Origin: Denitrovibrio acetiphilus DSM 12809
GTDB lineage: Bacteria > Chrysiogenota > Deferribacteres > Deferribacterales > Geovibrionaceae
DNA: 64,000 nt
Assembly: GCF_000025725.1 (NCBI RefSeq)
Contig: NC_013943.1
Span: forward strand, 1,302,001 to 1,366,000
Direction: 5' to 3'
Position 1 is the stretch's first letter; each line of letters begins with the position of its first letter. The notes beneath the pieces were generated by a model, which was not told the origin of the DNA, made no database searches, and saw nothing but the letters and a program-made list of their open reading frames with translations. The translations under genes were made by a program, and so were the position numbers. This document shows, in pieces, positions 1 to 64,000 of this stretch.

Positions 1-798
1 ATATAGTGATATTCTGATTTTTATTGTTGTGATAAAGTTAACAAAATATGCCGAAGTTTAAAATGAATTAAAGAATAAAGCAGGATTTGAAAAGTATAAT
101 CGGCTATATATTTGTTTTTATATACTTGTAAAATCAGACTATTTGTAAATAATGTAAATTTTATAATATCATATGTAGAAAGATGAATTGAGTGACTCGG
201 GAGTTAATTGCAGTGTGGGATTTATTCATAAAATCGCAGATTTAATAATGATATAAAAAATCAATTATGTATACTGTATACGAGCTCGTGTAATTATAAT
301 AGTGTTATATAAAAATCAAAATACTTCATTGTCTGCTGATGCAGGTGTTCACAGCAGATGCTTGATTACAGAAATTAAGATGCATTTCTCAATTTTCATG
401 AGTGGTTATAAACAAGAATACACTATGGATGAACAAATTCATATCGAAGTTGACTTCTGAGTAATTTAATTAATTCAAAAAAAAATAGATTCCCACGGGT
501 AAACCCTTGTTTCTATTGCTTCGCATGTGCTTAACACACTAAGTTACAACTTCGTTGTCACAGTTAGAACATGTGCAAAATACGTCACTGCAAAGCCCAC
601 AGGGCTGTGGCAACCTCTGAACTCGTTAGTTAATCCTGAGATTGCTTCGTCATTTTACATTCCTCGCAATGACTTTTAAGCTCTAAAGCTGTGATTAGTT
701 CATTCATCCACGCATAAATGCCTGGTGTCCTGCCTTAGACCGCATAAAATATACCGAAAATGGGTATGGGGTTTGTTCTGAGTTGTTGAAAGTGAAAA
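1..798. other. Gene-free stretch with one copy of a dispersed repeat
   Basis: No open frame here looks like a real gene. The first 480 bases are very AT-rich and show no recognisable product in any frame. From about 484 to 730 the composition changes and short inverted segments appear, including a piece (639-673) shared with the hairpin at 8641-8728. The left edge may contain the 3' flank of a gene outside the window, but nothing in the sequence proves it. I see no tRNA-like or rRNA-like structure. Confidence 0.6.
639..673. repeat. Copy of a dispersed GCAATGAC-ended repeat arm
   Basis: The segment begins AGATTGCTTCGTCA and ends TTCCTCGCAATGAC. The right arm of the hairpin at 8696-8728 begins AGATTGCTTTGTCA and ends with the same TTCCTCGCAATGAC. 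Two separate intergenic copies with conserved ends and a variable centre suggest a REP-like or miniature non-coding repeat. Here only one arm is clear. Confidence 0.55.
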
Positions 799-828
799 GC
801 GGTTTTTAGCATTAAAACTAAAAACCGC
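799..828 (-). terminator. Terminator-like hairpin ending the 834-5529 operon
   Basis: An 11-bp perfect inverted repeat (GCGGTTTTTAG at 799-809 and its complement at 818-828) encloses an 8-base loop. It lies 5 bases past the stop codon of the last minus-strand gene and is followed on the minus strand by a short T-rich tail, as expected for intrinsic termination. Confidence 0.7.
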
Positions 829-833
829 AATTA

Positions 834-1310
834 TTATTTAATGAAAAGTATAATTTCCCCTGTAACCTCATCAGGTTCAACAAGGGGGGTAGCTTCGTCT
901 CTGGTAATAAGGAAGCTGTCTTCCTGTACTGGTAGATATTTGTAATGGATTTTGATCACCCCTGCTGTTTCTTTGGCAATGTTGAGTGTCATTTTTTTGT
1001 GGGCTCTGTTTTTTAGGCTGCCCAGATTCTTATAATTATAAGAAACCTTTGAATCAGAAGTTATCTGACCTCCATCCTCATAGTTTACAGTGAGGCTTTT
1101 CATAAATATCTTTCCGACATTTTTTACAGACATATTTATGATTTTTTTATCCGGCATGTCCTTAACGCTGTAGAATATTGCTATATGATCATCTTTTGCA
1201 GATTGATCATAGGTTGTTTTCAGGTCATCTGTGGAGTTAAAGCCCATTTTTGGTCCATAGCAGCCGACAAGCAGCAGCAGAAGCACTGGCAGTAGATAAA
1301 ATTTGCGCAT
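834..1310 (-). CDS. Putative lipoprotein of unknown function
   Basis: I do not recognise a family for this 158-residue protein. The N-terminus is a clear lipoprotein signal: two basic residues, a leucine-rich core and the lipobox Leu-Val-Gly-Cys with the lipidated cysteine at position 17. The rest is a soluble, probably beta-rich domain with no cysteine cluster or catalytic motif that I can identify. The start is set by GGAG eight bases upstream of the ATG. It is the last gene of a run of minus-strand genes beginning at hemE, 19 bases after the preceding gene and just before a hairpin terminator, so it is probably co-transcribed with them. Attachment to the inner or outer membrane is inferred only from the signal. 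Confidence 0.75.
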   Translation of the reverse strand: MRKFYLLPVLLLLLVGCYGPKMGFNSTDDLKTTYDQSAKDDHIAIFYSVKDMPDKKIINMSVKNVGKIFMKSLTVNYEDGGQITSDSKVSYNYKNLGSLKNRAHKKMTLNIAKETAGVIKIHYKYLPVQEDSFLITRDEATPLVEPDEVTGEIILFIK

Positions 1311-1329
1311 AATGATCTCCGGTTTAGTT

Positions 1330-1740
1330 TTAGTTGTTATTTTTCCCCTCTTGCTCCTCTGTGTCTTCTTCAGATGGTTCCACAGGGATAGAGTTCGCCG
1401 TCAGAACCTTCTGTGATTCTATATTTACAATATCAACATCATCATCAGCTTCATCTGGAAGGTCTTCTTCAGATTCTGTTGAGGCAGCCTTCAGCAGTTC
1501 TTCTTTCTCACTGATATCGTTTTCTATGTTTTTAATATAAGTGTAGTCAGGCTCAAAAAGTTCCGGATCAAGCTCCCCGTTCTCAATAAGCTCCAGAACT
1601 TTGTTTCCCAGTAATGTTGTTCGTTCGTCTTTCTTTTTGTTGAGAGAGGTGATCTCTATTTTGATCTTACTGGTTTTGGCAAATTTAAGGATTTCATTTT
1701 TCCCCTTATCAAAGCTCTCTTTAACCCATTTGGTATCCAT
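1330..1740 (-). CDS. Hypothetical acidic-tailed protein
   Basis: A 136-residue protein without a recognisable family. The first half is Lys/Glu-rich and predicted helical (residues about 1-50 basic, then mixed); the second half, from about residue 75, is strongly acidic, with runs of Glu and Asp, and is probably disordered. It has no signal peptide or membrane segment, so it is probably cytoplasmic. The gene sits 12 bases downstream of the membrane protein gene and 19 bases upstream of the lipoprotein gene. The start has an upstream GGAGG-like sequence (GGAGGAACC on the minus strand). The position in the operon suggests a shared role with its neighbours, but no function can be assigned. Confidence 0.65.
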   Translation of the reverse strand: MDTKWVKESFDKGKNEILKFAKTSKIKIEITSLNKKKDERTTLLGNKVLELIENGELDPELFEPDYTYIKNIENDISEKEELLKAASTESEEDLPDEADDDVDIVNIESQKVLTANSIPVEPSEEDTEEQEGKNNN

Positions 1741-1752
1741 TGGTTCCTCCGG

Positions 1753-2088
1753 TTAGTTAATGATCTGGTCTATTCTGGACTTTTGCCAGAATATCATAGC
1801 CATCATTATTATATTTAATATAAACGAGATGAAGAATAATGCCATCCATCCGTTGAAACTTTTATCAGTAATTTCTAAAAACGATGAATCCTTGAGGTGT
1901 ATCCAGTTACCGTCGGATGTGGCAACGAAATCAGACGGAAGATATTTGCCTGTTTTTATCCCTTCTGCTACCTGTTTCGCTGAAATGTTTTTAATTACCA
2001 GCCCGTTCAGCAGCTTTATATTATAAGAGTCGGATTTACTGTTCAAAGTGCACCGTGTTGACAGGTATTCAGCCGTTCCATCTTTCAT
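1753..2088 (-). CDS. Small membrane protein with GYF_2-like N-terminal domain
   Basis: A 111-residue protein. Residues about 20-70 resemble the small GYF_2/DUF4339-type module, with the pattern of a short 'x-L-x-G-x-V' strand, a helix, a Gly-x-Leu-x-x-Ser-Asp turn and a Gly-x-Trp-Ile strand (the 'SDGNWIHL' segment near residue 58). This likeness is from memory and is weak. A single hydrophobic segment (about residues 80-100) is followed by a short basic tail, giving a C-terminal anchor. The start overlaps the end of ubiX by 20 bases and has no good ribosome binding site, so translation is probably coupled to ubiX. Confidence 0.6.
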   Translation of the reverse strand: MKDGTAEYLSTRCTLNSKSDSYNIKLLNGLVIKNISAKQVAEGIKTGKYLPSDFVATSDGNWIHLKDSSFLEITDKSFNGWMALFFISFILNIIMMAMIFWQKSRIDQIIN

Positions 2089-2641
2089 AAAGGCTGTGTT
2101 GTATATTTATTATATCAAATATTTTGCCCACTATAAAGGATATAAGATCATCAATCGTATTTGGTTTATGGTAAAAGCCCGGGGCAGCAGGCATACAGAC
2201 TGCTCCCGCTCTGGTGAGCTTTGTGAGATTTTCCATATGTATCAGACTCAGAGGTGTTTCTCTGAAGAGTATCACAAGGTTTCTGCGTTCTTTCATAGCA
2301 ACATCAGCACATCTTTCGATAAGATTAGAGCTGACCCCTCCCGCTGTTCTCCCTACAAACCCCATTGACGCAGGAGCTACGATGTACGAGTCTACCATGA
2401 ACGAACCGCTTGATACCGGTGCAGCAAAATTTTTATGGTTGTGCAGAATGGCATTTTTGCCAAGTGAGCTTAGGAATTCTTCTGCTGACTTGTGTTCTGT
2501 GCCGAGTTCTATGTTTATGTTAGTGAGCCCGTCAGGGGTTATGCAGAGGTGAAGTTCGCATTTGTCTGCCAGCTCCTCTATTAGTTTTTTGCCATAGAGA
2601 GCCCCGCTTGCACCTGTAATCCCCAAAAATATCCTTTTCAT
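2069..2641 (-). CDS. ubiX: UbiX-family flavin prenyltransferase
   Basis: This 190-residue protein matches the UbiX/PAD1 family in length and motifs. The family joins a dimethylallyl group to FMN to make the prenylated flavin used by UbiD decarboxylases. Visible signatures are the FMN-binding GITGASG at residues 7-13, the PASMGFVGRTAGG segment near residue 90, and the RETPLS motif. It lies 7 bases after the ubiA-family gene, which suggests a role in quinone biosynthesis, where a UbiD-type decarboxylase would be the customer; no ubiD is in this window. The 3' end overlaps the start of the next small membrane protein gene. Confidence 0.92.
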   Translation of the reverse strand: MKRIFLGITGASGALYGKKLIEELADKCELHLCITPDGLTNINIELGTEHKSAEEFLSSLGKNAILHNHKNFAAPVSSGSFMVDSYIVAPASMGFVGRTAGGVSSNLIERCADVAMKERRNLVILFRETPLSLIHMENLTKLTRAGAVCMPAAPGFYHKPNTIDDLISFIVGKIFDIINIQHSLYERWNG

Positions 2642-2648
2642 AGCTGCC

Positions 2649-3497
2649 TCATATCATAAGGTCGAGAAATGTAAAAACGCATATGCTGACACTAATATAA
2701 GCATTCAGATTAAAGAAAGCCATGTCGAGGCGTGAGAGATCCTCAGGGCGTATGATTGAATGCTGATATACCATAAAAACGCCGGTGATTATTATTCCTA
2801 CCAGATAAATATAGCCCAGATCAAAATATATCCATGTATATAGAAATATCAGAAATGATATTATGTGAAACACCCTCGCAAGGTTCAGAGAATTTCTGAG
2901 TCCAAGGTATTTGGGGATAGAAAAGAGACCTTCGTCACGGTCAAAGTCGATGTCCTGACAGGCATAAACGATATCAAAGCCTGATACCCAGAAGAGAACT
3001 GCCATGCCGAGAAGCACTATGCCTATATTGACTGAACCTGTAACGGCTGTCCATGCCCCGATGGGAGCGATGCCAAGAGCAACGCCGAGGACTATGTGGC
3101 AGAGGAACGTGAAACGCTTTGTATAGGAGTAGAGTATGAAAACTGCAAATGGAACTGGGGAGAGATAAAAACATAGCGGGTTAAGCATGTATGCTGCGAA
3201 AAAGTAAACTGCAAAAGATATTATGACATAAAGAACCGCTTCCCTGACTGAAAGCCTGCCTGCCGGTATGTCTCTGTTTTCTGTTCTGGGGTTTCTTGCG
3301 TCGATTTTAGCATCTGCCACACGGTTAAATCCCATTGCGCCGCTTCTGGCTCCAAGTACAGCTACGGCTATCCAGAATATTGTCATAACAGACGGTAAAC
3401 CTCTCGCTGCCAGAAACATACCAGTGAAAGCGAAGGGGAGGGCGAACAGTGTGTGTTCGACTTTTATCATGCTTAAAAACGTTTTGAATTTTTCCAC
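2649..3497 (-). CDS. ubiA: UbiA-family prenyltransferase (quinone biosynthesis)
   Basis: An integral membrane protein of 282 residues with about eight to nine hydrophobic segments. Both Asp-rich prenyl-diphosphate-binding motifs are present: NRVADAKID at residues 58-66 and ACQDIDFD at about 179-186. UbiA-type enzymes attach a polyprenyl chain to an aromatic acid. In anaerobes with menaquinone made through futalosine, the equivalent enzyme is MqnP, and this protein could be that; the sequence alone does not separate the two substrates. It is the third gene of the hemE-hemH-ubiA-ubiX series, linking heme and quinone supply for respiration. Start ATG at 3497 has no strong ribosome binding site within ten bases. 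Confidence 0.85.
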   Translation of the reverse strand: MEKFKTFLSMIKVEHTLFALPFAFTGMFLAARGLPSVMTIFWIAVAVLGARSGAMGFNRVADAKIDARNPRTENRDIPAGRLSVREAVLYVIISFAVYFFAAYMLNPLCFYLSPVPFAVFILYSYTKRFTFLCHIVLGVALGIAPIGAWTAVTGSVNIGIVLLGMAVLFWVSGFDIVYACQDIDFDRDEGLFSIPKYLGLRNSLNLARVFHIISFLIFLYTWIYFDLGYIYLVGIIITGVFMVYQHSIIRPEDLSRLDMAFFNLNAYISVSICVFTFLDLMI

Positions 3498-3571
3498 TTT
3501 AGTACCTGTAAAGATTAATATGTAAAAAGAAAATTAACACACGAATTTAGACTTGCCAATATTGAATGTGT

Positions 3572-4519
3572 TTAATGAGTGATTACATTCAGGAAAGCAT
3601 CAGAGAAATCATCTGAATCATTCAGGCTTTCGATACGTACAATGTTTAGCCCCGCTTCTGTTACGTGGGGGATGTACTGTTCGTCAAGTTCGATAAGTGT
3701 TTCTATATGGTCTGAGACAAAAGAAATAGGCACAACGATTATGTTGTCTGTTTTTTCCTCTGTTAGCCTCTCAAGTTCCTTGTCTGTGTATGGCCCTACC
3801 CATTTTACAGGACCTGTCCTGCTCTGATACGACAACCCGTATGATCGCGGGTTTGTCATTGCAGCGAGCTTTTCCATCTGTTCTTTTATGTGCAGGGTGT
3901 ACTTATCCCCTTTTTGGACAGTATATTCCGGTAGAGAGTGTGCAGAAAACTGAATATGACACTGCGAAATATCTTTGCCGAGCTTTTGTGCAGCGTTCAT
4001 GATGCGGTCAGCTATGCATTTATTGTACGTTTCATTCATGTGCCAGTGCTTTATTATCTTCGGCTCTTTCTTAAGGTTCTGAGCCTTGTAAAACCTATCG
4101 AAACACACGCCTGTGGTTGTATAAGAATACTGAGGGTACATAGTTGTTACGATGATATTTTCGTAATCAGTGTTTTCGTGAGTTTTGACAGAGTCTTCAA
4201 TATAGGGGTGGTAGTAGCACATGCCGATGTCAGTGACAAGCTCCCTTCCGGTGGATGCCTGATAGGCCGGCTTTATCTTTTCCAGAAGTGATTTCAGATA
4301 TGGGAGCTGCGGTGAACAGCCCCCTAATTTTTCGTATTCCGGCGCCACTTTTTTAGAGCGTTTTTTAGCTATCTTTTTTGCAATAAAGGTTTGCAGTGTA
4401 CCGCCAATGTGAAAATCTATTATGGTACGATCCGAGAAGAGGTTAAAGAGAAACTCCTCAATCCCCTCGATACTGTCGGGACCGCCCATATACATTACAT
4501 AAAGCAGGTCTTTTTTCAT
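3572..4519 (-). CDS. hemH: Ferrochelatase
   Basis: A 315-residue protein of the ferrochelatase family, which inserts Fe(2+) into a porphyrin in the last step of heme synthesis. The N-terminus (YVMYMGGPDS) is the family's usual 'LLxNLGxP' opening in variant form; the metal-handling SAHSLPE motif is at residues 192-198 with His194, and the conserved 'SDHIETLIELD' with its Glu is near residue 270. The start codon overlaps the hemE stop in ATGA. The neighbouring hemE makes coproporphyrinogen III. Whether the substrate is protoporphyrin IX or coproporphyrin III (CpfC-type) cannot be decided from the sequence. Confidence 0.9.
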   Translation of the reverse strand: MKKDLLYVMYMGGPDSIEGIEEFLFNLFSDRTIIDFHIGGTLQTFIAKKIAKKRSKKVAPEYEKLGGCSPQLPYLKSLLEKIKPAYQASTGRELVTDIGMCYYHPYIEDSVKTHENTDYENIIVTTMYPQYSYTTTGVCFDRFYKAQNLKKEPKIIKHWHMNETYNKCIADRIMNAAQKLGKDISQCHIQFSAHSLPEYTVQKGDKYTLHIKEQMEKLAAMTNPRSYGLSYQSRTGPVKWVGPYTDKELERLTEEKTDNIIVVPISFVSDHIETLIELDEQYIPHVTEAGLNIVRIESLNDSDDFSDAFLNVITH

Positions 4520-5529
4520 GCTTCCCCTTTGACTATTTTAACAAGATATTCAACATTTTCTCTTGGTGTTGGCGGAAGTATCCCATGTCCGAGGTTGAAT
4601 ATATGCCCTTTGAGGTCTTTGCCTTCTGCAATGATCTTTTCTGCTGTTTCTTTGATAGCCTCTTTGCTGCCGAAGAGAAGAACAGGATCAAAGTTGCCCT
4701 GAAGTACAAACTTGCCTTTGCTCAGTCTTTCGTCCGCATCTTTAAGTGTTGCCTTCCAGTCCACACCCATGCCAGCACAGTTGAGCTTGCCGATAGTGTC
4801 GTAAAAGCTGAAGCTGTCTTTGGCAAAGTATATGAGCGGAGCACCTTTCAGGTTGTTTGCTATATGCTCAACATAAGGGAATATATATTTTTCGTAGTCG
4901 TATGGGGATACCACACCGGCCCATGTGTCAAACATCTGTACAACATGTGCGCCGTTATCTATCTGCGCCTGAAGATATTTAAGGGTAGAGCTTGTGAGTT
5001 TCTCCATCATGATGCGGTATGTTTCCGGGTCTGTATGTATGAGAGTTTTTATATTTTCAAAGTTTTTGGAACCCGAACCTTCTACCATGTAGCATGCGAG
5101 GGTAAAGGGCGCACCGGAGAAGCCTATAAGCGGTACATCCAGCGCCTTGACAAGCTTACGCACTGTTTCCATAACGAAGGGTACATCTTTCTCCGGGTCG
5201 AGCTCACGGAGCTTGTCTGCGTCTGCCATAGTTCTGATTGGGTTGGCAATTACCGGAGCAGGGTTGAAGTCGAGCTGGATCCCCATAGGCTCAATAGGGA
5301 TAAGTATATCAGAAAACAGTATAGCGTTATCAAACCCGAAAGCCTCGATAGGCTGAAGTGTAACTTCTGTGCAGAGATCGGGTGTTTTGCAGAGTTCGAG
5401 AAAGGATACTTTTTTGCGTATCGCTCTGTACTCCTCCATATATCTGCCTGCCTGACGCATAAACCATACGGGGGGTCTTTCTGTTTTTTCACCATTGATA
5501 GTTCTTAATAAAAGGTCATTGAAAGCCAT
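4516..5529 (-). CDS. hemE: Uroporphyrinogen decarboxylase
   Basis: A 337-residue HemE, which removes four carboxyl groups from uroporphyrinogen III to give coproporphyrinogen III in the cytoplasm. The family signature PVWFMRQAGRY is at residues 20-30, and the second signature (a GFSGAPFTLA-type segment) is near residue 140. I place the start at ATG 5529, preceded by GAGGTGG at a good distance, in preference to an in-frame TTG 15 bases upstream. It is first in the minus-strand operon and overlaps hemH by four bases. A candidate promoter lies at 5564-5593. Confidence 0.95.
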   Translation of the reverse strand: MAFNDLLLRTINGEKTERPPVWFMRQAGRYMEEYRAIRKKVSFLELCKTPDLCTEVTLQPIEAFGFDNAILFSDILIPIEPMGIQLDFNPAPVIANPIRTMADADKLRELDPEKDVPFVMETVRKLVKALDVPLIGFSGAPFTLACYMVEGSGSKNFENIKTLIHTDPETYRIMMEKLTSSTLKYLQAQIDNGAHVVQMFDTWAGVVSPYDYEKYIFPYVEHIANNLKGAPLIYFAKDSFSFYDTIGKLNCAGMGVDWKATLKDADERLSKGKFVLQGNFDPVLLFGSKEAIKETAEKIIAEGKDLKGHIFNLGHGILPPTPRENVEYLVKIVKGEA

Positions 5530-5563
5530 ATAGATCCACCTCAATAAAAATGTTTGGTGCTGT

Positions 5564-5593
5564 ATTCAACCAGTAAAAAGTGTTTGCTGTCAA
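5564..5593 (-). promoter_or_regulatory. Candidate sigma-70 promoter for hemE operon
   Basis: On the minus strand TTGACA (5593-5588) is followed after 18 bases by TTGAAT (5569-5564), a four-of-six match to the -10 box. The predicted start would leave a leader of about 28 bases before the hemE ATG. The -35 box is perfect, the -10 box only fair. Confidence 0.45.
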
Positions 5594-5665
5594 GTTGTTT
5601 TACAAAATTTACCTTGTAAACTCACCTGGTAAAGGTAAAATTGATAATGCTATTCAGAGGTTAAT

Positions 5666-6451
5666 ATGCGTAACATATTTTTTTGTTTTGTTCTGCTTGT
5701 CTTTACAGGTTGCGGAGGGTCATCAGGTTCCGGAACTGCTGCCGGCGAAATATGGCAGCCTGAACCGGGCGCAACATGGCAGATTCAGCTTCAGGGCGAA
5801 CTAAACACCTCTTATGATGTTCAGGTATACGATATTGATCTTTATGACACGCCTAAAGCTGTGATAGATGACTTGCATAGCAGAGGGGTGAAAGTCATAT
5901 GTTATTTCAGTGCGGGTTCGTACGAGAACTGGCGCTCAGATGCTTCAGAGTTTCCTGAGGCGGTCATAGGCAAAGACCTTGACGGCTGGGAAGGGGAGAG
6001 CTGGCTCGATATACGGAACACCTTAACGCTGATGCCCATTATGGATGCCCGTATGGATATCGCCGCTGCGAAAGGGTGCGATGCTGTTGACCCTGATAAT
6101 GTTGATGGGTATGCCAACGACACAGGTTTTCCGCTGACAGCATCAGACCAGTTAATCTACAATAAAATGCTTGCAGATTCAGCCCACGAGAGAGGGCTTG
6201 CTGTTGGTCTTAAGAATGACATTGATCAGATAGACGATCTTGTTGATTTTTTTGATTTTGCCGTAAATGAGCAATGTTTTTATTATGATGAATGTGGATC
6301 GCTCCTTCCATTTATTAATACGAATAAAGCAGTATTCGGAATTGAATATGAACTCGAACCAGACGAATTTTGTGATAAGTCAATAGTTTATGGTTTTTCG
6401 ACTCTCTTGATGGATCAAGCTTTAGATGGTGATATGTATTCATGTCGGTAA
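5666..6451 (+). CDS. GH114/TM1410-type putative polygalactosaminidase lipoprotein
   Basis: A 261-residue exported lipoprotein: lipobox Phe-Thr-Gly-Cys with Cys16, followed by a Gly/Ser-rich linker. The mature part looks like the TM1410/GH114 family of TIM-barrel endo-alpha-1,4-polygalactosaminidases: 'WQIQLQGELN' opening, 'YDIDLYD', the strand 'VICYFSAGSYE', and the 'CDAVDPDNVDGY' segment that carries conserved acidic residues. The family acts on galactosamine-containing exopolysaccharides, and this one could trim the cell's own polysaccharide, but no polysaccharide locus is next to it. The gene stands alone, divergent from hemE. It could be imported, since it has no functional partner here. 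Confidence 0.75.
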   Translation: MRNIFFCFVLLVFTGCGGSSGSGTAAGEIWQPEPGATWQIQLQGELNTSYDVQVYDIDLYDTPKAVIDDLHSRGVKVICYFSAGSYENWRSDASEFPEAVIGKDLDGWEGESWLDIRNTLTLMPIMDARMDIAAAKGCDAVDPDNVDGYANDTGFPLTASDQLIYNKMLADSAHERGLAVGLKNDIDQIDDLVDFFDFAVNEQCFYYDECGSLLPFINTNKAVFGIEYELEPDEFCDKSIVYGFSTLLMDQALDGDMYSCR

Positions 6452-6487
6452 CATAATTCAATTACTAGAAATTTAGTATGTTTTACC

Positions 6488-6516
6488 TTGTCAAAAAAAG
6501 GCTGGTTTGTTATTAT
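6488..6516 (+). promoter_or_regulatory. Sigma-70-type promoter for serA
   Basis: TTGTCA (6488-6493), a 17-base spacer and TATTAT (6511-6516), five of six matches in each box. A start near 6523 would leave a leader of about 37 bases with GAGGT before the serA ATG. Confidence 0.6.
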
Positions 6517-6559
6517 CGGGACTCTTCAACACATATATATATTATATAGAGGTTAGCTA

Positions 6560-8194
6560 ATGCCCAAATATAAGGTGCTTATTACAGATCACATCTCTCA
6601 GGACGGTGTGAACATTCTCAAAAGTGACAAAGATATAGAAGTCGACATTCAGGCGGGGATCAAAAACCCTGATCTGAAGAAAATTATCGGCAACTATGAC
6701 GCTATCATCACCAGAAGCGGTACAACTGTTACTGCTGAGCTGATAGAGAACCCAGGGAAACTTAAAATTATCGGTCGTGCAGGTGTCGGTCTCGACAACG
6801 TAGACATCGAAGCTGCCAGTATGAAAGGCATCATAGTTATGAATGCTCCCACAGGGAACACCCTTGCTGCCTGTGAGCTTACAATGGGGATGATGCTCTC
6901 CGTAGTGCGCAAGCTTCCTCTGGCGAATCAGGTTACAAAATCGGGTGAGTGGGACAGAAAGCGTTTCATGGGTATTCAGCTTTACCAGAAAACCCTTGCC
7001 GTTGTCGGGCTAGGCCGTATCGGCGGCAATGTTGCAAAAAGATGCAAAGCGTTCGACATGAAAGTCGTAGCTTATGACCCATATATTAAAAAATCGAGAG
7101 CAGAATCCCTCGGGGTCGAGCTCTGTAATTCTCTTGAAGAGGCTATTTCTCAGGCGGATATTATTACTTTCCACACGCCTCTTACTGATGAAACAAAAAA
7201 CCTGATCACAAAAGATGAAATTGCTAAAATGAAAGACGGCGTTGTCATCATTAACTGTGCAAGGGGCGGTATCGTAAATGAACTGGATCTTGTGGATGCC
7301 TGCAAATCCGGCAAAGTGACTGCTGCGGGGCTTGACGTTTTTATGTCTGAACCGCCTGTCAACCACCCTTTCTTTGATGTAGAGAACATATATGTTACTC
7401 CACACATAGGCGCAAACACAGCAGAAGGGCAGTATGGTGTTGCAGTTATTATTGCAGAGCAGGTTGTGAATGCACTTCATGGCAGATCATATAAAAATGC
7501 TGTTAATATTCCGTTCATGAAAACTCAGCTTCCTGAAGATATGCAGAAATATTTCGAGCTGCTTGAGAACATCGGTCATATGGCGGCACAGCTCACAAAG
7601 GGCAGACCCGAAAGAATTGAAATTCAGATGGTCGGTCATAAGTTTGAAGAAGATTTCGGCGAGCGTACTTTCGACACTCCATTCAACTTTCAGCCATTTA
7701 CTGTCGCCGGTCTGAAGGGCTTTATGGAAGTTGCTGTTGCTGAAAATGTATCTTTTATCAATGCTCCTTACGTTGCAAAAGAACGCAACATAGACATAAT
7801 AGAGACCAAATCTGCTCACTATGATAAGTATAATGACCTTGTTATGGTGAAAGTGAAAACAGATGTTGAAGAGAAAATATACGCAGGTACAGTCTTTGCT
7901 GACCAAACAGGGCGTATTGTAATTTATGATAAGTACTACACAGACCTTATAGCTGAAGGGACTTTCCTTTATTTTAATAACCTGGACAGACCTGGAATAA
8001 TCGGGAAAGTCGGTACTATATTAGGCAAACACAGCATAAACATTGCGGACTTCGACCTCGCAAGAAACGTTAAAGAAGACGGCGAGGCTGACGCTGTGGC
8101 ATTTGTGCGAGTTGATAGCAAAGTTCCGGCAGGAGTGCTCGACGAAATACTGGCACTGGACGGCATGCTTGAGGCGAAAGTTATTACTTTCTAA
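6560..8194 (+). CDS. serA: D-3-phosphoglycerate dehydrogenase
   Basis: A 544-residue long-form SerA, which oxidises 3-phosphoglycerate with NAD to start serine synthesis. Order: substrate-binding N-domain with GRAGVGLDNVD (about residues 73-83), NAD-binding domain with the fingerprint GLGRIGGNVAKR (about residues 150-161), the CARGGIVNE and PHIGANTAEG segments of the 2-hydroxyacid dehydrogenase family, an intervening allosteric domain, and a C-terminal ACT domain starting with LYFNNLDRPGIIGKVG (serine feedback control in the family). ATG 6560 follows GAGG. The downstream yjbQ-like gene begins within 6 bases of the stop, so they are probably co-transcribed. Confidence 0.96.
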   Translation: MPKYKVLITDHISQDGVNILKSDKDIEVDIQAGIKNPDLKKIIGNYDAIITRSGTTVTAELIENPGKLKIIGRAGVGLDNVDIEAASMKGIIVMNAPTGNTLAACELTMGMMLSVVRKLPLANQVTKSGEWDRKRFMGIQLYQKTLAVVGLGRIGGNVAKRCKAFDMKVVAYDPYIKKSRAESLGVELCNSLEEAISQADIITFHTPLTDETKNLITKDEIAKMKDGVVIINCARGGIVNELDLVDACKSGKVTAAGLDVFMSEPPVNHPFFDVENIYVTPHIGANTAEGQYGVAVIIAEQVVNALHGRSYKNAVNIPFMKTQLPEDMQKYFELLENIGHMAAQLTKGRPERIEIQMVGHKFEEDFGERTFDTPFNFQPFTVAGLKGFMEVAVAENVSFINAPYVAKERNIDIIETKSAHYDKYNDLVMVKVKTDVEEKIYAGTVFADQTGRIVIYDKYYTDLIAEGTFLYFNNLDRPGIIGKVGTILGKHSINIADFDLARNVKEDGEADAVAFVRVDSKVPAGVLDEILALDGMLEAKVITF

Positions 8195-8200
8195 ATATTG

Positions 8201-8596
8201 ATGGAAACAATATCCGTAAGGACTAAGGACAGAAACTCGTTTATTGAAATAACGGACGAAATTGCCGGCATTATCAGCAGAAAAGGGTGGAGTGATGGCA
8301 TTATCGTTGTCTATACACCGCACACTACGTCTGCTGTGACTATAAATGAGAATGCTGACCCTGATGTACAGTCGGATATGAAGGGTTTCCTTTCAAAGTT
8401 AATACCAAATCTGTCGGAGTTCCTCCATGCTGAGGGGAACTCTGACAGCCATATAAAATCATCTCTTGTGGGCTGCTCTGAAACTGTTATTGTTGAGGAC
8501 GGACATATGATTCTCGGCACATGGCAGGGGATATACTTCTGTGAATTCGACGGTCCGCGCACTCGGAAAGTCCACCTTAAATTTATCAAATCATGA
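8201..8596 (+). CDS. YjbQ/UPF0047 family protein
   Basis: A 131-residue member of the small YjbQ family (UPF0047, sometimes called secondary thiamine-phosphate synthase). Typical segments are visible: HTTSAVTINENADPDV, GNSDSHIKSSLVG with the conserved His, and GTWQGIYFCEFDGPR near the C-terminus. The physiological role of the family is not settled. Start taken as ATG 8201 rather than the adjoining TTG 8198; neither has a ribosome binding site of its own, so translation is probably coupled to serA, whose stop is 6 bases upstream. Confidence 0.88.
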   Translation: METISVRTKDRNSFIEITDEIAGIISRKGWSDGIIVVYTPHTTSAVTINENADPDVQSDMKGFLSKLIPNLSEFLHAEGNSDSHIKSSLVGCSETVIVEDGHMILGTWQGIYFCEFDGPRTRKVHLKFIKS

Positions 8597-8640
8597 GTCA
8601 CTACGAACTTTATAAAACGGTCATTACTAATATGGATTAT

Positions 8641-8728
8641 GTCATTGCGAACGCAGTGAAGCAATCTAAGAAGTTTTGCAGTGTTTCATGATGTCAGATT
8701 GCTTTGTCACGCTGTTCCTCGCAATGAC
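8641..8728. repeat. Palindromic intergenic repeat (REP/MITE-like hairpin)
   Basis: The left arm 8641-8667 (GTCATTGCGAACG...GCAATCT) and right arm 8696-8728 (AGATTGC...GCAATGAC) are imperfect complements around a loop of about 28 bases. A third fragment, GTCATTGCG, recurs at 8739-8747. The right arm is shared with 639-673. It sits between convergent genes, so it may also help stop transcription from both sides. It has no coding capacity, and I see no target-site duplication. Confidence 0.7.
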
Positions 8729-8758
8729 AAGTATGGGCGTCATTGCGTACGGCAGGTT

Positions 8759-9700
8759 TTAAAGGTCTTCTGCGTTGAGGATAGTTGTGCGGTTTCTCCC
8801 TTCTGACTTGCTGATATAAAGAGCCTTATCTGCTATGTTCACCATGTACTCAACATCTCTGTAGCTTTTACTGTATTCAGTAACACCTGCGCTAAATGTA
8901 ACTTTAAAACAAACTGTTTCACTGGAAAATATAGTATTATTAAGTTTTTCGCGTATCCTGTCCAAAACGACTACAGCATCCGTAATATCTGTTTCTGTGA
9001 AGATAATCGCAAATTCTTCACCACCGTATCTGGCTGCTATATCGGTGTTTCGTACTGTTTCTTTGATGATATTTGCGAATGCTTTCAGAACTTCATCGCC
9101 TTTGACATGCCCGTATTGGTCATTAACACGCTTGAAAAAATCGAGATCAAGTATGGCTATGGTAAAGCAGTTATTGTATCTTTCAGAGCGAACCATTTCA
9201 TCTTTCAGTTTATCTTTGAAATAAGAATGGTTAAATAGCATTGTTAATCCGTCTTTCTTCGCCATCTGTTCAAGGAATTCGTTTTGCTCGAGAACGTTTG
9301 TGGAAGCAAAAGCTAGTTCGAAAATGGTGGATTCCATCTCTTCATTCTTTTTTTCAAGTTCGATTGTAAGCTCTTTATGTTTTAAGAGGGCATTAAACCT
9401 TATTGTAATCTCATTAACAGGATCACTTTTCAATGTGAATGTAAAATAGTGTTCTTTGGAAAGTTCAAGAAGAAGATTGTCGTGGCATATGTCTGAAATA
9501 AATATAAAAAAGTTTTCAGTAGAGAGTATTTCGTTTAGAGTTTCTTTAGTGCAGTCTTCCATCACTTCGTAAAGGATGACCTCGCGGCTCATAGACACGA
9601 GATCATCCGTATTGACGAATTCTACATTTTCGAAGAGTGACTCAATGTGTTTTTGAGCATCTTCAGTTTTAATTCTTGCGTAGATCTTTTCTTTAATCAA
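8759..9700 (-). CDS. GGDEF diguanylate cyclase
   Basis: A 313-residue protein. The C-terminal 160 residues are a GGDEF domain with the active-site motif RYGGEEF and, five residues before it, an inhibitory-site type RNTD (R-x-x-D), so product inhibition by c-di-GMP is possible. The N-terminal 115 residues are alpha/beta and may be a degenerate receiver or partner-binding domain; I cannot name it. A helical linker (residues about 110-140, Lys/Glu-rich) joins the two. No membrane segment is visible, so it should be cytosolic. It overlaps the end of lysS by 8 bases, so it is expressed from the lysS transcript. Its expected product is c-di-GMP from two GTP. Confidence 0.9.
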   Translation of the reverse strand: MIKEKIYARIKTEDAQKHIESLFENVEFVNTDDLVSMSREVILYEVMEDCTKETLNEILSTENFFIFISDICHDNLLLELSKEHYFTFTLKSDPVNEITIRFNALLKHKELTIELEKKNEEMESTIFELAFASTNVLEQNEFLEQMAKKDGLTMLFNHSYFKDKLKDEMVRSERYNNCFTIAILDLDFFKRVNDQYGHVKGDEVLKAFANIIKETVRNTDIAARYGGEEFAIIFTETDITDAVVVLDRIREKLNNTIFSSETVCFKVTFSAGVTEYSKSYRDVEYMVNIADKALYISKSEGRNRTTILNAEDL

Positions 9701-11162
9701 TATCTTCCGGCCTCATATGCGGAAACAGTAGTACGTCTCTGATGGACTGGCTGTCTGTGAACAGTATAACGAGTCTGTCTATGCCAAGTCCGGCGCCTGC
9801 TGTTGGCGGGAGACCATATTCAAGTGCTCTGATGTAGTCTGTGTCCATCATCTGAGCTTCTTCGTCTCCGGCTTCTTTAGCAGCAACCTGTTTTTCAAAG
9901 CGTTCCTTCTGGTCCATTGGGTCATTTAGCTCGTTAAAGCCGTTGGCTAGTTCAAAGCCACCCATGAAAAGCTCGAACCTTTCTGTTGTTTCAGGGTCGT
10001 CAGCTTTTGATTTCGCAAGTGGTGAAACTTCTTTCGGATAATCTATTATGAAGGTCGGGTTGAACAGTTCGTGTTCACACAGCTCTTCAAATATCTCCAT
10101 GATTATTTTACCTTTTCCCCAGCTATTATCAACATGAATACCTGCTTTTTTTGCAGCTGCCTCTGCGGACGCCCTGTCCTTAAGCATTTCGGGGGTGATG
10201 TCAGTCATGGAGCAGATGGCGTCATGCATAGTCATTCTTGCCCACGGGCGTTTAAGGTTCATCTCTTTTTCTTTGTATGTTAGTTTCTCTTTTCCGTTTA
10301 GAGATACTGCTATACCGCAGATCATTTCTTCTATCATGTCCATAAGCCCGTGATAGTCGTTATAAGCGTTGTACCACTCAACCATTGTAAATTCAGGGTT
10401 GTGTCGTGTAGATAGTCCTTCGTTACGGAAGTTTCTGTTAAGCTCGAATATGCGCTCAAAACCGCCTATAACGAGTCTTTTCAGATAGAGTTCAGGTGCG
10501 ATACGCAGAAAAAGGGGCATATCGAGAGCATTGTGATGTGTTTCAAAGGGTTTTGCCGTTGCGCCGCCTACGATAGGGTGCATCATAGGGGTCTCAACTT
10601 CGAGGAAGTCCCTGCCTATGAAAAACTCGCGAACTTTCTGAATGATTAAGCTTCTTTTGCGGAATGTCTCTTTCACTTCATCATTTACTATGAGGTCAAC
10701 GTAACGCTGGCGGTATCTTGTTTCTACATCTTTGAGCCCATGCCATTTCTCAGGCAAGTCACGCAGGGCTTTTGTCAGCATTTTGTATTGTTTTGCGCAG
10801 ATAGTCAGCTCATCTGTTTTGGTTTTGAACAGAAATCCCTTAATGCCTATTATGTCGCCGACATCTGAAGTTTTGAAAATTGCGTGATCCTCGTCAGAGA
10901 TTTCACCTTTTTTAACGTAGACCTGTACGCTGCCTGTGCGGTCTTTGATAGTCATGAATGCAGTTTTACCAAACTCCCGCATTGCCATGATACGCCCTGC
11001 GACGTCGAAGATGACAGTTTGCTCAGGCAGGTTTTCTTTTTCAACATTCTTATATTTTTCAACGACATCAATGATATCGTGCTCAACTTTATGAAAGTTT
11101 ACATAGGGTTGTTGGTTTTGTTCTTTAATCTTTTCCAGTTTGTCCAGACGATGTTGTTCCAT
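9693..11162 (-). CDS. lysS: Lysyl-tRNA synthetase, class II
   Basis: A 489-residue class II LysRS that charges tRNA-Lys. An OB-fold anticodon domain comes first (residues about 50-150), then the catalytic core with motif 2 (NRNFRNEG) and motif 3 (GAGLGIDRLVILF), the usual C-terminal end of the family. Length is normal. The promoter at 11206-11234 serves it, and the diguanylate cyclase gene overlaps its 3' end. Confidence 0.97.
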   Translation of the reverse strand: MEQHRLDKLEKIKEQNQQPYVNFHKVEHDIIDVVEKYKNVEKENLPEQTVIFDVAGRIMAMREFGKTAFMTIKDRTGSVQVYVKKGEISDEDHAIFKTSDVGDIIGIKGFLFKTKTDELTICAKQYKMLTKALRDLPEKWHGLKDVETRYRQRYVDLIVNDEVKETFRKRSLIIQKVREFFIGRDFLEVETPMMHPIVGGATAKPFETHHNALDMPLFLRIAPELYLKRLVIGGFERIFELNRNFRNEGLSTRHNPEFTMVEWYNAYNDYHGLMDMIEEMICGIAVSLNGKEKLTYKEKEMNLKRPWARMTMHDAICSMTDITPEMLKDRASAEAAAKKAGIHVDNSWGKGKIIMEIFEELCEHELFNPTFIIDYPKEVSPLAKSKADDPETTERFELFMGGFELANGFNELNDPMDQKERFEKQVAAKEAGDEEAQMMDTDYIRALEYGLPPTAGAGLGIDRLVILFTDSQSIRDVLLFPHMRPEDID

Positions 11163-11205
11163 TTAAATTATTAACTCCAGTTTTCTGATTATATTTGTTT
11201 GACTT

Positions 11206-11234
11206 GTTATACAAAAAACTTTAATCTATTACAA
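11206..11234 (-). promoter_or_regulatory. Candidate sigma-70 promoter for lysS
   Basis: On the minus strand TTGTAA (11234-11229), 17 bases and TATAAC (11211-11206; five of six). The transcript would start near 11199, about 37 bases before the ATG. The rest of the divergent gap to mreB shows no equally good plus-strand promoter. Confidence 0.5.
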
Positions 11235-11297
11235 TAAATAAATTCCTTCCGGTACAATGTGTTAGTTTCTCTTGCTTTATTACAATTTGTAGACTAA

Positions 11298-12362
<1,065 letters not shown>

Positions 12363-12375
12363 TAACTCCGGACAT

Positions 12376-13167
12376 ATGAAGTCCTGGAAGAAGATAGCAA
12401 TAACATTTTTCGTTTTGCTGGTGCTGATAGTGCTGCAAGCGAGAAACCCAAATATAAAAGGTCCTTTCAGAGGTATTCTGGGGAACTTTATCAATCCGTT
12501 TGTGTATTATACAGATAAGGCAATCGGTGGTGTCGGCGGCATATGGGACGGCTATATCAATCTGGTAAGTGTTCATAAAGCAAATGAAAACCTGCGTAAA
12601 GAGAATGGTGAGCTTAAGCTGGACAACTCTTTGCTTCAGGAAAAAGTTGCAGAATACGAACGTCTGAAAAAACTTCTGAAATTCCGTGAATTCTCAAAGC
12701 TTGACTCTATTGCCTGCAATGTCATAGGACGTAACATCAAAGGTTACCTGAAATATGCCATTATCGATAGAGGTACTGAGGATGGCGTAAGGCGGAAAGA
12801 TCCGGTCATTAGCTACAGCGGTCTTGTGGGGATGGTTACAGAGGTCTACAGCGATACTGCAAAAGTTGAAGTTGTACTTAACCCTGGCAGCAATGTCTCC
12901 GTTATGAACAGCAGAACGAGGACTGTAGGGATTGTCCGTGGTGATGGACGTGGTGCTATGGCTGTTGACTTTTATGACAGACTTGATGACGTCAAGGAGA
13001 ATGATGTCATGATAACTTCTGGGCTGGGCGGTGTTTACCCAAAGGGGATTATCGTCGGGCAGGTTGATCAGGTGGAAAATATCGAAGTAGGTCTTTTTCG
13101 TAACCTGACTCTTAAATCGAATGTAGATTTTTATAAACTGGAAAATGTTCTGGTTGTGGGGAAATGA
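12376..13167 (+). CDS. mreC: Rod-shape determining protein MreC
   Basis: A 263-residue bitopic protein: one N-terminal membrane segment (residues about 7-22), a periplasmic coiled coil (about 70-105, with regular Glu/Leu heptads), then the beta-barrel domains of the MreC family, including the 'YSGLVGMVTEV' and 'ITSGLGGVYPKGIIVGQV' segments. MreC links MreB filaments with the PBP2-RodA synthase. It follows mreB after 13 bases and overlaps mreD by the ATGA arrangement. Confidence 0.93.
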   Translation: MKSWKKIAITFFVLLVLIVLQARNPNIKGPFRGILGNFINPFVYYTDKAIGGVGGIWDGYINLVSVHKANENLRKENGELKLDNSLLQEKVAEYERLKKLLKFREFSKLDSIACNVIGRNIKGYLKYAIIDRGTEDGVRRKDPVISYSGLVGMVTEVYSDTAKVEVVLNPGSNVSVMNSRTRTVGIVRGDGRGAMAVDFYDRLDDVKENDVMITSGLGGVYPKGIIVGQVDQVENIEVGLFRNLTLKSNVDFYKLENVLVVGK

Positions 13168-13640
13168 TAGAACGCATCATAAACAAATATACCTTTATTA
13201 TTTTTGCATTGCTTACACTACACATATTCACTGTTGTAGTTAATGGCATTTTTTCTTACTTCGATTTTATCCTGATTCTCTTTATCCTTACTATGGATTT
13301 TGGTAATGAAGACAATTTTATATTACTGTCAATAATATTCGGCTTTTTTGCTGATTTCACAAGGGATGCTTTCTACGGTCCCGGAGTTATACTTTTTATG
13401 CTTTTTTATCTCGTAAGGTTTCGCACAGATGTTATTATGGATATGACTAAAGTTTATTACAGGCTTCTTATGTTTTCGTCAGTATCATTTATTTACTGTA
13501 TGTTTAATCTGCTTATTACTGAATACTCTTTTGAAACGGCACTTCCCATTGCTGTTCTGCGCACGATAATAAATGTTTCGTTGGTTTTTGTTATACACTA
13601 TTTCTTTAAGGGGTTTGGTTGTGCTTTTAAAAACTCTTAA
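13164..13640 (+). CDS. mreD: Rod-shape determining protein MreD
   Basis: A 158-residue, very hydrophobic protein with about five membrane segments, the size and position expected of MreD. Sequence conservation in this family is low, so the call rests on topology, the 'GFFADFTRDAFYGPG' segment resembling the MreD consensus, and its place between mreC and mrdA. It overlaps mreC by 4 bases and mrdA by 20. Confidence 0.85.
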   Translation: MIERIINKYTFIIFALLTLHIFTVVVNGIFSYFDFILILFILTMDFGNEDNFILLSIIFGFFADFTRDAFYGPGVILFMLFYLVRFRTDVIMDMTKVYYRLLMFSSVSFIYCMFNLLITEYSFETALPIAVLRTIINVSLVFVIHYFFKGFGCAFKNS

Positions 13641-15447
13641 AGACGATGTACTGGAGTATATAAAAAAACGTACAATCGTATTTTACTCAATATTAATGAT
13701 CTTTATGATAATTCTCGGTGTGCGTATGGCCTATATGCAGGTCGTTGGGTTTGAGAAATATAAAAGACTTTCAGAAAATAACCGCATACGTCTCATGCGT
13801 ATCAAAGCAGACAGAGGATTTATAAAGGATACTAAGGGGCGGCTTATCGTTAAGAATACCCCTAGCTACGAACTTGATGTGGTTAAAGAAGATGTTAAAG
13901 ATATCGACAGCCTGCTCGATAAGCTGAATGAAGTTGTCCCTATAGATAAAACATTTGCAAAAAAACAGATAAAAAAATCCTACCTCTATGAACCTGCAAT
14001 GATTCAGAGGGGACTTACCTTTAAACAGGTTTCAAAAGTTCTCGAAAATTCAGCAGATTTTCACGGTGTTGAAATAGGTCTCGAATCAGTTCGAAGCTAT
14101 CAGAATAATGAAGCTTTCAGTCACATACTCGGCTATATGTCGGAAGTAAATGAAAATGACATACAAAAAAAGGACAGTTATTCGAGCGGAGATATGATAG
14201 GCAAGACGGGGCTTGAGAAAGTGTACGAAAATGTCCTGCGAGGCGAAGATGGCGCCAGACAGGTTGAGGTAGACTCTTATGGTCGTATCCTTGAGGTTCT
14301 GTCTGAAAAACAGTCTATCCCCGGTAAGAATATTGCTCTTACAATAGATTCTGATCTTCAGAATTTTACACATAAGCTTATGAAAAATAGAAAAGGTACT
14401 GTTATAGTTATGGATATTGATAATTTCAATATACTTACTATGTACTCAGCTCCATCTTACAATCTTATGTCTTTTACCCCATTTGCAAAATCAAATGACA
14501 GACTTGATATTATCAGAAATGCTGACAAACCCCTTCTGAACAGAGCTATCGAAGGGAGTTACCCGCCAGGTTCTGTATTTAAAATACTTACTGCTGTTGT
14601 GGCTCTGATGGAAGAGAAGATAACACCGGATACAATATTCAACTGTCCCGGCGAGTTTCAGTACGGCAACTTTAAATATAGATGCTGGAAGAGGGGAGGG
14701 CATGGAAACCTTGACCTTGTGCATGCTCTGGAGCAGTCGTGCGATGTTTATTTTTATAACGTCGGTCTTCTTACCGGAATTGACCCCATTACTAAATATG
14801 CAAACCTCTTCTCTCTTGGAAGAAAGACAGGGATAAACCTCCCTAACGAAAAATCAGGGTTTTTCCCAAGCCGTGAGTGGAAGAAGAAATCGAAGAATGA
14901 ACCATGGTATCCCGGTGAGACCATCATCACGTCAATAGGTCAGGGGTATATGGCGACTACGCCGTTGCAGATTGCCGTTATGCTGTCTGGTATCTTTAAT
15001 GGTGGAAAAGTATATGCACCTAATCTTGTTAAGTATATAGAGGACGCCGATACAGGTGTTCAGGTGATGCAGGAGCCGAACCTTTTAAGAGAGGTTCACT
15101 TAAGCGAAGAAGCTGTAAGCACTGCTCTTGAAGGTATGAGGCTTGTTGTCCACGGAAAACGCGCTACAGGTTACAGGGCTTTAGTGAAAGGCGTAACAAT
15201 TGGTGGTAAAACAGGTACTGCTCAAGTGGTCAGTCTTAAACACACGGAAGAGATGGACAATGATGATATTCCGGAGAATCTCCGTGACCACTCGTGGTTT
15301 GGTTCAGTTTTTCCTGTGTCAGACCCAAAATACGTTGCTGTTGCACTGATAGAGCACGGCGGTTCGGGAAGCAAAGGCGCAGCGCCCATTATTGGTGCTG
15401 TTATAAATAAAATGGCGGATTTAGGATATGTTTGGCGTCAACCTTGA
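13621..15447 (+). CDS. mrdA: Penicillin-binding protein 2 (elongation transpeptidase)
   Basis: A 608-residue class B PBP that cross-links peptidoglycan in the elongation complex. It has one N-terminal membrane anchor, a pedestal or dimerisation domain, and the transpeptidase with the catalytic Ser-x-x-Lys (SVFK, Ser318) and the KTGTA motif near residue 530; SCD near residue 375 corresponds to the SxN position. I put the start at GTG 13621, preceded by AAGGGG, rather than at an upstream codon inside mreD. Partner of RodA, which overlaps its 3' end by 20 bases. Confidence 0.94.
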   Translation: MLLKTLKDDVLEYIKKRTIVFYSILMIFMIILGVRMAYMQVVGFEKYKRLSENNRIRLMRIKADRGFIKDTKGRLIVKNTPSYELDVVKEDVKDIDSLLDKLNEVVPIDKTFAKKQIKKSYLYEPAMIQRGLTFKQVSKVLENSADFHGVEIGLESVRSYQNNEAFSHILGYMSEVNENDIQKKDSYSSGDMIGKTGLEKVYENVLRGEDGARQVEVDSYGRILEVLSEKQSIPGKNIALTIDSDLQNFTHKLMKNRKGTVIVMDIDNFNILTMYSAPSYNLMSFTPFAKSNDRLDIIRNADKPLLNRAIEGSYPPGSVFKILTAVVALMEEKITPDTIFNCPGEFQYGNFKYRCWKRGGHGNLDLVHALEQSCDVYFYNVGLLTGIDPITKYANLFSLGRKTGINLPNEKSGFFPSREWKKKSKNEPWYPGETIITSIGQGYMATTPLQIAVMLSGIFNGGKVYAPNLVKYIEDADTGVQVMQEPNLLREVHLSEEAVSTALEGMRLVVHGKRATGYRALVKGVTIGGKTGTAQVVSLKHTEEMDNDDIPENLRDHSWFGSVFPVSDPKYVAVALIEHGGSGSKGAAPIIGAVINKMADLGYVWRQP

Positions 15448-16549
15448 TAGAAAGCATCTGGAAAATTTTGATTTTTTGCTCTTTCTCGCAATGCTGCTGA
15501 TAACGGTCATTGGGGTTGTAGCCATATACAGCGCAGGGTATGATCCTGTGACTGCATCGGTGAAAACTTATTATGTTAAACAGATTTACTGGCTTGTCCT
15601 AGGTTATATGATGTTCTTTTTTTTCAGCACGCTGGGGCATAAGAAACTTGTTAAGTATGCATATGTTATATATATCATCGGAATTTTGGTTCTGCTGGCT
15701 GTGCTTGTGTCCGGACATGTCGGTATGGGCGCCAGAAGGTGGATATCTGTCGCCGGGCTTCGTGTGCAGCCGTCAGAGTTTTTTAAATTTGTGTGGGTGA
15801 TTTTTCTTGCGAGGATTTATGTAGAGATAGGGTGCAACAAGTATGGAATGCTTGGTATTATAAAAAAGTTTGTATGGGTGATTCCCCCCTTTGCTCTTGT
15901 ATTCCTCCAGCCAGACCTCGGAACAGCGGGTACATTTCTTGTTATCTGGGGTATGCTGCTGTTGGTGATGGGGATAAAGCGAATGACACTTATGGTGATT
16001 GTCGTCAGTATGATTCTTGCGGCTCCTGTTCTCTGGTCTCAGATGAAGCCTTATCAGCAGAAGAGGGTTATAACCTTTATCAATCCTGAAAAAGATCCTT
16101 TTGGTTCCGGTTATCACGTTATACAGTCAAAGATTGCCATTGGCTCAGGTGGTATCACGGGGAAGGGGTTTCTGCAAGGGACACAGTCTCATCTGAAGTT
16201 CATTCCGGAGAGGCACACAGACTTTATTTTTTCTGTTATCGCAGAAGAATCTGGTCTTGTTGGTTCTCTGGTGATTATTTCTCTTTTCATGTTTCTGCTT
16301 TTCCGTATAATGCTCATCTCATTGAACGCCAAAGAACCGACCGGCAAATTGATATGTCTCGGTGTTAGTGGATTTATCTTCTTCCAGTTTTATGTGAATC
16401 TGGCGATGACAGCAGGGATGATGCCTGTTGTAGGAATCCCTATGCCTCTGGTCAGCTATGGTGGATCGTCACTGCTGACATTTATGTCTATGCTGGGGCT
16501 TGTTAATGGTGTTGCAATGAGGAGATTTGACGACCCTGGTGATAATTAA
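15428..16549 (+). CDS. rodA: RodA, SEDS peptidoglycan glycosyltransferase
   Basis: A 373-residue polytopic SEDS protein with about ten membrane segments. It polymerises lipid II into glycan strands with PBP2. Family features: 'GARRWISVAGLRVQPSEFFK' in the first half, 'QPDLGTA' with the conserved Asp, the large loop ending 'ERHTDFIFSVIAEE', and 'GMMPVVGIPMPLVSYGGSS' near the C-terminus. ATG 15428 is just inside the end of mrdA. Its stop abuts the start of the next gene. Confidence 0.95.
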   Translation: MFGVNLDRKHLENFDFLLFLAMLLITVIGVVAIYSAGYDPVTASVKTYYVKQIYWLVLGYMMFFFFSTLGHKKLVKYAYVIYIIGILVLLAVLVSGHVGMGARRWISVAGLRVQPSEFFKFVWVIFLARIYVEIGCNKYGMLGIIKKFVWVIPPFALVFLQPDLGTAGTFLVIWGMLLLVMGIKRMTLMVIVVSMILAAPVLWSQMKPYQQKRVITFINPEKDPFGSGYHVIQSKIAIGSGGITGKGFLQGTQSHLKFIPERHTDFIFSVIAEESGLVGSLVIISLFMFLLFRIMLISLNAKEPTGKLICLGVSGFIFFQFYVNLAMTAGMMPVVGIPMPLVSYGGSSLLTFMSMLGLVNGVAMRRFDDPGDN

Positions 16550-18940
16550 ATGAAAGATTACAAAAGACTTCTGGAGGTCAGTAAGCCTGCCAGATACATA
16601 AATGGGGAGATTAACTCTTTCCATAAGACTCATGAAGGCAGAACAACTTTCTGTCTGGTGTTTCCTGATATTTATGAAGTTGGCATAAGCCATATCGGCT
16701 ATAAGATGCTTTATGAGAGACTGAACAGACTGGATACTGTTGCTTGTGAGCGTTTTTTCACCCCGTGGGTGGACGCAATAGATAAATTCGGCAGCGAAAT
16801 GTTTGTCAGCCTTGAGTCATCTACAAACCTGCGCAGTTTCGACATCGTCGGGTTCAGTATTCAGTACGAGCTGTCATATACAAACATGCTTCTGACGCTT
16901 CAGCAGTCAAACATACCGCTGCGTTCAAAAGACAGAACTGAAGATGATCCTATAATCCTCGCCGGCGGACCCTGCGTTGTTAATCCTATGCCTATTGCAC
17001 CGTTTATGGATGTATTTTTTGTAGGTGAATCCGAAATTACTCTGCCGGAAGCTGTGGACAGACTCCATCAGATGAAAAATGAGGGCGCAGGGCGCAGGGA
17101 GCTTCTTGAGTATCTTAATTCGCTCCCATATACTTACGTGCCGGAGATAGATCCGGATAAGCATGTTGTGCGCTCAATATACACTGGTTTTTCGCAGGAT
17201 ACTACCATAGAAAAGCTTATAGTTCCCACTATTCCTGCTGTTCAGGACAGGGTGGCTGTTGAGATTTCAAGGGGATGTACTCGTGGATGCCGTTTTTGTC
17301 AGGCAGGGGTCATCTACCGTCCGAACCGTGAAAGGAGTGTGGACAACATTGCCTGCGATGCACTTACCCAGCTTTCAAATACCGGATATCTTGAGACATC
17401 GCTTCTTTCCCTCTCAGCCTCAGATTACAGCCGTCTGGAAGAACTTCTGGTTACAATGGTTAAACTGACCAGCAGCAGAAAAGTTTCCCTCTCGCTCCCA
17501 TCTATACGTGCTGACAGGATTAAAGAATTTATGTTCCGGGAACTTTCCAAAGTCAGAAAAAGCGGTTTTACCATTGCTCCCGAAGCAGGTTCCCAACGTA
17601 TGCGTGATGCCATCAATAAAGGGCTTACTGAAGAATCCATTCTCAATGCTGTTGAGAAAGCTTCTGATGCAGGCTGGAATGGTGCTAAACTCTATTTCAT
17701 GATAGGGCTCCCGGGTGAGACAATGGAAGATGTACTTGCCATTGCAGAGCTTGCCAGAAAAGCGAAAATGCTCCGAAAGGGGCGGTTTAATATAAAAGTG
17801 TCGGTTTCTAACTTCGTACCGAAGTCCCATACCCCTTATCAGTGGTTCGGGCAGAACAGCGGTGACGACTTTTTTAACAAAAAGAAAGAACTGAAAGAAG
17901 TGATGAAAAAGTATAAGATACCGTGTTCTTTTCACGGTATCCGTGCATCAGTCCTTGAGGGCGTTTTTTCAAGAGGTTCGGTTGAGCTGGCAGACGTCAT
18001 AGAGGAAGCTCTGCTTAACGGAGCCAGATATGATGCGTGGAGTGAACATTTTAGCTATGACATATGGGAAGCTGCCCTAAGCAAGTTCGGATATAAAGAT
18101 GCTGATTTTGCTGAGAGGATATTCGGAAAAGATGAAAAGCTCCCTTGGGATAATATCGATGTAGGCGTCAGGAAAGAGTTTCTTTGGCGTGAGTATGAAA
18201 GGTCTGAACAGCTGATTGCAACACATGACTGTACAAACGGCAACTGCTCCGAATGCGGCGTTTGTGATTTTGAAACTGTAAAGAATGAATTTTCTTTACC
18301 TGCATCAATTAATACTGATACTGCTCCGGCAGAAAGTGACGTGTTTGAAAGATATGCCCTTGTTTTCAGTAAGGTAGATCGTATGAGCCTTTTGTCTGCT
18401 ATTGAGACACAGAGACTATTCACACACGTTCTGACACTGGCAGATATCGGACTGAAATTTTCAGCAGGGTTTAATCCCCAGCCGAAGCTGAGTTATGTTC
18501 AGGCGGCATCTTCCGGACTGGAAGGGTACAATGAAGTTGTACTTTTTGAGTCTGCTCCTATCGAAGATATCAATAAGCTTCTGGAAAAGATAAATAGCTT
18601 TATGCCGCCAGGTGTAAATGTCCGTTCTATCAATAAATTTACAATACACCCAAAGAAATTTGATACTTATATCAGGTTAACTTTTAGAGAGGATCTTTTC
18701 TCTTTGTTCCGTGATAAGTATCTGAAAGGTGAGGCGTTTTATAAAAAACTAAACAAGAAAGGTGACGAGAAGGTGCTTAATGCTGCATCTTTCGTTGTTA
18801 GCCTTGGCGATAAGGATGTTGTTCTGAAGACTGAAACAACAGGTAATTTTAACTGTTACGAATTTTTTGAAAGCCTTGGCTATCACCGTGCTGATATTAA
18901 TATGAAAAGACTTAATACATTTCTTCTGGAGAGGGTCTGA
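16550..18940 (+). CDS. Radical SAM protein (TIGR03960-like) fused to DUF2344
   Basis: A 796-residue two-part protein. Residues about 1-590 are a B12-binding-like/radical SAM enzyme of the TIGR03960 type, with the cluster motif CTRGCRFC (Cys-x3-Cys-x2-Cys) near residue 243 and 'GLPGETMEDV' further on. Residues about 600-796 resemble DUF2344 (TIGR03936), beginning 'RYALVFSKVDRMSLLSAIET'. The fused arrangement is common in several phyla, and the substrate is not known; a role in RNA or cofactor modification is only a guess. A small Cys cluster (CTNGNCSECGVC) lies between the domains. It abuts rodA and the next gene. Confidence 0.88.
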   Translation: MKDYKRLLEVSKPARYINGEINSFHKTHEGRTTFCLVFPDIYEVGISHIGYKMLYERLNRLDTVACERFFTPWVDAIDKFGSEMFVSLESSTNLRSFDIVGFSIQYELSYTNMLLTLQQSNIPLRSKDRTEDDPIILAGGPCVVNPMPIAPFMDVFFVGESEITLPEAVDRLHQMKNEGAGRRELLEYLNSLPYTYVPEIDPDKHVVRSIYTGFSQDTTIEKLIVPTIPAVQDRVAVEISRGCTRGCRFCQAGVIYRPNRERSVDNIACDALTQLSNTGYLETSLLSLSASDYSRLEELLVTMVKLTSSRKVSLSLPSIRADRIKEFMFRELSKVRKSGFTIAPEAGSQRMRDAINKGLTEESILNAVEKASDAGWNGAKLYFMIGLPGETMEDVLAIAELARKAKMLRKGRFNIKVSVSNFVPKSHTPYQWFGQNSGDDFFNKKKELKEVMKKYKIPCSFHGIRASVLEGVFSRGSVELADVIEEALLNGARYDAWSEHFSYDIWEAALSKFGYKDADFAERIFGKDEKLPWDNIDVGVRKEFLWREYERSEQLIATHDCTNGNCSECGVCDFETVKNEFSLPASINTDTAPAESDVFERYALVFSKVDRMSLLSAIETQRLFTHVLTLADIGLKFSAGFNPQPKLSYVQAASSGLEGYNEVVLFESAPIEDINKLLEKINSFMPPGVNVRSINKFTIHPKKFDTYIRLTFREDLFSLFRDKYLKGEAFYKKLNKKGDEKVLNAASFVVSLGDKDVVLKTETTGNFNCYEFFESLGYHRADINMKRLNTFLLERV

Positions 18941-19726
18941 GTGACAGCCACCACCAGATACAGAACCTTTTTTGAAGAAATCTATGCACAGTATAATAAA
19001 AGAGAATACATCCATACTGACCCCATACATTACCCCCACACGCTTGAAGGGGATAAAGAGTTCATAGCGCTGACCGCTGCTTCTTTTGCCTATGGGAACG
19101 TAAAAGCTATCAAGTCATTCCTGCTCTCTTTCTTTGAACACTACGGAACAGAGCCAGAGAAATTAAACTCTGAGAGCAAAGGGCTCTATTACAGGTTTCA
19201 GTCTGTATCTGATGTGCACTACTATTCTCAGTTTATGCAGAGACTTTACGGTGAATATGGTTCTCTTGAAAACCTTTTTGCCCGCCGTGACACTCTGGAA
19301 GAGGGGATTGATTATTTTTATGAAGTCGTAAACAGAATGTGTCAGGGTGCTGAAAAGGGGTTCTTTTTCCTGTTTCCCAACCCGCGGACTTCAGGAGCTA
19401 AAAGACTTCGTATGTTTCTGCGGTGGATGGTTCGCAAAGATGACGTTGATTTTGGACTGTGGAAGAAATTTTCACCGTCTGAACTGCTGATGCCTATTGA
19501 TACCCATATCCTTCGTTTTGCTAAAAATAACAATATTATAAATAATGACTCTGCCACCAGAAAGAATTTGGAAACAGTGAGCACTTTCTTTAAACAATTA
19601 AACGCGGATGATCCTGCAAAGTATGATTTTGCATTAACAAGGCTCGGTATAATAAATGATTGTAAATATAATTCATGTGAAAAATGTGTTGAGTGTATGC
19701 ATAGATTTACTTGCATTTTTGTTTAA
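18941..19726 (+). CDS. TIGR02757 (DUF2400) family protein
   Basis: A 261-residue protein of the TIGR02757/DUF2400 family, judged from 'THRRTDPI'-like and 'DPIHYPHTLEGDKEFIALTAASFAYGNVKAIKSF' (about residues 25-60) and the 'MPIDTHILRFA' segment followed by a Cys-rich end (CKYNSCEKCVECMHRFTC). The HhH-type helical fold and C-terminal cysteines resemble DNA glycosylases with an Fe-S loop, an inference only. It begins with GTG directly after the stop of the radical SAM gene, with GGAGAGGG as ribosome binding site, so the two are coupled. Confidence 0.75.
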   Translation: MTATTRYRTFFEEIYAQYNKREYIHTDPIHYPHTLEGDKEFIALTAASFAYGNVKAIKSFLLSFFEHYGTEPEKLNSESKGLYYRFQSVSDVHYYSQFMQRLYGEYGSLENLFARRDTLEEGIDYFYEVVNRMCQGAEKGFFFLFPNPRTSGAKRLRMFLRWMVRKDDVDFGLWKKFSPSELLMPIDTHILRFAKNNNIINNDSATRKNLETVSTFFKQLNADDPAKYDFALTRLGIINDCKYNSCEKCVECMHRFTCIFV

Positions 19727-19767
19727 AATGATTATATATGAATATTGCAATATATACTCTATATGCA

Positions 19768-19795
19768 TTGACAAATGAGGAAAATTGTATACTAT
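19768..19795 (+). promoter_or_regulatory. Candidate promoter for trxA
   Basis: A perfect TTGACA (19768-19773), 16 bases and TACTAT (19790-19795; four of six). A transcript starting near 19802 would carry GAGGAGG before the trxA ATG. Confidence 0.5.
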
Positions 19796-19825
19796 TACTA
19801 AGACAGATAACTGAGGAGGAATCAC

Positions 19826-20143
19826 ATGGCAACAGAACTTAACGAAGCCAGTTTTCAGACAGAAGTATTAGATGCGGAAACCCCTGTTCTCATAGACTTC
19901 TGGGCAGTATGGTGCGGACCTTGCAGAATGCTCACCCCAACTATTGAATCTCTTGCTTCCGAATATCAGGGTAAAGTGAAAGTTGGTAAAGTTAACGTAG
20001 ATGAAAACCAGCAGCTTGCAGCAAAGTACGGCATCATGAGCATCCCTACTGTAATGATATTTAACGGCGGAAAAGTTGTTGAGCAGTTTATCGGTGTTCA
20101 ACCAAAAGGTGTATACGAAGACGCTCTGAAAAAATATATCTAG
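19826..20143 (+). CDS. trxA: Thioredoxin
   Basis: A 105-residue classical thioredoxin with the redox motif WCGPC (Cys30 and Cys33), the cis-proline segment SIPTVMIF (about residues 73-80) and the FIGVQ tail. It keeps cytoplasmic protein thiols reduced. GAGGAGG nine bases upstream sets the start. The zinc ribbon gene follows after 8 bases, and a terminator ends the unit. Confidence 0.97.
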   Translation: MATELNEASFQTEVLDAETPVLIDFWAVWCGPCRMLTPTIESLASEYQGKVKVGKVNVDENQQLAAKYGIMSIPTVMIFNGGKVVEQFIGVQPKGVYEDALKKYI

Positions 20144-20151
20144 GATTCCTT

Positions 20152-20346
20152 ATGCCGATCTATGAATACAAGTGTAAAAAGTGTGATAATCAGTTTTCTA
20201 AACTTGTTTTCAATATGGATACTAAAATAGAGTGCCCCATATGCAAAAGTGAAAATTGTGAAAAATTAATATCCAGGGTCTCAGCTTCATCAGGCAGTTC
20301 CGTTAAGAACGATTTTTCCGGTGGGTGTGCCTCTGGGTTTAGTTGA
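20152..20346 (+). CDS. FmdB-family zinc ribbon protein
   Basis: A 64-residue protein with the FmdB/CxxC_CXXC_SSSS regulatory-type zinc ribbon: MPIYEYKCKKCDNQF at the start, then CPICKS, giving two CxxC pairs about 19 residues apart. The tail is Ser/Gly-rich. The family's role is not settled, though members sit beside amide- and one-carbon-metabolism genes elsewhere. Co-transcribed with trxA. Confidence 0.85.
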   Translation: MPIYEYKCKKCDNQFSKLVFNMDTKIECPICKSENCEKLISRVSASSGSSVKNDFSGGCASGFS

Positions 20347-20385
20347 GCAAATTAATTTGCATCAGGTAGGTGCTATAAGAATACA

Positions 20386-20416
20386 AAGCGGGTCTTGAAA
20401 AGGATCCGCTTTTTTT
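20386..20416 (+). terminator. Terminator after trxA and the zinc ribbon gene
   Basis: AAGCGGGTC and GATCCGCTT pair (one G-U) around an 8-base loop, followed by six or seven T. It lies about 40 bases after the stop. Confidence 0.85.
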
Positions 20417-20775
20417 GAATAAAACTAAAACTAGACAATTAAATTATTTCTATATATGAATTATCGACTATTCAATGTACATTTTTCACATGAATCACAC
20501 CACCTCAACATCGATTAAGTTTTCAATATATCAGCGTCTTGATATGTATTAAGCACATAGGCAGAACAATCTGTATCATTTTAGAAAGAAATAGGTGTAA
20601 ACTATCCTTTTTTATATTGACTTACTTTTGTATGTAAGGTAATGATATTGAAAATCGTTATCATAGAAATACTGTGTACAGATTTTGGAAAGGAATTATA
20701 GGCTTTTGATATGTCAGAATTTTATTTGACTTCAAGATTGTAATCTTACCATTATGTTATTTTTTGGAGAGTGTA
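20417..20775. other. Gene-free upstream region of the feo operon
   Basis: No coding frame is credible. A Fur-like box lies at 20644-20662. TTGACT at 20617-20622 could serve as -35 box, but no good -10 box follows at the usual spacing. The first 200 bases show nothing I recognise. Confidence 0.6.
20644..20662 (+). promoter_or_regulatory. Fur-like box upstream of feoA
   Basis: GATATTGAAAATCGTTATC agrees at 16 of 19 positions with the classical Fur consensus GATAATGATAATCATTATC, which I compared by eye. It sits about 115 bases before feoA, just downstream of a TTGACT hexamer, where a bound repressor would block transcription in iron-replete cells. Confidence 0.7.
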
Positions 20776-21009
20776 ATGGAAATATCCATGAGAAGTATGA
20801 AGAAAGATCAGAAGGGGCGCATTACAAGTGTCCAGTGCGAAGGGGAACTGCGTCAGCGTATTAATGATATGGGGCTGACTCCCGGGGCAGAAATCAAGAT
20901 CGTAGGTAGGGCTCCTCTGAAGGACCCTGTGGCTCTTAAAGTCAGAGGTTTTACAGTTAGTCTTCGTAACAACGAAGCTGACCATATCACAGTAGAAGTT
21001 GAGGATTAA
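20776..21009 (+). CDS. feoA: Ferrous iron transport protein A
   Basis: A 77-residue SH3-like FeoA, which binds the FeoB G domain and assists Fe(2+) uptake. Family features are 'QRINDMGLTPGAEIKIVGRAPLKDPV' and the beta-rich end. I chose ATG 20776, preceded by GGAGAG, over a TTG 12 bases upstream. It is separated from feoB by 2 bases and preceded by the Fur-like box. Confidence 0.93.
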   Translation: MEISMRSMKKDQKGRITSVQCEGELRQRINDMGLTPGAEIKIVGRAPLKDPVALKVRGFTVSLRNNEADHITVEVED

Positions 21010-21011
21010 TT

Positions 21012-23201
21012 ATGAAAAATATTGCGATTGCCGGAAACCCTAACTGTGGGAAAACCTCTCTGTTTAACAATATTACCGGGGCTAACTACCACGTTGCGAA
21101 CTATCCCGGTGTTACCGTTGAAAAGAAAGAAGCATCTGTCAAGCACAACGGGTCAGTTTTTAATATCGTTGACCTTCCCGGAACATATAGCCTCAGTCCT
21201 TATTCTCTTGAGGAGGTTGTTGCCAGAGACTATGTTGTTAATGAAAAACCAGAGGTTGTGGTGGATGTTCTGGATGCATCAAACCTGGAACGTAACCTGT
21301 ATATGTTTGTCCAGTTTATGGAACTGGAAGTGCCTGTTGTCTTAGCGCTCAATATGGTGGATGTTGCAAAGAAACGTAATATCCATATTGACGTTGATCT
21401 TCTTGCTAAGAAGCTGGGTGCTCCGGTTGTTGAGACAGTGGCAAGAGAAAATAAAGGTACTGGACTACTCCTTGACAGAATTGACGATTTTATCAACAGT
21501 GGCAAACCTAAACCGGATTTCAAAATATCTTATGGTCAGGATATAGACTCCACTCTTGATAAAATGACTCCTATAGTAGAGAAAAACGATTTTCTGACAG
21601 ATAAATACCCTGCCAGATGGGTTGCTCTTAAATATCTTGAGAATGATGAACAGGTGCATGCTCAGGGTGCCTTGAATATGGAAGTGCACAAAAAACTGCT
21701 CGACATTACAGATGAACTTAATAACCATCTGCGTTCTACACTTAAAGTCACTGCGGAAAACCTCATTGCTGATTATAGGTATGGATTTATTAACTCAATA
21801 CTTAAAGGGGTTGTGGTTGCAGAAGAGTCAAATATGGACAGGCTCTTTCTGAGTGATAAGATTGATAAGGTTTTGACAAACAGATTGTTCGGACCTCTTC
21901 TGATGATTGCTTTTCTTTACGGGATATATGAAGTTACATTCTGGGCAAGTGAATTTCCTGTCGGCTGGCTTGAGACAGCTTTCGGCTGGCTTTCCGGCAT
22001 CGTTGATGCCGGACTCAATGACGGGCTTCTTAAATCTCTGATAATATCAGGTATTATAGATGGTGTCGGTGGGGTACTTGGTTTTGCACCGCTTATCCTG
22101 TTTATGTTCTTTGCAATAGCAATTCTTGAAGATTCAGGTTACATGGCTCGTACAGCTTATATGCTTGATAGAGTTTTCCGTTTCTTCGGTCTTCAGGGTA
22201 ATTCTGTCGTTGCTTATATAGTTTCAGGTGGTATCGCTGGCGGATGTGCTGTCCCTGGTGTTATGGCTGCCAGAACTATCAAGGGTGAAAAAGAACGTCT
22301 TATCACTATCCTGACTGCTCCTTTTATGCCCTGTGGTGCAAAACTTCCTATATATGCACTTATTATTGCAGCTTTTTTTCAGGAACACAGAAGTACAATA
22401 ATGCTTGGTATTACGCTTATAAGCTGGCTTCTCGCTCTTATTGTTGCACGCATACTGGGCGCTTTTGTCCTTAAAGAGCATTCATCTGCTTTCGTTATGG
22501 AACTCCCTCCATACAGAATGCCTACGCTTAAAGGACTCATTATCCACGCATGGGAGAGATGCTGGATGTACATAAGAAAAGCTGGTACCGTTATCCTCGC
22601 TATATCCATTCTTCTCTGGGTCCTTATGACTTTCCCAGGGCTTAACGCAGAAGAAGAGCAGGCTTTTGAATCTCAGATCGCTGCGGTTGAGCAAAACTAC
22701 ACTAAAGATGTTCTGCTTGAAGCCGGCAGTGATGCTGAAGAAGTTTCAGAGCCAGCTTCAGAACTTCGCGATAAACTTGCAACAATTGATGCTGAGATGG
22801 CAGCGATGAATATCAAAGAGTCTGTAGCTGGTAAAATAGGTATTGCTCTTGAATCTGTTACAAAATATGCAGGTTTTGACTGGAAAACAAATATCGCTCT
22901 TGTTGGTGGTATTGCAGCTAAAGAAGTTGTTGTATCAGCTCTTGGTACTGCATACTCACTTGGCGAAGTAGACATAGAGGACTCTGTGCCTCTCGCAGAA
23001 AGTCTGATCAGTAAGTCGGGCTGGACAATGGCTAATGCTTTGTCACTGCTTACTTTTATACTGCTCTATTCCCCTTGTTTCGTAACAGTGGTTGCCATTG
23101 CAAAAGAGACTGGTTCGTGGAAATGGGCAAGCTTTACAGTTGTTGGTTATACATTGGTTGCATTCCTTGCATCTATAGCTGTATACCAGATAATCGCCTA
23201 A
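21012..23201 (+). CDS. feoB: Ferrous iron transporter FeoB
   Basis: A 729-residue inner-membrane GTPase-transporter for Fe(2+). The cytosolic G domain has G1 GNPNCGKTS (residues 7-15), G3 DLPGTYSL and G4 NMVD, followed by the helical GDI domain to about residue 270, and then the polytopic permease with two 'Gate' halves (the conserved cysteine in 'AGGCAVPGV' and 'YSPCFVTVVAIAKETGSW' near the C-terminus). A soluble charged loop (about 560-620) splits the last part. GAGG precedes the start, and feoA is 2 bases upstream. Confidence 0.97.
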   Translation: MKNIAIAGNPNCGKTSLFNNITGANYHVANYPGVTVEKKEASVKHNGSVFNIVDLPGTYSLSPYSLEEVVARDYVVNEKPEVVVDVLDASNLERNLYMFVQFMELEVPVVLALNMVDVAKKRNIHIDVDLLAKKLGAPVVETVARENKGTGLLLDRIDDFINSGKPKPDFKISYGQDIDSTLDKMTPIVEKNDFLTDKYPARWVALKYLENDEQVHAQGALNMEVHKKLLDITDELNNHLRSTLKVTAENLIADYRYGFINSILKGVVVAEESNMDRLFLSDKIDKVLTNRLFGPLLMIAFLYGIYEVTFWASEFPVGWLETAFGWLSGIVDAGLNDGLLKSLIISGIIDGVGGVLGFAPLILFMFFAIAILEDSGYMARTAYMLDRVFRFFGLQGNSVVAYIVSGGIAGGCAVPGVMAARTIKGEKERLITILTAPFMPCGAKLPIYALIIAAFFQEHRSTIMLGITLISWLLALIVARILGAFVLKEHSSAFVMELPPYRMPTLKGLIIHAWERCWMYIRKAGTVILAISILLWVLMTFPGLNAEEEQAFESQIAAVEQNYTKDVLLEAGSDAEEVSEPASELRDKLATIDAEMAAMNIKESVAGKIGIALESVTKYAGFDWKTNIALVGGIAAKEVVVSALGTAYSLGEVDIEDSVPLAESLISKSGWTMANALSLLTFILLYSPCFVTVVAIAKETGSWKWASFTVVGYTLVAFLASIAVYQIIA

Positions 23202-23213
23202 AAGGAGGTATGA

Positions 23214-23360
23214 ATGGTAAGTAATATGATCGTTTTTGCCCTTATAGCGTGGGCAGCTGCATATAGCACTTATAAATTATCCGTGTTTGTAAAAGACGCA
23301 GGCAAGGATAAGCCCGTGAAGTGCTCCTGTAGTAGTTGTCCGTACGTTGGAACTAAATAA
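23214..23360 (+). CDS. FeoB-associated Cys-rich small membrane protein
   Basis: A 48-residue protein read directly from the sequence: one membrane helix (residues about 5-24), a short Lys/Asp-rich stretch and a tail with CSCSSC. This is the layout of the FeoB-associated Cys-rich membrane protein family (Pfam PF12669). AAGGAGG lies 5 bases before ATG 23214, and the gene begins 12 bases after feoB. The cysteines may bind Fe(2+) as it crosses the membrane, an inference from context. Confidence 0.8.
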   Translation: MVSNMIVFALIAWAAAYSTYKLSVFVKDAGKDKPVKCSCSSCPYVGTK

Positions 23361-23483
23361 CGTTAAGTGTTCATAGCTGCAAAATGTGGCTTGGCTACTA
23401 TTTCTGGTAGTTTAACATTTGACCAAATGTCTGTATCTATTAATATGTAGATAACAGAATAATAGTTTCAAAAAATATAAAGT

Positions 23484-23509
23484 ATACGGTAGACCTAAAA
23501 CTACCGTAT
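23484..23509. other. Perfect short inverted repeat between feo and the LuxR gene
   Basis: ATACGGTAG (23484-23492) and CTACCGTAT (23501-23509) form a 9-bp perfect stem with an 8-base loop. There is no T-run after it, so it is not a clean terminator. It could be an operator or the start of a small RNA leading into the hairpin at 23519-23568. Confidence 0.45.
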
Positions 23510-23518
23510 CCCGCATTG

Positions 23519-23568
23519 GCCGTCAGATCGCAACATTTTTCCGGGCTTTGCATCTGGCGGCATTTTTT
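23519..23568 (+). terminator. Terminator-like hairpin downstream of feo operon
   Basis: GCCGTCAGAT (23519-23528) pairs with ATCTGGCGGC (23552-23561) apart from one wobble pair, followed by A and six T. The loop is about 23 bases. It would end transcription from feoB and its companion, or a short RNA arising in this gap. Confidence 0.7.
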
Positions 23569-23571
23569 ATG

Positions 23572-23580
23572 TGGTATAAT
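23572..23580 (+). promoter_or_regulatory. Extended -10 promoter element for the LuxR-type gene
   Basis: TGGTATAAT is an exact extended -10 (TGnTATAAT), 33 bases before ATG 23613. No -35 box is needed for this class, and none is convincing here. Confidence 0.5.
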
Positions 23581-23612
23581 TACATATCAATAAATATTCA
23601 AGTTGGTTTAGT

Positions 23613-24350
23613 ATGTATGAGTTAAGTAAAACGGACTATAAGGCTGTCTTAGATCTTGTTACAACTCTTGTAAATGTTAAATCAATTTCAGCCTTTGCAG
23701 AGATGCTTATCAATTCTAAAGAGCTGTTAGGCTTCGACTCGGTAGTTATGGCAGAGCTCCAGTTTCATAAAACCTGTACGCATAAAATTATCTATAGTGA
23801 TAATGCATTTATGCAGAGAACAGATGACTATGTTGTTCCGATGGAAGATTATGCTGCGGATAAAGTCTTTCCGCAAATACTGGCTGGAAAAGAAGTTATA
23901 AAAGTTACTAACAGTCCTGTTTATGTACATGATGTGATTTTTCAGCATGCCGGAAATGCCGGGAGTAAACCCTGCGAAAACGAAGACAGGTATATACTGG
24001 CAAAAATGAATCATGAAACCCAGATAGCAAGCCTGATTGTTTTTGTTGTGAATGCTAAAGAGTCGGAGGGTAAGTTTGAACAGATAGCGTGTTATTTACA
24101 CGCGCACCTTCTGACAAACTATGTCAGAATCCTGAGTGTTTCTAATGAAAATATAATTAAACTTAGTGGAAGGGAGAAAAGTGTGCTTACCTGGCTTAAG
24201 TACGGAAAAACGTCTTGGGAAGTCGCCAAAATTCTTAACATAACCGAAAACACTGTAAATTTTCATATCAAAAATATCAAAAACAAACTAAATGCCACAA
24301 ACAGACAACACGCCGTAGCCATCGCTATTGCCAAAAGCATCATTTCATAA
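23613..24350 (+). CDS. LuxR-type transcriptional regulator (solo)
   Basis: A 245-residue regulator. The C-terminal 60 residues are a LuxR/GerE helix-turn-helix (LSGREKSVLTWLKYGKTSWEVAKILNITENTVNFHIKNI), with the invariant Glu, Leu and Gly seen. The N-terminal 160 residues have the length and fold pattern of an autoinducer-binding domain, but the Trp-x3-Tyr and Asp-Pro residues used to bind acyl-homoserine lactones are not visible, and no luxI-type synthase is nearby. Its ligand is therefore unknown. An extended -10 element and a T-rich leader precede it, and a bidirectional terminator follows. Confidence 0.82.
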   Translation: MYELSKTDYKAVLDLVTTLVNVKSISAFAEMLINSKELLGFDSVVMAELQFHKTCTHKIIYSDNAFMQRTDDYVVPMEDYAADKVFPQILAGKEVIKVTNSPVYVHDVIFQHAGNAGSKPCENEDRYILAKMNHETQIASLIVFVVNAKESEGKFEQIACYLHAHLLTNYVRILSVSNENIIKLSGREKSVLTWLKYGKTSWEVAKILNITENTVNFHIKNIKNKLNATNRQHAVAIAIAKSIIS

Positions 24351-24430
24351 ATATCCGACAAGCCACTTCTGAGCCTTAGTTACTTTATTTCCATATGTCT
24401 TTCTAATATTGATAAAAACAGACGTAAAAA

Positions 24431-24454
24431 AAGCCGGACATAAATGCCCGGCTT
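24431..24454. terminator. Bidirectional terminator between LuxR and RRM genes
   Basis: AAGCCGG and CCGGCTT (with additional CA/TG pairing) form a stem around TAAA. A-rich sequence precedes it and GTTGTT follows, so it can act on both strands between convergent genes. Confidence 0.8.
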
Positions 24455-24480
24455 GTTGTTATTTTAAGCTTAAACAGAGA

Positions 24481-24765
24481 TTAGTATCTTCTGTTGTTGA
24501 AGCCGCCGCCGCTGCGGTCGTTGTTTCTTGGTTTAGCTTCGTTAACAGTAAGGTTTCTGCCGCCGAATTCTGTTCCGTTAAGTTGTTCGATAGCTGCTTT
24601 AGCTTGTTCAGCATCAGCCATTTCTACGAAACCGAAGCCTTTAGAACGGCCTGTGTCTCTGTCTGTGATTATTCTTGCTGAGTCAACTTGACCCATGTTT
24701 TCAAAAAGCTCGAAAAGTTCGTCTTCGCTGGATGTGTAGCTAAGGTTTCCTACATAAATGTTCAT
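24481..24765 (-). CDS. RNA-binding protein with one RRM domain
   Basis: A 94-residue RRM protein: RNP2 'IYVGNLSY' at residues 3-10, RNP1 'KGFGFVEM' near residue 42, then a short Asn/Arg/Gly-rich tail (RSGGGFNNRRY). Proteins of this kind, common in cyanobacteria and many other bacteria, bind single-stranded RNA and often rise in the cold. I placed the start at ATG 24765, after GAGGAAC; upstream in-frame sequence to 24879 does not belong to the domain. The leader is unusually long (see the promoter at 25003-25030). Confidence 0.93.
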   Translation of the reverse strand: MNIYVGNLSYTSSEDELFELFENMGQVDSARIITDRDTGRSKGFGFVEMADAEQAKAAIEQLNGTEFGGRNLTVNEAKPRNNDRSGGGFNNRRY

Positions 24766-25392
24766 AAAATGTTCCTCATAAATTTTTATTGTCAAATACA
24801 AGAGATCGCCTGAACTCTGGGACGTGATACAAAATACTGGATGGTGTTTGTGATCACCGGAAGCAGTAACTAAAAACAAATTTATGTGGGCATTTTATTG
24901 AAGAATATTCAATGCGAAGCTTGGTAAACTGTCAGTTCTGATTCAAAATCCAAATTTGCTAACAACCCTCAGAATCTTTAAGATTCATGATTGACTAAAA
25001 ACACTATAGTCGATTCATAGAATAAAGCAAGAATTATTTATCAAAAATTTACTTTCATTACTCTTGCTTTGTGACTGACTTTGTTAAATAAATAGGATCA
25101 GATAAGTAAAATTAATTATGAAAACGGGATGTGATACCTCCTAATTGTCCGCTGTGGGTTTGTGATGCAGTGTATTAATAATAGGTATGAACTATCTTCA
25201 CCTAAAACTGATCTGTAAAACCAGAGGTAATATCTAAAGTCTCTTGATAGATAAAGGCGCGGGCTGCGGTTATTCTTTGGGATGTTTTAGGTAATACGTT
25301 CAGATATTTTACAAAGTACCTTATGTATTTGATATTGAAAAATGCGTCTTTGCTGTTAATGTATTAATCAGATTTATTATACGGAGAAAAAT
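24766..25392. other. Gene-free region with several inverted repeats
   Basis: This stretch separates the divergent RRM gene and AhbD-like gene and holds no credible coding frame. It has short inverted repeats: GAATCTT/AAGATTC at 24972-24986, and AAAGCAAGA/TCTTGCTTT at 25024-25032 and 25062-25070. The first lies in the probable leader of the RRM gene. Downstream of 25100 I see no recognised element. Confidence 0.55.
25003..25030 (-). promoter_or_regulatory. Candidate promoter for the RRM gene, implying a long leader
   Basis: On the minus strand TTGCTT (25030-25025), 16 bases and TATAGT (25008-25003; five of six). A start near 24996 would leave a leader of about 230 bases before ATG 24765. Confidence 0.4.
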
Positions 25393-26460
25393 ATGTCAGA
25401 AAAAATCTGGGAACTTAAATGGATGGCTTGGGAAATCACATCAAAATGCAACCTGAAATGTGTTCACTGCCGTTCTTCTTCGGGTATACATTCCGCCGTT
25501 GGAAAGTTTACACTGGAAAAATCTAAGAAGTTTATAGACGATCTCATAGAGTTTGCTAACCCTGTGATAGTGCTTACAGGCGGCGAACCGCTCATGAGGG
25601 AAGATATATTTGATATAGCGAGTTACGGCACTTCAAAAGGGCTTCGTATGGCGATGGCCACAAACGGGTCTCTGGTAACCGACGAAGTGTGTGAAAAGAT
25701 GCTGGCATCAGGCATAAGAATCTGCTCGCTCAGCCTCGACGGCTCCACGCCGGAAGTGCATGATGATTTCCGACAGCAAGAGGGGTCATTTCAGGCTGTT
25801 ATGGACGCTGCCGCCCTTTTCAGAAAACATGGTATAAAATTTATAATCAACTCATCTTTTGCAAAGCGGAATCAACACGATATTATGAATACATATAAAT
25901 TGGCGAAAAGTCTTCAGCCTACTGCATGGTATATGTTCCTTATCGTTCCGACAGGTCGTGGCGAAGAGCTTATGAAAGAGCTTATCAGCAAAGAAGACTA
26001 CGAAGAGATACTGAACTGGCACTATGAAATGGAACGAGAAGAGGAAGATATCCTCGTTCGCCCTACCTGCGCACCGCAGTATTACAGGATATGGCACGAT
26101 CGGAGCCAGAAAGAGGGGAAAGACAAAGATCGCAGGAGCCTTACGTTTTCAACCGGAGGCGGAAAAGGCTGTATAGCAGGTCAGACTATTGCGCTTGTTA
26201 ATTCGAACGGTGATGTTCTCCCCTGCTCATATTTTCCTGTAAACGGCGGTAATGTTTTTGAGAAGTCACTCAAAGAGATATGGGATACCTCTGAACTTTT
26301 TCAGGATATGCGGAAATTTAAAGATTACGAAGGTAAGTGCGGTGTCTGCAAGCATCTCGGTGTCTGCGGCGGCTGCCGTGCACGTTCGTACGCTGTTACA
26401 GGCAACTACATGGCAGAAGAGCCGTTTTGCGATTATATCCCGGCTAATTATAAAGGGTAA
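25393..26460 (+). CDS. AhbD-like radical SAM/SPASM protein
   Basis: A 355-residue radical SAM enzyme with the cluster motif CNLKCVHC (Cys19, Cys23, Cys26), 'TGGEP', and a C-terminal SPASM-type Cys set ([19 protein letters not shown], then Cys near the end). The whole pattern resembles AhbD, the heme b synthase of the siroheme-dependent pathway, which removes two propionate carboxyls from Fe-coproporphyrin III; related NirJ and PqqE-type enzymes are alternatives. No ahbA/B/C gene is in the window, while hemE and hemH are. GGAG precedes ATG 25393, and a strong terminator ends the unit. Confidence 0.75.
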
Positions 26461-26493
26461 GTTTTTAACTTTTTACTGTTGTTCTATAAACAG

Positions 26494-26545
26494 GAGCACT
26501 GTTGAAACTAGCTGTACGCTTAGGTTTCAGTAGTGCTCTTTTTTT
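26494..26545 (+). terminator. Terminator after the AhbD-like gene
   Basis: A 15-base stem with two mismatches (26494-26508 with 26524-26538) followed by eight T. Confidence 0.85.
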
Positions 26546-26625
26546 TGTGTCTTGATTACCTGCTATTTAGCATCTTGACATCACACAAATTATGTTTTAA
26601 AATTCCAAACGTTTAGAGGAGTGAT

Positions 26626-27408
26626 ATGAGAATTATTTCTTTTCAACTGCCTGTAGTGCTTTCTGACCTTGACGGAAATAGGAAACGTTTCCTGAAAGCA
26701 ATGGCTGAACATGCTGATGATAAAGATGTAATTTTTATGCTTCCTGAAATGTGGGGATGTGGTTTCGATTATAAAAATCTTCAGAATTTTGCAGAACATA
26801 CTTATGAACTCATTTCTGAAATACAGAGTATTATAAATTCTGATACACTGGTAATAACTACCCACCCCGAGACAAATCAAAACAAGGTTTTTAATACCGT
26901 TTATGCTGTGACTAAAACAGCTGTCATCGGTAAATATAGAAAGAACTTCCTTTTTTCACCTACTGGTGAAGATAATTACTTTGATAAAGGCGATGATATT
27001 TGCGTTGTTGACTTTAAAGGTGTCAGGGTGGGGTTTTTACTTTGTTATGAAATAAGGTTTCCGGAGATGTTCAGGCTGACTGCCTCTGCCGGAGCTGATG
27101 TCGTGGCTATCCCTGCTGTCTGGCCGGAGGCTAAAAAAGATCACTGGCAGACACTGACAAAAGCGAGAGCTGTTGAAAATCAAATGTATGTTATAGGCTG
27201 TAATTGCAGCGTAATGCATACTAAAAAGAAAGATATGGATTGCGGTTACAGTGTTGCATACGACCCTTGGGGCAGCAACCTTTACGAATCTGTTTCCGGA
27301 GAACATGTCTTAACATGTGAAATTAACAGAGAGAACGTTAACGATATACGTCAAAAGATACCGAGCTTGTCAGATGCTATGAAAGTGTTTGAGATAAAGC
27401 GACGGTGA
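26626..27408 (+). CDS. Nitrilase-family carbon-nitrogen hydrolase (omega-amidase-like)
   Basis: A 260-residue cytosolic amidase of the nitrilase superfamily. The catalytic triad is visible as Glu41 (LPEMW), Lys106 (in the YRKN-type motif) and Cys140 (FLLCYEIRFPE). The size and 'TGED', 'PAVWPEAKKDHW' segments are nearest the Nit2/YafV omega-amidase branch, which hydrolyses alpha-ketoglutaramate, but the substrate is inferred only. It stands alone, with AGAGGAG before ATG 26626. Confidence 0.88.
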   Translation: MRIISFQLPVVLSDLDGNRKRFLKAMAEHADDKDVIFMLPEMWGCGFDYKNLQNFAEHTYELISEIQSIINSDTLVITTHPETNQNKVFNTVYAVTKTAVIGKYRKNFLFSPTGEDNYFDKGDDICVVDFKGVRVGFLLCYEIRFPEMFRLTASAGADVVAIPAVWPEAKKDHWQTLTKARAVENQMYVIGCNCSVMHTKKKDMDCGYSVAYDPWGSNLYESVSGEHVLTCEINRENVNDIRQKIPSLSDAMKVFEIKRR

Positions 27409-27466
27409 TTACGATCTTGTCTCAGCTGTGTGCTGAGTTTGTTATAAAGATACTGAGTCTATCCTA

Positions 27467-27479
27467 TGCACTGAGTGCA
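27467..27479. other. Short palindrome upstream of the CoA-transferase gene
   Basis: TGCACTGAGTGCA is a 13-base perfect palindrome 57 bases before the ATG at 27536. It may be an operator or part of a leader hairpin; a second small stem CTCAGC/GCTGAG at 27421-27437 precedes it. No family of site is assigned. Confidence 0.4.
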
Positions 27480-27535
27480 TTTAAGATGAATAGAAGCTGA
27501 TAAAATAACTAAATAACCCTAAAATGGAGGAGTAT

Positions 27536-29116
27536 ATGTCTGAATTAGAAACCAGAGTACGGTGTAAGAGTCTTCTTAAAAAAGTGATGAAAGTTGAAGA
27601 GACTCTTCAGTTCTTTAAGCCCGGCATGAACCTTGGCTGGTCAGGTTTTACACCTGCAGGTTACCCAAAAGCTGTGCCGATTGCACTTGCTGATTATGTT
27701 GAGGCTAACGGTCTTCAGGGGAAATGGAAATTCAATCTCTTCATAGGTGCATCTGTTGGTGCAGAGACAGAAGACAGATGGGCTTCACTCGACATGATAG
27801 ACAGAAGATGGCCTTATCAGACAGGTAAAAATATTGCTAAAGGGATCAACGAAGGGCGCATCAGAATGGGTGACAAACACCTTTCACTTTTTGCTCAGGA
27901 TCTCGGTTATGGTTTCTACACAAAAGATACTGAGTCAGGCAAGCTTGACCTCGCTATCATAGAGGTTTCAGCTATAACTGAGGATGGCGGTCTTGTTCCT
28001 ACGTCTTCATGTGGTGTTATCCCTGAAATTCTTCAGGTATGCGACAGAATTATTATAGAAGTGAATACAGGTCAGCCTTCTTTTGAAGGTATGCACGACC
28101 TCTTTACACCAGGGACACCTCCTAACAGACAGGTATTCAACATTACAAAAGCTGACAGCCGTATAGGTAAAACATACATCGATTGCGATCCTGAAAAAAT
28201 CATCGCAATTGTTGAGTCAAAGCACCTTGATAAAGGGCGTGCTTTTACCGATATCGATGAGACCTCTGAAGCTATTGCCGGACATATTATCCAGTTCTTC
28301 AGTGACGAAGTTAAAGCTGGGCGTCTGCCTAAAAATCTTCTTCCGCTTCAGTCCGGTGTTGGTTCTATTGCTAACGCTGTTGTCGGTGGTCTTGCAAAAG
28401 GTCCGTTCGAACACCTTACTGTTTTTACTGAGGTTCTTCAGGATACTATGCTTGATCTTTTTGATTCCGGTAAACTAGATGCAGCGTCATCATGTTCACT
28501 CTCGCTTTCTGAAAAAGAAGGCTTTCCACGTTTCTTCGCAAACTGGGATAAATATGCTGATAAAATCGTTCTGCGCCCACTTTCTGTGTCTAATGCGCCG
28601 GAACCTATTCGTCGTCTGGGATGTATCGCTATGAATACACCTGTTGAATTTGACATGTATGCACATGCTAACTCAACACTTGTCGGTGGTACAAGAATGA
28701 TCAACGGGCTTGGCGGTTCTGGTGACTTCCTCAGAAACGGCTTCCTGAAAATTATGCATTGCCCTTCTGCCAGACCTACAAAGACAGACCCTACAGGTAT
28801 CACATGTGTTGTTCCTAAGGCTCCGCACATTGACCACACAGAGCACGATCTTGACGTTGTCGTCACAGATCAGGGGCTTGCTGATCTTCGTGGTCTTGCT
28901 CCTAAAGAGAGAGCACAGACAATCATTAATAAATGTGTTCACCCTGACTACAAAGATATTATGCAGGAATACCTTGATATCTCTACTAAAATTTGCATTG
29001 CGAAAGGTATCGGTCATGAGCCTCAGCTCTTCGACAGATGCTTCAAAATGCAGATGAACCTCGCTAAAAACGGCACAATGAAAATCGATAACTGGGATGT
29101 TCCTGAAATCGTTTAA
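27536..29116 (+). CDS. Acetyl-CoA hydrolase/succinyl-CoA:acetate CoA-transferase
   Basis: A 526-residue protein of the class I CoA-transferase family (Cat1/AarC-type). Such enzymes move CoA from succinyl-CoA to acetate, letting acetate enter or leave the TCA cycle. The catalytic Glu should be in 'TVFTEVLQDTMLDLF', and the glycine loop 'GVGSIANAVVGGL' is close by; the 'TRMINGLGGSGDFLRNG' segment is also typical. I chose ATG 27536, with GGAGG six bases upstream, over an upstream in-frame codon at 27524. It is a single-gene unit with a terminator, and its size fits an acetate-oxidising anaerobe. Confidence 0.9.
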   Translation: MSELETRVRCKSLLKKVMKVEETLQFFKPGMNLGWSGFTPAGYPKAVPIALADYVEANGLQGKWKFNLFIGASVGAETEDRWASLDMIDRRWPYQTGKNIAKGINEGRIRMGDKHLSLFAQDLGYGFYTKDTESGKLDLAIIEVSAITEDGGLVPTSSCGVIPEILQVCDRIIIEVNTGQPSFEGMHDLFTPGTPPNRQVFNITKADSRIGKTYIDCDPEKIIAIVESKHLDKGRAFTDIDETSEAIAGHIIQFFSDEVKAGRLPKNLLPLQSGVGSIANAVVGGLAKGPFEHLTVFTEVLQDTMLDLFDSGKLDAASSCSLSLSEKEGFPRFFANWDKYADKIVLRPLSVSNAPEPIRRLGCIAMNTPVEFDMYAHANSTLVGGTRMINGLGGSGDFLRNGFLKIMHCPSARPTKTDPTGITCVVPKAPHIDHTEHDLDVVVTDQGLADLRGLAPKERAQTIINKCVHPDYKDIMQEYLDISTKICIAKGIGHEPQLFDRCFKMQMNLAKNGTMKIDNWDVPEIV

Positions 29117-29141
29117 TCACTGCTAATAATAGAACTATAAT

Positions 29142-29168
29142 AGGGGGAGCCTTTTGGTTCCCCTTTTT
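29142..29168 (+). terminator. Terminator after the CoA-transferase gene
   Basis: AGGGGGAGCC pairs with GGTTCCCCT (one or two mismatches), followed by seven T. Confidence 0.85.
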
Positions 29169-29238
29169 TTGTGCAGATTACTGCATACTTTTCTGATAAA
29201 TAGTGTATTACTGTGTTATTAAATAAATGAGGTATTCA

Positions 29239-29451
29239 ATGCTTAACCAAAAACTTGTCTTTGTGCTTGAAGGTGAAAACGACGCTCTGGCTATAAATCT
29301 TAACAACTTCTGCACTGTAAATTTTGATGATGCTAAGAGAGAGTTTGTTGTAGACTATGGAACAACAGAGAGAACAGTAAATATGAATGATGATAAAGCA
29401 TATTTCGCCTTGAAAGATCAGATGCTTGAGGCAATAACAGGTGAAAAATAA
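29239..29451 (+). CDS. Small hypothetical protein
   Basis: A 70-residue cytoplasmic protein I do not recognise. It has two beta-rich halves and a short terminal helix, no cysteine and no membrane segment. The start is the ATG at 29239, preceded by GAGG six bases away, rather than the ATG at 29227. It lies alone, followed by a terminator at 29486-29512. Confidence 0.65.
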   Translation: MLNQKLVFVLEGENDALAINLNNFCTVNFDDAKREFVVDYGTTERTVNMNDDKAYFALKDQMLEAITGEK

Positions 29452-29485
29452 AACCTTCTGTTAGTTGTTTTGAATTAAAAAACAG

Positions 29486-29512
29486 GACCTCGTTTCTTCG
29501 GGGTCTTTTTTC
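29486..29512 (+). terminator. Terminator after the small hypothetical gene
   Basis: GACCTCG pairs with CGGGGTC (one wobble pair) across TTTCTT, followed by six T. Confidence 0.85.
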
Positions 29513-29569
29513 TTGCTATACTAGCTGCCTGAGCATATAATCCTGCCTGGTTTAAGTCAGGAGATACAT

Positions 29570-29914
29570 ATGACAAGGCTTTACCCAGTGGTTCTTCTTC
29601 TGTTCTCAAATGTTTTTATGATTTATGCATGGTATGGGCACCTGAAAGATATGCGTACTAAACCGCTTATCATTGCTATTGTTTTAAGCTGGGGAGTCGC
29701 TTTTTTTGAGTATTGCCTACAGGTTCCGGCAAACAGAATAGGGCACCAGTATTACTCTCTCGGTCAGCTGAAAGTAATGCAGGAAATCATCACTATGAGC
29801 GTTTTTGCTGTCTTCAGCGTTATGTACATGAAAGAAAAAGTGGGGCTTGACTATTTGCTGGCAAGTCTTTGTATGGTTGGAGCAGTTTACTTTATGTTTC
29901 GTAGTAACGGTTAG
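29570..29914 (+). CDS. DUF486/DMT-like small membrane protein
   Basis: A 114-residue protein with about four hydrophobic helices, matching the DUF486 family: 'FSNVFMIYAWYGHL', 'SWGVAFFEYCLQVPANRIG' and 'LKVMQEIITMSVFAVFSV'. The family is an uncharacterised small relative of drug/metabolite transporters. The start follows AGGAG. The next gene (trkH) begins about 55 bases later, so co-transcription is possible. Confidence 0.85.
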   Translation: MTRLYPVVLLLFSNVFMIYAWYGHLKDMRTKPLIIAIVLSWGVAFFEYCLQVPANRIGHQYYSLGQLKVMQEIITMSVFAVFSVMYMKEKVGLDYLLASLCMVGAVYFMFRSNG

Positions 29915-29971
29915 AGTAGAATTTTAGTGTGTAAAACTGAAAATAGGGCTATATTTAAGCAGGACAATCAT

Positions 29972-31978
29972 ATGAATCAATATACCTTTAGAAACTTTTT
30001 TGCATCAGACCATGAAGTAAGCTGGGGCATACTTACCCTTACTCCTTTGCCGCTGCTTTCTCTTATTATAACACCTGTGTTGCCTTTCAGTTACCAGATA
30101 AGATGTGGCATCTCTGTATTATCTGTTATACTGAACCTGATTTTTGCATTCTATAACGGTACTAAGACAGGTAAATTTTCCGGATTGCTATCAATGGTTC
30201 TGATCTATTTTTCGTTTCTGCCCATGCTGTTGGAGAATCCTGTGTATATGCTTGCAGGAAATGTTCTCTTTATCATTCTTTTCTTTTTTGCTGTGTATCT
30301 TTCTTCCTCCATGCAGTATTTTGAAGGTTATCTGGTCAAAAAGTATTTCAGAAATGTTAGCGTGGCTTTACACGTTTTTACTGTTATTATCCTTATTGTT
30401 GTTTTTACTGAAAAAGACGTGACATCACTTCTGCTGGCAATACCCCTAACGTCTTTTGTATTCTCTCAGTTTGCATTTGTCAGGTGGTCTGTTTCATCAG
30501 AAAACTGGTTTAATGTTTTCACAAGTATAATGTATATAACGATAGGAGTTGCTGTCACAGTCTTAGGGGTGGAGTTTTGGGATTTTGTCCTGCTATTTTT
30601 TTCTGTTGCGGCGACAGCACAGCTTTATATCTGTCGGAAGCAGCATGGTTCAGCAGAAAACTGGTGGGATGTGTTTATGTCCCATCCGGGAAGGGTACTT
30701 TTTTCCTCTTTTTTCATTCTGTGCCTTGTTGGCACTGTTCTTCTATTGATCCCAGCAGCTACGAGCAAGGGTGACATAAGTTTTATTGATGCGGTATTCA
30801 CGTCTGTTAGTGCCGTTTGCGTTACAGGGCTTATTGTGCTGGATACTCCCAAAGATTTTTCTATGTTTGGTCAGATAATAATTCTCATACTGATTCAGCT
30901 GGGTGGGCTAGGCATAATGAGCCTTACCACCGTTGCAATACAGACATTTGGTAAGCGTTTGAGCCTTAAGCATGAGACAGTACTTACATCTATGACTGAA
31001 ACTGACCATAAGACACTTCTCAGCTCTCTTGCTATGATACTGAAATATACTTTTACATTGGAATTTATAGGTGGAGCAGTACTCATCGTCCTTTTTTACA
31101 GAACCGGAGACAGCATAGACGAGGCAGTTTGGCGAGGGGTGTTCACGTCTGTGTCTGCTTTCTGCAATGCTGGTTTTGCTCTTCAATCTGATAGCTTGAT
31201 TTCATACAATAACAATTCTTATATTTTAAATACTGTTGCGCTCCTTATATTCTTTGGCGGGATAGCACCGGTCATCGCTCTTTCTATCCCTGCATTGGTA
31301 ATGGGTAAGAAAATTCCTCTGGGAGCAACCTTGGCTCTTTGGACATCAATAATATTAATCTTTGCAGGTGCGCTGCTTCTGCTTATTTTTGAGTGGAATG
31401 GCATTTTCAAAGGAATGAATCTGGTAAATAAGCTTTTTAACTCACTTTTTCAGTCGGTGACTCTGCGTACGGCAGGTTTTAACTCTGTAGAGCTGGGGCA
31501 TATAACAAACCCGAGTCTCATCATCATGCTGATTTTTATGTTTATAGGCGGAAGCCCCGGCGGCACGGCTGGGGGGATAAAAACGACTGCGGTAAGCATT
31601 CTTGCATTAACTTTCTGGGCTAATATAACCAACCGAAAAAGTATTGTACTGCAAAATAAAAAAATTGCACAAAGTACAGTTAACAAGGCAGTGACGATAG
31701 TTATTTCAGGGTTTATATTTTGGTTTCTCTCTGTGATAATGATAGAGGTGACGCAGCAGATTCCTACCCGTGAACTGATTTTTGAAGTAACTTCAGCAAT
31801 AGGCACTGTGGGGCTTTCAACAGGCGCAACAGGTATGCTGGACGGAGTAGGTAAAATAATTATAATAGTTACAATGTTTGCAGGTAGACTTGGCCCTATG
31901 ACTCTTTTCACTATAATGAGTGGCACTGGCAATACATCAGGTACAGAATACATTGAAGAGAATATAACTATCACCTGA
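29972..31978 (+). CDS. TrkH/KtrB-family potassium transporter subunit
   Basis: A 668-residue polytopic K+ uptake subunit. The four pore-loop filter segments are seen in order: VCVTGL, FCNAGF, LRTAGF and TVGLST (residues about 280, 400, 495 and 620). The core is the usual TrkH/KtrB length, but about 200 residues of extra hydrophobic sequence precede it, a feature seen in long TrkH forms. ATG 29972, with AGGA upstream, is preferred to an in-frame codon at 29927. The trkA-like gene follows after 15 bases. It should form the membrane channel gated by that RCK protein. Confidence 0.92.
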   Translation: MNQYTFRNFFASDHEVSWGILTLTPLPLLSLIITPVLPFSYQIRCGISVLSVILNLIFAFYNGTKTGKFSGLLSMVLIYFSFLPMLLENPVYMLAGNVLFIILFFFAVYLSSSMQYFEGYLVKKYFRNVSVALHVFTVIILIVVFTEKDVTSLLLAIPLTSFVFSQFAFVRWSVSSENWFNVFTSIMYITIGVAVTVLGVEFWDFVLLFFSVAATAQLYICRKQHGSAENWWDVFMSHPGRVLFSSFFILCLVGTVLLLIPAATSKGDISFIDAVFTSVSAVCVTGLIVLDTPKDFSMFGQIIILILIQLGGLGIMSLTTVAIQTFGKRLSLKHETVLTSMTETDHKTLLSSLAMILKYTFTLEFIGGAVLIVLFYRTGDSIDEAVWRGVFTSVSAFCNAGFALQSDSLISYNNNSYILNTVALLIFFGGIAPVIALSIPALVMGKKIPLGATLALWTSIILIFAGALLLLIFEWNGIFKGMNLVNKLFNSLFQSVTLRTAGFNSVELGHITNPSLIIMLIFMFIGGSPGGTAGGIKTTAVSILALTFWANITNRKSIVLQNKKIAQSTVNKAVTIVISGFIFWFLSVIMIEVTQQIPTRELIFEVTSAIGTVGLSTGATGMLDGVGKIIIIVTMFAGRLGPMTLFTIMSGTGNTSGTEYIEENITIT

Positions 31979-31993
31979 CGAGGAGAAGACGAC

Positions 31994-32653
31994 ATGGCAC
32001 AACAGATACTGATTATAGGTCTGGGGCATTTCGGGATGTCTCTGGCGAAAACACTTTCAGAGAAGGGCGCTGAAGTTCTTGCTGTTGATAAACGAATAAA
32101 CCGGGTGGAGGAAGCTTCTGCATTCGTTACAGAGGCAGTTGTGATGGACGCAACTGATGAGGCGGAGCTTGCCAAGCTTGAACCTAAGAAACGCGATTCT
32201 TCTGTGTGTACCATTGGTGAAGATTCTAAAGATGCTTCGATCATATGCACAGCGCTTTTACGGCAGATGGGGGCTCCTCTTGTTATTTCAAGGGCAAGCG
32301 ATAAGATGCATCAGAGGATACTGTCTCTGGTTGGTGCCCATCAGGTAGTTGACCCCGAACAGGAATTTGGATACAGGTTTGCTAATAAACTTTTGTTTAA
32401 GAATATTATCATAGATAATGAAATGGGTGAAAATATGCACCTCACAGAGATGTGTGTTTTGCCTGAGATGATAGGCAAGACACTGATAGAGTTAGCTCTG
32501 CCTAAGAGGTTTGGCGTTATGGTTGTTGCTATAAGGAAAGGACAGTCCGGGAAACTTTTTCAGCCCAACCCGTCTGAACCGCTCGACAAGGATGATACAA
32601 TGATTATTGTGTCAACAGAGTCAGCAATACCTAAGCTTATTAAGGGTGTCTGA
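31994..32653 (+). CDS. TrkA/KtrA-family potassium-uptake regulator (RCK)
   Basis: A 219-residue cytosolic RCK protein: Rossmann N-domain with GLGHFG (residues about 8-13) and an acidic VLAVD at the nucleotide-ribose position, then an RCK_C domain from about residue 140 (EMIGKTLIELALPKRFGV...). The single-module size fits KtrA rather than the double TrkA. RCK_C domains in several phyla bind c-di-AMP, and this window also has cdaA; a link is only an inference. GAGGAGAAG precedes the ATG, and the next gene starts 3 bases after the stop. Confidence 0.92.
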   Translation: MAQQILIIGLGHFGMSLAKTLSEKGAEVLAVDKRINRVEEASAFVTEAVVMDATDEAELAKLEPKKRDSSVCTIGEDSKDASIICTALLRQMGAPLVISRASDKMHQRILSLVGAHQVVDPEQEFGYRFANKLLFKNIIIDNEMGENMHLTEMCVLPEMIGKTLIELALPKRFGVMVVAIRKGQSGKLFQPNPSEPLDKDDTMIIVSTESAIPKLIKGV

Positions 32654-32656
32654 TTT

Positions 32657-33328
32657 ATGAGAAATTTACATTCCTTTAAAATAGGTGCGTGGCTTATAAT
32701 ATCACTGAATGTACTTATGGCTTTTGGGGCGATATGGATGTTTATGCGGATGTCTCCTGCTATTGAACAGATAATAGAAAGAAACGAAGTTTCCCTTGAA
32801 GCTTGCGAGGATATGCTTGGTGCTATTGCAGTTTATGATGGCGTGCGCTCAGATTCTCTCCCTGCCATTTTTGCAGCGGCTTTGAAAAGAGCAGAAAACA
32901 ATATCACAGAAAAAGGTGAAACTTCAGCAATAGAGGTTATCAGTAAGACTTATGAGTCGGCTCTTGCCGGAGATGCAGAAGATAAGGCAAAAACTATTAA
33001 TGCAATCAGGCTGCTGGGGCAGATAAACAGGCATGCCATGACAAAAGCAGACATGAGAGCAAAGCAAATCGGTAATGCCGGAGCATGGGGGATAGTTTTT
33101 ATGGCAACCATTGTTTTTATCTCCAGTATGATGTCTGTCAGATTTTTCAACAGGCATATTGCAGGTACTCTGGAAGAGATAAATGCAGTGTTGAGGATAA
33201 ATAAGCATGGGGATAAATTCAGGCGTTGTGCAGGGAGTACATCAAAAGATTCTCTATTTATCTATAATGAAATAAACAGTTTACTGGATAGAGCTAATTT
33301 TCCAAACAAAAATGACACGTTTAAGTAA
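32657..33328 (+). CDS. Sensor-like membrane protein without output domain
   Basis: A 223-residue protein I cannot place in a known family. Two membrane helices (about residues 9-31 and 142-160) enclose a helical periplasmic part of about 110 residues, resembling a four-helix ligand-binding module of chemoreceptors. Only about 60 residues follow on the cytosolic side, HAMP-like at first, with no signalling, kinase or GGDEF domain. It begins 3 bases after the ktrA-like gene, so it is part of that operon, perhaps a partner of the potassium system. It could also be a truncated chemoreceptor; the operon position argues against decay. Confidence 0.65.
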   Translation: MRNLHSFKIGAWLIISLNVLMAFGAIWMFMRMSPAIEQIIERNEVSLEACEDMLGAIAVYDGVRSDSLPAIFAAALKRAENNITEKGETSAIEVISKTYESALAGDAEDKAKTINAIRLLGQINRHAMTKADMRAKQIGNAGAWGIVFMATIVFISSMMSVRFFNRHIAGTLEEINAVLRINKHGDKFRRCAGSTSKDSLFIYNEINSLLDRANFPNKNDTFK

Positions 33329-33421
33329 ACACTTTTTAAATTGTTCGTATCATTCATATTTTCACTTATAATTGTTTTATCTCATATTTCCGTCGGCTTT
33401 GTTGTTTTTTGATTTAATATT

Positions 33422-33440
33422 GATATTGACAATCAGTATC
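33422..33440 (+). promoter_or_regulatory. Fur-like box upstream of flavodoxin gene
   Basis: GATATTGACAATCAGTATC agrees with the Fur consensus at 16 of 19 positions. It contains a perfect TTGACA -35 (33426-33431), and GATAAT follows after 15 bases at 33447-33452, so a repressor bound here would cover the promoter. Confidence 0.7.
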
Positions 33441-33486
33441 AATGATGATAATTAGACCATGACTTCAAAATTAAAGGAGTGGGAAT

Positions 33487-33993
33487 ATGGGAAAAATAGG
33501 ACTTTTTTACGGATCTAACGGCGGAGTAACACAGTCTGTTGCAGACTCCATTGCTTCTGCTTTGAAAAAGAAAGGGTTTGAAGTTGATGTTAAAGATATT
33601 GCAAGCTCATCAAATGACGATATTGCCGGATATGAAAATGTTATATTTGGTACCTCGACATGGGGGATGGGCGATCTTCAGGATGATTGGGATTCTTTTG
33701 TTGCTAATCTTGGCGACATAGATTTTGGCGGGAAGAAAGTTGCGTATTTCGGCACTGGAGACCAATTCTCATATCCGGAGACTTTTGTGGATGGCATAGG
33801 GCTCATCGACGAAAATGTGTCAGGCGCAGAAGTTATCGGACAGTGGCCTTCAGATGATTACGACTTCTCTGATTCAAAGGCTTATGTTAACGGGAGCTTT
33901 ATTGGTCTTGCGCTTGACGAAGACAACCAGAGTAATCTGACAGATGACAGAATTTCCAAATGGGTTGATATTCTGGCAGGTTCATTCTCTTAA
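33487..33993 (+). CDS. Flavodoxin (long-chain)
   Basis: A 168-residue FMN-binding electron carrier. The phosphate-binding loop is 'GSNGGVTQS' (residues about 9-17), a variant of the usual T/S-x-T-G-x-T, and the FMN-flanking segments FGTSTWGMGDLQDDWD and YFGTGDQFSYPE are typical of long-chain flavodoxins. They substitute for ferredoxin when iron is scarce, consistent with the Fur-like box upstream. AAAGGAG precedes the ATG. Confidence 0.94.
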   Translation: MGKIGLFYGSNGGVTQSVADSIASALKKKGFEVDVKDIASSSNDDIAGYENVIFGTSTWGMGDLQDDWDSFVANLGDIDFGGKKVAYFGTGDQFSYPETFVDGIGLIDENVSGAEVIGQWPSDDYDFSDSKAYVNGSFIGLALDEDNQSNLTDDRISKWVDILAGSFS

Positions 33994-34057
33994 ACTGGTG
34001 TTTAGCAGGCAGAATTTATTCTGCTGAATACATAATCCACCTTACAACTCTTACATT

Positions 34058-34085
34058 AGGGCACGATATTATGTGCCCTTTTTTT
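34058..34085 (+). terminator. Terminator after flavodoxin gene
   Basis: AGGGCAC and GTGCCCT form a 7-bp perfect stem around an 8-base loop, followed by seven T. Confidence 0.9.
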
Positions 34086-34142
34086 GCTTTAACTTTACTG
34101 TTTTTATGTTATGTTCATTAAAAATTAATTAGAGGTGTACAA

Positions 34143-34358
34143 ATGCAGCAGTACAGAGAATACAAAGTGATTCATATCGTTGAAGGTGGGCTTGGGACAA
34201 TATTCCTCGGAGCATCGGGCATCCCTTTGAAAAAACTTGAAAACGCTCTGAATCAGGAAGCAGCAAGTGGGTGGCAGGTAGTTTTTCAAGTTCTTGAGAA
34301 GAAGAGATTTCTTCTTTTCTGGAGCAGGGATGCCGTGATCGTTACTCTGGGCAGATAA
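34143..34358 (+). CDS. DUF4177 family protein
   Basis: A 71-residue protein with the DUF4177 pattern: an opening 'YREYKVIH' strand, a central 'LENALNQEAASGWQVV' and the closing 'LLFWSRDAVIVTLGR' strand. Function of the family is unknown. AGAGG precedes the ATG, and the TM2-domain gene begins one base after the stop, so they are coupled. Confidence 0.8.
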   Translation: MQQYREYKVIHIVEGGLGTIFLGASGIPLKKLENALNQEAASGWQVVFQVLEKKRFLLFWSRDAVIVTLGR

Positions 34359-34359
34359 G

Positions 34360-34770
34360 ATGTTCCGCAGATACGACAGAGAGAAGGTCAGCGATGAAGA
34401 AGAGAGGATTCGTGATGAGGTAAGAACGCTTTCTGATGATCAGAGAGCCGTCTTTTATAAGACTGCCGACAAAGAGCTTAAAGACCCTGACACCTATGCC
34501 GTTCTGAACTGGATGTTTCTGTCGGGGCTTCATCATTTTTACCTTAAGAAAAACTTTCAGGGCGGGTTAAATCTTGCTTTATCTATTTTTAGTTTAGTGC
34601 TGATTTTTTCCTTTTCTAAGATATTTGTTATTTTTGGAATTTTATTGTTTTTTACTCTTGGCTTAGTGGAACTGCCGGATATGTTTCGATCACAGGTTAT
34701 TGTTCAGGATTATAATAATCAGGTTATGAAAGGTATTCTGAGATCCGGTAAGTTAAGCAGAACATATTAA
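34360..34770 (+). CDS. TM2-domain membrane protein
   Basis: A 136-residue protein with a charged N-terminal half (about residues 1-45) and a TM2-like hairpin of two to three hydrophobic helices ('AVLNWMFLSGLHHFYLKKNFQGGLNL', then a long hydrophobic segment). A polar tail ends it. TM2 proteins are widespread and their function is not defined. The gene begins at the ATG right after the DUF4177 stop. Confidence 0.8.
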   Translation: MFRRYDREKVSDEEERIRDEVRTLSDDQRAVFYKTADKELKDPDTYAVLNWMFLSGLHHFYLKKNFQGGLNLALSIFSLVLIFSFSKIFVIFGILLFFTLGLVELPDMFRSQVIVQDYNNQVMKGILRSGKLSRTY

Positions 34771-34774
34771 GTTA

Positions 34775-34802
34775 AAAAAAGGGCATCCATTAGAAGATGC
34801 CC
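34775..34802. terminator. Terminator between convergent TM2 and hcp genes
   Basis: GGGCATC (34781-34787) pairs with GATGCCC (34796-34802). Seven A precede it, giving a T-run on the minus strand for hcp; on the plus strand the tail is not T-rich. Confidence 0.75.
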
Positions 34803-34830
34803 TGTAAACTATTCTATTCAGCAGGCAGGA

Positions 34831-36462
34831 TTATACACCTGCCATCATTGCGTCGATATCAGCTTTAACATCGCCTATAGCCTTGATGTCGAAGTTCTCT
34901 ACGAGCACTTTTGCAACATTAGGGCTAAGGAAAGCCGGAAGTGTTGGTCCGAGTCTTATGCCTTTAACACCGAGGTAGAGAAGGGCAAGCAGAACAGTAG
35001 CTGCTTTCTGCTCATACCATGCGATATCAAAAGATATAGGAAGTTCGTTTATATCTTCCAGACCGAATACTTCTTTAAGCTTAAGGGCTATTACTGCAAG
35101 TGAGTAACTGTCGTTACACTGACCTGCATCGAGGACTCTGGGGATACCGCCGATGTCGCCGAGTGCGAGTTTGTTATAGCGGTATTTAGCACATCCTGCT
35201 GTAAGTATTACGGCATCTTTCGGAAGCCCTTCGGCTACATCTGTAAAGTAGCTTCTCTCTTTGTGGCGTCCATCACAGCCAGCCATAACAACGAAACGCT
35301 TGATAGCTCCGGATTTAACAGCATCCACAACTTTGTCAGCAAGAGCCATTACCTGAGCGTGTGCGAAACCGCCAACTATTTTTCCCTCTTCTATCTGTGT
35401 CGGGGCAGGGCATTTTTTAGCCTGCTCAATGATAGCGGAGAAATTTTTCATCTTGCCTTCAGGTGCGTCTTCTATGTGAGTGAGCCCCGGGTAGCCTGCC
35501 ATGCCTGTTGTATACATTCTGTCTTTATAAGAATCTTTAACAGGAGTTATGCAGTTTGTTGTCATGAGGATTGGTCCGTTAAACGAATCAAACTCAGTAG
35601 ACTGTTTCCACCATGCATTACCGTAGTTTCCTACGAAATTATCATATTTTTTGAACTCAGGGTAGTAATGTGCAGGGAGCATTTCAGAGTGAGTATAAAC
35701 ATCAACGCCTGTTCCCTGTGTTTGCTCAAGGAGTTCTTTGAGGTCTTTCAGATCGTGACCGGAGATAAGTATGCCGGGATTTTTCCCTACACCGATATTA
35801 ACTTCTGTAATTTCAGGATTTCCATAGCTTTCTGTATTTGCCTTGTCCAGAAGAGCCATAGTTGTTACAGCAGTTTCACCAGTTTTCATAACCATAGCTA
35901 TCATATCTTCCACAGAGAGATCTTTAGTGGTGGAAGCGAGTGCTGTTATCATATGGTCGAAAACTACAGGGTCTTCGTAGCCGAGTACAGAAGCGTGGTC
36001 AGCGTATGCAGCCATGCCTTTGACACCGTATATTGCGAGTTCACGGAGAGAACGGACATCTTCATTTGCCTGTGACAGTACGCCGTGTGCAGCTCCGACA
36101 GACTCTGCTTCTTCGATGTTAGCAGGTCTCCAGTTTCCGCCTTCTACAGTGATATCTTTTCCTGCGAGAGATTTAAGCTCGTCACGGATATCGCATGCAG
36201 CAAGAATCAGTTTATAGATTTTGGCATTGTCAAAGTTTGCGTTTGTAATAGTGGCAAAGAGTGCCTGAGTGATAAATCTGCCATATTTGTTGTCTATAGC
36301 TCCATTTTCTCTGGCAGCCTCTGCATAAACAGAGAGACCTTTCAGCACGTATATAAGTGCATCTTGAAGATTTGCGCAGTCGTCTGTTTTTCCGCAGACT
36401 CCTCTGACTGTACAGCCTGTATTCTTAGCTGTTTCCTGACACTGATAACAGAACATACCCAT
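34831..36462 (-). CDS. hcp: Hybrid cluster protein (hydroxylamine reductase)
   Basis: A 543-residue Hcp with the N-terminal Cys motif C-x2-C-x8-C-x5-C (Cys5, 8, 17, 23), the class I form of obligate anaerobes. The remaining ligands of the hybrid cluster are in the C-terminal half (e.g. 'AGCDGRH' and 'AGCAKYRYN' and '[10 protein letters not shown]'). It is proposed to detoxify nitric oxide or hydroxylamine. I set the start at ATG 36462, with AGGAGG upstream, and not at an upstream in-frame codon at 36534. The FNR-type box at 36526-36539 should govern it. Confidence 0.93.
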
Positions 36463-36497
36463 ATGTAGTTCCTCCTTTTGTTTTCTTCTGATGAGGG

Positions 36498-36503
36498 ATA
36501 ATA
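36498..36503 (-). promoter_or_regulatory. -10 element of the hcp promoter
   Basis: TATTAT on the minus strand (five of six matches), lying so that a start near 36491 puts the FNR-type palindrome at about -41.5, the class II activator position. Confidence 0.55.
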
Positions 36504-36525
36504 CTGCATCCCCCGATAGCTTTAA

Positions 36526-36539
36526 TTGATTCAAATCAA
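36526..36539 (-). promoter_or_regulatory. FNR/CRP-family palindrome upstream of hcp
   Basis: TTGATTCAAATCAA is an exact match to the FNR half-site pattern TTGAT-N4-ATCAA. It is 64 bases before the hcp ATG. An FNR, DNR/NnrR or HcpR-type regulator of this superfamily is the likely ligand; none is encoded in the window. Confidence 0.75.
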
Positions 36540-36763
36540 AAAAACTAATGTAGTAAATATGTTTTTATTAATAAGTTAAACAGCGATTTTAAAGAATTTG
36601 TTCAGGCTTATGTTACAGTATACATGGTAAAGTATTATTAATGTAACGTGTTTAAATAGACGAAAGATATACCTAGCGTTAATTGCTTCTATGATCAGAC
36701 ACTTATGAAAAGTTATTAAAAATGTAAAGACAGTATAGAGCGTGCAGGAATGGCGGGATATGG
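36540..36763. other. Gene-free stretch upstream of hcp
   Basis: No gene or strong regulatory element is seen here apart from the FNR-type box at its end. A loose inverted repeat, TGTTACA near 36610 and TGTAAC near 36640, is the only other structure noticed. Confidence 0.5.
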
Positions 36764-36792
36764 AAAAAGGCAGCCTTTGAAGACTGCCTTTA
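36764..36792 (-). terminator. Terminator after chemoreceptor gene
   Basis: AAAGGCAG and CTGCCTTT form an 8-bp stem on the minus strand, followed by T-rich sequence; it is 6 bases past the chemoreceptor stop. Confidence 0.75.
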
Positions 36793-36798
36793 GTTGAG

Positions 36799-38763
36799 CT
36801 ATGTCTGGAATATTTCTACAGTTTGTTTCATGTTTTGTGCCTGATCACTCAGATCATTTATGGTGGCGGTGATCACTTTTAATGCTTCTGTACTCTGTGC
36901 CTGCCCCTGGCTAACTGCCTGAATGTTTTCATTCACACTGCTTATAGCCTGATTTTGCTGAGTAACAGCGGTTACGATCATATTATTTGAATGCACGACT
37001 TCATCCACAGCAGATACAATATCATTAAAGACATCTTCGGTTTCTTGAAGAGCCTGTACACCTTGTTCAACTTCATTTTCAGCCTGAGTCATATTTTTAG
37101 ATGCAGAGGCTGACTCTGTTTGCAGAGAATTTATTATCGAATCTATTTCGGATATTGCGCTTTGAGTTCTTTCTGCTAGTTTTCTGACCTCATCAGCTAC
37201 AACAGCAAAACCTCGTCCGGCGTCTCCGGCTCTTGCAGCTTCTATAGCGGCGTTGAGTGCCAGCAGGTTGGTTTGGTCTGCGATGTCGTTTATCACATTG
37301 AGGATATCACTGATTTCTGCTGATGATCCGGTGAGGTTTTCTATAGTGTTTGCAAGATCACCTGTAGATTTTCTGATAGCTTCAATGCTCTTGTTAGTTG
37401 CGTGCAGTTTTTCTTTTCCTGCTGCTGCCATACTGCTTGCATTGTCACTCTTAGACATGGCTATGTCGATGTTGTCCAGAACGTGTTCTGACGATGTTGC
37501 CATCTCTTCAAGTGCGCTGGCTATTGAGTGTACCTGCTGAGCCTGATCAAAAAAATTACTACTAAGCTGTTCGCTGGAGCTTGCGAGCTCTTCACTGCCC
37601 GAGGAAACGGTTTCCGACGCTTCTCTGATGTTTTCAGCTATGTTAGTAAGGTTCTGCCCCATTTTAAGCATAGACGCATATAACCCTGTGGGGTTTTTAG
37701 TATTTTTAGCTATAATGCGGAGGTTGCCTTCAGCTATATTGTCTGCGATCTTAGCCATCTCCTCCGGTTCACCTCCCAGAGGCTTTTTGACACGTCTGGT
37801 TATCAGCAGAGCAAAAAGGATAGATAATATAACACCTGTTACCGATACGGAATATGTTATGAGCTCAAGGTGTTTCCCCTGCCGGTAAGCCTTCTGATCC
37901 AGTATATTCTGTTTTTCGTTCAGGTCTGTATTGATCATCGCGACACTGTCCATTACCTGAGCATCAGTTTTTTTCATTACATAAGTATTCATGAGCTCAA
38001 TACTCTCAACCGCTTCAGAGATAGCATTAAATGTTTGAAGAAAGCTTTCTTTGGAGTGCTTGAAGTTGTTAAGTTGATCTTTGTTATAAGAATTGGTAAT
38101 GATTTTGTCGGCTTGCTTGATGAGTTGGTCGAGATTTACCGTTATTTCATCGTATGCCTGATCCTGCGAGTCAGTTGAATTTGTTTTGATAAAATCCAGA
38201 GCATAAAAACGTGCTCTCATTATACGTTCCTGCATTTTACCTATCAGGTATACGACATCTATATTACCAGTCTGATAGGAATATTCCATTATGTTGGTAA
38301 GCGAGGCACGCATATCGAGTCCATGTTTGTAAAATGAATCCATAGCAGCGTTACGGTCTTCTATCAGTTTTGATATTTCATCGAATGTTTCGGTGAATTT
38401 GCTGAGACCTTCGCTTAAGCTAAGCATGGTATCATTTTCTTCTGCTCCCTTGTGGGACATTGCAAGGTTAATAGAGGACATCATTCTGTTTTTGGATTCA
38501 TTATAGTTTTCCAGTGATTTTTCACTGTTGTCCATGAAGTAGTCTCGTGCGTAGAGACTGCTGAGGAGTTGTTCCGATCTGAGAGATGTCATTTCTTTTG
38601 AATCTTGCGATAGTTCTTTGATCTGTTCTATTCCGTCCAAGGACTTTTTCACAGAATAAACAGAGATTGTTGAGATGATAGCGAGGATGACTATAATTAT
38701 GGAAAATCCCATAGATATAGTTGTGCTTATCTTTAAAGCACTTCCGGAGGTTATTTTTTTCAT
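36799..38763 (-). CDS. Methyl-accepting chemotaxis protein
   Basis: A 654-residue chemoreceptor. Layout: first membrane helix (about residues 14-36), a long helical periplasmic sensor (to about 305), a second membrane helix, a HAMP domain, and the signalling coiled coil with the conserved hairpin tip ([46 protein letters not shown]). I set the start at ATG 38763 after AGGAGC. The sensor domain is not assigned. No CheW/CheA or flagellar gene is close. It is a single gene with its own terminator. Confidence 0.93.
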
Positions 38764-38890
38764 ACACCGCTCCTGATTATCAGGCAAATAATACCTAGTT
38801 GTTTTGTTAACTCTACATTAAAATTGTATTAATATGTAAAGTCCGAGGCAACAAAGATAACCAATGTTTTTTTAGTTTGCAATTGAAAAC

Positions 38891-40246
38891 TTAAAGAGGC
38901 AGTTTAACTCTTATTAGGTTACCTCCTCTGTATATGCTGAGAACGGAGACCTCTCCAAGATTCTCAACAATAAGTTTATTTAGTTCTTCAAGGCTTTTTA
39001 TTTCATTGTTTTCTATGGCGATCAGTATATCCCCTGTTTTAAAGAAATCGTCTTTAGTTGAGCTTGTTATAGTTACAAATTTATCTGTCTTTTCAAAAGT
39101 TAATCCGTAAATGTTTTTAAGGATAGTGAGACCATAGTTGTCAGGGTAATCTGATATGGCAATTTTCCCCTGAAGTGTTTTGTTTCCTCTCTTAATAGCC
39201 ACAGCAACACTAGAGCCGGGAGGGTAACTGCGGAGCATGTTGCTCATAGCCTGAAGAGACGCAACAGGGATTCCTGCCACCTGAAGTATCTGGTCTCCAA
39301 CCTCTATACCTATGAAGTTTGCATTTGACTGTCTTTCAACACGGGTTACTGTCAGTCTGGTGCCTTCGCTGGTTTTGTCTTCGTGGACAGTGAAGCCCAT
39401 GTAGCCCATTCTGACACGTCCGTTTTTCATTATCTCCGGTAATATGCGAAGAATGGTGTTCACCGGGATAGAGAAACCTATCCCCTGAGCTTCTTTAAAG
39501 ATAGCGGTGTTTATTCCGATTACTTCTCCGTCAAGGTTAACAAGGGGTCCTCCGGAGTTTCCAGGGTTGATAAGTGCGTCAGTCTGTATGAAGACAGAGT
39601 AGCCGTTACCGATATTGATTACTCTGTTGTTAGAGCTTATTATACCCGTTGTTATTGAGCTGCTCAGTCCGTAAGGGTTGCCCATTGCGATAACGGTTTC
39701 CCCCATCATTATATCGTCACTGTCTCCGGTTACGGCAGCTTGAAATTTTATATTTTCTGCGTCTTTTATTTTTAAAACGGCAATATCGAGTATTTCGTCA
39801 CCGCCTAAATATTCTGCTTCGTATGTTTTTTCATCGGTAAACATCACAATGACTTTTGTGGCGCCTTTAACAACATGGTAGTTTGTTACTATGGTACCGT
39901 CCTCTTTTATCACAACACCGGAGCCCAGTGATTGTGTTTTGTATGTTCTGTTGAAACCGAAAAAATCGTTTAAGAAGTTATCTGTAAGGGCATTATCGCC
40001 AAAGAACGGGCTTTGCTTTTTTATAAGTTTTTCCGTTCTGATATTTACCACCGACTCATCAATTTTCTGTATAGCCTGAACAACAGGGGTCATCCGGTGG
40101 CTTGTCTGGCTGACTGTCTGCTCTGCAGGGGCTGTTTGGGGGATAGCCGTGGCTTTTTCCTGTTTCTCTTTCCGGTCTGCCGGATTCGCACATGCGGCGG
40201 TTAGTATTATTATAGTGATGGCTAATGTTGTTAGTATTCTGTTCAT
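38891..40246 (-). CDS. HtrA/DegQ-type periplasmic serine protease lipoprotein
   Basis: A 451-residue envelope protease. It starts with a lipoprotein signal (Thr-Ala-Ala-Cys, Cys19), then a trypsin-like domain with His (TNYHVVKG), Asp (DIAVLKIK) and Ser (NPGNSGGPLVN), and two PDZ domains (from about residue 270 and from about 365). The lipid anchor would hold it to a membrane on the periplasmic side. It probably degrades or refolds damaged exported proteins. The gene diverges from the dinG-like gene, with 71 bases between. Confidence 0.92.
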   Translation of the reverse strand: MNRILTTLAITIIILTAACANPADRKEKQEKATAIPQTAPAEQTVSQTSHRMTPVVQAIQKIDESVVNIRTEKLIKKQSPFFGDNALTDNFLNDFFGFNRTYKTQSLGSGVVIKEDGTIVTNYHVVKGATKVIVMFTDEKTYEAEYLGGDEILDIAVLKIKDAENIKFQAAVTGDSDDIMMGETVIAMGNPYGLSSSITTGIISSNNRVINIGNGYSVFIQTDALINPGNSGGPLVNLDGEVIGINTAIFKEAQGIGFSIPVNTILRILPEIMKNGRVRMGYMGFTVHEDKTSEGTRLTVTRVERQSNANFIGIEVGDQILQVAGIPVASLQAMSNMLRSYPPGSSVAVAIKRGNKTLQGKIAISDYPDNYGLTILKNIYGLTFEKTDKFVTITSSTKDDFFKTGDILIAIENNEIKSLEELNKLIVENLGEVSVLSIYRGGNLIRVKLPL

Positions 40247-40317
40247 ATTTATATCCCGAAAAAATTAATGTAATAAATATATTTGAAACAATGCATTTAT
40301 TCAACTATTGTATTCAG

Positions 40318-42099
40318 ATGTCAATGGATAAGTATTTCAGCAAAGTTGGTTCACTCTCTGATATTCTCCCAAGATACAGACAGAGAGACGCTCAGCTAGA
40401 CGCTGCCAATTTTATTTTTGATTCCATGAAAACCTATCAGCCGGCGGTTGTAGAGGCGCCTACAGGTTCAGGTAAAACCTTTGCCTATCTTATACCTGCT
40501 TTTGAGCTGGGCAGGCGAACCATTATTTCTACAAAAACAAAACAGCTTATGTCCCAGATTGCAGGGAAAGATATAGAGGCGGTAAACCGCATATTCGGTG
40601 ATGACAGGTTTGTGGCTGTTTTAAAGGGGCGTAGAAACTATTTCTGTCACCTACGTTTTTTCCGGTTTGTCTATCCTAATCAGGGGCGTTTCGAGCGGGT
40701 GGTGGAATGGTACGGGTCTGTTGTTGATCAGGAGATAATAGATGTGCCTATAGGTGTGTTTTCGCCGCACGAAATAGAGCACATTTCAACTGATTCATGG
40801 CAGTGTACAGCTTCTAAATGCGAATTTTATGATATCTGCTCTTTCTACCGGGCAAAAGAGCAGGCAAACAGTGCAGATATTGTAATCACAAACCACTACC
40901 TGCTTATGAGTGACTTTGCTCTGAAATCTGAAAATGAACATGCATCCATTTTTGATTTTGCAGATCATATTATAATGGATGAGGCTCATTCTATCCCTGA
41001 TATCTTCCCTCGCTTTGCAGGAACAGAGCTTTCACTGCGGAGTTTTCTCAAACTTATGAACGAAAACAGACAGGCGTTCGACCCCCGTGAGATAGAGCTT
41101 GCGGCGGGGATGCTTTCGGGGCTTCTTGAAACTATAAAAACACGTACATATACTAATGATTTCAGAGGGGCGCTGCTCCCTTATATCGAATTTGTTAATA
41201 AAGCCATAGGCGAAAAAGATTTTGAAGAGATGAAAAATGTACATAAGCGTCTGGTGGAGAAGGCTGTAAGTGTTCTCGGCGACAGTGAAGGAGTTCGCTT
41301 TGTAGAGCAGGAAAGGGGGGACATACTGCTTCAGTATATTCCGCTGAATGCTGCCGATAAGCTCCGTGAAGGTATGAAAAACGCATGTCTTTCGCCTGTT
41401 TTCGTCAGTGCGACACTTTCAGGGAAGGGTAATTTCAGTTATTTTCTCTCTGAGACAGGGTATGAAGAAGAAGAAATCGGCAAGATGAGCCTTGAGCCTG
41501 TATTTGATATGGCGCAACAGGGGCGTCTTCTGGTGCAGGACTGTGACGAAGCTTTTTATGAAGAGCTTGCTCTTAAGGCGAAGGGGTCTGTACTTATAAT
41601 CTGCAACAGTGTGGGGCGGATGCTGAAACTGACTAAAATGCTGAAAGAACTTTGCCCCGGAAGGGTTTATTCTCAGAGAGATATAGATATAAAAGATACC
41701 GAGGGGCTGAAAGATACTATCTTTGTGGGCTGTGCTGTTTTTCGTGAGGGGATGGATTTCGCACATACGGGGATATCTTATGTTGTTCTCGATAAACTAC
41801 CTTTTGAATACCCTGACGATCTGGTGCTGAAAGAGCAGGCGGAGAGTGTTCGTAAAAAAGGTCAGGAACCATTTATGGATTATTTTCTCCCCCGGGCTGT
41901 GATATACTATCGTCAGGCTGTCGGAAGACTTCTTCGTCACGAAGATGACAAAGGTGTATGGGTGGTGCTTGACAGGCGGATTGATACCAAAAATTATGGC
42001 AAATATTTTGCCACTGTGCTAAAAGATGTGCCTAGGATTAATACTCTTGATGAGGCCGTTGCATTTCTGGAGGTAGAAGATGCAGAGAATGAAGGTTGA
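40318..42099 (+). CDS. DinG-like ATP-dependent helicase (XPD family)
   Basis: A 593-residue superfamily 2 helicase. Walker A is EAPTGSGKTFAYL (about residues 44-56), the DEAH box is IIMDEAHS, and the four Fe-S cluster cysteines appear between them as in DinG/XPD (Cys in 'YFCHL', then C-TASK-C-EFYDI-C). The end 'RQAVGRLLRHEDDKGVWVVLDRR' is motif VI. Such enzymes unwind DNA with 5'-to-3' polarity, in repair or replication. The start at ATG 40318 (or 40324) is uncertain because no ribosome binding site is visible. It heads the long plus-strand series, and pgi overlaps its end by 20 bases. Confidence 0.88.
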   Translation: MSMDKYFSKVGSLSDILPRYRQRDAQLDAANFIFDSMKTYQPAVVEAPTGSGKTFAYLIPAFELGRRTIISTKTKQLMSQIAGKDIEAVNRIFGDDRFVAVLKGRRNYFCHLRFFRFVYPNQGRFERVVEWYGSVVDQEIIDVPIGVFSPHEIEHISTDSWQCTASKCEFYDICSFYRAKEQANSADIVITNHYLLMSDFALKSENEHASIFDFADHIIMDEAHSIPDIFPRFAGTELSLRSFLKLMNENRQAFDPREIELAAGMLSGLLETIKTRTYTNDFRGALLPYIEFVNKAIGEKDFEEMKNVHKRLVEKAVSVLGDSEGVRFVEQERGDILLQYIPLNAADKLREGMKNACLSPVFVSATLSGKGNFSYFLSETGYEEEEIGKMSLEPVFDMAQQGRLLVQDCDEAFYEELALKAKGSVLIICNSVGRMLKLTKMLKELCPGRVYSQRDIDIKDTEGLKDTIFVGCAVFREGMDFAHTGISYVVLDKLPFEYPDDLVLKEQAESVRKKGQEPFMDYFLPRAVIYYRQAVGRLLRHEDDKGVWVVLDRRIDTKNYGKYFATVLKDVPRINTLDEAVAFLEVEDAENEG

Positions 42100-43438
42100 C
42101 TTTAACTATGCCATGAAGGCATTTGTTGAGTGCGGGCTTGATGATACAGCTCTGGAGAAATACAGAGAGAAAGCAAGGATGGGGCTCTCCCGTCTGCTTC
42201 GTCTTGTGGACGAGGATAAGGCTGGTTTCGTAAATCTCCCCGGGCAGGATACTTCTGCTATGAAGAAGTTTGCAAAAGAGATGAGCGGTAAATTTAATGA
42301 CCTGATACTTATCGGTATCGGCGGGAGCTCTCTCGGGATGGAGACACTTTGCGGTGCTCTTCTCCCATACGGACATAATGCACGTTCTTTCTCCCAGAGG
42401 GGAGCATTTCCCCGTGTCTGGGTTGCGGATAATGTCGATCCTGCAAAGATTTCGGCTATTCTGAACGAGTGTGAGCCGGAAGATACTTTTATCTGTGTGA
42501 TAACAAAATCAGGCAGCACTGTTGAGACTGCTGCAAATTTTAACGTCATTTATGAGTGGCTTGACGAAGGTGCTAAGGAGCCTAAAAAACATATATGCAC
42601 CATAACAGACCCTGAGAAGGGTACACTGCGCGAAATCTCAGAGAAAGAAGGTTTTCCTGTTTTCCCTATCCCGGATAATGTCGGAGGACGCTTCAGCGTG
42701 CTTTCACCTGTAGGGCTTCTTCCTGCTGCACTGCTTGGCATAGACATTGACAAACTTCTGGAAGGTGCCGCTTCTGTTACTCGTGATAAATATGAAAAGA
42801 TAATTACACTCAGCTCCATATATATGTATTTTATGGAGAACGGTAAAAATATTAATGTGCTTATGCCTTATTCATCAAGGCTTTCGTCATTCGCTGACTG
42901 GTATTGCCAGCTATGGGGAGAGAGTCTGGGGAAAAGAACCGACACGGACGGAAATATAGTTATGTTCGGCTCGACCCCTGTTAAGGCTGTTGGCGTTATA
43001 GATCAGCACTCTCAGGTTCAGCTTTTCAAAGAGGGACCAGAAGATAAAGTGGTGACCTTTATAGAAGTTGAAAAGCATGAAAAAGATAAAAAGATTATGG
43101 CAGAATATGACGACTACGGTTATCTGGAAGGGCACAGTCTGGGCGAGCTCTGTAATATTGAGCTGCTCACAACTGAGGCAGCTCTCAAAAATACCGGCAA
43201 GCCGTCTGTAAAGATATCTGTTGATTCGCTGGACGAATATACTCTCGGCTCTCTTTTTATGCTGTGGCAGTATGTTGTGCCTGTTATAGGACTTGCCTGT
43301 GATATAGACCCTTTTGACCAGCCTGGTGTTGAAGAAGGGAAGAATTACGCCTATGGGCTTCTTGGAAAGTCAGGCTATGAAGATATGAAACAGAAATTTG
43401 AGGAGATATTTACAAAAAGAGATGACTTTATCGTTTGA
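42080..43438 (+). CDS. pgi: Glucose-6-phosphate isomerase
   Basis: A 452-residue short-form Pgi. Typical segments are GIGGSSLGMETL, TKSGSTVETAANF with the phosphate-binding Ser/Thr, and VGGRFSVLSPVG. It interconverts glucose-6-phosphate and fructose-6-phosphate, which feeds glucosamine-6-phosphate synthesis as well as glycolysis or gluconeogenesis. GGAGG lies 6 bases before ATG 42080. Confidence 0.95.
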   Translation: MQRMKVDFNYAMKAFVECGLDDTALEKYREKARMGLSRLLRLVDEDKAGFVNLPGQDTSAMKKFAKEMSGKFNDLILIGIGGSSLGMETLCGALLPYGHNARSFSQRGAFPRVWVADNVDPAKISAILNECEPEDTFICVITKSGSTVETAANFNVIYEWLDEGAKEPKKHICTITDPEKGTLREISEKEGFPVFPIPDNVGGRFSVLSPVGLLPAALLGIDIDKLLEGAASVTRDKYEKIITLSSIYMYFMENGKNINVLMPYSSRLSSFADWYCQLWGESLGKRTDTDGNIVMFGSTPVKAVGVIDQHSQVQLFKEGPEDKVVTFIEVEKHEKDKKIMAEYDDYGYLEGHSLGELCNIELLTTEAALKNTGKPSVKISVDSLDEYTLGSLFMLWQYVVPVIGLACDIDPFDQPGVEEGKNYAYGLLGKSGYEDMKQKFEEIFTKRDDFIV

Positions 43439-44675
43439 GAAAAAACTCTCGTCCAAGCTGGGCGATTTTGTTGGCAGACGTTTACTCGTGGCATTCTCAG
43501 GCGGGAAGGACTCTGTGGCTCTTCTGCATTTTCTTAAGAGGAATGAAGGTATTCAGGGCTATAGTGTTTCGGCATGTCATATAAATCATCTTTTCAGAAA
43601 GACATCCCTATGGGACGAAAAGTTCTGCGCTGATTTTTGTGAGAAGTTATCTATCCCATTTATATCATACCGTGCGGATGTGCCAAGGTACTGCGAAGTG
43701 AAAAAGATGAGCTTTGAGCATGGTGCGCGCATAGTCAGGTATAGGGCCTTGTACAATGCGATGAAGCATTTTGACGCTGAACTGCTGCTTACTGCTCATA
43801 CTAAAAATGATGTTGTCGAAACTTTTTTTATCCATGCGGTGCAGGGGGCTTCTGTTTTCTCCCTAAAGGGCATCACAGAGCGGGATAGAGATTTGTTCAG
43901 ACCTATGCTTGATATCTCTACAGAAGAGATACTTGAATATATAAACAGATACAAGATAAAACATGCTGTGGATGAGACTAATAATGATGACAGCTACCTT
44001 CGTAATTTTATTCGGAACCATATCACTGCAACCCTGTCTGAGTATAGACCGGGATTTGAGAATAATATTCTCGGTATAATGCATGATGCGGTCAAGTATG
44101 ACAGCTACTTAGAAGAAAGGCTTAAGCCGCTGATAAATGTTTCAGACGGTTCAGTTCTTGCGGTGGAGAGGCAGGTTTTCGACTCATTGCATGAGGTGGA
44201 ACAGGATTATCTGCTGCACAGTATGGCGTCTCAGCTTTTTCGTGTGGAACGCAGACATATAGAAGATATGAAACACCTTGTGGAGACTGATTATTCTGTT
44301 CGTATCGATATGCCAGACGGGTATCGGTTTGAGAAGAGCGATAAGCTGCTGAGACTTTTTCATAAGCGGCTGATAGTAAAGTTTGAGCAAGTAAAAAAAG
44401 CTTCTGAGACAGAGCTTTATGTAAGGCATTTAGGCAAAATGATCACCTTTAAAGGTGATTGGGTTGACAAAGAACTCATAGTCAGAAAGAGGGCTGTGGG
44501 GGATAGGTTTGGAAATAAAAAACTGAAAGACATTTTTATAGATAAAAAGCTGGATCTTTTTGTTCGTGACACATCACTCATAATTCTTTGTGATAATTGC
44601 ATTGTATGGGTTGAAAATATCTCCAGTGATGATACTATAACTGTGTCTGTTAACAGGAAAAATCTGGAGTTATGA
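43422..44675 (+). CDS. tilS: tRNA(Ile)-lysidine synthetase
   Basis: A 417-residue TilS, which changes cytidine 34 of tRNA-Ile(CAU) to lysidine so that it reads AUA. The ATP-pyrophosphatase P-loop is SGGKDS (residues about 22-27), with 'HINHLFR' and 'LTAHTKNDVVETFF' following. A C-terminal substrate-binding domain completes the family length. ATG 43422 overlaps the pgi end; upstream codons lie in pgi. Hpt follows one base after the stop. Confidence 0.93.
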   Translation: MTLSFEKKLSSKLGDFVGRRLLVAFSGGKDSVALLHFLKRNEGIQGYSVSACHINHLFRKTSLWDEKFCADFCEKLSIPFISYRADVPRYCEVKKMSFEHGARIVRYRALYNAMKHFDAELLLTAHTKNDVVETFFIHAVQGASVFSLKGITERDRDLFRPMLDISTEEILEYINRYKIKHAVDETNNDDSYLRNFIRNHITATLSEYRPGFENNILGIMHDAVKYDSYLEERLKPLINVSDGSVLAVERQVFDSLHEVEQDYLLHSMASQLFRVERRHIEDMKHLVETDYSVRIDMPDGYRFEKSDKLLRLFHKRLIVKFEQVKKASETELYVRHLGKMITFKGDWVDKELIVRKRAVGDRFGNKKLKDIFIDKKLDLFVRDTSLIILCDNCIVWVENISSDDTITVSVNRKNLEL

Positions 44676-44676
44676 T

Positions 44677-45222
44677 TTGAAGCAGCATATTTTAAAAGAG
44701 ATGATAAGCGAACAGGCGATCAGAACACGGGTTGCTGAGCTGGGCAGACAGATTTCTGCTGATTATGCAGGCAAGAGCGTACTTGCTGTCGGAGTATTAA
44801 AGGGGTCGGTTATTTTTATGGCAGACCTGGTCAGAGAGATGGAATCAGTTAACGTCGAGATAGGTTTTCTCGCTGTTTCCAGCTATAAAGGCACAAAATC
44901 CACAGGGGAGGTTAGAGTTCTTCACGATCTTGACAGACCGTTGGATGATACTCATCTTCTTATTGTTGAAGATATACTTGATACGGGGAACACTCTTTCT
45001 TATCTTAAAAAGATGTTGACCGTCCGAAAGCCCGCTTCTATTAAAATAGTCTCACTTCTGAATAAGCCGGAGCGAAGGGTGGCTGATATAGAGCTTGATT
45101 ATGAGGGGTTTGAGATCCCTGATGAATTTGTAGTGGGCTATGGGCTTGATTATGACGGATATTATAGAAACTTAAAAAATATATGCACTGTAGAATTTAC
45201 AGGCTCAGATGCATCGGAGTGA
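44677..45222 (+). CDS. hpt: Hypoxanthine phosphoribosyltransferase
   Basis: A 181-residue purine salvage enzyme that joins hypoxanthine or guanine with PRPP. The PRPP-binding loop VEDILDTGNTL is near residue 100, and 'AVGVLKGSVIFMADL' near residue 45 is typical of the family. TTG 44677, with GGAG seven bases upstream, gives the usual N-terminus. The tilS-hpt-ftsH order is conserved in many bacteria. Confidence 0.94.
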   Translation: MKQHILKEMISEQAIRTRVAELGRQISADYAGKSVLAVGVLKGSVIFMADLVREMESVNVEIGFLAVSSYKGTKSTGEVRVLHDLDRPLDDTHLLIVEDILDTGNTLSYLKKMLTVRKPASIKIVSLLNKPERRVADIELDYEGFEIPDEFVVGYGLDYDGYYRNLKNICTVEFTGSDASE

Positions 45223-45225
45223 TTG

Positions 45226-47085
45226 ATGAATAACAGCTTTTACAAAAACCTGGCACTGTGGCTGATAATAGCCTTTATCATGGTGTTTCTCTTTAACGTG
45301 ATAAGCGGAACACAGGCAGCCAGAAAAAATATCAGCTATTCTGAATTTTTAGATCAGGTAGCAAGCAGTAATGTCCAGTCTGTGACAATAAAACAGAATA
45401 AAGTGAGCGGTGTGTTGCTTGAAGGGGGACAGTTCGAAACTTATACTCCGGACGATGCGGCACTTGTTCAGACACTCAGAGATAATAAAGTACAGATAAC
45501 CGCGCTTCCGCCAGACAGAAACCCATGGTATATGCAGGTGCTTATATCATGGCTTCCTATGCTTCTGCTTATTGGTGTGTGGATATTCTTTATGCGGCAG
45601 ATGCAGGGTGGTGCCGGCGGAAAAGCTTTCAGTTTTGGTAAATCGAAAGCAAAACTGCTTACTCAGGACCAGCATAAAGTTACGTTTAAGGATGTAGCTG
45701 GGGTTGAAGAGGCAAAAGAGGAGCTTGAGGAGATTATTGAGTTTCTTAAAGACCCGCAGAAATTTCAGAAACTCGGTGGCAAGATACCGAAGGGCGTTCT
45801 CCTTGTGGGGCCTCCGGGGACAGGTAAAACTCTTCTCGCCAGAGCTGTTGCAGGTGAAGCGGGAGTTCCGTTTTACTCCATATCAGGTTCTGATTTCGTA
45901 GAGATGTTTGTCGGTGTTGGTGCATCCCGTGTCCGTGATCTTTTCGAACAGGGGAAGAAGAATGCTCCGTGTATTATCTTTGTAGATGAGATCGACGCTG
46001 TAGGGCGTCACAGAGGTGCAGGTCTCGGCGGTGGACACGATGAACGCGAACAGACACTTAATCAGCTTCTGGTTGAGATGGACGGTTTTGAGTCCAACGA
46101 AGGGGTAATTCTCATTGCGGCAACCAACAGACCGGACGTTCTTGACCCTGCGCTCCTCAGACCCGGGCGTTTTGACAGGCAGGTTGTCGTGCCAAGACCG
46201 GACATGAACGGGCGTCTTATGATCCTTGAGGTTCACGCTACTAATGTTAAAAAGTCAGATGATATAGACCTTTCTATTATTGCGAAGGGCACACCAGGGT
46301 ACGCCGGTGCAGAACTTGCTAACCTTGTGAATGAAGCGGCACTTCTGGCTGCCAGAAAGAATCAGGAAAGTGTCACAATGGCAGACTTCGAAGAAGCAAA
46401 AGATAAAGTCATGATGGGGAAAGAGAGACGCAGCATGGCTATCAGTGATAAAGAGAAAGAGAATACGGCTTATCACGAGGCAGGGCACGCTATTGTTGCT
46501 AAATTTATTCCCGATGCTGATCCTGTACATAAAGTCAGTATTATCCCCCGCGGTATGGCACTCGGTGTGACAATGCAGCTTCCGCAGGATGACAGACATA
46601 TGTATACCAAAGAATATATGGAAAGCATGCTTGCAGTTCTCATGGGGGGGCGTGTTGCCGAGGAGCTTATTTTCAACAGACTCACAACCGGTGCAGGCAA
46701 CGATATTGAAAGAGCTTCTGACATATCCAGAAAGATGGTTTGCAGCTGGGGTATGAGTAAGAAGATGGGACCTCTTGCGTATGGCAAAAAGGAAGAGCAG
46801 GTCTTCCTCGGAAAAGAGATAGGGCACGCTCAGGACTATAGCGAGACCACAGCAGTTTCCATTGATGATGAAGTGAAGAACTTCGTTATGGGCGGGTATA
46901 ACCACGCCAGACAAATACTGGAAGATAATATTGATCTTCTCCACGGAGTTGCAAAACTCCTGCTTGAAAAGGAAACTATAGACGGTAAAGAAATCGATAC
47001 TCTTATGGGGATCGAGCCTGAGAAACAGCCTGAATCTGACACTGAGGTAAATGTTATAACAGATGAGGAAACTGAGACAGTTTAA
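45226..47085 (+). CDS. ftsH: ATP-dependent zinc metalloprotease FtsH
   Basis: A 619-residue membrane AAA+ protease. Two membrane helices near the N-terminus flank a periplasmic domain; the AAA domain has Walker A GPPGTGKT (about residue 196), Walker B and 'RPGRFDR', and the peptidase has the zinc motif HEAGH near residue 417. It degrades misassembled membrane proteins and, in many bacteria, LpxC. I chose ATG 45226 (GGAG upstream), one codon after an alternative TTG. It is followed by a hairpin (47126-47150). Confidence 0.97.
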
Positions 47086-47125
47086 TGTCCGGAATGCTCA
47101 TTAAAGATATTTACGAAAGATCGGA

Positions 47126-47150
47126 AAAGGCGTACGTTATGTACGCCTTT
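47126..47150 (+). terminator. Strong hairpin between ftsH and folP
   Basis: AAAGGCGTAC and GTACGCCTTT form a perfect 10-bp stem with a 5-base loop, 2 bases before the folP GTG. No T-run follows apart from the stem's own TTT, so it may only attenuate or mark an mRNA-processing site. Confidence 0.55.
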
Positions 47151-47152
47151 CC

Positions 47153-48013
47153 GTGTATATAGCGGGGGACACCATTTTAACTTCAAGAGTGAAATCATTT
47201 TCGCTTAAACGACCTCTTTTGATGGGGATATTAAACATCACTCCTGATTCTTTCAGTGACGGTGGGATGTTTAACCATGTTGACGGTATGATATCCCGTA
47301 TAGAGGAATTTGTGTCCAAAGGTGTTGATATCGCCGACATAGGTGGTGAATCTACCAGACCCGGTTCGGAATTTATAAATGCAGATGAAGAGATAAACAG
47401 GGTTGTCCCTGCTGTTAAGCTCGCTTCAGAAAGTGGTCTCTATGTTTCTGTGGATACCAACAAACCGGAAGTTGCGAAAGCAGTTCTTGAAAGCGGTGCA
47501 GGTATGATTAACGACATCACGGGGATGCGTGATGAACATATGCGGAAAATATGTGCTGAGTATAAATGCAGCGTATGTATAATGCATATGCAGGGGGCGC
47601 CGAAAGATATGCAGGCGAATCCGGTATATGTTGATGTTGTTGAAGATGTCCGCAGATACCTTTTCGAAGCAGCGGAACAATGCATAAAGGATGGTATAGA
47701 AGAAAGTGCTATATGCCTTGACCCGGGGTTTGGTTTCGGAAAGAGTGTAGAGGATAATTACAGGCTGCTGATGAAGCTGGAGAGATTTAAGGAGAGCGGA
47801 TTTCCTGTTCTCGCCGGCATATCCAGAAAATCTATGATAGGCAATGTCATAGGCAGACCTCCTGTCCAGAGGCTTGCGGGTACTATCACAGCAGAAACAA
47901 TTGCACTTATAAAAGGTGCAGATATAATCAGGGCACATGATATCGACGAAACTGCCGATATGATAAGCGTATACATGAAAGCAAAAGAGGCAGGTGAGAG
48001 ATGCTCGAACTGA
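47153..48013 (+). CDS. folP: Dihydropteroate synthase
   Basis: A 286-residue folate enzyme joining p-aminobenzoate and dihydropterin pyrophosphate. MGILNITPDSFSDGG (residues about 24-38) and 'DIGGESTRPGS' are family signatures, and 'DPGFGFGK' lies near residue 185. GTG 47153 gives the usual N-terminal length, but it has no ribosome binding site, because the hairpin at 47126-47150 fills that position. An in-frame GTG at 47189 is an alternative, also without a good site. cdaA overlaps the 3' end. Confidence 0.92.
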   Translation: MYIAGDTILTSRVKSFSLKRPLLMGILNITPDSFSDGGMFNHVDGMISRIEEFVSKGVDIADIGGESTRPGSEFINADEEINRVVPAVKLASESGLYVSVDTNKPEVAKAVLESGAGMINDITGMRDEHMRKICAEYKCSVCIMHMQGAPKDMQANPVYVDVVEDVRRYLFEAAEQCIKDGIEESAICLDPGFGFGKSVEDNYRLLMKLERFKESGFPVLAGISRKSMIGNVIGRPPVQRLAGTITAETIALIKGADIIRAHDIDETADMISVYMKAKEAGERCSN

Positions 48014-48810
48014 TAAAGTCAGTCGGTATTTTTGATATCTTAGACATTGCTATAATTGCAATTGTGCTCTACTACATCCTTCTTCTTATCAAGGGGACGA
48101 GAGCACTGCCCATGCTTATGGGGATCATGCTGCTTGTTCTGGTCTCGTTCGCCGCAAAATTCCTTGGTCTTAAAACCACAAGCTGGGTTTTAAATAATTT
48201 CACCGGTTATCTTTTCATAATTATAGTTGTACTTTTTCAGCAGGAAATCAGACGTGCTCTTGCATTTATTGGCGAGACGAAAGTTTTCGGCAGTTCGGCA
48301 AAGGCGAAAAGCGTGATTCTGGACGAGATCGTTAAGGCAGCGACAATCCTTGCCAACAGGCAGATAGGAGCGTTAATTGTCCTTCAGCGTGACACTGACC
48401 TTGAACACTTTCTGGATGATACAGGTCACAAACTTGATTGTGAAATCTCAAGAGAGATATTAATCAGTATTTTTATCCCTTACTCACCTCTTCACGATGG
48501 TGCAGTGCTCATATCGAATGGACGCATAGCCACAGCGGGAAGCATCCTTCCGCTTACAAGACAGACTGATCTTGGTAAAAACTACGGAACAAGGCACAGA
48601 GCTGCTGTCGGAGTCACAGAAGAAACTGATGCGCTGGCAATAGCTGTCAGTGAGGAGAAAGGGTCTATCACCGTCGCTCAGAACGGACAGCTCTCAGACG
48701 AACTTGATGCTGATCAGCTTCGGGATATACTCGAAGATATTTTCGGGAAAAAGAAAACTGTACTTCATAAAAAGGGGGGGAATGATGTTCAAGAACCTTC
48801 TTCTAAATAA
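48001..48810 (+). CDS. cdaA: Diadenylate cyclase CdaA
   Basis: A 269-residue CdaA that makes c-di-AMP from two ATP. Three N-terminal membrane helices (to about residue 80) are followed by a DAC domain with the catalytic DGA (residues 166-168) and the GTRHR motif (196-200). c-di-AMP controls potassium and turgor in many bacteria. It overlaps folP by 13 bases and cdaR by 29, the standard cdaA-cdaR-glmM cluster. Confidence 0.95.
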   Translation: MLELIKSVGIFDILDIAIIAIVLYYILLLIKGTRALPMLMGIMLLVLVSFAAKFLGLKTTSWVLNNFTGYLFIIIVVLFQQEIRRALAFIGETKVFGSSAKAKSVILDEIVKAATILANRQIGALIVLQRDTDLEHFLDDTGHKLDCEISREILISIFIPYSPLHDGAVLISNGRIATAGSILPLTRQTDLGKNYGTRHRAAVGVTEETDALAIAVSEEKGSITVAQNGQLSDELDADQLRDILEDIFGKKKTVLHKKGGNDVQEPSSK

Positions 48811-49717
48811 CCTTCCTCTGAAGCTTATGAGTGTTTTTATCGCTGTTATTCTCTGGCTGAGTCTTGTTACAGGAGAATTTCAGGAGATATCTTTATATGT
48901 CCCTGTAAAGCTTACTAATATACCTGACGGGTATGTTGCTGTGACGGATGAACATCTTATAAATATACATGCGAAAGGTCCTAAGTCACTTGTTAATGAA
49001 GAGAAATTCGGGGATGTCAGTATTGATTTTGATGTTTCCGGCATGAAGCCCGGTTATAATAATGCGATCATAAGCTTAAAAAACATAAAGATGCCCCCCG
49101 GTATTCAGGTTATGGATATACAGCCGGCAGCTATAGAGATTATTGTTGACTCACTTATTCTGAAACAGATGAAAGTTGCTCCGACTTTTATAGGTGAGCC
49201 TGCATCCGGATATAAAGTGGGCAGTGTTAATGTTTTCCCTGAAAGTGTTCAGGTAAAGGCGGCAAAGTCAAAGATCGAAAGCCAGAACACTGTGGAAACT
49301 CTGCCTGTGAATCTCTCGGATAAGAGAGACCCTATAACCTATAGCATAGGGATGAAGTCCTATGAAGGTATTCAGGAGTATAATCCGCAGCAGGTAGAAG
49401 TATTTGTTGTTTTTAAAGAAGACATTCAGGAGAAAGAATTCAAAGACATTCCTGTTCGTGCGGTGATGCTCCCCCATGGACTGAAGGCTAAAATTCTGGA
49501 TACCGTGACTCTTAAAGTCTCTGGAAGAATAGACCTTTTGCAGGAAGACGTTATAAAAAGCGAACTTTACCCTACTGTTGACATGAGCGGTGTCAAAACA
49601 AAAGGGAAATATCTGCGGAAGCTGAATCTGAATGACTCTAAAATGTTTAAAGTATTAAGTGTAGAACCTGCAAAGGTAAGAGTTGAGGTAGTAAATGAGG
49701 AAGTACTTCGGGACTGA
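48782..49717 (+). CDS. cdaR: YbbR-domain protein, CdaA regulator
   Basis: A 311-residue protein with one N-terminal membrane helix (about residues 15-30) and three or four YbbR repeats outside the membrane (each opening with 'xxVPVKLTNIPDGY' or similar). It is the partner of CdaA in the cdaA-cdaR-glmM cluster. ATG 48782 follows a run of seven G; an ATG at 48785 is equally possible. glmM overlaps its end by 23 bases. Confidence 0.88.
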   Translation: MMFKNLLLNNLPLKLMSVFIAVILWLSLVTGEFQEISLYVPVKLTNIPDGYVAVTDEHLINIHAKGPKSLVNEEKFGDVSIDFDVSGMKPGYNNAIISLKNIKMPPGIQVMDIQPAAIEIIVDSLILKQMKVAPTFIGEPASGYKVGSVNVFPESVQVKAAKSKIESQNTVETLPVNLSDKRDPITYSIGMKSYEGIQEYNPQQVEVFVVFKEDIQEKEFKDIPVRAVMLPHGLKAKILDTVTLKVSGRIDLLQEDVIKSELYPTVDMSGVKTKGKYLRKLNLNDSKMFKVLSVEPAKVRVEVVNEEVLRD

Positions 49718-51059
49718 CGGAGTCCGCGGCAAAGCTAATGAATTTCCGATGACCGCCACTTTTGCCCTCCGTCTCGGTCAGGCGGTGGCAAAACAATTTT
49801 CCAACGGCGGGAAAAAGATACATAAAGTAGTGATAGGGAAAGATACCAGAGTTTCCGGCTATATGTTTGAGTCGGCTTTGGTTTCAGGTATTACATCCAT
49901 GGGGCTTGATGCTGTTCTTGTGGGAGTTTTGCCCACACCGGCGATATCTTTTATCACCAGAAGCCTCCGTGCTGATGCGGGTGTTGTGATATCAGCCTCC
50001 CATAACCCCTATTATGATAACGGTATAAAATTCTTCTCTGGTGACGGATACAAACTGCCGGATGAGACAGAAATATCCATTGAGCAAACAACAGATGAGA
50101 TGATACAGAACGGAGAAATCCCTATATCTACTGACCGTATCGGTAAGGCATACCGTGTTGACACTGCCATTGGCAGATATGTTGAATTTTCCAAAAGTAC
50201 ATTTGACAAAGATATAGACCTGAGCGGAATGCGCCTTGTAGTTGACTGTTCAAACGGTGCTAACTATAAAGTTGCGCCTATGGCTTTCGAAGAGCTGGCA
50301 GCGAAGATAAATGTGATGGGTAACGAACCTGACGGCATGAATATAAACAGCGGGTGTGGCTCTGTCTATCCTGAAGCCATGTGTGCAAAGGTGAAAGAGA
50401 AGGGTGCTGATCTGGGTATATCTTTTGACGGTGACGGCGACAGAGTCATTTTCTCTGATGAAAACGGCGAGATGGTCGACGGTGACATTATCATGGGGAT
50501 CTGTGCAAAATATATGAACAGTCTCGGATATCTGAATAAAAACACCATGGTCTGTACCGTTATGAGCAATTTCGGTTTTGAAAAATCTATGCTGGAAGCA
50601 GGTGTGAAACTTGTTCGTACCGATGTCGGCGACAGGTATGTTATGGCAGAAATGTTGAAGAACGGCTATAACCTCGGCGGTGAACAGTCCGGTCATATCA
50701 TTTTCAGTGACTATAATACAACCGGTGACGGTCTGGTGAGTGCAATGCAGCTTCTTAAAGTTATAGTGCGCAGCGGTAAACCCCTTAGTGAACTGAAAAA
50801 ATTCATAACACTTTATCCGCAGGTATTAAAAAACTTTAAAGTGCAGAAGAAAATTCCTGTTGATTACCTCGAAAGAACATCGAAGGAAATTCAGGCTGTT
50901 AATAAAGAGCTGGATGGAACCGGGCGTGTTCTCGTAAGGTATTCAGGTACAGAGAACAAGCTTCGTGTTATGCTTGAAGGAGAAGACCTGAGCAGGATAA
51001 CTGAATATGCAGAAAACATCGGCGCCAATGCCGTTAAAGAGATAGAGGAGCTTTCATAA
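49695..51059 (+). CDS. glmM: Phosphoglucosamine mutase
   Basis: A 454-residue GlmM that converts glucosamine-6-phosphate to glucosamine-1-phosphate for UDP-GlcNAc, the precursor of peptidoglycan and LPS. It has MRKYFGTDGVRG at the start, the phosphoserine loop VISASHNPYYDNG (Ser102), the metal-binding DGDGDRV and the sugar-binding GGEQSGH. The ATG lies within cdaR. GlmM and CdaA interact in other bacteria, and the shared operon is consistent with that. Confidence 0.96.
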   Translation: MRKYFGTDGVRGKANEFPMTATFALRLGQAVAKQFSNGGKKIHKVVIGKDTRVSGYMFESALVSGITSMGLDAVLVGVLPTPAISFITRSLRADAGVVISASHNPYYDNGIKFFSGDGYKLPDETEISIEQTTDEMIQNGEIPISTDRIGKAYRVDTAIGRYVEFSKSTFDKDIDLSGMRLVVDCSNGANYKVAPMAFEELAAKINVMGNEPDGMNINSGCGSVYPEAMCAKVKEKGADLGISFDGDGDRVIFSDENGEMVDGDIIMGICAKYMNSLGYLNKNTMVCTVMSNFGFEKSMLEAGVKLVRTDVGDRYVMAEMLKNGYNLGGEQSGHIIFSDYNTTGDGLVSAMQLLKVIVRSGKPLSELKKFITLYPQVLKNFKVQKKIPVDYLERTSKEIQAVNKELDGTGRVLVRYSGTENKLRVMLEGEDLSRITEYAENIGANAVKEIEELS

Positions 51060-51794
51060 ATGATACGACTTGGGGTTAACATAGACCATGTTGCAACTGT
51101 CAGGCAGGCTAGGCTGGGTGTTGAACCTGACCCTGTCCATGCGGCTGTTCTGGCTGAACTTGGCGGTGCTGATCAGATAACAGTACACCTTAGAGAAGAT
51201 AGAAGACACATAAATGACAGAGACCTCAGAGTCCTGCGTGAGACAATAAAAACACGCCTGAATCTTGAAATGGCGTGCACACCGGAGATGGTAGAGATAG
51301 CCCTTGAAACAGAGCCGGACATGGTTACTCTTGTTCCTGAAAAGAGACAGGAGCTTACTACTGAAGGCGGTCTGGATGTCATTAAAAACTTTGAGACCAT
51401 AAATGACGCTGTTTCCACGCTGAAAAGCGCCGGTATCTTTGTAAGTCTCTTTGTCGATCCTGACAATAAGCAGATTGATGCTTCTGCTGAAACACACGCA
51501 AGCGCTGTTGAGCTTCATACCGGAGCATATGCTGATGCTAAAGGGGCAGCCCAGCGTGAGGAACTTTCACGTATAATGTTTGCAGGTGAAAAGAGCAGGG
51601 AGCTTGGGCTTGTGCTAAACTCCGGTCACGGTCTGAACTACCGCAACGTTGGCGAAATAGTGTGCATCCCCGGGATGTATGAAGTTAATATCGGGCATTC
51701 TATAATATCCAGAGCTATCTACGTAGGGCTGGAAAAGGCGGTCAGAGAGATGAAAGATATTATACACAGGGCATTGATGGATGCTCGGGTGTGA
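51060..51794 (+). CDS. pdxJ: Pyridoxine 5'-phosphate synthase
   Basis: A 244-residue TIM-barrel enzyme that condenses 3-amino-1-phosphohydroxyacetone and 1-deoxyxylulose 5-phosphate to pyridoxine phosphate. Family segments: [15 protein letters not shown], '[19 protein letters not shown]' and '[10 protein letters not shown]'. It starts at the base after the glmM stop, and acpS overlaps its end by 14 bases, the usual pdxJ-acpS pairing. Confidence 0.95.
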
Positions 51795-52122
51795 TATAAT
51801 TGAGACCGAACGCTTAAAGGATGCATTGGAACGGCACGGAGATGCTTTTGTCCATAGGATACTCTCAAAATGTGAGATTGACATCTTTCGTAAACGCAAC
51901 GATAGTATTACTTTTCTTGCCGGCAGGTTTGCCGCCAAAGAATCTATTTCTAAATCTCTGGGTACAGGGATAGGTAAAATTTCTTTCAACGAAATTGAGA
52001 TACTGAATGACAATGCAGGGGCACCTGTTGTATATTTGTGCGGTAAACTGAGAGAGGATATTCAGCTTAGTATTTCTCACAGTAAGACATGTGCCATGGC
52101 TGTCAGTATTATTGTGAGGTAA
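51781..52122 (+). CDS. acpS: Holo-[acyl-carrier-protein] synthase
   Basis: A 113-residue AcpS that transfers 4'-phosphopantetheine to the acyl carrier protein. It has the opening GCDIIETER with the metal-binding Asp, the [12 protein letters not shown] segment with Glu, and '[12 protein letters not shown]' near the end. ATG 51781 is inside pdxJ. Confidence 0.9.
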
Positions 52123-52124
52123 TT

Positions 52125-54472
<2,348 letters not shown>

Positions 54473-54499
54473 AGGGTCTTAGTTAGTAAGGGAGTATTG

Positions 54500-54997
54500 A
54501 TGATAAAAGTTCTTATGCTTGATGTCGATGGTGTTATGACAGACGGCGGTATTATTTATGATGAAAATGGTCACGAGACTAAACGTTTTGATGTTAAGGA
54601 CGGTCTCGGGATTAAACTTGCCCAGAAACACGGCATCGAGGTTATCATAATATCGGGACGCAAGTCTGTTGTTACTGATCTCCGCACGAAGGAACTCGGC
54701 ATAAGGCGTGTGTATACAGGCGTTAAGGACAAACTCGAGTGTTACAGCTCTCTGAAAAAAGAACTTAGAGTATGTGACGAAGAATGTGCCTATATCGGAG
54801 ACGACCTGAATGATATCTCCCTCTTAAAAACTGTGGGGTTTTCTGCTACTGTGTCTGATGCTTTCGATTATATGAAAGATAGTGTAGACTATGTAACTGT
54901 GAAAAACGGAGGCAGCGGAGCTGTCAGGGAACTAATAGAGGTTATCCTTGAGAGAAACGGAAAATGGGCAGAAATAAAAAATTCTTTCTTCTCGTAA
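54500..54997 (+). CDS. kdsC: Kdo-8-phosphate phosphatase
   Basis: A 165-residue HAD-family phosphatase, which releases Kdo from Kdo-8-phosphate. The nucleophile motif is LDVDGVMTDGG (residues about 8-18), motif II the 'IISGRKS', and motif III ends in 'GDDLNDISLL'. I chose ATG 54500 with GGAG upstream; an adjacent TTG is one codon before. lptC overlaps its end by 34 bases. Confidence 0.92.
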   Translation: MIKVLMLDVDGVMTDGGIIYDENGHETKRFDVKDGLGIKLAQKHGIEVIIISGRKSVVTDLRTKELGIRRVYTGVKDKLECYSSLKKELRVCDEECAYIGDDLNDISLLKTVGFSATVSDAFDYMKDSVDYVTVKNGGSGAVRELIEVILERNGKWAEIKNSFFS

Positions 54998-55503
54998 TAT
55001 TCATTGTTGGAGCAGTGGTTGCTGTTTCGCTGTTTAAAAGCGATAAGACTAACGTGACGATTAATGTTAAGAAAGACAGTGTTGTTATAAATAACTTTGA
55101 GATGGCAAAAGTAGTTGATGAAAAGAATAATTTTTATAAACTCAATGCTGATCAGGCTGTACTGAACAGAAAAGCCAGATCTGCTGATCTGGTGGATTTC
55201 GTACTTGTATATAAAAAAGGTTCCACAGACCTCACTGCTAGTGCTGATAAAGGGTTTCTGGAAGAAGAAGTCCGTATGGACGCTACCGGCAAAATACAGG
55301 GCGTGATAAACGGCAGAGACTTTGAAACAGGAGAATCAGGCAGTTTTCATTATGATTTTGAAACTGAAACTGGTGTGCTGGACGGTGATGTAACTATAAC
55401 AGGGACGGAAGGAACTATTTCTTCTGACAAGTTATTCATCTATAATAAGACAAAGAGTTTGGAGTTTGATGGTAATGTTAAAATCTTATATAAAAATTAT
55501 TAG
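54964..55503 (+). CDS. lptC: LPS export protein LptC
   Basis: A 179-residue bitopic protein with an N-terminal membrane helix (residues about 7-24) and a periplasmic beta-jellyroll of LptC type (repeating strands from about residue 40). It passes LPS from the LptBFG complex to LptA. Conservation is modest; the kdsC-lptC-lptA-lptB order supports the call. Overlaps lptA by about 30 bases. Confidence 0.85.
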   Translation: MGRNKKFFLLVIFIVGAVVAVSLFKSDKTNVTINVKKDSVVINNFEMAKVVDEKNNFYKLNADQAVLNRKARSADLVDFVLVYKKGSTDLTASADKGFLEEEVRMDATGKIQGVINGRDFETGESGSFHYDFETETGVLDGDVTITGTEGTISSDKLFIYNKTKSLEFDGNVKILYKNY

Positions 55504-55972
55504 TCTGCTGGCACTGTTGCTGGCTTTTCCTGCCTGGGGTTTCTCTGCTGAAACTGAGAGTGCAGATAAAGAGATAGTGCCCATACACATAGAAGCCGAT
55601 AAGATGGTTACGATAGGCAATAAGTCTATTATAACAGGAAATGTGGTTGTGGTTCGGGGCGATATGACGATGAAATCCGACGAGATGGAAGTTACGGCGG
55701 CGGAAGGAAATCAGGTTAAAGAAATTTACAGCAAAGGTAATGTCAGGATAGAAGATAAAGACCTCCTCGCGCTGTCCGGATTCGCAAGGCTTTATCAGGA
55801 TGAACAGAAAGTTGTTCTTACCGATAATGCAAAAGTCTGGAAGGGCGACAATTATATTGAAGGTGAAAAGATAACACTTTTCATGGAATCAAACAGACTT
55901 TTTGTGGATAAGGGTGACAATAAAGGTGACAGGATCAAAATCATCATCACACCGCAAAAGGAGAATGAGTAA
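55475..55972 (+). CDS. lptA: LPS transport protein LptA
   Basis: A 165-residue periplasmic protein with a cleavable signal peptide (to about residue 23) and the LptA/OstA repeat pattern ('IHIEADKM', 'GNVVVVRGDMTMKSDEMEV', 'GNVRIEDKD'). It forms the periplasmic bridge that carries LPS. The start is ATG 55475; ATG 55469 two codons earlier is also possible, since GGAG at 55461 fits either poorly. Confidence 0.87.
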   Translation: MLKSYIKIISLLALLLAFPAWGFSAETESADKEIVPIHIEADKMVTIGNKSIITGNVVVVRGDMTMKSDEMEVTAAEGNQVKEIYSKGNVRIEDKDLLALSGFARLYQDEQKVVLTDNAKVWKGDNYIEGEKITLFMESNRLFVDKGDNKGDRIKIIITPQKENE

Positions 55973-56692
55973 TTGGGACTTATAGCTGATAAGCTTGTTA
56001 AGATATATAAAAAACGTACTGTCGTTGAAAATGTCAGTATAGGAGTTGAAAAAGGGGAGATAGTCGGGCTGCTCGGTCCTAACGGTGCAGGTAAGACTAC
56101 GACCTTTTATATGATCGTGGGGCTTGTGAGACCCGATGGCGGTTCTGTCTTTCTCAATGGTGAAGACATCACAAACAGCTCTATGCACAAAAGGAGTTTG
56201 CGGGGTATAGGATATCTTCCGCAGGAACCTTCTGTTTTCCGTAAAATGTCCGTATACGATAATATATATGCTGCCCTCGAGCTTAAATTCAAAGATAAGA
56301 GCCTTATCAGAGAAAATACCGAGAGACTTATCGAAAATTTCAATCTTCAGAAAGTGGCAAAGTCATTTGGGTATTCTCTTTCCGGCGGAGAGAGGCGGAG
56401 AGTTGAGATAGCCAGATGTATGTCAGGTGAACCGGAGGTTATACTTCTGGATGAACCGTTTTCCGGTATAGACCCGATATCCGTAGCTGATATACAAAAC
56501 ATGATCTTTTCCCTGAGAGATATGGGGATAGGGGTTTTGATTACAGATCATAATGTCAGGGAGACCCTTAAAATAACTGACCGTGCCTATATTATCGCTG
56601 ACGGCAATGTACTGACAGAAGGACATCCTTCTGACATAGTTAAGCATCAGCAAGTGATAGAAAGGTATCTGGGTAAGGATTTTACACTGTGA
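55973..56692 (+). CDS. lptB: LPS transport ATPase LptB
   Basis: A 239-residue ABC ATPase that powers LPS extraction. Walker A is GPNGAGKTT (about residues 36-44), signature LSGGERRRVEIAR, Walker B VILLDEPFSGIDP, and the H-loop is 'ITDHN'. The N-terminus starts with a TTG right after lptA, with GGAG at good distance. rpoN overlaps its end, the familiar lptA-lptB-rpoN-hpf order. Confidence 0.95.
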   Translation: MGLIADKLVKIYKKRTVVENVSIGVEKGEIVGLLGPNGAGKTTTFYMIVGLVRPDGGSVFLNGEDITNSSMHKRSLRGIGYLPQEPSVFRKMSVYDNIYAALELKFKDKSLIRENTERLIENFNLQKVAKSFGYSLSGGERRRVEIARCMSGEPEVILLDEPFSGIDPISVADIQNMIFSLRDMGIGVLITDHNVRETLKITDRAYIIADGNVLTEGHPSDIVKHQQVIERYLGKDFTL

Positions 56693-58119
56693 AAGGCGGC
56701 AGGCTAAATCTTGAAATCAGTGGGAAACTGTCTCAGAAGCTGCACATAACACCGCAGATGAAGCAGTCTCTTGCTATCCTTCAGATGCCTTTGACAGAAC
56801 TTTTGCAGGAACTTAATACCTGCCTCGCAGAGAACCCTGTTCTGGAAGAAATCGAGCAGGAACCGGATGAAGAAAAAACTGAAAAGAAAGAAGAAAAAGA
56901 AGAGAAAGATGCCAAAGATGACGTTCAGAATGAAGACCTTGAAAAGATAGACTGGGAAGAGCTGTACAGAGATTCAGGTGAAGTTTCTTACACCCCTAGT
57001 GACGACGAAGGTTATGACCTTGAGAAATTTGTCAGCGGTCAGGAGAATCTTTACGGTCATCTTATGTACCAGTTGAAAGTAACCGGCTCTTCTCAGGACA
57101 TTTTAACCGCCGGACAGTACATTATCGGAAGCCTGACGGATGAAGGTTATTTTGATCTGGAGTTCTCGGAAGTTGCAGAAGAAACAGGGGTTGACGAAGA
57201 CACTGTTGCCAAAGCATTGGAACTTATACAGACATTCGATCCGGCAGGGATTGGTGCAAGAAACCTTAGAGAGTGCATAGCGATACAGCTTTGTCAGTTT
57301 GAAGTCGAGCAGGTTTATATTGATTTCATCGCAGAGCTTCTGGAAAACCATGAAAAAGATCTGATAGCGTACCGCTATGATGAAATCAAAAACAGTCTTT
57401 CTATAGAAGATGATACATTTGACCACATGCTGTTTCTCATCAGGAAAACAGACCCAAAACCAGGGATGAATTATGCAAAAGATTCAAACCATTCTGTTAC
57501 ACCTGATGTTTATATTGTTAAAAAAGACGATGGGTATGACATTATACTTAACGAAGACGGAATGCCGGCACTCAGGATGAATAGTTATTACCTGAGCTTG
57601 CTCAGAAACAAAGAGCTTGACGGAGACACTAAAGAATATATAGAAGAAAAGATTAAAAATGCTATCTGGCTTATTAAAAGTCTTAACAAACGTCAGAAAG
57701 CAATATATAAAGTAGTAAAGGTACTTACAGAGGTTCAGGCTGACTTTCTTGAAATGGGGGTTGATTTTCTGAAACCACTAAAACTGAAAGATATCGCAGA
57801 CGAAACAGGACTGCATGAATCCACGGTCAGCAGGGTTACATCTGGTAAATATGCGATGACAGAGCAGGGGCTTTTTGAACTCAAATCCTTTTTTGTGAAA
57901 GGTCTGGACACCGACGACGGAGACATGTCTACACAAAAAGTTAAGAGTATGATAAGGTCTATTGTGGATTCTGAAGATGCTGATAAACCGTACAGCGATC
58001 AGAAAATAGTTGAACTTTTGAACGGGGACGGGATCAAAATTGCCCGGAGAACCGTTGCCAAATACAGGGATGAATTAAACATTCCCACAAAATCACAACG
58101 GAAACGTAGCAGGAGGTAG
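56689..58119 (+). CDS. rpoN: RNA polymerase sigma-54 factor
   Basis: A 476-residue sigma-54. Region I is Gln/Leu-rich ('PQMKQSLAILQMPLTELLQEL'), region II is a strongly acidic/Lys-rich linker (residues about 55-85), and the C-terminus has the RpoN box ARRTVAKYRDELNIPTKSQR that reads the -24 element. It recognises -24/-12 promoters with enhancer-binding ATPases. The start is GTG 56689 overlapping lptB. I saw no clear -24/-12 promoter in intergenic gaps of this window. Confidence 0.96.
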   Translation: MKGGRLNLEISGKLSQKLHITPQMKQSLAILQMPLTELLQELNTCLAENPVLEEIEQEPDEEKTEKKEEKEEKDAKDDVQNEDLEKIDWEELYRDSGEVSYTPSDDEGYDLEKFVSGQENLYGHLMYQLKVTGSSQDILTAGQYIIGSLTDEGYFDLEFSEVAEETGVDEDTVAKALELIQTFDPAGIGARNLRECIAIQLCQFEVEQVYIDFIAELLENHEKDLIAYRYDEIKNSLSIEDDTFDHMLFLIRKTDPKPGMNYAKDSNHSVTPDVYIVKKDDGYDIILNEDGMPALRMNSYYLSLLRNKELDGDTKEYIEEKIKNAIWLIKSLNKRQKAIYKVVKVLTEVQADFLEMGVDFLKPLKLKDIADETGLHESTVSRVTSGKYAMTEQGLFELKSFFVKGLDTDDGDMSTQKVKSMIRSIVDSEDADKPYSDQKIVELLNGDGIKIARRTVAKYRDELNIPTKSQRKRSRR

Positions 58120-58121
58120 GC

Positions 58122-58655
58122 ATGAATATCCAGATAACTGCCAGAAACATTGAATTAACTGATGCAATTAGAGATTACGCAGAAAAGAAGGTTTCCAAAC
58201 TGGAAAAATACTTTGACTATATAACAGATGCAAATGTACTGCTTGAAGTACAGAAAAACGTGCACATTGTTGAAGTTCTTGTTTCTGCAAAGGGCGTATT
58301 TATGAAAGGTCTAGAAAAATCAGAAGACCTTTATGCATCAATTGATCTCGCAGTGGACAAAATTGAAAAGCAGCTTGTTAAATACAAAGAGAAGCTCAAA
58401 GACAAAAAGATTCAGGACAAAGACTATGACACACCGCTGAAACTTAATATCCTTGATTCTCAGAGTGTGGAAGACAGTGAAACACGCATCATTATCACAA
58501 AAGAGATGCCTGTTAAGCCTATGGATCCTGAAGAAGCTGTTATGCAGATGGATCTGCTGAACAAGCCTTTCTTTGTTTTCAGAAATTCTGATACAAACGA
58601 AGTGGCTGTTGTTTACCAGCGTGACGATGGGAACATCGGACTCATTGAGTCCTGA
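58122..58655 (+). CDS. hpf: Ribosome hibernation promoting factor, long form
   Basis: A 177-residue long HPF: N-terminal RaiA/YfiA domain (MNIQITARNIELTDAIRDYAEKK...) followed by a C-terminal dimerisation domain ('FFVFRNSDTNEVAVVYQRDDG'). Long HPF makes 100S ribosome dimers in slow growth. Two bases after rpoN, a conserved neighbour pair. Confidence 0.92.
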   Translation: MNIQITARNIELTDAIRDYAEKKVSKLEKYFDYITDANVLLEVQKNVHIVEVLVSAKGVFMKGLEKSEDLYASIDLAVDKIEKQLVKYKEKLKDKKIQDKDYDTPLKLNILDSQSVEDSETRIIITKEMPVKPMDPEEAVMQMDLLNKPFFVFRNSDTNEVAVVYQRDDGNIGLIES

Positions 58656-58668
58656 GAGGCATAACTAA

Positions 58669-59130
58669 ATGGGACTTGTCGGATATATAGACGAGAATTG
58701 TGTTGTAACTCTTGAAGCGGGCGATAAAGAAGCTGTGCTTAAAGAACTGACAGATGCTCTGGTGAAAGCCGGAAAAATAGATAAGCCTGATGTCGCTCTC
58801 TCTGCTTTAACAGAGAGAGAGGCGCTGGGCAGTACGGGCGTGGGTGAACAGGTTGCTATACCACATGCAAAACTTAAAAATCTTGATGATATGGCGATTC
58901 TTATCGGCATAAGCAGGACTGGTATAGGTTTCGGTGCTTGTGACGGTGAACCTGTGAGACTGTTTTTTCTACTGCTCGCACCGGAAAAGCAAATGAACCT
59001 GCATCTTAAGACACTCGCCCGCATCAGCAGGCTTGTGAAGCTGACAGAGTTTAAGAATAAAGTTCTTGCTGATAATATAACTTCAGCAGATGTATGTGCT
59101 ATCCTTGAAGAGGAGGAAGCAAAACTCTAA
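58669..59130 (+). CDS. ptsN: PTS EIIA, PtsN (nitrogen PTS) type
   Basis: A 153-residue EIIA of the fructose/PtsN family. The phosphorylatable His66 is in 'VAIPHAKL'. In the nitrogen PTS it takes phosphate from NPr/HPr and regulates, among others, potassium uptake and sigma-54-dependent genes. The surroundings (rpoN, hpf, hprK, rapZ) support that role. The hprK start overlaps its stop by one base. Confidence 0.92.
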   Translation: MGLVGYIDENCVVTLEAGDKEAVLKELTDALVKAGKIDKPDVALSALTEREALGSTGVGEQVAIPHAKLKNLDDMAILIGISRTGIGFGACDGEPVRLFFLLLAPEKQMNLHLKTLARISRLVKLTEFKNKVLADNITSADVCAILEEEEAKL

Positions 59131-60125
59131 TGAACAAGGCAGTGCCTGTTGCCGATCTGCTGGGTGTTGATGCTCAGCACCTTCAGCTAAAGCTGGTGTA
59201 CGGCAAACAGCAACTAAAAAACAGGTACATAAACAACTACCGGATACAGAAACCGGGGCTGGCACTGGCTGGTTTTGCCGACCATATCCACGGGGGGCGT
59301 GTGCAGGTTCTGGGTAATACAGAACTATCTTATCTCTGGACACTTAAACCTGAGGAGCGTTTCGAATCTATCTCCCATCTTTGCAAAAGAGGGGTATGCT
59401 GTTTTATTGTCACAAAAAATCTACATATTCCAAAAGAACTTCTGGAAGCTGTTAAGTCTCACAACGTGCCTCTTTTGAAAACACATCTGCCCAGCTCTGA
59501 TGCTATACAGGGGATTATGCTTTATCTTGAAGAGCAGCTTGCACCGGAAACTCATCAGCACGGTGTATTTATGGATATCTTTGGTATAGGCGTTCTCATT
59601 ACAGGGCGCAGCGGGATAGGCAAGAGTGAATGCGCAATAGAGCTTATAAAGCGTGGTCACAGGCTTGTTGCTGATGACGCTGTTCATTTTCGTAAAATAC
59701 AGGAATATCTTGAGGGGCAGAGCTCTGGTATTCTCCGATATCACATGGAAGTCCGCGGGCTTGGTATACTGAATATCAAAGATATGTTCGGTGTCACTGC
59801 TATCCGTCAGAGGAAAAAACTTGAACTTGTTGTAGAGTTTACGGACTGGAATCCTGATGCATCTTATGATAGACTTGGTCTTGATAATCTTACGGTTGAG
59901 ATACTTAAGCTTGAAGTTCCTAAGATAATTCTCCCCATCAGTGCAGGGCGCAACATGGCTGTTATTGTCGAAGTAGCGGCACGTAATCATCTGCTTAAAA
60001 TAATGGGGTACGATTCTGCTAAAGAGTTTTCTGACAGATTACTCCACAGCATAAATCCTAACGCTGAAAGAACTCATCCCTACAGGGATATTGATGATAT
60101 AATCAGAAGAAAAAGAGTGGAGTAG
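59130..60125 (+). CDS. hprK: HPr kinase/phosphorylase
   Basis: A 331-residue HprK, bifunctional enzyme acting on the regulatory serine of HPr. The P-loop GRSGIGKS is at residues 159-166, followed by 'LVADDAV' and 'EVRGLGILNIKDMFG', the family signature. An N-terminal DRTGG-like domain comes first. Its substrate HPr, in the same operon, has Ser47 in the right place. Confidence 0.95.
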   Translation: MNKAVPVADLLGVDAQHLQLKLVYGKQQLKNRYINNYRIQKPGLALAGFADHIHGGRVQVLGNTELSYLWTLKPEERFESISHLCKRGVCCFIVTKNLHIPKELLEAVKSHNVPLLKTHLPSSDAIQGIMLYLEEQLAPETHQHGVFMDIFGIGVLITGRSGIGKSECAIELIKRGHRLVADDAVHFRKIQEYLEGQSSGILRYHMEVRGLGILNIKDMFGVTAIRQRKKLELVVEFTDWNPDASYDRLGLDNLTVEILKLEVPKIILPISAGRNMAVIVEVAARNHLLKIMGYDSAKEFSDRLLHSINPNAERTHPYRDIDDIIRRKRVE

Positions 60126-60127
60126 TA

Positions 60128-60985
60128 ATGAAGGGATTTGATAAATCACTTGTTGTTCTCACAGGTCTTTCCGGTGGCGGGAAGTCGGTTGCGGCTTCGA
60201 CTATGGAGGACATGGGCTACTACACTATTGATAATCTTCCTCTAAAACTGTTGGATAAGCTTGTTGAGCTTATGCTCGGTTTCGATAACGACCTGCATAA
60301 GGTTGCCTTGGTTATTGACGCCAGAAGCAAAGATATAGCCTTGGTGTGCGAAAAGATAAATCTGCTGAAAGAGAAGTATAATGCAAAGATAGTATTCATT
60401 CATGCCGGTGATGATGTTCTTCTGAAAAGATACAAAGAGACCAGAAGAAAGCACCCTATGGGGGAAACTCTTGTGGAGGCTATCGCTTCTGAGCGTGAAA
60501 TGCTCTGGCCTGTGAGAGAGCTTGCAGACCTTGCTATTGACACATCTCAGCTTAATGTTCATCAGCTTAAAAGCAGACTTGAGGATGCTTTTTCAGAGGG
60601 TAACGATAACGGAATGATTATTACTGTGCAGTCTTTCGGTTTCAAATACGGGCTGCCGCAGGATTCTGATCTGGTTTTTGACGTACGGTTTCTCAAGAAT
60701 CCGTTTTTTGTAGATGAGCTTCGCAGCCAGACCGGTTTGGACACACAGGTCAGAGAGTATGTGTTTTCAGACCTTGCCGCGAAAAAGTTTTTAAAACACC
60801 TTAAGGAGATGCTGGGATTCCTTATCCCGAAATATTTACGGGAGGGTAAGAAATTTCTCACCGTATCCATAGGGTGCACAGGCGGCAGACACAGGTCTGT
60901 TGCGAATGTCGAATTTATTGCAGAGTACCTTGAGAAAAAAACATCTCACAAGGTAAATATTAGACACAGGGATATAGACAGGTGA
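60128..60985 (+). CDS. rapZ: RNase adapter/nucleotide-binding protein RapZ (YvcJ)
   Basis: A 285-residue RapZ/YvcJ protein with the P-loop GLSGGGKS (residues 13-20), Walker B-like 'ALVIDARS', and the conserved end 'SIGCTGGRHRSVANVEFIAEYL'. In E. coli it guides degradation of GlmZ and so sets GlmS level, with GlmM made upstream in this cluster; in other bacteria its role is less clear. 4 bases separate it from the PTS IIA gene. Confidence 0.93.
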   Translation: MKGFDKSLVVLTGLSGGGKSVAASTMEDMGYYTIDNLPLKLLDKLVELMLGFDNDLHKVALVIDARSKDIALVCEKINLLKEKYNAKIVFIHAGDDVLLKRYKETRRKHPMGETLVEAIASEREMLWPVRELADLAIDTSQLNVHQLKSRLEDAFSEGNDNGMIITVQSFGFKYGLPQDSDLVFDVRFLKNPFFVDELRSQTGLDTQVREYVFSDLAAKKFLKHLKEMLGFLIPKYLREGKKFLTVSIGCTGGRHRSVANVEFIAEYLEKKTSHKVNIRHRDIDR

Positions 60986-60989
60986 TCAG

Positions 60990-61391
60990 ATGATCGGACT
61001 TATATTGGTAACACACGGCTCTTTTGGCTCTGAACTCATAAAAACTGCTGAGATGATAGTAGGAAAGCAGGACAGTATAGAGACAATATCAATGCAGGAG
61101 GGGGCTTCCCTTTCGAGCATAGCAGACGAGATTGAGTCGTCCATAGAGAAATACTCAACATCCGGTGCGATAGTTTTTACTGACATGTTTGGCGGAAGTC
61201 CGTCCAACATCTCTATGGCTTACCTCGGTTCCAAAAATGTTGAAGTAGTTTCAGGGGTTAACCTCCCTATGCTCATAAAAGCAATTAGCGTCAGAAAGGA
61301 GAATAAATCTTTGTCCGCCATATGTGAAGATTGTGCAGAATCGGGAAAGGCAAGCATCATAGTGGCAGGGCAGCTTCTAAAAGGGAACTGA
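60990..61391 (+). CDS. PTS mannose/fructose/sorbose-family EIIA
   Basis: A 133-residue IIA of the mannose family. The active His9 is in 'LVTHGSFG', and the strands 'AIVFTDMFGGSPSN' follow. It accepts phosphate from HPr. First of four consecutive IIA-IIB-IIC-IID genes, each as a separate protein. The stop TGA overlaps the IIB start. Confidence 0.93.
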   Translation: MIGLILVTHGSFGSELIKTAEMIVGKQDSIETISMQEGASLSSIADEIESSIEKYSTSGAIVFTDMFGGSPSNISMAYLGSKNVEVVSGVNLPMLIKAISVRKENKSLSAICEDCAESGKASIIVAGQLLKGN

Positions 61392-61882
61392 TGAAAAAGA
61401 TTATTTTTCGTGTAGATGACAGACTCATACACGGACAGGTCATAGAAGGTTGGGTAAAATATTTTAAAATTAACCATGTTGTTCTGGTTAACAATAGAGT
61501 TGCGTCCGATCCGCTCCAGAAAATGATTTATTCAAGCTCACTGCCCCCGGGTACGGAACTTACTATCTGTACTTTAAGCGAATTTATGTCCTCATATAAC
61601 TCAAACAGATACAAAAAAGATTATGTGCTTATCATTGTTGAGACAGTGGACGATCTTTATGAAATAAAAGACCTTCTGAATGACAAGGTCTATATCAATA
61701 TCGGCTGTGTTGCAAGCCGTGAGCACAAGATAGAAGTATCAAATACAGTATTTCTCAATCCGGAAGAGATACATAAAGTCTGCCGGATAAGAGAAGATTA
61801 TAATGTTTACATTCACAAAGTGCCTTGGGAAACGAGCGTGGAGATCAGGAATTTTACTGATCTGCTGGAGGGTAATCTTTGA
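61391..61882 (+). CDS. PTS mannose/sorbose-family EIIB
   Basis: A 163-residue IIB with the active His14 in 'VDDRLIHGQV'. Length and fold fit the family. The IIC gene begins 4 bases before its stop. Confidence 0.92.
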   Translation: MKKIIFRVDDRLIHGQVIEGWVKYFKINHVVLVNNRVASDPLQKMIYSSSLPPGTELTICTLSEFMSSYNSNRYKKDYVLIIVETVDDLYEIKDLLNDKVYINIGCVASREHKIEVSNTVFLNPEEIHKVCRIREDYNVYIHKVPWETSVEIRNFTDLLEGNL

Positions 61883-62529
61883 GTTTTGTTCTGGCAGCCG
61901 TATATGCGGGGCTAATATCTGTTGATAGGTTTGCCGCATTTAATTTTATGCTGTCCAGACCCATTGTTGTTGCTTTTGTGCTGGGGATTATTTTTGGCAA
62001 CCCGCATGAATGCTTCTTTATAGGGCTGGTTTACGAAGCTATAGGTCTGATTGATGTTCCTTTCGGAACCCGTATTCCAAAAGAGGACTCTTTCGGGGCT
62101 TTCGCTGCGTGTATGCTTTTTGTCCTTTTACCTATAGAGCATACAGATGAGTTTGTTCTTGGCTTTCTTCTCACAGTCCTTCTGATGTTTCCTGTTACAT
62201 TTACATGTGCCCTCGGAAGGTCTGTTAATCAGAAACTTTATCTTCGCCAGCATAAAAAGGGCAGAGTCAATACAGGGCAGCTCTTATTTTTCGGGATTTT
62301 GCTGGCATTTGTTAGAGGCGTAGTCGTCTATGGGCTGGGCACTCTGCTTGTGTATGTCATATACAATTTTATCCGTGGTCATCTGGAGCATAATGTTAAC
62401 CTCTTTCTGTTTTCTCTGATGATATTCACATTTCTATCCGGCTATATCCTCCGTTTTCTTTCCGTCCCTTCGATATTTAAATATCTTATTTTTGCCTGCG
62501 GACTTATGGTCGGCTGGGGGGTACTGTGA
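61879..62529 (+). CDS. PTS mannose-family EIIC (short)
   Basis: A 216-residue membrane protein with about six or seven hydrophobic segments; the family usually has 250-270 residues. The 'DRFAAFNFMLSRPIVVAFVLGIIFGNPHECFFIGLVYEAIGL' region is the recognisable IIC start. Start is TTG 61879 with GGAGGG upstream. The shortness raises the question whether it still transports a sugar; no sugar-specific gene is adjacent. Confidence 0.85.
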   Translation: MSFVLAAVYAGLISVDRFAAFNFMLSRPIVVAFVLGIIFGNPHECFFIGLVYEAIGLIDVPFGTRIPKEDSFGAFAACMLFVLLPIEHTDEFVLGFLLTVLLMFPVTFTCALGRSVNQKLYLRQHKKGRVNTGQLLFFGILLAFVRGVVVYGLGTLLVYVIYNFIRGHLEHNVNLFLFSLMIFTFLSGYILRFLSVPSIFKYLIFACGLMVGWGVL

Positions 62530-63224
62530 AAGAATTATTTGTCGGCATCAGAAGCCTTATCTATCAGTCAAACCTTAATCATGAAAATATGCAGGGGACC
62601 GGCTTTGCCTATATGATAAAGCATGCCGCTAAAGGTGAAGGGATTGAGCTGAGCGAAGATGTTTTAGAAAGAGAAACTGAGTATTTCCATACTCACCCAT
62701 ACCTTGCGAACTTTATCTTTGGTATGTGGGTCAAAGAATATAAGAACGGTGGAGAGCCGGATTTCTATAAGAAAGTGTACTCCTCTGCTTTTGGTGCTCT
62801 TGGTGACAGTTTCTTTTGGCACTCACTTCGTCCGTTCTGTTTTATAATAGCCGCAATGATAGGGTTTCATGACCCTTTTGCCGGACTTATAACGTATCTG
62901 GTTTTATATAATACATTTCATCTTACCTTCCGTTTAGGAGGTTATAGGGTGGGGTATACCCTTGGGCGTGACGTGATCGTGTTTTTTAACAGGATCAGCT
63001 TTAACAGGTGGCCACGCCACATGGACATGGTTTCGACATTTATGTTAGGAGTATTTCTATCATTCCTTGTGAAGGAATGTGTTGATTTTAACCCTCTGGT
63101 ACTTGGTGTGCTGACTGTATACCTGCTGTTAGGTTTGGCGGTCGCCAGAAAGATCGACATAGTTTTCGGACTTGTCGGAATGCTTTTTATAACAGGTTTT
63201 TTCTTATATTTTACAGGAGTATAG
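62526..63224 (+). CDS. PTS mannose-family EIID (short)
   Basis: A 232-residue protein matching the IID family ('LNHENMQGTGFAYMIKH', 'GDSFFWHSLRPFCFIIAAMIG', 'NTFHLTFRLGGYRVGY'), with about four membrane helices near the C-terminus. Usual length is about 280. It begins with GTG inside the IIC end. Together with IIC it forms the membrane part of the permease. Confidence 0.88.
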   Translation: MKELFVGIRSLIYQSNLNHENMQGTGFAYMIKHAAKGEGIELSEDVLERETEYFHTHPYLANFIFGMWVKEYKNGGEPDFYKKVYSSAFGALGDSFFWHSLRPFCFIIAAMIGFHDPFAGLITYLVLYNTFHLTFRLGGYRVGYTLGRDVIVFFNRISFNRWPRHMDMVSTFMLGVFLSFLVKECVDFNPLVLGVLTVYLLLGLAVARKIDIVFGLVGMLFITGFFLYFTGV

Positions 63225-63226
63225 AG

Positions 63227-63499
63227 GTGGGAGTTAAAGAAGAAATTGAAATTGTCAATGAGCTCGGTATGCATGCACGTGCTGCCGGAGCCTTTGTAAA
63301 AACCTCAGAAAAATTCAGGTCAGATATCAAAGTTAAAAAAGATGGAATGGAAGTTAATGGTAAAAGTATAATGGGGCTGATGATGCTTGCCGCAAGTAAA
63401 GGTTCATGTATATCTGTTGATATTTGTGGTGAGGATGAAGAGGAAGCACTAAGTGCTTTGAAAGAGCTTATCAGCAGCAGGTTTGGTGAAGAACGTTGA
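63227..63499 (+). CDS. ptsH: PTS phosphocarrier protein HPr
   Basis: A 90-residue HPr. The phosphoryl-accepting His16 is in 'LGMHARAAG' (family usually HARPA), and the kinase site Ser47 is in 'GKSIMGLM'. Start is GTG 63227 after AGGAG. ptsI overlaps its last codons. Confidence 0.94.
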   Translation: MGVKEEIEIVNELGMHARAAGAFVKTSEKFRSDIKVKKDGMEVNGKSIMGLMMLAASKGSCISVDICGEDEEEALSALKELISSRFGEER

Positions 63500-64000
63500 A
63501 ACTTCTCAAAGGTATCCCCTCCAGTGACGGCATAACTATCGGGCGCTGTTATATTTTAGACAGGCAGAAAATACATGTACGCAGATACAGTATTAACGCT
63601 TCTGAAGTAGAGTCTGAAAAAGTTAAGCTGGCGGTCGGGGTAGAGAAAACTGCGGAATTTATTAAAACATCCAAAAATATGAGCGAGGATTTCCTTGCGG
63701 AAGAACATGCTTTTATCTTTGATATTTACCTGATGCTTTTGCGTGACAATATGCTCATAGGAGCCGCAGAGCAGACGATAGAAAACGAGCTTGTAAATGC
63801 AGAGTATGCTTTGAGTAAAGCCGGTGCATACCTCATGGGGCAGTTTGATAAGTCCGCGAACGAGTATCTTCGTGAGCGCAAATCAGATATAAATAATATC
63901 GTTCAGAAAGTGTTGCGTTTTATGAGCGATCAAGAGATGGACACTGTTCTTGATGCTGCCAATGCCGATATAATAATTGCCCACGACCTCACCCCGTCTG
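63496..64000 (+). CDS. ptsI: PTS enzyme I, 5' part
   Basis: The first 168 residues of enzyme I are present before the window ends. The beginning 'LKGIPSSDGITIGRCYIL' and 'EEHAFIFDIYLMLLRD' are typical of EI, and the segment ending 'HDLTPS' is close to the LTPSD motif that precedes the catalytic His. TTG 63496 overlaps the ptsH stop. EI takes phosphate from phosphoenolpyruvate and gives it to HPr, so this cluster encodes a whole phosphorelay. Confidence 0.9.
   Translation, partial: MKLLKGIPSSDGITIGRCYILDRQKIHVRRYSINASEVESEKVKLAVGVEKTAEFIKTSKNMSEDFLAEEHAFIFDIYLMLLRDNMLIGAAEQTIENELVNAEYALSKAGAYLMGQFDKSANEYLRERKSDINNIVQKVLRFMSDQEMDTVLDAANADIIIAHDLTPS

Follow-up and report, generated by a model that had tools for sequence, protein, structure and literature searches.

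The hybrid cluster protein gene (hcp) of Denitrovibrio acetiphilus is preceded by an FNR-type palindrome that is very likely the operator of HcpR, a DNR-like regulator that would activate hcp from a class II position in response to nitric oxide (NO) arising from nitrate or nitrite reduction. What we observe directly is the site with its class II geometry and conservation, the co-occurrence of site and HcpR, and the adjacency of hcpR and hcp in relatives; binding, activation and the NO signal are what we infer from the sequences. Here, we describe the promoter, compare it with those of related genomes, weigh the candidate regulators and follow the site to further genes, several of which are uncharacterized.

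Architecture and conservation of the hcp promoter

The stretch of DNA analysed, which we call the window, is 64 kb long and comprises positions 1302001-1366000 of the 3,222,077-base single-contig genome (Table 1). An initial annotation of the window had described a perfect FNR-type palindrome before hcp. The 14-mer is there: quoted at that time from the plus strand, it reads TTGATTTGAATCAA in the direction of hcp, and its symmetry is perfect in the half-sites, which are five bases each. The four middle bases are asymmetric, as is usual in FNR-type sites. The same annotation had placed the centre at −41.5, the class II position, and this also holds when TATTAT, 22 bases from the palindrome, is taken as −12 to −7 and the start is computed from it. 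A consensus promoter scan found no −35/−10 pair before hcp. The promoter therefore has the features of a class II activator-dependent promoter, namely an operator centred near −41.5 of the predicted start, a −10 box and no −35 box. Farther upstream, an inverted repeat that a terminator scan did not list is possibly the terminator of the preceding chemotaxis-like gene, in which case hcp would form its own unit.

Table 1 Features of the hcp locus, in window coordinates
Feature	Position	Strand	Basis or remark
hcp, hybrid cluster protein (hydroxylamine reductase family), 543 aa from ATG 36462	34831-36462	−	Prismane PF03063, 592 bits; NCBIfam hydroxylamine reductase, 845 bits
Ribosome-binding site AGGAGG, eight bases 5′ of the hcp ATG	36471-36476	−	
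Predicted transcription start (+1)	36491	−	Computed from the −10 box TATTAT
−10 hexamer TATTAT	36498-36503	−	Position relative to the site conserved
22-base spacer without a −35 hexamer (best match 3/6 at spacing 16-18)	36504-36525	−	
Putative FNR/DNR/HcpR-type operator (half-sites TTGAT and ATCAA), centre −41.5	36526-36539	−	Read from the sequence; similar place in relatives
Inverted repeat, then a T run on the minus strand (12-base arms, 92%)	36766-36791	−	Possible terminator of the upstream gene
Methyl-accepting-chemotaxis-like gene upstream of hcp	36799-38787	−	Named by eye

Within the genome, it is the placement of such sites, not their number, that exceeds chance. Across the window, the hcp site alone matches TTGATNNNNATCAA exactly, and the 3.22-Mb genome holds seven copies against one for the reversed control. 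For the degenerate motif TTGAYN4RTCAA, however, the genome holds 14 copies and the reversed control 13, and motif frequency alone was therefore dropped as evidence. Our own call of open reading frames (ORFs) of at least 60 aa places seven of the 14 copies between ORFs, and each of these seven is followed on one strand, at a distance of 21-22 bases, by a −10-like hexamer. Such a hexamer accompanies none of the seven copies inside ORFs (Fisher p = 0.0006) and none of the 13 control copies (p = 0.006), 12 of which lie inside ORFs and one between them. The seven intergenic sites are found at hcp; at narK, followed by narG; at an operon that begins with a DUF1858 and SBP_bac_6 gene and ends in YgbA_NO; at a gene for a 79-aa Cys-rich protein, where the site overlaps the last bases of the adjacent ORF; at a methyltransferase gene; at a DUF3124 gene; and at transposase-like pieces.

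To follow the site across relatives, we searched 59 genomes, D. acetiphilus included, for Prismane-family proteins and found a match in 43. L022 and L029 were dropped from the hcp set on reading their N-termini, which are of the CO-dehydrogenase type, and matches of about 1,680-1,720 bases in G013, G015, G018, G022 and G047 were dropped as that type by length alone; this left 43 hcp genes in 42 genomes, and the promoters of all of them were read. A site matching TTGAYN4RTCAA at 9/10 or better precedes 38 of the 43 genes, corresponding to 38 of the 42 genomes (D. acetiphilus included), and stands 68 to 114 bases 5′ of the ATG used. In shuffled hcp promoters, a 9/10 match arises in 5.9% and a 10/10 match in 0.2% of cases. 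The promoters below this threshold are those of G028, G034, G040 and G052 (each 7/10) and of the second copy in G005 (L104, 8/10), a genome with two hcp genes, only one of which has an HcpR-type site of at least 9/10. At position 5, the 38 sites have T in 15 cases and C in 23, giving the consensus TTGAYnnnnRTCAA. In genus g13 (Mucispirillum; for example, L037 and L040), the hcp site is TTGAYTTATRTCAT, with T rather than A as its last base, a change that may have gone along with one in the regulator. Twelve further genomes beyond these contain 13 hcp loci, of which 12 were scanned; eight of the 12 have a 10/10 site; the remainder are L238 (8/10), a Clostridiales locus (7/10), a Spirochaetaceae locus (6/10) and L228 of G062 (7/10 in the part left by the contig end).

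The distance from site to −10 box is conserved as well. Among 23 hand-chosen representatives of the 38 promoters with a site, 19 have a −10-like hexamer at a gap of 21-22, as do 12 of 14 when one promoter is taken per genus; the shuffle means are 5.3 and 2.9, respectively, and none of 5,000 shuffles reached the observed number in either case. The scan has a smaller second peak at gaps 11-12, in 11 of the 23 promoters. A −35 match of at least 4/6 occurs in none of the 23, compared with 16.7% in shuffles. The preserved −10 spacing together with the absence of good −35 boxes indicates a class II activator-dependent layout.

These comparisons bear on two other explanations of the palindrome. A chance match without a regulatory role might be suspected from the seven exact matches in the genome and from the seven degenerate matches that lie inside ORFs without a −10 box, but the site is conserved in 38 of 42 genomes and its distance to the −10 box is mostly fixed, which leaves chance exceedingly improbable. 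Repression is geometrically conceivable: a palindrome centred at −41.5 extends over the −35 region, which HcpR or a paralogue could cover until released on NO, and a predicted HcpR1 site over the start codon before Deferribacter nap has been interpreted as repressing in the cited part of PMC5701242. A repressor of this kind is nevertheless very unlikely at hcp, given that none of the 23 promoters offers a −35 box of at least 4/6 to be covered and that 19 of them hold the −10 spacing as activation needs.

HcpR as the candidate regulator

A search for FNR, DNR or HcpR genes, which the initial annotation had proposed, reveals six CRP/FNR-type helix-turn-helix (HTH) proteins above the Pfam cut-off in the D. 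acetiphilus genome. One of these is HcpR, whose gene (genome 85621-86277) lies not beside hcp but at the 3′ end of a nap cluster, behind a napA-like gene (best NCBIfam match NapA, under the model cut-off) and a NapH-like ferredoxin gene. In both named relatives that were read, Denitrovibrio sp. BM704 and Seleniivibrio woodruffii, hcpR likewise follows a NapH-like gene. No site of 8/10 or better turned up in the stretches scanned in front of the nap cluster and inside it, so we do not propose that HcpR regulates nap; more probably, hcpR is transcribed together with nap and does not control it.

The link between HcpR and the hcp site comes from relatives. An HcpR homologue is present in 37 of the 38 genomes with an hcp site and in none of the four with a siteless hcp (Fisher p = 4.5e-5, not corrected for kinship). 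The single exception, G042 (86% complete), has the hcp site and no HcpR match. G022, with an HcpR fragment, no other Prismane match and a genome that is 64% complete, stands outside this count, and no homologue was found in G014, G021, G023, G032, G033 and G038, which gave no hcp match. In 16 of the 37 genomes having both homologue and hcp site, hcpR adjoins hcp and is divergent from it (G003, G004, G006, G008, G012, G013, G015, G016, G019, G020, G026, G027, G031, G047, G048 and G049), and four named Desulfurellales/Desulfurellaceae loci also have divergent hcpR and hcp, with a 10/10 site between the genes. We identify this protein as HcpR, and as most likely the regulator, because it is the divergent neighbour of hcp in relatives and was not found where hcp lacks the site.

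Ranked by identity to D. acetiphilus HcpR, the 37 homologues comprise 27 at 46% or higher, the hcp-adjacent proteins of G015 and G016, and eight from genus g13, which includes Mucispirillum schaedleri, at 35-37%. The g13 values are no higher than that of the paralogue L005 (37%). The closest relative of the g13 protein is, however, that of G016 (45%), which is encoded next to hcp and groups with it in the tree (99/94), and we therefore counted the g13 protein as HcpR. Homologues from Desulfuromonas MAGs (46-47% identical where listed) share a 41-row group with HcpR (87/88, drawn open) in this tree, which was built without published HcpR1, DNR and FNR.

The best solved relative of HcpR is DNR of Pseudomonas aeruginosa (3dkw, 6.5e-21), and the PETFSR recognition helix is common to the two; in g13 HcpR it is PETISR (two proteins read). 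At helix position 181, all 11 aligned orthologues have E. D. acetiphilus has P-E at 180-181, and P at 180 is replaced by A or Q in G001, G002, the g4 genomes, G018 and G025.

As to the signal, FNR senses oxygen by means of a 4Fe-4S centre held by an N-terminal cysteine cluster. No cysteine is invariant across the 11 aligned HcpR orthologues, which argues against an FNR-type Fe-S oxygen sensor and favours a nitrosative reading. Sensing of NO through haem is known from the DNR and HcpR families and is our basis for expecting it in HcpR. A classical oxygen-sensing FNR could still be imagined to activate hcp under anaerobiosis, as the hcp site equals the FNR consensus TTGATnnnnATCAA as given in PMC1274295. 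Against the NCBIfam Fnr model (cut-off 228), however, HcpR scores only 50 bits, with 50 for the paralogue L003 and 48 for L005, and the hcp induction described in the cited part of PMC11896075 is by nitrate, in a comparison of fermentative with nitrate-reducing cultures. Together with the missing invariant cysteine, this makes an oxygen-sensing FNR a highly unlikely activator. The initial annotation had left the choice between an anaerobic and a nitrosative FNR-family regulator open; its prediction of activation by such a protein gains support, and the comparative evidence points to HcpR, with nitrosative sensing probably the better reading.

A closer competitor is another member of the same family. 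The strongest rivals are L003 and L005, which seem to be paralogues derived from HcpR: the tree places them within the HcpR group, next to the G016/Mucispirillum branch (89/85), with long branches and an uncertain position. Either of them, or with less likelihood L004, might activate hcp instead of, or along with, HcpR, as the recognition helix is of the E..SR type in all three (TPENLSR, TPENLSR and TPETLSR), DNR is the best solved relative of L003 too, and a 9/10 match to the site covers the TTG start codon of L003 (L066:7914) and that of L005. No promoter-like layout is visible at these two matches, though, and the other intergenic stretches scanned beside the three genes contain no 8/10 match. 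The three genes adjoin transporter-like genes rather than hcp, and the HcpR search, in which the paralogues themselves were not queries, gave a second match near 30-37% identity in few relatives. We thus consider activation of hcp by a paralogue unlikely. L005 itself (genome 2310203-2309526; L067:8527-9204, minus strand) has a cysteine-rich N-terminus, with several cysteines just before its sensor domain, and is divergent from a small DUF1858 gene, and it might be a redox or Fe-S sensor.

Regulation by HcpR can be set beside expression data from a relative. The initial annotation had suggested comparing hcp expression with nitrate, and a response of this kind is in print for Deferrivibrio metallireducens V6Fe1, in which RT-qPCR showed hcp mRNA 45-fold up with fumarate plus nitrate and 4.4-fold up with H2 plus nitrate, each relative to fumarate alone (PMC11896075); the cited part of that paper does not trace the response to HcpR. 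The promoter layout is the same in G017, which we take to be this organism: its hcp promoter has TTGACTTAAATCAA followed by TATAGT at a gap of 21. In the mechanism we propose, nitrate or nitrite reduction would give rise to NO, which HcpR would sense, probably via haem; an HcpR dimer would bind the palindrome at −41.5 and recruit RNA polymerase to a promoter with a −10 box but without a −35 box, and hcp would be switched on, its product removing NO.

Further genes with an HcpR-type site

The operon of DUF1858-SBP_bac_6, CobW-HypB-like GTPase, ABC ATPase and YgbA_NO (PF11756) genes (genome 2135671-2132471; L070:1471-4671, minus strand) carries a conserved HcpR-type site. Its solute-binding protein (SBP) has DUF1858 at the start instead of a signal peptide, and in all 27 genomes having the DUF1858-SBP gene a 10/10 site lies within 260 bases upstream. 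YgbA was found in 24 of the 59 genomes; in G003, G004, G006 and G008 it is distant from the operon and has its own 9/10 site. In G004, G006 and G008, what looked like an in-frame TGA within the solute-binding gene proved to be simply the gene end. In G017, G024 and G030, the operon is convergent with hcpR.

In D. acetiphilus, the gene convergent with hcpR is the one for the 79-aa Cys-rich protein (genome 86673-86437; L065:10435-10674, minus strand), which has its own HcpR-type site and whose product gave no significant family match. It occurs in 27 of the 59 genomes, exclusively those with an HcpR of at least 46% identity. Judged from the coordinates, it is a lone gene in 15 of the 27; a 10/10 site lies within 200 bases in 12 of these 15, among them G048, where the site was counted before a match without its N-terminus, and the others have 9/10 (G047 and G049) or 7/10 (G006). 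In the other 12 genomes, the gene lies inside the DUF1858-SBP operon, and the ten copies scanned in frame (L264 and L273, near contig ends, being left out) have 7/10 or 8/10, but G019 has 9/10.

An HcpR of at least 46% identity (a cut-off chosen after seeing the match list), the DUF1858-SBP gene and the 79-aa gene occur in an identical set of 27 of the 59 genomes, 24 of which also have YgbA. We tentatively propose that HcpR of Deferribacterota commands, in addition to hcp, an undescribed cytosolic nitrosative-stress machine consisting of the DUF1858-SBP protein, the CobW/HypB-like GTPase, the ABC ATPase, the 79-aa Cys-rich protein and usually YgbA. When NO has caused damage, such a machine may serve to repair iron or Fe-S centres or to replenish them. 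A literature search covering papers outside subscription listed no title that links the DUF1858-SBP/YgbA genes with HcpR.

Other sites in the genome show less of a pattern. The site before narK-narG (genome 2194745-2194758; L069:4746-4759) has TATAAT at a gap of 21. A narK match at E 1e-40 occurs in only five of the 59 genomes, and conserved regulation of narK was for that reason rejected; in the other four, the sites are 10/10 (G005 and G048), 9/10 (G047) and 8/10 (G025). With narK this patchy in relatives, the regulon may have acquired nar late. A further site (genome 3110464-3110477; L072:5465-5478), with TATAAA at a gap of 21, lies between an ATPase gene and transposase-like pieces, where no plausible target gene was seen. 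The site at a hemerythrin gene (2489420) lacks a good −10 box and is uncertain; the likely ATG follows it by about 64 bases.

Comparison with known HcpR systems

The hcp locus of D. acetiphilus closely resembles the HcpR (HcpR1) systems of Geobacter and Desulfuromonas, which, as described in the cited part of PMC1274295 (Rodionov et al. 2005), have a CRP/FNR protein whose recognition helix carries P or S at position 180 followed by E at 181, an FNR-like palindrome, hcp as the core target and nar genes in some regulons. Their consensus, TTGACnnnnGTCAA (PMC1274295), differs from the TTGAYnnnnRTCAA found here and from TTGAT/ATCAA at D. acetiphilus hcp, and the present regulon also differs in that hcpR lies within a nap cluster and that an extra gene set carries the site. 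DNR of P. aeruginosa shares the PETFSR helix and has a site similar to TTGATnnnnATCAA, but controls nir, nor and nos genes (PMC1274295, cited part), in contrast to hcp as the core target here. In Desulfovibrio desulfuricans, according to the cited part of PMC5701242, HcpR2 regulates hcp and HcpR1 is NO-sensitive; HcpR1 there differs in using a CRP-type TGTGA-N6-TCACA site. Several features expected of an HcpR regulon are found in the genomes studied here: hcpR and hcp are adjacent or co-occur, TTGAC/T-N4-G/ATCAA stands before hcp, and D. acetiphilus HcpR has P-E at 180-181.

The hcp site of D. acetiphilus thus joins the known HcpR regulon as a new and well-supported member. The HcpR family is known; as far as searched, which was among the listed titles of papers outside subscription, the regulon member is new for the phylum, with no report of an HcpR regulon in Deferribacteres, D. 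acetiphilus or M. schaedleri. Site and HcpR together are very probably a switch for NO protection in these nitrate-breathing bacteria, and the location of hcpR in the nap cluster may have its reason in that the sensor may be made once nitrate reduction is on. What began as a guess from one site becomes a testable regulon with a named regulator, in a phylum that includes nitrate ammonifiers, and uncharacterized genes carrying an HcpR-type site are pointed out wherever an HcpR of at least 46% identity was found.
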